From positions 1-34,960 of the forward strand of contig CALMWA010000002.1 in assembly GCA_937873125.1 (NCBI GenBank): DNA of 34,960 bases. The letters run 5' to 3'. Of this stretch, positions 1 to 34,960 are shown one piece after another. The notes below the pieces were generated by a model that saw only the letters and a program-made list of their open reading frames with translations, had not been told where the DNA came from and ran no database searches. A program made the translations under genes and the position numbers. Positions within the stretch are counted from its first letter, which is position 1; each line of letters opens with the position of its first letter. The DNA is from an uncultured Actinomycetes bacterium. Lineage in GTDB: Bacteria; Actinomycetota; Rubrobacteria; Rubrobacterales; Rubrobacteraceae.

Positions 1-1
1 C

Positions 2-778
2 CAACGCCAGGCCGGCAAGCCGTGGGAGGGCGAGTTCGTTACCCGCCGCAAGGATGGCTCGACCTTCCCGGCCTACGTCACGGACTCTCTGATACACGAC
101 ACGCAGGGGAACGCGGTGGGGATTGTCGGCGTCTCCGCGGACATCACCGAGCGCAAGAGGTTGGAGGAGAGCCTGTACGAGATCCGGGAAGCCGAGCGGC
201 GCCGTATCGCACGCGACCTGCACGATGTGGTCCTGCAGGACCTGGCCGGCGCCCTGCAAGGTATGCAGGCGGCGCGCATAGAAGCTCGCACCTCCGGCTC
301 CGACATCGGGCTCGAACAAGAGATAGACGCCCTCCGAAGGGCGAGTAAGGGACTTCGCAACGCCATCTACAACCTACGTCTGGAGGGACGTCAGCCGTTC
401 ATCCGGGCCGTGGAGTCGCTAGTGGAACTGAATTGCCAGTTGACGCCGGAACGCGAGATAAGCCTCACGGTACAGGACAGCTTTCCCCAGGAGTTACCGG
501 AATTCATCAGTGTGGAGTTGCTGCGGATACTGCAGGAGGCGCTCGCCAACGCCCGCCGGCACTCTGCCGCCCGCCGCGTCGAGGTCATCTTGAGCATGGA
601 CGAGGATCTCCTGCAGGCCGAGGTCGTGGACGACGGTCGGGGCTTCGACCCACTCCGCGTCCGGATTGGGCTGGGCGTCTCCGGTATGCGGGAGCGTGCA
701 TCCATGCTCGGCGGAGAACTCGAGATCGAGAGCCATCTGGGCAGGAGCACTTCGGTGAAGGTAAGAGTTCGCGTCTGA
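2..778 (+). CDS. Sensor histidine kinase, 3' part (PAS/PAC end + HisKA_3 + HATPase_c); truncated by window start
   Basis: Frame 2 is open from the window edge (…GEFVTRRKDGSTFPAYVTDSLIHDTQGNAVGIVGVSADITERKRLEE = PAS/PAC end), then EAERRRIARDLHDVVLQDLAGAL (HisKA_3 H-box) and VVDDGRGFDP…GVSGMRERASMLGG (HATPase_c). Confidence 0.9.
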   Translation, partial: QRQAGKPWEGEFVTRRKDGSTFPAYVTDSLIHDTQGNAVGIVGVSADITERKRLEESLYEIREAERRRIARDLHDVVLQDLAGALQGMQAARIEARTSGSDIGLEQEIDALRRASKGLRNAIYNLRLEGRQPFIRAVESLVELNCQLTPEREISLTVQDSFPQELPEFISVELLRILQEALANARRHSAARRVEVILSMDEDLLQAEVVDDGRGFDPLRVRIGLGVSGMRERASMLGGELEIESHLGRSTSVKVRVRV

Positions 779-781
779 GCT

Positions 782-805
782 GAAGTCCCCCAGAGGGGGC
801 TCTTC
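782..805. terminator. Possible bidirectional terminator between convergent kinase and regulator genes
   Basis: GAAGTCCCCCAGAGGGGGCTCTTC: CCCCC-AGA-GGGGG stem with flanking GAAG/CTTC, in a 26-bp convergent gap. Confidence 0.45.
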
Positions 806-1524
806 TAGCGCGGCTCGAGGTCTTCGATATCCACAAGCCCTCTACGGATGGCGTAGATAACGGCCTGGGTGCGGTCGAAGATGTGGAGCTTCTTGTAGAT
901 GTTCGAGGCGTGGTTGCGGACGGTCTTCTCCGAGATGTCGAGGATCTGGGCGATCTCCTTGTTGCTCTTACCGTGGGCCAACGCCTTCACTACTTCCAGC
1001 TCACGCTCGGTCAGGTGGGGCGCTATGTCCGCGTTGTTCGACCGGATGCTTTCGAAAGTAGTTAGCATCTTGCGGGCGATATCCTGGGCCATGATGGTAT
1101 CCCCGGCGTAGACCGTGCGGATTGCGCGCGTCAGATCCTCGGGCGTACAATCCTTGAGTATGTAGCCCTGAGCCCCGGCCTTGATGCCCTGGAAGACGTG
1201 GGCGTCGTCGGTGTGTACCGTCAGGATCAAGACTCGCGTCCTCGGCAAGAGGTTTCGGATACCACGCGTCGCGCTCACCCCGTTCATCACCGGCATTGAG
1301 AGGTCCATCAACACCACGTCGGGCTCGACCTCGGCGCACAACGATACGCCGTCTTCTCCCGTATGCGCCTTCCCCACCACCTCCATGTCCGGCTGCGCGC
1401 CGATGATCCTGGCAAGCCCATCCGCGAAGAGCCGCTGGTCGTCCACGATCGCTACCCGTATAACACCATCAGCGTCCAGCTTCCGACCTCCCTCGCGAGT
1501 CTTCCCCGCCACCAGACCCGACAC
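805..1524 (-). CDS. NarL/FixJ-family response regulator (REC + LuxR HTH)
   Basis: VAIVDDQRLFADGL, DVVLMDLSMPVMNG, LTERELEVVKALAHGKSNKEIAQILDISEKTVRNHASNIYKKL. Confidence 0.93.
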   Translation of the reverse strand: MSGLVAGKTREGGRKLDADGVIRVAIVDDQRLFADGLARIIGAQPDMEVVGKAHTGEDGVSLCAEVEPDVVLMDLSMPVMNGVSATRGIRNLLPRTRVLILTVHTDDAHVFQGIKAGAQGYILKDCTPEDLTRAIRTVYAGDTIMAQDIARKMLTTFESIRSNNADIAPHLTERELEVVKALAHGKSNKEIAQILDISEKTVRNHASNIYKKLHIFDRTQAVIYAIRRGLVDIEDLEPR

Positions 1525-1693
1525 GAACAGGGCCGGCGTCCGGGGAGGGGGAATTCACGGGACGCCGACCTGTTGGACAATTCATGATGCTAGATATTCC
1601 CCATTCTGTCATCGGACTCTTATACCATTTTGTTCTGGTACATCTGACCTACAAAACGCCTCATTGCGATGTTTCGCGTACGTCCACACTACA

Positions 1694-3976
1694 CTAAAGC
1701 AATCCTCTCTTCTCCAGATCCTCCCTGAAACGCTCCCCCGTGCGTGAGCCTTTTTTGTAGAACACCGCCGGTTGCCCTATCGGAGCTTCGACCGCAACGT
1801 AGCCACCCGTCGTGCGAGATCCGTATTTGCGCCCCGTCCACAGATGCACCCAGCGGCCAGCGGGCAGGTAAAGTTCGACCGTTTCCTCACCGGGCTCCAG
1901 AACCGGCGCCACCATGAACTCCGCGCCCACCATGAATGGGTATTCGAGACCGTAGACTTCGGGATCGTTCGGGTAGTGCAGGAAGGGATGCCGGACGACG
2001 GGGAGGCCCGCCGCGGCGGCTTCCTCTACCAGTTGCTCTCTGTATGGTTTCCACGCCGCGTAGATTTTTGCGAAGCGGCTGAAATGCTTTAGGGTCTCCT
2101 CGTCGGAGTAGAACTGATGGTTGACTTCCGGGCGGTTGCCCTCGTGAGTTCGGAAGACCGCCGTGAAAGCGGCGAGCTCGGTCCAGCGCATGAGCAGCTC
2201 CTTCGAGCGGTGGTAGTTCTTTAGGGGGTTAGTGATCGCGGTGTACCCGCCGATGTCCGAGTGCTCCAGGCTGTAGCCGGAGAGCCCGCCGGAGAGCATC
2301 CCCGTCACGGCGCTCTTGATGCCGTCGTATTCATCCCAGCTCACGAGTTGATCCCCCAACCAGAACAGCGTGCTGTATTTGGGGCTGCGACTGTACCCGG
2401 AACGGTTAAAGAACACGATGTCGTCCCCTTTTCCCGCCTCCCGGATGGCCTCGCGGTTGACCTCCGCCCACTCTTCGGGATAGCGGTTATGGTAGCTCGC
2501 TGCGCTCTCGCCGGAGTACAAAACGGCGTCGTAAGGTAGCCCTTCGGCGAAGTCCGCCATCCACCCCGACGAACCTTCTTCGATCAGGTTTTGCTTTATG
2601 ATGGCCTTGATCCAGTCCCGAGCTTCAGGGTTCGTCAGGTCCACCATCGCGGCGGAGAAGCTGCTGATCTCGACCATGTAAGGCTCACCACGCCTGTTCT
2701 CGACCAGATAGCCCTTGCGCCTTGCCTCCTCGAACAGGTCGCGGCGATGGTTGGGTTTGTCGGCGACGGCGGCCAAAAACGGACTGACGTAGGTCATTAC
2801 CCGAACATCGTCTCGTCGCAGGTCCGATACCAGCTTCTGCCAGCCGGGGTAATGGTCCCTGTCGAGCTCCCAGTTCCACCAGAGCTGAGTACCGAAGCTG
2901 GTCGTCCTCTGTCCCACCCAGTCCTGAAGCCAGAGGGCGGCGACGGGCGTGTCGAGGGCTTTCAACTCTTCGTACCTCTTGCGCGTAGTTTCGGTGCCGC
3001 CCTGCAAGCCGATAACGGCACCGGAGAGGATCCAACCCGGCAAAGGACGCATCCTGCCGGAGTATTCGGTGTACTCTTCGACCAACGCGGCCGGCGTCCC
3101 GCCGGAGAGGATCTGGCCCGTCATCTTCGACGAGAAGACCTCCACCTGCACCCGGTCTTCGTCGCGCAGGTCGAAGACGGAGTACTCGTAGTTCTCCAGG
3201 AACAGGGAGCGCATCTCGCTCGTCATGTAGTGTGGCACGCTCGCGTAGCTTGTGTAAGGGTTGCCGCCCGCGCCGGCCTGCCAGTCGGCGCCGAGCGTGA
3301 TCGGCTGCGCCCCCCGGCCTATCCCCTGCTCCTGCACGAAGATCGGCACCCTCCTACCCTTCATATCCAGGTACGTGTACTGGACCCCGAATCCGAAGAA
3401 GCGCTCCTCGGGAGAGGAGGCGTAGGTAAGGAAGACCCGGTCATACGAAGGCTCCTCGATGCCCACCTCGAAGCGCAGCCGGCCATCGCTCACGGGCGTG
3501 AAGACAAGCTCATAGCCCACTCCGTCGCCCGTTCCATCCACGAGGCGACCCTCGATCACCAGCGCGTTGCCCTCCTTCTCCACCGAGTCTATCGTCTGGT
3601 CTGGACGCAGACCCTCCACCTCATCCTCGATATGGAAGTGCGCCCTCGACTGGCTGACCGACTCCTCACCCCTGGCTGCCGAGACGAAGCTCTCGCCGGG
3701 GACGCTCCGCCACAACACGCGGTCTGGCCGGGAGCTGTGCGCGATGCTCAACTCCGCGCCGGAAGACTCTCTACTGTCTCCTTTCAGATCCACCGTGAAC
3801 TGGCCGACCCTGTAAGATCCCGGCGCATCCTCCGATACCCTGACCAGGGAACCGGAGACGGGAGCTGGCTCTCTCCAAACCAAATAAGCGGCAGTGAATG
3901 ACACCACGACGATCAGAGTCCCGAGCGCCACGATCTTCAGCGCGCCCTCTCTACCTACCCCTAAGGTCCGTCTCAC
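1694..3976 (-). CDS. GH31 glycoside hydrolase, sulfoquinovosidase (YihQ)-like branch, with N-terminal membrane anchor/signal
   Basis: VIGLQGGTE…[24 protein letters not shown]…[14 protein letters not shown] (nucleophile region) …[15 protein letters not shown] (acid/base region) …HSDIGGYTA…[24 protein letters not shown] closely follow E. coli YihQ as I remember it. Hydrophobic segment [23 protein letters not shown] at the N terminus. Confidence 0.85.
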
Positions 3977-4067
3977 AAGAAACTGCCTCTAACGAAGTCC
4001 CCTTGCCCTGTTACGCATACCGCATGATAGCGGTCCCGGGTATGGTCGGGAAAATATTCAGATCGTC

Positions 4068-4874
4068 CTACGAGTTCTGGGAGCCGCCCTGCTCTTCGAT
4101 AAAGTCCTCGATCATGGTCCGGGCTATGCTGAATTCGGGTGGGAGCATTGGCAGGTCGTCCAGGGTGTACCATCCGGCGTCTTCGATCTCCGCCGGATCC
4201 ACCCGCAGGTCGCCCCCCGCGTAGTCGGCCGTGTAGCCGATCATGAGCGAGTTCGGGAACGGCCACGGCTGGCTGCCGAAGTACCGGATGTTCTCTATCT
4301 CGATGCCGGTCTCCTCCCGCACCTCACGCCTCATCGCCTCCTCTATCGACTCGCCCGGCTCAACGAAGCCCGCAAGGACGCTGTACAGTCCCGGCGGAAA
4401 GCCCGGCGAGCGGGCGAGGAGGATGCGGTCTCCGTCCTGGACCCGGACGATGATCGCCGGGCTGAGGCGCGGATAGTAGAAGATGCCGCACCGCGGGCAC
4501 CGCTTCGCCATCTCGCCTTTTACCGCCTCCGTCTCCGTTCCATCCCGCCCGCAGAACCGATGCGTAACGTGCCAGCCGACGATCTGCTTCGCCCTCCCGG
4601 CCATCCTGAAGAACGTTCCGCCAATGCCGGTGAAGAACATGCTCCGCAAGTCCCGGAAAGCCATACCCTCCGGCGGCTCGCCGTCCGGGTCTACCTCTAC
4701 TGCCCAACAGCGTGTCCCGTCCAGCAAGCCGATCTCCCACCGGAAAGACGTCTGGAGCCCCAACTCCTCGAACGTCTCCGAACGCGGGACGCGAACTTCG
4801 TCGCCGTCGAGCACGAGCAACTCCTCGTCCCGGAAAGCGAACCAGAGCGACGGTCCGGCGAAACGTTCAGGCAC
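4068..4874 (-). CDS. nudC: NADH pyrophosphatase / NUDIX hydrolase (NudC-like)
   Basis: Nudix box GFVEPGESIEEAMRREVREETGIE followed by the NudC hallmark SQPWPFPNSLMIGY; partial zinc ribbon FCGRDG…RCPRCGIFYYPR. Confidence 0.9.
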   Translation of the reverse strand: MPERFAGPSLWFAFRDEELLVLDGDEVRVPRSETFEELGLQTSFRWEIGLLDGTRCWAVEVDPDGEPPEGMAFRDLRSMFFTGIGGTFFRMAGRAKQIVGWHVTHRFCGRDGTETEAVKGEMAKRCPRCGIFYYPRLSPAIIVRVQDGDRILLARSPGFPPGLYSVLAGFVEPGESIEEAMRREVREETGIEIENIRYFGSQPWPFPNSLMIGYTADYAGGDLRVDPAEIEDAGWYTLDDLPMLPPEFSIARTMIEDFIEEQGGSQNS

Positions 4875-7737
4875 GGGTTTCGAGGCGGTCGGCCAGATAC
4901 TCCGCCGGATGCAGGGCGCGGCGTTCGGTGCCGTTCAGGATCTGCTCGCGGCAACTCGTCCCCGGCGCGACAACGACGCGCTCTCCGGCCTCCCGCACCG
5001 CCGGGAACAGCCGCCGCTCCCCCATCTTCATCGAGACTTCGTAGTGGCCTTTCTCGTAGCCGAAGAGTCCCGCCATCCCGCAGCACCCCGAGTCGACAAC
5101 CTCTACGTCGGCGGCGAGCCCGAGCGCCCGCTCCGTCGGCCCCGTCCCGACGAGCGCCTTCTGGTGGCAATGCCCGTGCAGCAGCACCGGCGGGCCTTTC
5201 TGCAGCGGCACCTCCGCGCCGTCATCGACCAACTCCAGCAGGGCCTCCTCGAAGAGCCGGGTCGCCTCGGCAAGCTTCTCCACGCGCTCGTCGCCCGGCA
5301 GAAGCTTGCGGTAATCGTCGCGCATGGTGAGGATGCAGCTCGGTTCCAGGCCGACGAGCGGTATGCCCCACTCCAGCATCGGGGACAGGATCTCCAGGTT
5401 GCGCCGGGCGTTCTCGCGGGCCTCGTCTATTAGTCCCTCGGAGAGCATGGGCCGGCCGCAGCAGACGACTTCGGGGAGATGCACCCGCACTCCGGCGGCG
5501 GCGAAGAGCCGGACGGCTCCCTCTCCGATCTCCGGACGCTGGTACTCATTCCAGGTGTCGTTGAAGAGCGCGACCTCGACGGGCCCGTCTCCCTGCGGCA
5601 GCTCCGGGAAGCGCCGCGAGAACGGCCTGTCCGTAACCTTCGGCAGCTCGCGGCGGGGATCTATGCCAAAGAGCCCCGCCATCCGGCGGGAGAACTTCGC
5701 CCCAGCGACCCCGTTGTAGAGAGCCGGGAAGCGGGAAGCGAGCGCGAGTTGCTGCCGGATGTTGCCGGCGGCCTTCTGGCGCAGGGAGAAGCCGTGCTTC
5801 TTGCCTGTCTGGTAGAGGACCTCGGTCTTCATGCTCGCCACGTCCACCCGCGAGGGACACTCGGTCTTGCAAGCCTTGCACCCGACGCACAGGTCCATAA
5901 TTTCCTTCATGCGTTTGCCGGTCAACTCCTCCGGTGGCAGAGTCCCTTCGATAACGGAGCGGAGCATGTTGGCGCGGGCCCGCGTGGTGTCCTGCTCATC
6001 CAGGGTAACCATGTAGGAGGGGCACATCGTGCCGCCGGTCTTCTTGCGGCAGAAACCCGAGCCGTTGCACAGCTCCACGGCCTTCGCAAAACCGCCCTGG
6101 TTCGAGAAATCCAGGTTCGTCTTGATGGGCAGCCGCTGGCGGCCGGGTCCGATACGGAGTTGCGTATCCATCGGTTTCGGGTCCAGGATCACGCCGGGGT
6201 TCAGCATCCCCTGCGGGTCGAAGAGTCGCTTGACCTCGGCGAAGGCGCGCATGATCTCCGGCCCGTACATCTTCTCCAGGTACTCCGAGCGCGCCAGCCC
6301 GTCGCCGTGCTCCCCCGAGACGGACCCACCGCACTCCACCACCAGATCCGCGACCTCGTCCGCGATGCGCCGCATCCGCGCCACACCCTCCGGGTCGCTC
6401 GTATCCAGCGCCGGCCGGACGTGCAGCGTCCCGACGCTCGCGTGGCCGTAGAAGCACGCCCAGGTATCGTTGTCGGCCACGATCTCCTCGAACCGCCGCA
6501 CGAACTCCTCCAGCCGCTCCGGCGGCACCGCCGCGTCCTCCACGAACGCGACCGGTTTCTCCTCTTCCGTGGTGCCGAGCAAGAGCGGCAGCGTGGACTT
6601 CCTCAGCTTCACCGTCTGCGCCATCTCGAACGCGGAGCGCAACGGAACCGCCACGCCAGCCCCGACCTTCTCGGCGAGGTCGTCGAGCTTGTCGAAACGT
6701 TCGTCCAACTCACTTTCGGCGCCGCTCCACTCCACGAGCAGCAGGGCCTTCGGATCGCCCTGCACGAAACGGGTCGAGTCCCGGTAAGCGGGGTTCGAGC
6801 GGGCGCGGTTTATCGCCACGTCGTCTAGAAGTTCGACGCCGGAGGGATCTTCCTTCAGCAGTTCGACGGTGGCGCGGGCGGCGGCGGTCAGGGATTCGAA
6901 CTGGAAAGAGGCGAGGGCACGGGCTTCGGGGAGTTCCTGGAGCAGGAACTCGGCGCGGGTGACGACGGCCAGGGTCCCTTCGGAGCCGCAGACGAGGCGG
7001 GTGAGGTCTACGGTTCTGGGATCTATGAGGGCGTCGAGGCCGTAGCCGGAGACGCGCCGGATCATGCGCGGGAAGCGCCGCTTTATCTCGCGCTCGTATC
7101 GCTCCCCTATCTCCATCGCGCCCCGCAACAGCCGCGCCTCGGCGTCGTCTCCACCGGCGCGCCTCTCCGCTTCGGCGCGCGGCAGCGGGCGGAGTTTCAC
7201 CGACTCCCCGGAGGCCAGGACGCAGCGGAGGCCCAGGATCTGATCCGCCGTCGTCCCGAACACCAGGCTCCGCATCCCGGCCGAGTTGTTCCCGACCATC
7301 CCGCCCAAAGTAGCCACGTCCGAGGTGGAGGTGTCCGCCCCAAAGACCAGACCGTGCGGCTCGACCATCGCGTTCAACTCGCCCTGCACGAGCCCCGGCT
7401 CGACCACGCAGCTTCGTCCTTCGAGGTCTATCCGCACGACGCCGTTCATCTCCGATACGTCCAGCGTGAGACCCGGCGCGGTCGCCTGCCCCGCGAGGCT
7501 CGTCCCGGTGCCGCGCGGCGTGATGGAGAGCCCAGCGACGCGCGCCGCAGCGAGCGCCAGCTTCACGTCCTCCTCGGAGCGGGCCACGACGACACCGACC
7601 GGCTTTCTCAGGTAGATGGAGGCGTCCGTGGACCAAAGGGCGCGGGAAGCTTCGTCGGTGCGGAGGTAGCCATCCAGCTTGCCGTCCAGAGCATCGTGCA
7701 GTATCCGTGCCTGGGCTCCCGAGCGTTCGCTTATCAC
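4867..7737 (-). CDS. FAD-binding / Fe-S oxidoreductase (GlcD-type FAD domain + 4Fe-4S + CCG domains), YdiJ/D-2-hydroxyglutarate dehydrogenase-like
   Basis: N-terminal FAD_binding_4 signature (RSEEDVKLALAAARVAGLSITPRGTGTSLAGQA…GNNSAGMRSLVFGTT), Fe-S motifs LCNGSGFCRKKTGGTMCPSY and CVGCKACKTECPSRVD, C-terminal CCG motifs (CCGRPMLSEG, CCGMAGLFGYEKGHYEVSMKMGE). Stop overlaps the nudC start by 8 bp. Confidence 0.88.
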   Translation of the reverse strand: MISERSGAQARILHDALDGKLDGYLRTDEASRALWSTDASIYLRKPVGVVVARSEEDVKLALAAARVAGLSITPRGTGTSLAGQATAPGLTLDVSEMNGVVRIDLEGRSCVVEPGLVQGELNAMVEPHGLVFGADTSTSDVATLGGMVGNNSAGMRSLVFGTTADQILGLRCVLASGESVKLRPLPRAEAERRAGGDDAEARLLRGAMEIGERYEREIKRRFPRMIRRVSGYGLDALIDPRTVDLTRLVCGSEGTLAVVTRAEFLLQELPEARALASFQFESLTAAARATVELLKEDPSGVELLDDVAINRARSNPAYRDSTRFVQGDPKALLLVEWSGAESELDERFDKLDDLAEKVGAGVAVPLRSAFEMAQTVKLRKSTLPLLLGTTEEEKPVAFVEDAAVPPERLEEFVRRFEEIVADNDTWACFYGHASVGTLHVRPALDTSDPEGVARMRRIADEVADLVVECGGSVSGEHGDGLARSEYLEKMYGPEIMRAFAEVKRLFDPQGMLNPGVILDPKPMDTQLRIGPGRQRLPIKTNLDFSNQGGFAKAVELCNGSGFCRKKTGGTMCPSYMVTLDEQDTTRARANMLRSVIEGTLPPEELTGKRMKEIMDLCVGCKACKTECPSRVDVASMKTEVLYQTGKKHGFSLRQKAAGNIRQQLALASRFPALYNGVAGAKFSRRMAGLFGIDPRRELPKVTDRPFSRRFPELPQGDGPVEVALFNDTWNEYQRPEIGEGAVRLFAAAGVRVHLPEVVCCGRPMLSEGLIDEARENARRNLEILSPMLEWGIPLVGLEPSCILTMRDDYRKLLPGDERVEKLAEATRLFEEALLELVDDGAEVPLQKGPPVLLHGHCHQKALVGTGPTERALGLAADVEVVDSGCCGMAGLFGYEKGHYEVSMKMGERRLFPAVREAGERVVVAPGTSCREQILNGTERRALHPAEYLADRLETRA

Positions 7738-7809
7738 GATCCAAACCTCACCGATACCGCCCCTTTCCGTTCGGACTTGGGACAGTTTATACGGTTTCGG
7801 CGGGTCTTA

Positions 7810-8709
7810 TTAGGAGCAGATCTCCAACGGCTCCTCTCCGATGGACGCGACTTTCTCGTCCTCCCTCAGCGTGTTGCCGTAGAATTCGCGCCACCGTTCG
7901 GGGGCGGCAGGATCTATCGTTCCGAAGCTCATCTCATCTAGGCTACGGGAGACGCGCAATCCATCCGGGCCGTAGAGATGTCCGGGGGTGCCGAAGCGGG
8001 CCTCGGGGTAGGCGCCGATCTGGTTGGCGCTGGCGACGTAGACGCCGGAATCGAGCGCCCGTGCCGCGCAGGAAATGTCGTACTGCGGCCCCCACGGTTC
8101 GCGCCACGCGGCGGGGGCCAGGATGAGATCCGCCCCTCCCAGGGCCGCCTCACGCGCGGTCTCCGGGAAACCGAGGTCCCAGCACACCACGAGCGCGACC
8201 CGCATCTCCCCCGCCTCTACCACCGGCAACTTCGTCCCGGCCTCGAAGACGTAGTGTTCCGGCGTCGTACCGACCAGGTTGCGCTTGCGGTAGGTCGCCA
8301 GCACACCCTCCGGTCCCACCAGGTTCGCGCTGTCATACACACCGGCCACGGTCCCCGCAACCATCTCCGGGAAACCGTAGGCTATGTAGACGACGAGTTC
8401 CCGCGCCAGCGCGGCGAAGAACCGGGCGCTCTCGCCCGTATCCGCATCCTCGGCGAATCGATGCACGGATTCGAGATCCGAGTACCCGCAGGTTACGAGC
8501 TCGGGCAGGACCACCCACCGCAGTTCGGGCTCCTCGCGCCGGGCCGCCCGGATAGTTTCTTCCGCCAACAGGAGGTTTCCACGAACGTCCCCCGGCTCGG
8601 GAGAGAGGTTCAGACAGGCGATAGACGAGATACCGGGTTCCGCTGCGCCGCCGCGTTCGCCATTCGAGCGTTCGCTGTTCGAGAAATCGCCCCTGATGAT
8701 CAGCGCCAC
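7810..8709 (-). CDS. Carbon-nitrogen hydrolase (nitrilase superfamily amidohydrolase)
   Basis: E-K-C triad contexts: VVLPELVTCGYS, TYRKRNLVG, VALVVCWDLGFPE. Confidence 0.88.
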   Translation of the reverse strand: MALIIRGDFSNSERSNGERGGAAEPGISSIACLNLSPEPGDVRGNLLLAEETIRAARREEPELRWVVLPELVTCGYSDLESVHRFAEDADTGESARFFAALARELVVYIAYGFPEMVAGTVAGVYDSANLVGPEGVLATYRKRNLVGTTPEHYVFEAGTKLPVVEAGEMRVALVVCWDLGFPETAREAALGGADLILAPAAWREPWGPQYDISCAARALDSGVYVASANQIGAYPEARFGTPGHLYGPDGLRVSRSLDEMSFGTIDPAAPERWREFYGNTLREDEKVASIGEEPLEICS

Positions 8710-8902
8710 GAACCGCCCCCTCTCCGAGTGAAACCGCCTGCGCCATCATAGCCGTCCGGAATTCCGCCCAGCATCAGACAAATGGCGAAGAATTTCGGCC
8801 CCGCGGACATAATCCGCTGTACCGTGGGATCATCGACTTTCCCCAACCGCACGGGTAACATGGTTCCCGACCTGTCGCGACCCCAAGGAGCGGAGCACTA
8901 AA

Positions 8903-10438
8903 ATGTGCGGCATTATCGGTGGATACGGGGGCGTGGACCCGGCGTCCGCGGCCCGCATGATGGACCGCATTTCCCACCGCGGCCCGGATGACGCCGGCAA
9001 GGTCGAGGTCGCCGGCAACGTCCTCGGACATCGCCGCCTCTCCATAGTGGACGTCGAGGGCGGCAAGCAGCCGCTCGCAACGCCCGATAAGAGCCTCTAC
9101 CTCGTCGGCAACGGCGAGGTGTACAACCATGAGGAGATCCGGGCGACCTTCAAGGACGGCGAACTCTCCACCCGCTCGGACAACGAAGTAGCCCTCCGGC
9201 TCGTCGCCGAGCGCGGCCCGGACGCCCTCTCCGAACTGCTCGGCATGTACGCTTTCCTCATCGCTGGCGAAGACGGGACCTTCATCGCCGCCCGCGATCC
9301 GGTCGGCATAAAGCCCCTGTACTGGGCGCGTAGCGAAACCAGCGACCACGTCCTCTTCGCCTCCGAGATGCAAGCCTTCGACGAGGAGTGGCAGGCCAGC
9401 GTCGAATCCTTCCCGCCCGGCCACTACTGGACCCCCGAGGACGGCCTCGTACGCTTCGCCGCCGCCGTCCCCCCTCCCGAAGACCTCGAACCGATAGACG
9501 GCCCGAGTGAGCCGGGAGCCCCGATACCCAACGTTATCCTGAAAAAGGTTCGGGAGCGCCTGATCCAGACCGTCGAGCGGCAGATGATGGGTGACGTTCC
9601 GGTGGGCGTCTTCCTCTCCGGCGGCCTGGACTCAAGCCTGGTCGCCGCCATAGCAGCGAACTGGTACCGGGAGTGTGGCGAGCGGCTAAAGACCTTCGCC
9701 GTTGGGCTCGAAGACTCGCCGGACCTGCTCGCCGCCCGCGCCGTCGCGGAGTACCTGGACACCGAGCACCACGAGAGCGTATACACACAGGAGGATGCCC
9801 TGCGAGTTCTGCCGGAGGTCGTCCGAACCATCGAGAGCTTCGACCCATCGCTGGTGCGGAGCGCGGTGCCGAATTACATCCTCGCGGAGTTCACCGCGAA
9901 ACACGTAAAGGTCGTGCTCACCGGCGAGGGGGCCGACGAGATCTTCGCCGGCTACGAATACCTGGAGGAGTTTCGCACGGAAGAAGACCTGCACGCCGAG
10001 CTGGTCCGCACCATCGAGGGTCTGCACGACCTGAACCTTCAGAGGGCGGATCGCGTCACGATGGCGCACGGGCTGGAGGCGCGGGTTCCATTTCTGGAGC
10101 TTGACATGATCTCCCTCGGACTATCCCTACCCGCCGGGTGGAAGCTCGCCGGCGAGGGCCAGCCGGAGAAACGTCTCCTGCGGCAAGCCTTCGACGGCTG
10201 GCTCCCCGACAACTTTCTCTGGCGCAAGAAGGCCCAGTTCGGCGACGGCTCCGGCGCGGCCTCCGTGCTCCAGCAACGCATGGAGGAGAGCGTTACAGGG
10301 GAAGAGTTCGAGCGCGAACGCTACGAGGTCGAGCCGCCGCTCCGCACCCGCGAGGAGGTCGCGTACTATCGCATCTTCGCGGACCACCTCGGAGAGATCC
10401 GTCCGAAGCACACCATCAGCCGCTTCGCCACCGCCTGA
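8903..10438 (+). CDS. asnB: Asparagine synthase (glutamine-hydrolyzing)
   Basis: N-terminal MCGIIGGYGG Ntn-amidotransferase; SHRGPDD; DVPVGVFLSGGLDSSLVAAIA PP-loop; LTGEGADEIFAGY. Confidence 0.95.
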   Translation: MCGIIGGYGGVDPASAARMMDRISHRGPDDAGKVEVAGNVLGHRRLSIVDVEGGKQPLATPDKSLYLVGNGEVYNHEEIRATFKDGELSTRSDNEVALRLVAERGPDALSELLGMYAFLIAGEDGTFIAARDPVGIKPLYWARSETSDHVLFASEMQAFDEEWQASVESFPPGHYWTPEDGLVRFAAAVPPPEDLEPIDGPSEPGAPIPNVILKKVRERLIQTVERQMMGDVPVGVFLSGGLDSSLVAAIAANWYRECGERLKTFAVGLEDSPDLLAARAVAEYLDTEHHESVYTQEDALRVLPEVVRTIESFDPSLVRSAVPNYILAEFTAKHVKVVLTGEGADEIFAGYEYLEEFRTEEDLHAELVRTIEGLHDLNLQRADRVTMAHGLEARVPFLELDMISLGLSLPAGWKLAGEGQPEKRLLRQAFDGWLPDNFLWRKKAQFGDGSGAASVLQQRMEESVTGEEFERERYEVEPPLRTREEVAYYRIFADHLGEIRPKHTISRFATA

Positions 10439-10482
10439 GATTACAATACTCCTCAGGGAAACCCGAGGAGAGGAGCAGCGCG

Positions 10483-11411
10483 ATGGCGAAAGCGGCCGGA
10501 GGTCCCGCAGCGGAGCAGGCGTTTCCGCCGCTGCCGTACGAGGCGTGGGAGGACAGCAAGGAGACGCTGCACCGCTACGCCCAGATAGTCGCGGCAAGAT
10601 CCGTCTGAGGTACACCCCGTTCAGGAACCACTGGTGGCACGTAACGCTCTACGTCGGCCCACGCGGCCTCACCACCGGCCCCATCCCCTACGGATATACG
10701 ACCTTCGACATATCCTTCGACCTCCTGGACAATCGTCTCGTAGTCTCCACCAGCGACGGCGGCGGATTCGCCTTCGCCCTGGACGACCTGCCCGTCGCCG
10801 GATTCTACCGCAAGCTCTTCGACGGCCTCCGGGCTCTGGGCATCGACGCCTCCATAAACCCCATGCCCTTTGACCTCGATGACGATGCCGCGCTGGACGA
10901 GAACGTCTTGCATTGCGTGTGCGACCGTGAGTACGCGCGGCGCTACTGGCGAGTGCTCGTGCAGGTGGATCAGGTCTTCAAACAGTTCTCCGGCCGCTTC
11001 CTCGGCAAACAGAGCCCGGTTCACCTCTTCTGGCATAGCTTCGACCTGGCCGTAACCCGCTTCTCCGAGCGGCGCATAGAGCAGCCCGAAAGCGTGGACC
11101 CCGTAACCCGCGAAGCCTACTCGCACGAGGTCATCAGCTTCGGCTTCTGGCCCGGAGACCGTAACGTCCGCGAGCCCACCTTCTACTCCTACACCGCCCC
11201 CGAACCGACCGGCCTCACCGCCGAGCCGCTAGAACCGGAAGCCGCGCACTGTACACCCGAAGGCGGCACGGCGCTCCTGCCATACGAAGCCGTGAGAACC
11301 AGCGAGTCCCCGAAAGAGACTCTTTTGAATTTCCTGGAGAGCGCGTATCAGGCCGGAGCGAAAACGGCGGTATGGGACGTCGATGCGCTCAGGTCTGGCG
11401 CCATTATTTGA
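10483..11411 (+). CDS. DUF5996-family protein, apparently frameshifted near codon 36 (5' piece 10483..10608; 3' piece in frame of ORF 10545..11411)
   Basis: 5' piece MAKAAGG…FPPLPYEAWEDSKETLHRYAQIV and 3' piece GKIRLRYTPFRNHWWHVTLYVGPRGLTTGPIPYG… together match the expected DUF5996 N-terminal layout; the reading frame changes at about 10591-10594. Confidence 0.7.
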
Positions 11412-11438
11412 GCGGGAGGCTACCTTCTGGCTCCTGAT

Positions 11439-12080
11439 TCAGAGTCCGGCCTCGCGGGCGCGGCTGATGGCCTCCTTGCGATCGGCAGCCCGCAGCTTGG
11501 TCAGGATGTTGGAGACGTAGTTGGCGACCGTCTTGGCGCTCAGGGAGAGTAGACGCGCGATCTCGTCATTCGACGAACCCTTAGCCATAAGGTGCAGCAT
11601 CTCCCGCTCGCGGTCAGTCAGCGTGGGGAAGGCTTCTCGCGGCACCGTGGGATGTGAGGTAGTGAAGAAGTCCGTCAGGCGGGCGGCGACACCGGGGCTG
11701 AAGACCGCGCCGCCCCTTCCCACCGCGCGGATCGCGCCGAGCACGTCGTCCTTCGCGGCGTCCTTGAGGACGTATCCTCGCGCGCCGGCGCGCATCGCGG
11801 TGAAGACCGAGGCGTCATCCTCGAACATCGTCACCATCAGGATGCGAACCTGCGAATGGTCCGCCAGGATGCGCCGGGTGGCCTCTATACCGCTTATACC
11901 GGGCATCTTGATGTCCATGAGCACCACGTCCGGTTGAAGCTCCTCCACCCGCTCGACAGCTTCCTCGCCCGTCGTGGCTTCGCCCACCACCTCGATATCC
12001 GGCTGGGTAGAGAGGAGCCCCGTCATCCCGTGGCGGAAGAGGGGATGGTCGTCGGCGATCAGAACACGCAACGGCTCCAT
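11439..12080 (-). CDS. NarL/LiaR-family response regulator
   Basis: MEPLRVLIADDHPLFRHGMTGLL, DVVLMDIKMPGISG, LTDREREMLHLMAKGSSNDEIARLLSLSAKTVANYVSNILTKL. Start set at 12080, just after the kinase stop at 12085; the ORF-track start at 12227 would run into the kinase gene. Confidence 0.93.
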   Translation of the reverse strand: MEPLRVLIADDHPLFRHGMTGLLSTQPDIEVVGEATTGEEAVERVEELQPDVVLMDIKMPGISGIEATRRILADHSQVRILMVTMFEDDASVFTAMRAGARGYVLKDAAKDDVLGAIRAVGRGGAVFSPGVAARLTDFFTTSHPTVPREAFPTLTDREREMLHLMAKGSSNDEIARLLSLSAKTVANYVSNILTKLRAADRKEAISRAREAGL

Positions 12081-12084
12081 CGTT

Positions 12085-14232
12085 CTACTCCTTCTCCGAT
12101 TGGACGGACCGTCTATCCAGCGGCAGCCGGGCGAAAACTCTCGTGCCGGTCGGCGAGGCGCGATCGATCTGACAGACACCTCCAAGCTCGGTGGCACGCT
12201 CGTGCATGGAGCGCAGACCGACACCAAACTCCGGCGACTGCGGCAGCCCGACGCCGTCGTCTACGATCTCGACCTCGAGCACCTGACTCTCGGGGCAGGC
12301 GAGTCGGACGGCGCATGTCCCGGCTCCGGCGTGGCGAACGACGTTCATCAGAGCCTCCTGGACGATCCGGTACGCAGCAACCTCGACCGCCGCCGGCAAC
12401 TCCGGCGGGAGTCCCGAAGCTTCGACCGTTATCTGAAGACCCCCGCTCTCCTTGGATGCGTTGTACCGGGCGGCGCGTTGCCGGATCGCTTCGGTCAGCC
12501 CAAGCTCGTCCAGGGTCGGAGGTCGGAGGTCGTAGACGAGACGACGCACCTCTCCAACGGTACTCCGGATCTCCGTCTGGAGCTCCGCGTTGAGTGCTAG
12601 GGCTTTTGTGGTATCGGTTGAGATCAACTCCCCCACCGTGGCGGTTGCGAGGCCGAGTGCGGCCAGCGTCGGGGCCAGCTCGTCGTGCAGGTCCCGCCTG
12701 AGCCGCCGCCGCTCTTCCTCACGGTCGAGCACCAGCCTCTCGCGCGAGCGCCGGAGGTCCTCCATCACGCGCACGCCGTGTACGGCCACTCCAGCGTGGT
12801 GCGCCAGGTCGTTCAGCAGACGCCTATCGGCGGCGGAGAACTCCTCGCCCGGTGCTCGCGGGCCGAGCAGTAACTCGCCCACAGCCTCTCCCTGATAGGA
12901 GAGCGGCAGACGTAGCGGATCGGCGGGTGGCTCTCCGGAGGCCGCGGCGACCTCGAACCCGTTGTCCCGAGGAAGCGTGATAGCGGCGTAGGGCAGCTTG
13001 AGCGCTTCCCGGACGGTCTCGACTATGGTCGGCAGCACGTCATCGGGAGCGAGGACGGTCTCCAGGCGCTGACCGAGGCGCGACACCACAGCGTAAGGAT
13101 CGTCGCGTTCGCCGTACATCAAGCGGTTGACGGCCCTTTGCAGCCGGTCGCGTAGCGGTTGGAATAGTACGGCTACGACCCCGGTAGCCAGAAGCGAGAT
13201 GAGCAGATTGCCGCCCGTCTGGAACAAAGCGCCCAGGTAGCCTACGACAAGGACGTAGATACTGACGACGCACACCGTGAGCGCACCGTAGACGAGGGTG
13301 CGGTTGATGACTACGTCTATCTCGTAGAGGCGATAACGCAAGATCGCTATGCCTACGGCCACGGGTACACCGGCGTAGCTCAAGGTCACGGCGTCCTCTA
13401 AGAGGTTCACCCAGAGCCGATCGACACCTCCAGCGTCATCTGACAAGATGTTGGCCGGGATTACGTAAGAGGAGATCCCTAATCCTAAGATCGAGGCGGC
13501 GAAGGCTAGCCACTTGATCTGCGCTCGCTGCTCACCCCCAGAATGAAGGAAGCGCAGCACCAAGCTTACAGCCGAGGCTAGAATGCACAGGGGGAGCAGC
13601 AGCATAACGCCTAGCGTCGCGTCCGCTACCCAAGGGTACTGCTCTAGCCCGAACGGGTTGCGTATCCCAGGGAGGCCGTCCATCGGCCCGGGGCTGAGGG
13701 CGAAGCCTGCGCTCGCCAAGATGATCACCGCTCCCGAGAGCCAGGCAAGGGGGCGCCACCTTCTCGAAGGAAGCCTCCCATCGGGGAACAGCAGGATCAG
13801 ATAGATGCCCAACATCCCCACGGCGAGCACCCACATCCACTCCCCCAGAGAGCCGATCGCCGCCGGGAAGGGAACCGAGCCGGGCCTCGCCACCAGACCG
13901 TACAACCCGTAGTAGGTGCTTATGAGCATGATCATCCAGATGATGCCGACGGCCAAGCAGATCCAGCCTATGGGGTTCTCGGGCCGCTTGGAGGCTATCA
14001 GAGCGCCCACTAGGGGGAAGGCGAGGAAGGGCAGCAAGAAGATGAGCACGCCGCTGTAGCCGCCTGTGCCCCAAGAACTGGGAGGCTGCACGGATCCGGT
14101 GGCGACGTAAAGCACGATGCTCGCAGCGCACAGGAGGAGCGAGAGACCGGCAAGCGACCAAGCCAGACGAGCGGCGGCGCGGCGGCCCATCCCACCAACT
14201 CTTTGACCCTGGTTTTTTGCCCCTTTTGTCAC
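12085..14232 (-). CDS. Membrane sensor histidine kinase (multi-TM N-terminus, GAF-like, HisKA_3, HATPase_c)
   Basis: Multiple hydrophobic segments, AILRYRLYEIDVVINRTLVYGALTVCVVS, EERRRLRRDLHDELAPTLAALGLA, EIVDDGVGLP…GLRSMHERATELGG. Confidence 0.92.
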   Translation of the reverse strand: MTKGAKNQGQRVGGMGRRAAARLAWSLAGLSLLLCAASIVLYVATGSVQPPSSWGTGGYSGVLIFLLPFLAFPLVGALIASKRPENPIGWICLAVGIIWMIMLISTYYGLYGLVARPGSVPFPAAIGSLGEWMWVLAVGMLGIYLILLFPDGRLPSRRWRPLAWLSGAVIILASAGFALSPGPMDGLPGIRNPFGLEQYPWVADATLGVMLLLPLCILASAVSLVLRFLHSGGEQRAQIKWLAFAASILGLGISSYVIPANILSDDAGGVDRLWVNLLEDAVTLSYAGVPVAVGIAILRYRLYEIDVVINRTLVYGALTVCVVSIYVLVVGYLGALFQTGGNLLISLLATGVVAVLFQPLRDRLQRAVNRLMYGERDDPYAVVSRLGQRLETVLAPDDVLPTIVETVREALKLPYAAITLPRDNGFEVAAASGEPPADPLRLPLSYQGEAVGELLLGPRAPGEEFSAADRRLLNDLAHHAGVAVHGVRVMEDLRRSRERLVLDREEERRRLRRDLHDELAPTLAALGLATATVGELISTDTTKALALNAELQTEIRSTVGEVRRLVYDLRPPTLDELGLTEAIRQRAARYNASKESGGLQITVEASGLPPELPAAVEVAAYRIVQEALMNVVRHAGAGTCAVRLACPESQVLEVEIVDDGVGLPQSPEFGVGLRSMHERATELGGVCQIDRASPTGTRVFARLPLDRRSVQSEKE

Positions 14233-14237
14233 AACTT

Positions 14238-14262
14238 CACTCTACCGGAAGACGGTCTTCCG
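14238..14262. promoter_or_regulatory. Palindromic element upstream of kinase 12085..14232 (candidate response-regulator site)
   Basis: CACTCTACCGGAAGACGGTCTTCCG contains the perfect interrupted palindrome CGGAAGAC-G-GTCTTCCG. Confidence 0.45.
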
Positions 14263-14421
14263 AGCGTAACATGTGCCATAGCACTCGGGCTTCCGCCTGC
14301 GACTCTTCCGGGATCGCGGCGTGTGCGCCCATCCCCTACGTCGATAGCGATCCCGGCTGCCAAGGCAATGCACGTTACCCGTAACTGGCTATGGGCGTGC
14401 TGTGCGCCCTGGGGGAGGAAA

Positions 14422-15042
14422 TCAGGTAGACGCGGGCACGGCGACGACCTGCGGCACCCCGCGGAGGAGGCGCAGGCCGAGCCAGACCAGAGGTACGACG
14501 GCGAGGGTCTCGGCGACGTGGCTGACGAGCTGAATGCTGCCGATGTGCCCGACCGGCCAGATGATTGCGCCGATCCCCAGCAGTGCCGCCACCCAGGTTG
14601 GCGCCGAGCGGGTCCGGAAGAGGCCGACGCCGAGGGTCAGCAGCGAGACCGGGAAAAGGATACCGAAGATGACGAGGACCGGGAAGACCCGCCCCTCGGT
14701 GACCTCCATGATGGCCGCCATCATCGCCTCGGACGTGCCCGCCGTGCGCGCCGCCCACTCGTGAAACAGGGCCGCTTGGAAGGTGGCCCCGCCAACGCAG
14801 CCGGCCGCGATGAGCAGGCCGACGACGACCGACAGGCGCGGCGCGCGCTGACGCAACAACCGCGCGATCCCGAGAAGTCCTGGGATGAGCAAGGCGTAGC
14901 TGACCAGGCCGAAGACCCCGGCCCAGAAGAGCCGTCCCGAGTAGTCGAAGTGCGTAGTCGGCGCCCACAGCAGCGCCCCGGCGATCAGGCACACGCCCGC
15001 GACTTTCTCCTGCAGCCGGTCGGCCAGCGCTGTCCCTTCCAT
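14422..15042 (-). CDS. Hypothetical multi-pass membrane protein
   Basis: 206-aa ORF with several hydrophobic spans (VAGVCLIAGALLW, AGVFGLVSYALLIPGLLGIA, VVVGLLIAAGCVGGATFQ, VLVIFGILFPVSLLTLGVGL). Confidence 0.7.
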   Translation of the reverse strand: MEGTALADRLQEKVAGVCLIAGALLWAPTTHFDYSGRLFWAGVFGLVSYALLIPGLLGIARLLRQRAPRLSVVVGLLIAAGCVGGATFQAALFHEWAARTAGTSEAMMAAIMEVTEGRVFPVLVIFGILFPVSLLTLGVGLFRTRSAPTWVAALLGIGAIIWPVGHIGSIQLVSHVAETLAVVPLVWLGLRLLRGVPQVVAVPAST

Positions 15043-15112
15043 AGTGAACCTTCCTTCATGTTTGCATACGTCGGTGCAAGGGGATGGCGTGCGCCCGTCC
15101 CCCGGTCACTCG

Positions 15113-15478
15113 TCACGTGCCGCGTTTGTATGCCCGCCGCGAGTTGGGCAGCACTACCAGCAAGATGATCAAGGCGGCACTCGCAACTACAACCGTTGCA
15201 AGGACTCCCAGCAGGGCGCTCGACGGCGCGATGAGCCCTGGCGATGCTAAGAGTATGGCGAGCACGCAAAGGACAATGGCGAGCCACATACTCCACCTCT
15301 TGTGCGTCCACAGCCCGTAGGCGACGACGAGGCCGACCACGCCCCACACAACGTTCGAGTAAACGACCAACGCTGGTACCCCCTCCGTCGGCAACAACGG
15401 GAATATGAGGTACAGCACGCTAAGCAGCGCGAGCAAGACGACGGCGACGGTGACTGGCACCGGTCGTTTAGTGTTCAC
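15113..15478 (-). CDS. Small hypothetical membrane protein (about 121 aa), GTG start
   Basis: MNTKRPVPVTVAVVLLALLSVLYLIFPLLP…; on the minus strand AAGGAGGAAGAACTGTGAAC gives a good RBS for GTG at 15478, which I prefer over the ORF-track ATG at 15565. Confidence 0.68.
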   Translation of the reverse strand: MNTKRPVPVTVAVVLLALLSVLYLIFPLLPTEGVPALVVYSNVVWGVVGLVVAYGLWTHKRWSMWLAIVLCVLAILLASPGLIAPSSALLGVLATVVVASAALIILLVVLPNSRRAYKRGT

Positions 15479-15518
15479 AGTTCTTCCTCCTTGGTGAGTT
15501 TTTGGACTCCATAGCGTC

Positions 15519-15580
15519 ACTCTAGCTGGGGGCCTTTCCCAGGAGGTAGGGGAAGGTCTTCCCAAATTCCGGGAATTTTC
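15519..15580. promoter_or_regulatory. Copy 1 of a conserved upstream element (CTCTAG…CTTTCCCAGGAGGTAG…TTCCCAAA…CCGGG.AATT)
   Basis: Shares an identical 16-mer CTTTCCCAGGAGGTAG (15534-15549) plus flanking similarity with 19251-19317; also contains GGGAAG-GT-CTTCCC. Confidence 0.55.
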
Positions 15581-15613
15581 GTGGGAGCTTTCGCCCGGCT
15601 TTACAGGCCCCGG

Positions 15614-16261
15614 CTAGCCTCGCCCCAGGCCGGCCTCACGGGCGCGAATAATGGCCTGGGCGCGGTCGGCGACCTGGAGCTTGGTGAAGATGTTAGAGAC
15701 GTAGTTTCCGACGGTTTTCGTGCTGAGAGAGAGATGCCGGGCGATGGAGGGGTTGGGATGACCCTGCGCGATGAGGTTCAGGATCTCACGTTCCCGATCG
15801 GTGAGCGTCGGGAAGACCTGCGGCGGTGTGGGATGCGGCGCGGCGAAGTAGGAGAGTACGCGCTCCGCGACGGCCGGGCTGAATATGGCGTCTCCGCGGC
15901 CGACGGCCTGGATCGCTCGCACCAGCTCCTCCTCGTCGGCGTCCTTGAGGACGTAACCGCGCGCGCCGGCCCGCAGCGCCATGAAGACCGAGTCGTCGTC
16001 CTCGAATAACGTGACGATCAGGACCCGAACGCTCGGACTCCCGTGCAAGATCTCGCGCGTCGCCTCTATGCCGCCCCTGCCGGGCATCTGAAGGTCCATA
16101 AGAACCACGTCCGGCTGAAGTGCCTCCACGCGCGCGACGGCTTCCTCGCCCGTCGCCGCCTCCCCGACGACCTCGAAGTCCGGTATCGAAGAGAGCAAGG
16201 AGATCACACCCTTCCGAAACAACGGGTGGTCCTCGGCAACCAGTATCCGCAGCGTCTCCAC
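15614..16261 (-). CDS. NarL/LiaR-family response regulator (paralog of 11439..12080)
   Basis: METLRILVAEDHPLFRKGVISLL, DVVLMDLQMPGRGG, LTDREREILNLIAQGHPNPSIARHLSLSTKTVGNYVSNIFTKL. Confidence 0.94.
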   Translation of the reverse strand: METLRILVAEDHPLFRKGVISLLSSIPDFEVVGEAATGEEAVARVEALQPDVVLMDLQMPGRGGIEATREILHGSPSVRVLIVTLFEDDDSVFMALRAGARGYVLKDADEEELVRAIQAVGRGDAIFSPAVAERVLSYFAAPHPTPPQVFPTLTDREREILNLIAQGHPNPSIARHLSLSTKTVGNYVSNIFTKLQVADRAQAIIRAREAGLGRG

Positions 16262-16264
16262 CCG

Positions 16265-18358
16265 TCATCCCTCCCTAGGCAACGGCAACCGTACTAAAAC
16301 CTGCGTCCCGCCTTCCGGCCGCGGCTGGACTGCGCAAGTGCCGCCAAGCTCCGCCGCGCGCTCGTGCATCGAGAGCAGACCCACACCCGCTGCGGACTCT
16401 TCCGGGAGACCAATACCGTCGTCCGCGATCTCCAGTCTCATCCCATCGTCCACAGAGATCCGCACGACGCAAGTACGCGCGCGGGCGTGACGTATTACGT
16501 TTGTCAGGGCTTCCTGCGCGATGCGGTAGACGGCCACTTCGACGGCGGCAGGTAAATGCGGCAGGCTGTCCGGCGCTGCGACCGTCACCTGCAGCTCCCC
16601 GTCGTCCGCGCCGTACCGCGTGGCGAGTTGGGTTAGGGCGGCGACGAGCCCCAGGTCGTCGAGGGCCGGCGGGCGAAGGTCGTAAACCAGACGCCGAATG
16701 TCCGCGATGGCGGACCTTAGTTCGGTCTTTAGCTCGGCCGCCAGCTCGTCGGCGGCGGCGGGGTCCTGGGGTATCAGACGCCGGAGAACCCCCGTCTGGA
16801 CGTTCAGACCGGCGAGTTGCGCGCCCAGGCCGTCGTGCAGGTCACGACGCAGGCGGCGGCGTTCCTCCTCGCGGGCGGTGACCAGTTTTTCGCGCGAGCG
16901 CTGCAAGTCTCTCGTGAGGAGCACGGAATGGGCGGCGACCCCGGCTTGCCGGGCCAGGTCTTCGAGCAGGCGCCTATCGGCGGCGGAGAACTCCTTACTC
17001 CCAACGCGAGGCCCGAGCAACAACTCTCCGACCGGCTCTCTCTGGTACGTCAGCGGCAGGCGCAGCGCTCTCTCGACCGGCTCTCCGGCTTCCGCCGAGA
17101 TCCTGCCGGCATCATCACCCTCTCTGAGCGAAATCGCCGCGTATGGCACCCGGAGCGCTTCCTTCACGGTCTCCACGATCACCCTCAGCATCTCGTTGGG
17201 CGCGACCGCGGTCTCCTGGCGCTCGCCGAGGCGTGCGATCACGGCATAGGGATCGTCACGCTCGCCATACATCAGCCGGTTGACCCCCCGCTGGAGCCTC
17301 TCACGCACGGGCGCGAAGACGACGGCGACGAGGCCGGTGGCGAGCAGGGAGATCAGAAAGCTGTCCTCGGTCCGAAACATCACACCGAGGGAGCCGACCA
17401 CCAGCACGTACGCGACGACGACGCAGGCTGTCAAAGCACTATAGACCAGCGCGCGGTTGATGATGACGTCTATGTCCCACAACCGGTAGCGTAGAATCGC
17501 CACACCGATGGCCAACGGGATAAACAGGTAGGAAAGTGTAACGCCGGTGAGATCTATCAGGTCGTAGACCAGCGTCACCGAACCGGGCGAGAGGGCTGTG
17601 GGAGCAATCTCGCCGAGCACCCAGAAGACACTCTGCCCCACGACCGCCGCCGTTATGCCGAACACGACCCATTTCGTCTGCTGCCGCTGTGCGTGGTCGG
17701 ATACTCGCCGGTAGCGGTAGACCTGGGTTATCGCGCCGGCTGGAAGCGCGATCAGGATCAGCAGACCGGCCAAGTCCGAAGGCTCGGGGAGCGAACTTCC
17801 GGGAAGAAACCATCCAACCAACAGCGCCGCACTCCAGACGGCCATCGGGACGCGCATCCAGCGAGGCACGAACCGCCCGTCAGGAAACAGAAAGAGGAAG
17901 AGGATCAGGGCCTCGAAAGCGAGAAAGACGAAGAACGTGGCGACGACGGACAGGGCGGGACGCGCCTCTACCAGAGCCTGCATGTTGGGATGGTTGGTAC
18001 CACCCAGCAGCACGAGCAAGAGCGAGGCGAGCATCGTCATCCTGTCATCGGGCTTACGCCAGGAGATCACGGCGGCGACGACAAAACATACCAGAGCGAA
18101 GAAGATCAGAAGCCCGGTTATGTACACCGCGTAGAAGCCCGTGGAGAGCCCAAGCTGTGCAAGACTCTCGCGCACGCCCCTGGAAGGAGAACTGCCTTGC
18201 GCATACAGAGCGGGAACGGCGGCGAAGAAGAGCCCCAAAGAGAACACTACCAGGACACTCCACACACTCCGGGCGAGGATGAGACAGCGGCCGTGCAGAG
18301 TAGATGCCTCGGAACCGGGGCGCATTATCGTGTCCACCGTGACGTTCTGCGGGCTCAT
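16265..18358 (-). CDS. Membrane sensor histidine kinase (paralog of 12085..14232)
   Basis: AILRYRLWDIDVIINRALVYSALTACVVV, RLQRGVNRLMYGERDDPYAVIARLGERQE, EERRRLRRDLHDGLGAQLAGLNVQ, EIADDGIGLPEESAAGVGLLSMHERAAELGG. Confidence 0.94.
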   Translation of the reverse strand: MSPQNVTVDTIMRPGSEASTLHGRCLILARSVWSVLVVFSLGLFFAAVPALYAQGSSPSRGVRESLAQLGLSTGFYAVYITGLLIFFALVCFVVAAVISWRKPDDRMTMLASLLLVLLGGTNHPNMQALVEARPALSVVATFFVFLAFEALILFLFLFPDGRFVPRWMRVPMAVWSAALLVGWFLPGSSLPEPSDLAGLLILIALPAGAITQVYRYRRVSDHAQRQQTKWVVFGITAAVVGQSVFWVLGEIAPTALSPGSVTLVYDLIDLTGVTLSYLFIPLAIGVAILRYRLWDIDVIINRALVYSALTACVVVAYVLVVGSLGVMFRTEDSFLISLLATGLVAVVFAPVRERLQRGVNRLMYGERDDPYAVIARLGERQETAVAPNEMLRVIVETVKEALRVPYAAISLREGDDAGRISAEAGEPVERALRLPLTYQREPVGELLLGPRVGSKEFSAADRRLLEDLARQAGVAAHSVLLTRDLQRSREKLVTAREEERRRLRRDLHDGLGAQLAGLNVQTGVLRRLIPQDPAAADELAAELKTELRSAIADIRRLVYDLRPPALDDLGLVAALTQLATRYGADDGELQVTVAAPDSLPHLPAAVEVAVYRIAQEALTNVIRHARARTCVVRISVDDGMRLEIADDGIGLPEESAAGVGLLSMHERAAELGGTCAVQPRPEGGTQVLVRLPLPREG

Positions 18359-18496
18359 GGTCAGGTCTCCGCTTCGATTCTACGCCCCGGCCCGGTTTTA
18401 CGCACGTTCACCCGATGATGCCGCACGCGGCTCCCAGTTTGCGCAACGATCTTTCGTTCATCACGTCATCCTTCCAGGAAAGACTCTCAACCACTT

Positions 18497-19177
18497 TTAC
18501 GACTCAACTGTTAGGCGGGGCGCATTGGTCCGGGCCGTGGTCCTCGGTACTCGTTCCTTCCCCGTCCAGAGTGCGTATCCGCCGAGGGCGTATCCCAGGA
18601 AAGCCAGGTAATATAGCATAGCTATGGGCGATAACATTCCGCCCTCCGCGAACATGCCAAGCGGCACCAGCACGATGCTCAGGAAAAACACGGGGACACT
18701 GGCGATCTGAAGCCATCCCGCCCATCGTGGCAGAACACCGGCGCGCACGGTTGCTATGCCGAGCAGCGGGAAGGCCAGGACGCTCGCGAAAGCGATGGGA
18801 CCGAGCGCTCCGGCCCCGTGTGCCAGCGGACCATCCCCGACGAGAGCACGCGTGGCGGGCTCCTGAGCGAGCAGAGGGGTCGCGTAGGCCTCGTACAGCA
18901 GGAGGTAGAAATGGTATGCCGCAGCGAACATAGTCGCCGCGAAACCGATCAAGCCTAGCACTCCCGCCCGATCCGCCTGGCGCGCGTAGAACCCCGTCAG
19001 GCCGAGAAGCGCAAACATCCACGAGACGAACAGGATCAGGTGCGCGGGGGCGTAGGTGGGCTTGAGCACGTCAACCACCTGCTCGCTCGGCGGATGTAGG
19101 ACGAAACCCAGAACCTGGAGTGGCAAGGCGATCAGTAGCGCCAGCCCACTCAACCGAAACAACGTTCTCGACGACAT
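18497..19177 (-). CDS. Hypothetical multi-pass membrane protein
   Basis: 226-aa ORF with about 6 hydrophobic spans; minus-strand RBS CAAGGAGGTAAGCGATG before the start. Confidence 0.75.
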   Translation of the reverse strand: MSSRTLFRLSGLALLIALPLQVLGFVLHPPSEQVVDVLKPTYAPAHLILFVSWMFALLGLTGFYARQADRAGVLGLIGFAATMFAAAYHFYLLLYEAYATPLLAQEPATRALVGDGPLAHGAGALGPIAFASVLAFPLLGIATVRAGVLPRWAGWLQIASVPVFFLSIVLVPLGMFAEGGMLSPIAMLYYLAFLGYALGGYALWTGKERVPRTTARTNAPRLTVES

Positions 19178-19250
19178 CGCTTACCTCCTTGCGGGTATCT
19201 CCCGCGCTAGCACTTTATAAGCGGACCCGGTGCCCGCTTACGTTTGAGCC

Positions 19251-19317
19251 AACTCTAGATGGAAGACTTTCCCAGGAGGTAGAGGGCAGGTTCCCAAACA
19301 GACCGGGCAATTCTTCC
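19251..19317. promoter_or_regulatory. Copy 2 of the conserved upstream element
   Basis: ACTCTAGATGGAAGACTTTCCCAGGAGGTAGAGGGCAGGTTCCCAAACAGACCGGGCAATTCTT aligned with 15519-15580. Confidence 0.55.
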
Positions 19318-19422
19318 TAAAAGGCGCTCCGGAACGGGTTTGCGGCGATCTGAACTTATCCCTAGTATTGCCGAGAGGATCAACGGCCACGACACCGTAT
19401 CGTTCCACAGAGAGGAACCACC

Positions 19423-20091
19423 ATGCCGAGAGTCTGCGTTTTCGACGTGAACGAGACCCTTCTGGATCTTGCCGCCCTGGACCCGCACTTCGAGCGGGCC
19501 TTCGGCGACGCCTCGGTCAGGCAGCCCTGGTTCAACCAGATGCTCCAGTCCGCCCTCGTAGCCACGGTCACGGATGCCTACACGACCTTTGGTGAAATCG
19601 GAGCCGCGGCCCTCCAGATGACCGCGGAGCGGCAAGGCGTCGAGCTATCGGATGAGGATCAACGGAGCATCCTCGGCGGGATGCGCGAGTTGCCCCCGCA
19701 CCCGGAGGTCTCCGACAGTCTGGATCGCCTGCGCGACGCCGACATCCGCCTCGCGGCACTGACCAACTCCACGCAGGAAGTCGCGGAGGAGCAAATAGAG
19801 TACGCTGGTCTTACAGAGAAGTTCGAGAAGATCCTCTCCGCCGACACCGCCAAGCGGATCAAGCCGGCGCCTGCCCCCTACCGGATGGCCGCGCGGTCGC
19901 TCGGTATCCCGGAGCGTGAGATGCGGCTCGTCGCCGCTCACGCCTGGGACGTGGCGGGAGCGATGCGCGCCGGGTGCGCCGCCGCCTTCGTCGCCCGGCA
20001 GCCATTCGACCCGCTCGTCGAGCGGCCAGACGTGATCGGTGCGGATCTAAGCGAAGTCGCCGACGCGATCATCGCGGCCGAAGCCGTCTAA
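19423..20091 (+). CDS. Haloacid dehalogenase, type II (HAD superfamily)
   Basis: VCVFDVNETLLDLAAL (motif I), ALTNSTQEVAEEQIEYAGL (motif II), KRIKPAPAPYRMAARSLGI (motif III), RLVAAHAWDVAGAMRAGCAAAFVAR (motif IV). Confidence 0.9.
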   Translation: MPRVCVFDVNETLLDLAALDPHFERAFGDASVRQPWFNQMLQSALVATVTDAYTTFGEIGAAALQMTAERQGVELSDEDQRSILGGMRELPPHPEVSDSLDRLRDADIRLAALTNSTQEVAEEQIEYAGLTEKFEKILSADTAKRIKPAPAPYRMAARSLGIPEREMRLVAAHAWDVAGAMRAGCAAAFVARQPFDPLVERPDVIGADLSEVADAIIAAEAV

Positions 20092-20118
20092 CCTCTAGAT
20101 TTTCCGGCTTCTCCAGGA

Positions 20119-20153
20119 CGTTCCGCTCCGGCGATATTCGCCGAGTCGGAACG
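20119..20153. terminator. Possible bidirectional hairpin between convergent HAD and lactonase genes
   Basis: CGTTCCG-CTC-CGGCGA-TAT-TCGCCG-AGT-CGGAACG, two nested perfect stems (7 + 6 bp). Confidence 0.5.
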
Positions 20154-20167
20154 CTCATTATCGTTGA

Positions 20168-20965
20168 TCAAGCGTAGTAGTCGGGTGCTTTTTTGAACTT
20201 CGGCCACTCCTCGGGATCGTGTCCGGTAACGAGGGTGGCGCCGTGGCCCTCGACAAAGCGGCGGACCTTGCGGGTTGAGTTGGCGACGTCGGCGGCGGAG
20301 TGGATGAGGCCGGGGAGCGCCGTCTCGTTGTAGTGGTCCATCGTGTAGCAGGCGTCGGCGGTGAGCATCATCGGCCCCTCGTTTTCGAGGTTGACGATGA
20401 GCGAGGTGTGGCCCGGCGCGTGGCCCGGTGTGAAGAGCGTCTTTAGCGTGCCGTCGCCGAAGAGATCGTAGCCGTCGTCGTGCTCGCCGTCGAGAAACAG
20501 CCACTTCACGTCCCGGTCGAAGTCCTTGCGGATGTAGGCCGGCTTCTGGAACCAGTCCGGAGTGTAGGCGTATTCGAGCTCGCGGCGCTGCACGATGTAC
20601 TCGGCGTTCGGAAAGTGACCGATGGCCCCGGAGTGGTCCAAGTGTAGATGCGACTGCACGACGTAGCGCACCGAGGCCGGGTCCACGTCCATCCGCTGCA
20701 ACTGGTTCACGACGAAATCGTCCTCGCTCATCACCGGCTGGTAGGCCTCCACTACGGCGTCCCAGTGGCCGCGGGCGTTCTGAGCGACTTCGAGGGCGTT
20801 GCCGCCGTCGTAGAGCACGTTACCGCGCGGGTGGGTGATGAAGAAGAAGGGGACCGGTATCTCGTACGGATCACCCAATCCCTGGTTCATCTTGATGAAC
20901 TGCACCTGCGTCTTGAGGCTGCCGCACTCCATCATGTACAGCCGAAGATCATCCGCCACTCTCAT
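20168..20965 (-). CDS. AttM/BlcC/AhlD-like N-acyl homoserine lactone / gamma-lactone lactonase (metallo-beta-lactamase fold)
   Basis: HxHxDH motif QSHLHLDHSGAIGHFPNAEYIVQRRELEYA, FTPGHAPGHTSLIV, LTADACY. Start is ATG 20965 or GTG 20959 (AAGGAGATGAGAGTG); the ORF-track start 20995 is less likely. Confidence 0.87.
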   Translation of the reverse strand: MRVADDLRLYMMECGSLKTQVQFIKMNQGLGDPYEIPVPFFFITHPRGNVLYDGGNALEVAQNARGHWDAVVEAYQPVMSEDDFVVNQLQRMDVDPASVRYVVQSHLHLDHSGAIGHFPNAEYIVQRRELEYAYTPDWFQKPAYIRKDFDRDVKWLFLDGEHDDGYDLFGDGTLKTLFTPGHAPGHTSLIVNLENEGPMMLTADACYTMDHYNETALPGLIHSAADVANSTRKVRRFVEGHGATLVTGHDPEEWPKFKKAPDYYA

Positions 20966-21033
20966 CTCCTTTTCTAACCGCGGGCCTGGGCGCATCGTGG
21001 TCTCTCGTCACACGGCCCGGACAGATCTGCCCT

Positions 21034-22326
21034 CTACCAGTTCTCCATCGACTCGCGGATAATGTTCGCGAGGTCTTCCTCGGTAACGTCCTTCGGCGCC
21101 CCGACGAGCAGGCGCTGCTGCTTCATCGCCCCGTCCACGAGATCGTCTATGTCGTCCTCGCTGTAGCCCAGCTCCCGGACCCCCTTCGGGGTACCGACGT
21201 CTTTCATCAATTGGATGAGAATTTCCGGCAGCGTGTTCTCGTCGTGGTCTTCGATCTTCTCCCCCGACAAAAGCTCCGCGACCTCCCGGTGCCGCTCCGG
21301 CATGGCGTCGTAGGTGAACCGGAACGCGGCCGGGGCCGTCACGATCACCGACCACCCGTGCGGCACGAAAGGATGGTCCTGCGGGTATCCGGGCGGCTCG
21401 TAGACGTGCTTGAGGCCGGCTATGGGATAGGCGCAGGCGTGCGGGATGTGGACGCCCGCCGAACCGAACCCGATGCCCGCGAGCGACGCCCCAAGCATCA
21501 TCGCCCCCCGCGCCTCCACGTCCTCGCCGTTCTCCACGGCCCTCCGCAGGTACTTTCCGCCGTATTCGAGAGCCTTCGCGCTCCACATGTCCGCGATCGG
21601 GTTCGCCCCCTGGTAGGGCGGCCGGTCGTCCGGGTTCTCGGCCTTCGGGCGCTCGTTGTACGGCTTCGTCAGGTAGGACTCGGCCGCGTGGCACACCACG
21701 TCCAGGCCGCAGGAGGACGTAACCTCCGAGGGCATCGTCATCGTGAGCAGCGGGTCCACGATGCCGCGGTGCGGGCGCATGTAGGCGTGGGAGATCCCGG
21801 TCTTCACCTTCTGGTCCGGGATGTCCAGGATGGCGACCGTCGTGGCCTCGGCCCCGGTCCCGGAGGTGGTCGGGATCGCCAGGAGCGGTTTCAGGGGGCC
21901 GGGGGGTTTCTTGCCGCCGCCCACCGGCGGGTTGACGTACTCGATGATCTCGCCGCCGTGCGTTGCGATGAGGTCCGATACCTTCGCCGTATCTATACTC
22001 GACCCGCCGCCGACCGCGACGAACCCGTCGAAGTTCCCCTCCACCGCGAAGTCCGCCGCCGCCTGGAACGAGTCCGCCGTAGGCTCTACGCGGGAGCGAT
22101 CCCAGACCTCGACCTCGATCCCCTCGGCCTCTATCTGCTCCTGGATACGGCCCGTGATGTTCGCCTTCACCACCCCAGGGTCCGAGACGAGCATCACCCG
22201 CTTCACGCCCATCCGCTTCAGTTCCCAGCCAGCCTCTTCGGAAGCGCCCGGTCCATACTTCAACGGAGTCGCTTCCATCGTGAAAATAGTCTCGTAATTC
22301 GGTCCGCCGTTGCGCTGTGCGCCCAT
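21034..22326 (-). CDS. Iron-containing alcohol dehydrogenase, hydroxyacid-oxoacid transhydrogenase (HOT/ADHFE1)-like
   Basis: ETIFTMEATPLKYGPGASEEAGWELKRMG, AVGGGSSIDTAKVSDL, LAIPTTSGTGAEATTVAI, YQGANPIADMWSAKAL, AGIGFGSAGVHIPHACAYPIAGL, DHPFVPHGWSV parallel human ADHFE1 closely as I remember it. Confidence 0.85.
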   Translation of the reverse strand: MGAQRNGGPNYETIFTMEATPLKYGPGASEEAGWELKRMGVKRVMLVSDPGVVKANITGRIQEQIEAEGIEVEVWDRSRVEPTADSFQAAADFAVEGNFDGFVAVGGGSSIDTAKVSDLIATHGGEIIEYVNPPVGGGKKPPGPLKPLLAIPTTSGTGAEATTVAILDIPDQKVKTGISHAYMRPHRGIVDPLLTMTMPSEVTSSCGLDVVCHAAESYLTKPYNERPKAENPDDRPPYQGANPIADMWSAKALEYGGKYLRRAVENGEDVEARGAMMLGASLAGIGFGSAGVHIPHACAYPIAGLKHVYEPPGYPQDHPFVPHGWSVIVTAPAAFRFTYDAMPERHREVAELLSGEKIEDHDENTLPEILIQLMKDVGTPKGVRELGYSEDDIDDLVDGAMKQQRLLVGAPKDVTEEDLANIIRESMENW

Positions 22327-22488
22327 CAGAGTCCACCCTTCCGTCCAGTTTCCCGATCTCTATGCTAGCCACGCCGCCGACCAGCGGCAACCCGGAGAAG
22401 ATCAGCGGTGCGCGGGTGCGGGTTCTTGTAATCTACTTCGTCGTAGGCCGGACGGTGGGATCGGCGCGAACCGGAGGATGGTTGCCCA

Positions 22489-23736
22489 GTGACACGAGTA
22501 TCGACCGATAATCCGAGCGGGATCGATGAGCAGAAAGTCCGGCGGAGGCGAATAGTTTGGATCGCGCTGGCGCTCTCGTTGGGACCGGCGGTGACGCTTG
22601 GGCTGGTGCGCTTCGCCTACGCTCTCTTGCTCCCGGCAATGAGAGACGATCTGGGCTGGACCTATGCCCTGGCGGGCGGCATCAACACGGCGAACGCCGC
22701 CGGCTACCTGGCGGGCGCGCTACTCGCCGCCCCGATAACCAATCGGCTTGGAATTCGGCGCTCCTTCGTCGCGGCGCTGCTCGTCGCGGCGCTGGCACTC
22801 CTCGTCTCGGGTCTCGCGACAGCCTACGCCGCGCACGTAGTACTGCGGATAGTGGCCGGCGTGGGTGGAGCGATAGCATTCGTCTCGGGCGGTGTGCTGG
22901 CCGCTCACGCGACCTCGGGGCGTCCGGGAGAGCCCTCACCAGCCACGGTGCTCGGCCTGTACTATGGAGGCGGCGGGTTCGGTATCCTCGTCTCCGGGCT
23001 CGTGGTGCCTCCCCTGCTGGAGTTCGGTCCCGTCGCGCCCGTGGCCTGGCGACTCGGGTGGGTCTGCATAGGGGTTATGTCCCTGATCTCACTCCTCGTT
23101 GCAGGCTCCGCCGCGCGCAGGCTGCCGGAGTCGTCCGAACCTACCGAAGGAGGAGGGCGAGAAGACGACGCGGACTCCTCGGTGTGGAAGCTCGCACCAG
23201 CTCTCGTTGCCTACTTCCTGTTCGGTAGCGGCTACATCGCGTACATGACGTTCGTAGTAGCGTTACTCGGGGATCGGGGAGCCGGAGCGTTCGAAATCTC
23301 GATTTTCTGGGCACTTCTGGGGCTCGCAGCGGTGGTCTCGGCGCCGTTGTGGGGGCCGGTAATTGAAAATTTGCGCGGCGGACGCCCGCTCGCTACGGTA
23401 ACCTCGGTAGTCGCGGTGGGCGCTATCTTGCCACTCATCTCGGATGGCTCAATCGCGGCGTTCGTCTCCGCCGTATTGTTCGGGGGCTCGTTTCTCGCGG
23501 TCGTAACGGCCACTACCGCGCTCGTCCGCCACTCGCTACCAGCCCGCGCTTGGCCTGCCGGCATCGCCCTCTTCACCGTTTGTTTTGCCGCCGGACAATG
23601 CGCCGGTCCGCTGGCTTCGGGTCTGATCTCCGACTACTTCGGCGGCTTGAAGGTGGGGTTGAGCCTCTCAGCGGGCATTCTTATCGTAGGAGCCCTCGCC
23701 GCGCTCGCTCAACGCGACGCGAAACACGGCATGTGA
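22489..23736 (+). CDS. MFS transporter (YbfB/YjiJ-like)
   Basis: About 12 hydrophobic segments; LGPAVTLGLVRFAYALLLPAMRDDLGWTYALAGGINTANAAGYLAGAL; GTG start with CGGAGGAT upstream. Confidence 0.85.
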   Translation: MTRVSTDNPSGIDEQKVRRRRIVWIALALSLGPAVTLGLVRFAYALLLPAMRDDLGWTYALAGGINTANAAGYLAGALLAAPITNRLGIRRSFVAALLVAALALLVSGLATAYAAHVVLRIVAGVGGAIAFVSGGVLAAHATSGRPGEPSPATVLGLYYGGGGFGILVSGLVVPPLLEFGPVAPVAWRLGWVCIGVMSLISLLVAGSAARRLPESSEPTEGGGREDDADSSVWKLAPALVAYFLFGSGYIAYMTFVVALLGDRGAGAFEISIFWALLGLAAVVSAPLWGPVIENLRGGRPLATVTSVVAVGAILPLISDGSIAAFVSAVLFGGSFLAVVTATTALVRHSLPARAWPAGIALFTVCFAAGQCAGPLASGLISDYFGGLKVGLSLSAGILIVGALAALAQRDAKHGM

Positions 23737-23748
23737 CGATAAATACTC

Positions 23749-23762
23749 ACCGGACGTCCGGT
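23749..23762. promoter_or_regulatory. Perfect 14-bp palindrome abutting a -35-like TTGACA; candidate repressor operator of the acyl-CoA ligase promoter
   Basis: ACCGGACGTCCGGT equals its own reverse complement; TTGACA at 23762-23767. Confidence 0.5.
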
Positions 23763-23834
23763 TGACACGGGTCGGCACGCCAGAAACAATACAATCTCTG
23801 GGAGAGTGGACCTTTCGGGAGCGAGGAGTTTTGT

Positions 23835-25517
23835 ATGCCGTCCTCTGTATATGAGAGCAAGCCGTGGCTCGACCTTTACGCCGACTACGTTCCAAAACAG
23901 TTGCCCCCGCCCGAGAAGAGCATGATAGACCTCTTCGAGGAATCGGCCGCCCGCGTCCCGGATCACGACGCCGTCCGCTATTTCGACGCCACCATCTCCT
24001 TTGCCGAGTTGAACCGGATGTCCGAAGCCTTCGCCGCCCGGCTCTCCAGCTGGGGCGTACGGAAGGGGGACCGCGTCGCCATCTACACACAGAACAACCC
24101 CCACTTCCTAATCGCCCAGTACGGCGCCTGGAAACTCGGCGCCATCGTCGTCCCGCTCAACCCGATGCTCAAAGCCCGCGAGCTCGACTACCACCTCAAC
24201 GACTCCGGTGCGAAGGTCCTCGTCTGCCTCGAAAATCTCTACCGGGACGTCGCCCGCGAGGTCGCGCCGAACACGCCCGTGGAGCGCGTGGTTACCGGCA
24301 GCGAACTGGACTTCCTTTCGGAAGGCGCGGCGTCGGAGACAAGCGTCCTCGCGGACGCCGAGAAGCTCAACTTCGACGAGACGGAAGACTTCATGCAAAC
24401 CATCTCGGACGCTATCGCGAATGCGCCGGAAGATTCGGGCTCCAGCACGCCGGTCTCGCCGGACGACATCGCTTACCTCGTCTACACGTCGGGGACGACA
24501 GGTAAGCCGAAAGGGGCCGTCGAGCTGCACAGCAACATCGCGTTCAACGCGGAGGTCTACCGGACCTGGATGCAAATTGGAGACGACGATTCCGTGTTCG
24601 GGATTGCGCCGCTCTTCCATATCACGGGAATAGTGGGACATGTGGCTCTGGCGGCGCTCGCCGGGGTGCCGCTGGTGCTGTTCCACCGCTTCGATCCCTC
24701 GGAGGCCCTGCGCCTCATAGAGAAGTGGCGGCCCACGATGACCATCGGGTCGATCACGGTGTTCATCTCGCTATTGAACTCGCCCGAATCCGGGAGCCGC
24801 GATCTCTCGTCCCTGGAGAAATGCTACAGCGGCGGCGCGCCCATAGCACCCAGCATCCCCGAGCAGTTCGAGAAGAAGTTCGGCGTCTACATCCACAACG
24901 CCTACGGCCTCACCGAGAGCAACTCCCCCACCCACTTCGTACCCTGGGGAACGCACGCCCCCGTGGACGAGTCTAGCGGCGCGCTCGCGGTCGGCGTCCC
25001 GGTCCCGAACTGCGAGGCACGCCTGTTGAAGATAGAAGACCCTTCGGAAGAGGCGCCGGTCGGGGAGCCCGGCGAGTTCGCCGCCAAAGGACCGATGATC
25101 TTCGCCGAGTACTGGAACAAGCCCGAGGCGTCCGAGAAAGCGTTCCACGACGGCTACTTCCTGACCGGGGACGTGGCGGTGATGGACGAAGAAGGCTGGT
25201 TCTACATAGTGGACCGGAAGAAGGACATGATCAACGCTGGCGGCTATAAGGTCTGGCCCCGTGAAGTCGAAGACGTCCTCTACACCCACCCTGCCGTGAA
25301 AGAGGCAGCCGTCGTCGGCATGCCGGACGAGTACCGGGGCGAGACGGTAAAGGCGTTCGTCGCGCTCAAGGACGGCGAAAGTGTGTCGGAGGAAGACCTG
25401 ATCCAGTACTGCAAAGAGAACATGGCCGCCTACAAGTACCCGCGCGAGATCGAATTCCGGGACGAACTCCCCAAAACCGCCACCGGAAAATTCCTCCGCC
25501 GCGAACTGCGCGGCTAA
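23835..25517 (+). CDS. Long-chain fatty-acid/acyl-CoA ligase (AMP-forming)
   Basis: AMP-binding motif YLVYTSGTTGKPKGAVELHSN; NAYGLTESNSPTHF; GYFLTGDVAVMDEEGWFYIVDRKKDMINAGGYKVWPREVE; PKTATGKFLRREL. Confidence 0.93.
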   Translation: MPSSVYESKPWLDLYADYVPKQLPPPEKSMIDLFEESAARVPDHDAVRYFDATISFAELNRMSEAFAARLSSWGVRKGDRVAIYTQNNPHFLIAQYGAWKLGAIVVPLNPMLKARELDYHLNDSGAKVLVCLENLYRDVAREVAPNTPVERVVTGSELDFLSEGAASETSVLADAEKLNFDETEDFMQTISDAIANAPEDSGSSTPVSPDDIAYLVYTSGTTGKPKGAVELHSNIAFNAEVYRTWMQIGDDDSVFGIAPLFHITGIVGHVALAALAGVPLVLFHRFDPSEALRLIEKWRPTMTIGSITVFISLLNSPESGSRDLSSLEKCYSGGAPIAPSIPEQFEKKFGVYIHNAYGLTESNSPTHFVPWGTHAPVDESSGALAVGVPVPNCEARLLKIEDPSEEAPVGEPGEFAAKGPMIFAEYWNKPEASEKAFHDGYFLTGDVAVMDEEGWFYIVDRKKDMINAGGYKVWPREVEDVLYTHPAVKEAAVVGMPDEYRGETVKAFVALKDGESVSEEDLIQYCKENMAAYKYPREIEFRDELPKTATGKFLRRELRG

Positions 25518-25612
25518 GCCGGCGGCGGAGCCTCCAGATCGGCCCGGCGGCCTTATTTTCCGGGCGTTTTCGCTCCAGTATGTGCCGACAACATATAAAT
25601 CCTGTTTATTAG

Positions 25613-25618
25613 TATAAT
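25613..25618 (+). promoter_or_regulatory. Consensus -10 box (TATAAT) upstream of the phaE-phaC operon
   Basis: AT-rich stretch …CCTGTTTATTAGTATAATTCTCG in otherwise GC-rich DNA; no clear -35. Confidence 0.4.
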
Positions 25619-25656
25619 TCTCGTAAGAGATGTCATGAGCCCATCCGGGTAGTGAC

Positions 25657-25677
25657 GCCGGGCGATGTTCGCCCGGC
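25657..25677 (+). promoter_or_regulatory. 5'UTR hairpin just upstream of phaE RBS
   Basis: GCCGGGCG-ATGTT-CGCCCGGC perfect 8-bp stem, followed by AGGAGG. Confidence 0.5.
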
Positions 25678-25699
25678 AAGATGACGAGGAGGTTTTCGG

Positions 25700-26668
25700 T
25701 TGACGGAGAAGAGAGGAGCGCCGTCCGTAATGGACCCGACGCAGATGTGGCGCCAGTGGTACGAGACGAGCACGAAGATGTGGCCGGGGATGTCCGGCGG
25801 GGCTCAGGGTAGTTTCATGGACCCTTACGGCCTGTTCCGGCAGTGGATGGACGGTCTGCGGGAGATGCAGCAGCGGATGCTCGGGGCGATGCCCGCGGGA
25901 ACGCCTTTCGCGCCCAACGGCGGCTCCGGCGCTCCGGCGGTTCAGGACCTCTGGCAGCGGTGGTCCGAGGCGACCACGGATAGCCTTCAGAAGGGTGCCG
26001 AGCTCGGCCAGAACGCGATGGAGATACTGCCGCGTTGGATGCAGATGCTCGAAGAAGCTCAGAACAACCTGCTGGCCGCCGGAAGCACCCCCACCGACCC
26101 GTTGCAGCTCGCCACCCAGTGGTACAACGCCACCAGCGGTCCCTTCTCGGACTTCGTCGGCGACGTCATAGAGCGCGAGGAGTTCCTGGAACCCTCAAGC
26201 CGCTTTTTGCAGAACTACGCCAGCTTCTACAAGGTCTACAAGCGCAACTCCGAGGAGTACCTCAAGAACCTCCAGCTTCCGGTACGCTCCGACATAACGC
26301 GCGTCGCCGGCCTCATCGTCAACCTGGAAGACAAGATCGACCGCATAGAGGAAGTCCTCGAAGACTTCGAGTACGGTGACGCCGAACCGGCCACCGCCGA
26401 GTCCGTGCAGGCCCTGGAGAAGCGCCTCGACCGGGTCGAAGGCAAGCTCGACCGGCTGCTCGCCGCGCTGGAGAACAACACCCAGAACGGTGGATCTCAG
26501 AGCGTCGCGCAGGTAGCGGAGACCAACGGCTCTCCCGTCGAGGTGAAAGCCACGGACGCCGCCCGGCGCAAGGCGCGGGAGATGGGCGTGGACCTGGCAA
26601 CCGTCAGCGGCACGGGGACGGACGGTCAGGTTACGGTGGACGACGTAAGGAAGAAGGGAGACAGCTAG
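25700..26668 (+). CDS. phaE: PHA synthase subunit PhaE-like protein with C-terminal E3-binding/PSBD-like domain; TTG start
   Basis: PhaE-like WRQWYETSTKMW…FLQNYASFYKVYKRNSEEYLKNLQLPVRSDITRVAGLIVNLEDKIDRIEEVL, directly followed by class III phaC; C-terminus VKATDAARRKAREMGVDLATVSGTGTDGQVTVDDVRK has the PSBD consensus. Confidence 0.83.
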   Translation: MTEKRGAPSVMDPTQMWRQWYETSTKMWPGMSGGAQGSFMDPYGLFRQWMDGLREMQQRMLGAMPAGTPFAPNGGSGAPAVQDLWQRWSEATTDSLQKGAELGQNAMEILPRWMQMLEEAQNNLLAAGSTPTDPLQLATQWYNATSGPFSDFVGDVIEREEFLEPSSRFLQNYASFYKVYKRNSEEYLKNLQLPVRSDITRVAGLIVNLEDKIDRIEEVLEDFEYGDAEPATAESVQALEKRLDRVEGKLDRLLAALENNTQNGGSQSVAQVAETNGSPVEVKATDAARRKAREMGVDLATVSGTGTDGQVTVDDVRKKGDS

Positions 26669-27769
26669 ATGACGGAGACCGCCAACTACGGCGAAGCGCC
26701 GACCACGCACGAGGGCATCGTACCCGCCGACGTAGAGAACTTCTTCGACAAGTACAGCAAGGGCATGAGGATCGTCGTCGAGGGCGCCCAGGCCGACACC
26801 GGCCAGACGCCCAAAGAGACGATCTGGACCAAGAACAAGGCCAAGCTCTACCACTACGCGCCGGCCGCCGAGAAGAAGCACCCGGTCCCCATCCTGATGG
26901 TCTACGCTCTCATCAACCGCCCGTACATCCTCGACCTCATGCCGGGCAACAGCTTCATCGAGTACCTCTGTTCGGAGGGCTTCGACGTGTACATGCTCGA
27001 CTGGGGCATTCCGGGCGATGAGGACCAGGACCTCGACTTCGAGAACTACGTCCTCGACTACATCCCGCGCGCCGTCAAGAAGGTGCTCAAGCACTCCGGT
27101 TCCGACGAGTTCACCCTGCTCGGCTACTGCATGGGCGGCACGATGAGCACCATGTACGCCTCGCTCTACCCGGAGCACCTCAAGAACCTCATCCTGCTGA
27201 CGGCCCCCATAGACTTCCCCGAGGGGGAGATGGGCCTCTACAGCCTCTTCACCAGTGAGAAGTACATGAACCCCAGCCTGCTCGCCGATGCCTTCGGCAA
27301 CATCCCCGGAGATCTCATAGACACCGGCAACCGGATGCTAAAGCCTGTCACCAACTACGTCGGCACCTACGTCAACATGTGGGAGCGCATCTTCGAGGAG
27401 AAGCCGATGGAGACCTGGCTCGCCATGAACAAGTGGGTCAACGACGGCCCGCCGTTCCCCGGCGCAACGTTCAAGCAGTGGATCTCCGAGTTCTACCAGC
27501 AGAACAAGCTCTCGAAGGGCGAGATCACCCTGCGGGGCCGCCGCGTGGACCTCTCGAACATCAAGGTCCCGCTCCTCAACATCGCCGGTAAGAAAGACCA
27601 CATCTGCGCCCTCCCCCAGGCCGAGGCGACCATGAACCTCGTCGGAAGCGAAGACAAGGAGTTCTTCGTCCTCGACGCCGGCCACGTCGGCCTCATGACC
27701 GGCCGCGGCGCCAAGAAAGGCTTGTGGCCCAAGATCGGCGGCTGGCTCGCCGAGCGCTCCGGCGCGTAA
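26669..27769 (+). CDS. phaC: Class III poly(3-hydroxyalkanoate) synthase subunit PhaC
   Basis: Lipase-like box LLGYCMGGTMSTMYASLYPEHLKNLILLTAPIDF; DHICALPQAE; DAGHVGLMTGRGAKKGLWPKIGGWLAER; 366 aa (class III size); ATG abuts the phaE stop. Confidence 0.93.
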   Translation: MTETANYGEAPTTHEGIVPADVENFFDKYSKGMRIVVEGAQADTGQTPKETIWTKNKAKLYHYAPAAEKKHPVPILMVYALINRPYILDLMPGNSFIEYLCSEGFDVYMLDWGIPGDEDQDLDFENYVLDYIPRAVKKVLKHSGSDEFTLLGYCMGGTMSTMYASLYPEHLKNLILLTAPIDFPEGEMGLYSLFTSEKYMNPSLLADAFGNIPGDLIDTGNRMLKPVTNYVGTYVNMWERIFEEKPMETWLAMNKWVNDGPPFPGATFKQWISEFYQQNKLSKGEITLRGRRVDLSNIKVPLLNIAGKKDHICALPQAEATMNLVGSEDKEFFVLDAGHVGLMTGRGAKKGLWPKIGGWLAERSGA

Positions 27770-27790
27770 CAGAAGAACAGCTTTCACGAC

Positions 27791-27828
27791 AAAGAGGGCG
27801 GGGCCGCACAAGCGGCCCCGCCCTCTTT
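27791..27828. terminator. Strong bidirectional intrinsic-type terminator between convergent phaC genes
   Basis: AAAGAGGGCGGGGCCGC-ACAA-GCGGCCCCGCCCTCTTT: perfect 17-bp stem, 4-nt loop. Confidence 0.88.
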
Positions 27829-27846
27829 CCTTGCTCCGGGTTTCGG

Positions 27847-29772
27847 TTACTTCTCTTTAACGTAAGTGCCGGGAGCGTCCTCTATGGGCGGGTAGTTGTC
27901 GTTGCCCACGCTCGGCGGGTCCCCCTTCTCGCCGGAGCGAGGCTCGAGCCAATTGGTCCAGTCCTCCCACCAGGAGCCCTCATGCTCGGTGGCGTTGGCC
28001 CGCCACTCCTCGGCGCTCTTGGCGGAGCCGGCATCGCCCTCCTCGTTTACCCAGTGCTTACCCTTGCCCTTGCTCGGAGGGTTGATCATGCCCGCGATGT
28101 GACCGCTGTTGGCGAGCGCGAAACGGGTCTTGGCGTTGGTTATCTGCCCGACCTTCCAGGCCGAGTACCAGGGTACGATGTGGTCCTTCTCCGCGCCTAC
28201 GGCATAGATCTCACCCTCGATCTTGCCGAGGTCTATGGAACGGTCCAGGACTTTCACTTTGCCCGGCTTTATGAGGTTGTTCTCCAGGTAGGTGTTGCGG
28301 ATGTAGAAGCTGTGGGCGTCGCGGGCCATGCGCGTGCCGTCGGCGTTCCAGTAGAGCAGGTCGAAGGCCGGCGGTTTCTGGCCGAGCAGGTAGTTATTGA
28401 CGACGTTCGACCAGATCAGATCGTTCGATCTCAGCAGGTTGAACATGTTCGCCATCTTGCGGTTGTCGAGGTAGCCACGCTCCATCATCTGCTGCTCCAT
28501 GAACTCCACCTGCGGCTCGTCCATGAATACCGCCGTATCCCCCACGTCGTCGAAGTCCTGCAGCGAGACCATGAACGTCGGGGCGTGGAAGGGGTTCTCG
28601 TCGCCGCCGGCGGCGAGCCAGGCGATAGTGACCGCCAGCAGAGTCCCGCCGACGCAGTACCCGACCGGGTTGACCTTATCCGAGCCGGTAATGTTCTTCA
28701 CGGCCTCGACCGCTGCGAGAGGCCCCTTCGTCATGTAATCCTCGAACTTCGTGTCCTCCATCGAGGCGTCCGGGTTCTTCCAGGAGGTCATAAAGACCGT
28801 GTATCCCTCGTTAACGAGGTAGTTGACCATGCTGTTCTTCGGCGTGAGGTCGAGGATGTAGTACTTGTTGATCCAGGGCGGGAAGAACAGTATCGGCGTC
28901 TCGTAGACCTTCTCGGTCTGCGGCTCGTACTGGATCAGCTCTATCAGCTCGTTACGGTACACGACCTTGCCCGGCGTGATCGCCAGGTTCTCGCCCGGCT
29001 GGAAGGCCGTAGCATCGGTCATGCTCATCCGCCCCTCCTGCAGGTCCGCGAGGAGGTTGCGGGTCCCCTCGGCGAGGCTGGCACCGCCCGTCTCCGCCGC
29101 GCGCTTGAGGGCGGCGGGGTTGGTGAGCAGGTAGTTCACCGGCGCCATCGCGTCCACGAACTGCTGCAGGTGGAACTTCAGCCGGCGCTGTTCGTTCGTG
29201 TCGTCGCCGTCGGTCTCCTCCGCCTCTTTCAGCAGGAACTCGGAGGCGAGCAGGTAGGACTCCTTGAGCGTCTGGTAGAACGGGTTCGACTCCCACTCGG
29301 GGGCGGAGAAGCGCTTGTCCGGGCGTCCCTCCTCTTTCTTCTCCTGGGTCGGCAGACCCCAGAAACGGTTCGCCGACTCGCGCCAGGCGTCCATCGTCGC
29401 CCCGAAGAGCTTAGCGTTGAAGTCCGTGGCGCGCTCCATCGCGCGTTGCGGGTCGGACATCTCGCGTGCCCACAGTGTCTGAAGGGATTTAGAGATCTCG
29501 ACCCAGTTGATCGGGAGCACGTTCTGCATCGGGTTGGCGTCCCACAGCTTCTCCATCGCGGAGAGCAGAGGATCGTTGGCTATGGCCCCGCTGGGCAACT
29601 GGCTGGTCTCGTCACCCGTGGAGACGCCCGGCGACATCAGCCAGGGGACGCTGGCGCCCGGCGTCGCGCTCATCGCGCCCATGTTCGCCCGCATCCACTC
29701 CGACCACATCTCGAACGGAGCCATCGGACTCGCCGCATTGGATCCGCCGTTGCCTGTTCTTCCTTCGCTCAT
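27847..29772 (-). CDS. phaC: Class I-type poly(3-hydroxyalkanoate) synthase PhaC
   Basis: NPVGYCVGGTLLAVTIAWLAAGG box; FFPPWINKYYILDLTPKNSMVNYLVNEGYTVFMTSWKNPD; AVGAEKDHIVPWYSAWK; ANSGHIAGMINPPSKGKGKHWVNE; 641 aa. Confidence 0.94.
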   Translation of the reverse strand: MSEGRTGNGGSNAASPMAPFEMWSEWMRANMGAMSATPGASVPWLMSPGVSTGDETSQLPSGAIANDPLLSAMEKLWDANPMQNVLPINWVEISKSLQTLWAREMSDPQRAMERATDFNAKLFGATMDAWRESANRFWGLPTQEKKEEGRPDKRFSAPEWESNPFYQTLKESYLLASEFLLKEAEETDGDDTNEQRRLKFHLQQFVDAMAPVNYLLTNPAALKRAAETGGASLAEGTRNLLADLQEGRMSMTDATAFQPGENLAITPGKVVYRNELIELIQYEPQTEKVYETPILFFPPWINKYYILDLTPKNSMVNYLVNEGYTVFMTSWKNPDASMEDTKFEDYMTKGPLAAVEAVKNITGSDKVNPVGYCVGGTLLAVTIAWLAAGGDENPFHAPTFMVSLQDFDDVGDTAVFMDEPQVEFMEQQMMERGYLDNRKMANMFNLLRSNDLIWSNVVNNYLLGQKPPAFDLLYWNADGTRMARDAHSFYIRNTYLENNLIKPGKVKVLDRSIDLGKIEGEIYAVGAEKDHIVPWYSAWKVGQITNAKTRFALANSGHIAGMINPPSKGKGKHWVNEEGDAGSAKSAEEWRANATEHEGSWWEDWTNWLEPRSGEKGDPPSVGNDNYPPIEDAPGTYVKEK

Positions 29773-29800
29773 CTACTCTTCCTCCTCGGGCCGTTTTGCC

Positions 29801-29818
29801 GGGCGGCTCGTGCCGCCC
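29801..29818 (-). promoter_or_regulatory. 5'UTR hairpin upstream of class I phaC RBS
   Basis: GGGCGGC-TCGT-GCCGCCC (plus strand) followed on the minus strand by CGGCAAAACGGCCCGAGGAGGA and the phaC ATG. Confidence 0.45.
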
Positions 29819-29864
29819 CCTTGTGTCCCGTTTTACAGTTTACCCGTTATTGGCGGGTTTCAGT

Positions 29865-30731
29865 TCAGATCTTTCCGACCAACCGGCGGAACACCCGTCG
29901 CGCTTCCGCAAACCAGTCCTTCTCCTCTACCCTCTTCGTCCGCCGCGGTTTGCGAGGCTTGAGGAACGCGACAACATCTCGGTTCACATCCGCGAACCGC
30001 TCGATGAACACTAAATGACCGGCGGCGTCGAGGACGCGCAGCTTGGCATTCGGGATCGCCCCGGCGAGGGCGGCGGCGTTCGCAACGGGTATGTAGCGGT
30101 CTTCGGCCCCGTGGATAACGAGGGTCGGGGAGGTTATGTGTTCCACGTCGCCGGAGAGGTCGAAACGTGCGCCGGCCATCGCCTGCTCGTAGTAGGCGTT
30201 GATCGAGGGCGAGTCCGCGAGACGCCAGCGGATGACCTGCTCGAACTCTTCGGGCCGCTCGGCCCGGTAGATATCCGAGGTCGCTGTTTCGAGACCCCGG
30301 CGAACCGTCCCCTCGGGGGTAAAGGAGCCCCAACCGACCATGTCCGCCAGAGCCCTGGGAGATATCGCCTCCGGTCCGTTACCGCCGTAACTGGTACACA
30401 CCAGGACCAGCCGATCGACCAGATCCGGCCTGCGTAGCGCCAGTTCCTGCGCCACGAAACCACCGAGCGAGGTGCCCAACACGTGAGCCTTCCTGATGCG
30501 GAGTTGATCCATGAGCGCCACCACGTCGTCGGCCAGATCCACGACACCGTTTTTCAGCCCCCGTTCTCCCCGCACGTCGAACGTGATAGTACGGAAGTGG
30601 CGCGAGAAAGCCGGTATCTGCTTGAACCACCCCCAGCGCCCGAAGCCCAGGCCGTTGATCAGGACCAGCGGCGGCCCCTCACCGTGAATGTCGTAGTCTA
30701 TGCTGGTCTCATCGGTGATCATCACGGGCAT
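29865..30731 (-). CDS. Alpha/beta hydrolase (3-oxoadipate enol-lactonase-like)
   Basis: IDYDIHGEGPPLVLINGLGFGRWGWFKQIP, VLGTSLGGFVAQELALRRPDLVDRLVLVCT, LVIHGAEDRYIPVANA, AAGHLVFIERF. Start set at ATG 30731 (GAGGTGATTACTTTATG); ORF-track start 30902 is unlikely. Confidence 0.87.
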   Translation of the reverse strand: MPVMITDETSIDYDIHGEGPPLVLINGLGFGRWGWFKQIPAFSRHFRTITFDVRGERGLKNGVVDLADDVVALMDQLRIRKAHVLGTSLGGFVAQELALRRPDLVDRLVLVCTSYGGNGPEAISPRALADMVGWGSFTPEGTVRRGLETATSDIYRAERPEEFEQVIRWRLADSPSINAYYEQAMAGARFDLSGDVEHITSPTLVIHGAEDRYIPVANAAALAGAIPNAKLRVLDAAGHLVFIERFADVNRDVVAFLKPRKPRRTKRVEEKDWFAEARRVFRRLVGKI

Positions 30732-30826
30732 AAAGTAATCACCTCGATCCTTCGGGCCTCGAAAATGTACAACCCAAACAAGCTCTCGTATAAGAAAATC
30801 ACTTACATATTGTACATAGATGCAAA

Positions 30827-30849
30827 TTGCACACAAGCAAAGTGTGTAA
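30827..30849. promoter_or_regulatory. Imperfect inverted repeat in divergent hydrolase/acyl-CoA dehydrogenase intergenic region
   Basis: TTGCACAC-AAGCAAA-GTGTGTAA, arms match 7/8. Confidence 0.4.
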
Positions 30850-30976
30850 ATAGTGTGTGAACAACTTCGCGGATAGAATTGACCCCGGCATTGGCACAAC
30901 ATATGCTTTCGGAGGAAAAGGGATGCTCGCGAGACGCTTACGTGGTGTCCGGGGAGCCGATCAGGAGGAGACCAAA

Positions 30977-32227
30977 ATGACTTCTACGCCAGAGCGTACC
31001 AGGAGTGCCGTCCGGCCCGTTGACTTCATCGGCGTGGACCGCCTCCTCTCCGAGGAGGAGCGGCAGGTTCGGGACGAGGTGAGGGAGTTTGTGGACCGGG
31101 AGGTCATACCGGTGGCCGCCGATCACTGGGACCGGGCTGAGTTTCCATTCGACCTGCTGCCGGGTCTGGGAGAGTTGGGCCTGATGGGCGGCAGTTACGC
31201 GACAGACTACGGGTGCGCCGGATGGAGCAACGTCGCGTACGGTCTCGCTATCGCCGAGCTTGCGCGGGGTTCCGGCAGCATGTCCACATTCCTGCACGTC
31301 CAGAGCGGGCTCGCGATGGCGGCTATCCACGAGCTCGGTAGCGAGGAACAGAAGCAGCGGTGGCTGCCGGGGATGGCCAAGTGCGAGAAGATCGGCTGCT
31401 TCGGCCTCACAGAGCCCGACGCCGGAAGCGATCCCGGCTCATTGGACACTACAGCCGTCGAGAAGGACGGCGGCTACGTGCTGAACGGAGAGAAGAAGTG
31501 GATCGGCAACGCCTCGTTTTGCGACGTGGCCGTGATCTGGGCCCGCATGGAAGACGGTAAGCTCTCGTGTTTCCTGATCGAAGGGGATAATCCGGGCTTT
31601 CATACCGAAGTCCTCCCCCGCAAAGCCTCCCAGCGGGCCGTCTGGCAGACGCACATAACCATGAAAGGCTGCCACGTCCCGGCGGACGCCCGGCTACCGG
31701 GAGCAAAGGGGCTGGGATCCACCCTCACCGTGCTCACACACTCCCGCTACGGCGTCGGGTGGGACGGTCTCGGACAGGCTATGGACTGCTACGAAACGGC
31801 GCTCGCGTACACGAAGGAGCGCACACAATTTGGAAGCCCCATAGCGTCGTACCAGCTCGTTCAGCAGAAGCTCGTCACGATGGTCAATGAGATCTCTCTG
31901 AGCCAGCTCCTCTCTATTCACATGGGTCGCTTGAAGGACGCCGGGGAGTTGGACCCCGCAACCGTCTCGATGTTCAAGATGAACAACGTCGCCAAGGCAC
32001 GCACCACGGCCGCGCTCGCCCGCGACGTGCTCGGTGGCAACGGCATCCTGCTCGACTACCGGGTAATGGAGCATATGGCGGACATAGAAGGCGTCTACAC
32101 CTACGAGGGAACCAACGACGTGAACACCCTGATCGTGGGCCAGGCTATCACCGGCCACCGCGCCTTCTCTTACCGTCCTCCGAAGAACCCGGAGCCAAAT
32201 GGACGCGCCGAGGAGATAGCAGAGTAG
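30977..32227 (+). CDS. Acyl-CoA dehydrogenase (glutaryl-CoA dehydrogenase-like)
   Basis: CFGLTEPDAGSDPGSLDTTA, LNGEKKWIGNASFCDVAVIWAR, RYGVGWDGLGQAMDCYETALAYTKERTQFGSPIASYQLVQQKL, LGGNGILLDYRVMEHMADIEGVYTYEGTNDVNTLIVGQAITG. Start set at ATG 30977 after AGGAGGAGACCAAA. Confidence 0.9.
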   Translation: MTSTPERTRSAVRPVDFIGVDRLLSEEERQVRDEVREFVDREVIPVAADHWDRAEFPFDLLPGLGELGLMGGSYATDYGCAGWSNVAYGLAIAELARGSGSMSTFLHVQSGLAMAAIHELGSEEQKQRWLPGMAKCEKIGCFGLTEPDAGSDPGSLDTTAVEKDGGYVLNGEKKWIGNASFCDVAVIWARMEDGKLSCFLIEGDNPGFHTEVLPRKASQRAVWQTHITMKGCHVPADARLPGAKGLGSTLTVLTHSRYGVGWDGLGQAMDCYETALAYTKERTQFGSPIASYQLVQQKLVTMVNEISLSQLLSIHMGRLKDAGELDPATVSMFKMNNVAKARTTAALARDVLGGNGILLDYRVMEHMADIEGVYTYEGTNDVNTLIVGQAITGHRAFSYRPPKNPEPNGRAEEIAE

Positions 32228-32413
32228 CCTGAGCTTCGAATTCAACTATCGGGGCAGGTTGAGAGCCACCGCACTCCTCGAATCGCCCGACCACAATCTG
32301 TAGCTCACCAGCAGCGATCTCTCAGGACGTTTTCAGTAATGCCGCGAAGGCAGGAGGGACCTACTGCCCGCATTGGTTTGCGTTGCCTCCGAAGCTCATC
32401 CCCGGAGTAGAAT

Positions 32414-32442
32414 TTGACAAACAATAATTAGTAAGCTAATCT
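32414..32442 (+). promoter_or_regulatory. Sigma70-type promoter with overlapping inverted repeat upstream of marR
   Basis: TTGACA (32414-32419), 17-bp spacer, TAATCT (32437-32442); ATTAG-TAAG-CTAAT at 32427-32440 overlaps the -10. Confidence 0.65.
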
Positions 32443-32448
32443 TTAGCA

Positions 32449-33015
32449 ATGCAAATAAATTCAGTGTTTAACTTTAGGGTGGTGGTAAGCGGGGATGAGT
32501 TGGATTCTCGGGACGACGGGGCGTCGGAGAGCAAACCGTTCGTTATAGAGGAGAGCATGGGCTACCTCGTAAACTACCTGTCCAGGACGTTTGCCCATGC
32601 GCTAGCGGAACGCTTGGCGACGCAAGGAGCGTCTCTCGGACAGTGGGCTGTGCTGATGTTCCTGTGGGCGCGGGATGGTCAGTCCCAAGGAGAACTCAGT
32701 CGCCGGGTCGCGATCGAGGACGCCACGATGGTGCGTACCATCGACCGCATGGAGCGCGATGGTCTCGTCCAGCGCGTGCGGAACACGCGCGACCGCCGCC
32801 GGATCGACATCTTTCTCACCGACAAGGGCCGGTCTCTTCGAGATTCGCTCGTACCCTGTGCCATTGCCGTAAACGAAGCGGCAACACAACCGTTCACCGA
32901 TGCCGAAAAACAACAGTTAAGCGATCTCTTGCGCCGGATGATCGAGTCGCTTGAGAGCACTCCTTCTATAAAAGAGAAAGGAACCGGGCATGTCCGAGCC
33001 GAAAGTATCGAATAA
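32449..33015 (+). CDS. MarR-family transcriptional regulator (start may be 32449 or 32557)
   Basis: wHTH: GQWAVLMFLWARDGQSQGELSRRVAIEDATMVRTIDRMERDGLVQRVRNTRDRRRIDIFLTDKGRSL. Confidence 0.9.
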   Translation: MQINSVFNFRVVVSGDELDSRDDGASESKPFVIEESMGYLVNYLSRTFAHALAERLATQGASLGQWAVLMFLWARDGQSQGELSRRVAIEDATMVRTIDRMERDGLVQRVRNTRDRRRIDIFLTDKGRSLRDSLVPCAIAVNEAATQPFTDAEKQQLSDLLRRMIESLESTPSIKEKGTGHVRAESIE

Positions 33016-33238
33016 GCGACTTCGGGATACGCAGCGGATCGTCCATCTCGTGGGCGGTCTGATGTTGGGAGTCTATATATACATCCCGTTGGTGGGCGGT
33101 TCTACCGCGCACTTCGTTACGTCGCTCATGCAGTTCGTGGTTTTCCCCGCGGTAGTAGCGACGGGCATGTTGATGTGGCAACTGCCCCGTCTGCGCAGGC
33201 TGCTCAAGGCTAGGCAGAAGAATAAGGTGGTCGAGTAA
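32990..33238 (+). CDS. Small membrane protein (82 aa, about 2 TM) overlapping marR 3' end
   Basis: MSEPKVSNKRLRDTQRIVHLVGGLMLGVYIYIPLVGG…LMQFVVFPAVVATGMLMWQ; RBS GAAAGGAACCGGGCATG. Confidence 0.72.
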   Translation: MSEPKVSNKRLRDTQRIVHLVGGLMLGVYIYIPLVGGSTAHFVTSLMQFVVFPAVVATGMLMWQLPRLRRLLKARQKNKVVE

Positions 33239-33272
33239 CTCACGTGTCCATAGCGAGCTTCTAGGAGATCTG

Positions 33273-33752
33273 GTGAACATGTCAAGACTCAAGCAAACCC
33301 TCTCCATAGTGTTCATGAGTGCCTTCACCGGCGGCTGCCTAGTGGTGTCGCTCGTCATGGTCCCCGACTGGCGTAAGATGGAACCCGATGCGTTTCTGGA
33401 TTGGTTTTCCAAGAACGGCCCCAGGCTCGGCCTAACGATGCTTCCTCTGGAGGCTGTCGGGTCGTTGTTCGCGGTTCTCGCGTTCGTTGATGCCATGAGG
33501 AGGAAGTCGGATAGCCGCGCGATCTGGGGTCTGTCGAGTATCTGTATCGTCGCCACGCTCGTTCTACTGCCCGTTTACTTCGCCCAGGCCAACGCGCGGA
33601 TGCTCAACAAGACAATCGAAGTGTCCGAAGTCGGAGCCGAGCTTGAGTCCTGGTCGAACTGGCAATGGCTCCGAACGGTCCTGGCTGCTCTGGCAGTCGC
33701 CTTAGGCAGTTGGGGCTGGCGCCGGGAGCAAGCCAAACATGCACCGAAATAG
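33273..33752 (+). CDS. Hypothetical membrane protein (159 aa, about 4 TM, DUF1772-like)
   Basis: TLSIVFMSAFTGGCLVVSLVMVPDWRKM…LGLTMLPLEAVGSLFAVLAFVDA…SICIVATLVLLPVYFAQANARMLNKTIE. Confidence 0.7.
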   Translation: MNMSRLKQTLSIVFMSAFTGGCLVVSLVMVPDWRKMEPDAFLDWFSKNGPRLGLTMLPLEAVGSLFAVLAFVDAMRRKSDSRAIWGLSSICIVATLVLLPVYFAQANARMLNKTIEVSEVGAELESWSNWQWLRTVLAALAVALGSWGWRREQAKHAPK

Positions 33753-33892
33753 ATTAGCCGGTCACATATCTACTAGAAGACCGCTGGGCTCGACGATGTC
33801 GCGGAGGTCTGGAGCCAGGCGCCAGGATACCCTCTGATGGGGCGGCTGCACTCGAAGTAGGATACTTCAGAGCTTCCCCCTACGGACCCGGC

Positions 33893-34186
33893 GGCCCGCT
33901 ACTGACGCTCGGCACTTTCCGCCAAGCGCTCTACGGCTGCTCCCAGCGGCGCGCCGATGCCCTCTTCGAGCTTTGCGACGCCATACTCACCGCCGGAGCG
34001 GTCCCGTCGTCGCCTTACCTGAGCCTCGCGGCTGTCCATCGGCGCGGCTGGGGCAGCCTCTACGCCGCGCTGAGCAAGAGAAGGATTGACGAGGAGGGAC
34101 TGCGGGATCTCCTGGCCCGCTATTCTGTGGCGTGTGCGTGCCTATTCGTAGTTAAATTTGAATCTGAGACAGCTACATCGGCGTGA
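33893..34186 (+). pseudogene. N-terminal remnant of a transposase-like ORF
   Basis: Frame 2 translation GPLLTLGTFRQALYGCSQRRADALFELCDAILTAGAVPSSPYLSLAAVHRRGWGSLYAALSKRRIDEEGLRDLLARYSV… resembles the N-terminus of a family of putative transposases common in actinomycetes; then diverges and stops. No start codon identified and not in the ORF track. Confidence 0.6.
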
Positions 34187-34847
34187 GGGCGGAGCCTCGC
34201 TGCGCACTTCCGGTCCGGCGGAGTAGATCGTGCCAGGAAGCGTAGAGCGCGCCGGCCAACACGAACCACGCCACGGCACAGATCAACCCTGACTGCACCC
34301 CCGGCGCCCCGAATAACAGCGTCCTCCAGCCACCAATGCCGTCCGCCCCCGTGAGCGCGCGTAGCACGAGCGCGGGCAGCGGCGTCTCCAGCAGCCCGAT
34401 GGCGAACAGCACGTACTCCCACGGCCCCTTGAGGTCCGCGAACATGGCGGCGACCCCGAAGACCAGGATGCCGAGCGGACGCGCCCACCACACCAGCAGC
34501 AGGCTCACGGTCCCGACCGGCGCCGGCTCGCCGGACAGGCCGGCGGGGGGAAGCCAGACCAGCGCCAGCAGCGACGCCCCCGCCACGACGGCCCCGACCG
34601 TCCCGCAAAGGAGCCCCATCCGGGAGTGGCTCCCGTACAGTAAGACGTAGAGCCCGAAGAGGCTCGCCGTGGTCAGCGCAATACCGAACGGTCCCGCCAA
34701 CCACAACCTATAGAAGACTCCGGGCTCCGCCGGCGTCCCGGAAGCCCCGGAAGAGAGCACCAGCCACAACACCCCAATCGACAGCAACGCGGCGCCCGCG
34801 AAGGCCACAATTGCCCCGCACCAGATCAGCCAGGCCGGACGCCTCAT
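34173..34847 (-). CDS. Hypothetical multi-pass membrane protein
   Basis: MRRPAWLIWCGAIVAFAGAALLSIGVLWLVL…; 5-6 hydrophobic spans; start set at ATG 34847, the ORF-track start at 34934 being less hydrophobic and longer. Confidence 0.7.
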   Translation of the reverse strand: MRRPAWLIWCGAIVAFAGAALLSIGVLWLVLSSGASGTPAEPGVFYRLWLAGPFGIALTTASLFGLYVLLYGSHSRMGLLCGTVGAVVAGASLLALVWLPPAGLSGEPAPVGTVSLLLVWWARPLGILVFGVAAMFADLKGPWEYVLFAIGLLETPLPALVLRALTGADGIGGWRTLLFGAPGVQSGLICAVAWFVLAGALYASWHDLLRRTGSAQRGSALTPM

Positions 34848-34960
34848 ATCCCCGCCGCGCACACCCCCAACCTCTCTCATAAAGGGCAGTCTAACCGATC
34901 CCGCCTCCCCGCCGGTGTGGAAGCCGGACCTCAAAACGTCTAGAATCCTCCCAAGCTCAA

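Follow-up and report, generated by a model that had tools for sequence, protein, structure and literature searches.

The accessory subunit of a PHA synthase of Rubrobacteria carries, at its C-terminus, a complete peripheral subunit-binding domain (PSBD). PSBDs are familiar from textbooks as components of pyruvate-dehydrogenase-type complexes. We found this fusion in an open reading frame of a 34,960-nucleotide contig stretch from an uncultured member of the class (hereinafter, the window); it is class-wide in Rubrobacteria, not peculiar to the window genome, and its PSBD belongs to a distinct subfamily (hereinafter, satellite PSBDs) that, in many Rubrobacteria, is also attached to the ribosomal protein bL20 and to phasin-like proteins. 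The most likely reading, to which we assign about even chances, is that the PSBD of PhaE is a repurposed docking tag that would recruit a partner to the PHA granule.

The phaE open reading frame has a TTG start codon with an AGGAGG-like site just upstream. A sequence-only reading of the window had proposed that the encoded protein ends in an E3-binding domain that follows an NNTQNGGSQ linker. The linker and the C-terminal sequence were quoted exactly, and the proposal is borne out by the profile and structure comparisons that it called for. The PF02817 profile matches residues 283-317 over model positions 2-36 of 36, that is, across the full domain, with 40.2 bits against a curated cut-off of 23.7 (E=4e-10), and the tail matches PSBDs of known structure (1W4I, E=1.8e-8; also 1EBD and 1W85). 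In the AlphaFold2 model, residues 281-320 are the best-predicted part of the chain (pLDDT 91-96), with helices at 286-295 and 313-321, and the remainder of the chain is helical at modest confidence. A Foldseek search with the tail retrieved the PSBD in an E1 complex (1W85_I; TMt 0.91, rmsd 0.9 A, prob 1.00) and the PSBD in an E3 complex (2EQ9_C; TMt 0.81). The two-helix fold is present in the predicted tail, which is a complete, true PSBD. No lipoyl or acyltransferase domain was matched by Pfam in the 322-residue protein.

The upstream part of the protein had been described as PhaE-like. It is indeed a relative of the accessory subunits, but PhaE/PhaR-like is the better designation. The match to the class IV PhaR model (TIGR02132; 67.1 bits, E=1.8e-18, under the cut-off of 148.4) identifies a clear relative that lies outside the family cut-off. 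The matches to the class III PhaE models are marginal (E-values of 0.05-0.1 overall): PF09712 yields 12.3 bits against a cut-off of 25.7 (E=0.1), and TIGR01834 yields 13 bits against a cut-off of 155. This part of the protein resembles PhaR more than PhaE. As in known PhaE/PhaR systems, the gene lies directly 5' of a class III phaC, the gene adjacency that characterizes class III PHA synthase operons; unlike the known subunits, the window protein contains the additional linker and PSBD. The ligase/phaE gene order recurs in other Rubrobacteria (L109, L134). A previous study of PHA synthesis in Rubrobacter reported that every complete genome encodes both class I and class III synthases, and described a PhaE of about 35 kDa with homology ambiguous between PhaE and PhaR (PMC8146576); the main text of that paper contains no mention of a 'binding domain'. 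The convergently encoded class I PhaC of the window (27847-29772, minus strand) has an N-terminal extension of ~110 residues, in which a 'PFEMWSEWMRANMG' stretch, rich in W, is reminiscent of the N-terminus of PhaE ('DPTQMWRQWYETSTKMW').

Table. Features of the pha locus in the window and other loci encoding satellite PSBDs
Feature	Location	Strand	Extent or context	Basis
Accessory subunit of a class III/IV PHA synthase, phaE/phaR-like, with a satellite PSBD at the C-terminus	25700..26668	+	322 aa	
PhaE/PhaR-like helical part and coiled coil	25700..26473	+	residues 1-258	TIGR02132 (E=1.8e-18) over residues 133-281; A4 profile; conserved W/DP...WYNATSGP core
Variable linker, probably flexible	26474..26542	+	residues 259-281	mean pairwise identity 0.13 (28 orthologs); pLDDT about 40 across most of linker
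Satellite PSBD (E3_binding fold)	26543..26650	+	residues 282-317	
Conserved C-terminal tail KKGDS	26651..26665	+	residues 318-322	ortholog alignment
Class III phaC, catalytic partner	26669..27769	+	directly 3' of phaE	TIGR01836, 394 bits (cut-off 365)
Class I phaC	27847..29772	-	convergent neighbour	TIGR01838, 665 bits (over cut-off)
Acyl-CoA ligase	23835..25517	+	5' of phaE	PF00501, E=8.9e-89
bL20 with long C-terminal extension, 1-2 acidic satellite PSBDs	L029:5187-6044		contig C14, window genome	
bL20 with same extension type	L035, L098, L100, L104, L105, L110, L119, L120, L123, L128, L130, L132			
PSBD coiled-coil cluster	L028:2692-7642		contig C181; equivalents L096, L099, L101, L103, L107, L127	
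Phasin-like proteins ending in PhaE-type PSBD	L109:2524-3429; L134:566-1681		inside pha locus	

PhaE homologs were detected in 37 of the 40 Rubrobacteria genomes examined, and satellite PSBD matches (E<=1e-13) in 39 of the 40; both are present in all 22 good-quality genomes. The window comes from a draft assembly of 471 contigs, so the fusion might be suspected to stem from chance resemblance, assembly error or contamination. However, Rubrobacter marinus SCSIO 52915, whose chromosome is complete, and R. taiwanensis both encode the same fusion, and this recurrence, together with the E-values and the fold match, makes an artefact of any of these kinds exceedingly improbable; chance and assembly error are ruled out by the independent genomes, one of them complete, and the fold match.

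Among 28 orthologs, the mean pairwise identity is 0.13 in the linker compared to 0.72 in the PSBD (0.67 in the best part of the core), which is strong evidence of selection acting on the PSBD. Along the domain, the A-T-x-A-A-R-R ... D-V-R-x-K-G residues are nearly invariant. The PSBD could serve solely as a structural cap, that is, a fast-folding terminal domain that confers stability, solubility or protection from C-terminal proteolysis. PSBDs of thermophiles and hyperthermophiles are called small ultrafast folders in the titles of PDB entries 1W4E-1W4J, and the tag is C-terminal in every tagged PhaE and usually so in other proteins. Nevertheless, the near invariance of residues along the domain exceeds what a cap would seem to require, and several proteins contain internal or tandem copies, so we consider a pure cap quite unlikely. 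In a few copies of PhaE, the PSBD is truncated or lost: one protein retains only '...VDDVSRKGAS' (L185), another ends without the domain (L197), and a third stops ahead of it (L193/L216). These natural knock-outs could aid functional tests.

The core of PhaE does not include the tag, given that the tag is missing both in a second group of PhaE-like paralogs found in some genomes (L199, L202, L204, L206, L208) and in four homologs from Chloroflexota (L200, L201, L203, L205; L200 is partly masked) that consist of the core without a PSBD. These four Chloroflexota genomes contain only weaker PSBD matches that are E2-like in strength and length. Accordingly, the PSBD is ruled out as a general feature of PhaE/PhaR proteins. 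The survey of satellite PSBDs covered Actinobacteria and the four Chloroflexota genomes. Among the matches listed for the 397 Actinobacterial genomes sampled, the core of PhaE is restricted to Rubrobacteria, and the best satellite match outside the class has an E-value of 4e-15; the matches retrieved from the 12 top-scoring non-Rubrobacteria genomes are nearly all E2s with catalytic motifs, which rules out the satellite PSBD as a general Actinobacterial feature among the matches listed. Given that the tag is class-wide in Rubrobacteria and absent from the Chloroflexota relatives, the simplest scenario is its gain in or near the rubrobacterial ancestor, where the PSBD would presumably have been taken from an E2 of a 2-oxoacid dehydrogenase and put to new use as a docking tag at the C-terminus.

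The window genome encodes 13 PF02817 domains over the cut-off: four in E2 proteins, one in the window PhaE, one in a second PhaE that is also encoded 5' of a phaC (L030), two in tandem in bL20 (Ribosomal_L20 E=8e-43) and five in three proteins of the cluster on contig C181. Across the class, the carriers of satellite PSBDs include bL20 (13 loci), coiled-coil or low-complexity proteins of conserved clusters, small coiled-coil proteins and phasin-like proteins. The cluster proteins contain one to four PSBDs each. One of them is a coiled-coil protein ('QNLQQQ...') that has repeats of the AEQAGQ type and a single PSBD; its paralog contains two to four PSBDs, and a third protein, from the 'DVLLDVPVLNVEEL...' family, contains one. 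In composition, these proteins are tentatively phasin- or LEA-like; the phasin-like label is tentative because Pfam and structure searches with the N-terminal region of a cluster protein yielded weak, mixed matches (WXG100-like, apolipoprotein, phasin). Two further proteins, encoded within pha loci, end in a PSBD of the PhaE type; in L109, the gene order is class I phaC, tagged phasin-like gene, class III phaC, phaE, ligase. Neither of these two proteins has a Pfam phasin match, and we read them as phasin-like from composition and position. Two other loci (L131:3348-3767 and L129:3431-3889) encode short membrane- or coil-like proteins ('ERAEELVDR...GYLASFVGLRLLKGASLAREEAEDIWAEAQSLRR') whose C-terminus is a satellite PSBD; the L131 gene adjoins a very large open reading frame of about 1,100 aa. 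The PSBD search did not detect tagged bL20 in genomes such as G014-G016 and G026-G028, and in several genomes (G013-G016 and G026-G028, a group that, judged by its contig, includes R. taiwanensis) PhaE is the sole carrier of a satellite PSBD at E<=1e-13.

The satellite PSBDs are a subfamily distinct from the E2 PSBDs, and every PhaE tail falls within it. A phylogenetic tree separated 128 satellite from 49 E2 PSBDs with no errors (support 0.93), and a leave-one-out profile test gave no misassignment; the comparison set consisted of Rubrobacteria satellites, Actinobacterial E2s and a few PDB sequences. The PSBD of the Pyrobaculum E2, the closest solved structure, scores on the E2 side. Within the satellite group, where trees of ~37 columns are weak, the PhaE tags cluster, at low support (0.57), with four other tags, of which three belong to phasin-like or related proline-rich proteins. 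The PhaE and E2 PSBDs share the fold, the length, the GTGxxG motif and the flexible linker. In contrast to E2, where the domain lies between the lipoyl and acyltransferase domains, the PhaE PSBD is C-terminal, and the satellites have lost the proline ahead of helix 1. Furthermore, position 137 (Bacillus E2 numbering) is charged in satellites and hydrophobic in none of 129, compared to 46 of 50 E2s, and position 159 is Val or Ile in 122 of 129 satellites but in only one of 50 E2s. The earlier suggestion of a repurposed protein-interaction module is supported.

The equivalents of R135, R139 and R156, which we take to be the positions of the E2 PSBD that contact E3 and E1, are differentially conserved. 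The window PhaE has Arg at the first two and Gln at the third, as had been read from the sequence. Among 29 PhaE tails, R135 is kept in 27, K136 in all and R139 in 12, whereas R156 is kept in five, including L054 and L055, and replaced in 24, by Gln in 21. All 24 Rubrobacteria E2s have Arg at the R156 position; R139 varies among these E2s too. In bL20 tags, the R135 position is occupied by Glu in 19 of 24, and the mean net charge is -6.8, that is, acidic, compared to the near-neutral -0.3 of the PhaE tags.

These patterns bear on the canonical mode of docking, in which the PhaE PSBD would bind dihydrolipoamide dehydrogenase (E3) or E1, such that part of a 2-oxoacid dehydrogenase would reside at the granule and couple the supply of acetyl-CoA and NADH, or the redox state, to polymer synthesis. 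The true PSBD fold, with the nearest structures bound to E1 and E3, the conservation of R135 and K136 along with R139 in the window protein and R156 in L054 and L055, and the presence of four E2 genes and several Lpd homologs in the window genome are compatible with such docking. However, the prevalent Gln in place of R156, the separate grouping of the satellites, in which position 137 lacks the hydrophobic residue typical of E2s, and the strongly acidic bL20 tags that mostly lack R135 argue against it, as does the absence of a lipoyl domain in PhaE, because of which a docked E1 or E3 would miss the usual swinging arm. We therefore regard canonical docking as a real but minority possibility. 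The mammalian and fungal E3-binding protein (protein X) similarly attaches its partner enzyme to a large assembly through a PSBD, but it retains an E2-like core and a lipoyl domain (PMC6270654), both of which are missing in PhaE.

The PSBD could also be a tether to the nucleoid or the ribosome that would place granules and share them out. PhaF of Pseudomonas is a nucleoid-binding, phasin-like granule tether. For PhaM of Ralstonia, binding to both DNA and granules has been demonstrated, with PHB granules attached to the nucleoid (PMC3556143). Like these proteins, PhaE would associate with the granule and carry an additional binding region, and the same tag on bL20 offers a possible link to the ribosome. 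In PhaE, however, the added region is a neutral PSBD on the synthase subunit itself; neither the near-neutral PhaE tags nor the acidic bL20 tags resemble basic DNA-binding tails, so a tail of the PhaM/PhaF type finds no support, and in several genomes PhaE is the only tagged protein. Such a tether is unlikely.

Under the favoured reading, that of a repurposed docking tag, the PSBD, connected to the PhaE coiled coil by a flexible linker, would allow the PhaE-PhaC synthase to bind a partner at the growing PHA granule, and the synthase, along with the tagged phasin-like proteins where these are present, would thereby be clustered or brought into position. E3 is probably not the sole partner: the occurrence of the same tag on bL20 and phasin-like proteins disfavours a purely E3-specific role, and although the retention of R135 and K136 keeps E3 or E1 among the candidate partners of PhaE, docking of this kind would leave the tag family as a whole unexplained. 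The partner may be one shared receptor, or there may be several receptors for different types of tags. Given that PhaE is the only satellite carrier in several genomes, a role that requires other tagged proteins is not universal, and the partner of PhaE must exist without them. We tentatively consider, as a less probable extension, a PSBD-derived plug-and-socket system, loosely similar in logic to dockerin-cohesin, in which PhaE, phasin-like proteins, multi-PSBD coiled-coil proteins and bL20 would dock on a common receptor or receptors, linking storage granules with other cell assemblies.

In the open-access literature, we found no description of PHA synthase subunits, phasins or ribosomal proteins with a PSBD; the PF02817 match on these proteins may already stand in automatic database annotation. 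The findings described here indicate that, in one bacterial class, a PSBD was turned into a general C-terminal tag that is present, among other proteins, on a bioplastic-making enzyme, and the shared, modified form of the domain suggests a lineage-specific "plug" in Rubrobacteria. Identification of a socket would yield a docking tag of about 40 residues, small and of natural origin, for PHA granule engineering. It would also explain in part why Rubrobacter PhaE is larger than PhaR, and would help in understanding the organisation of granules in these extremophiles.
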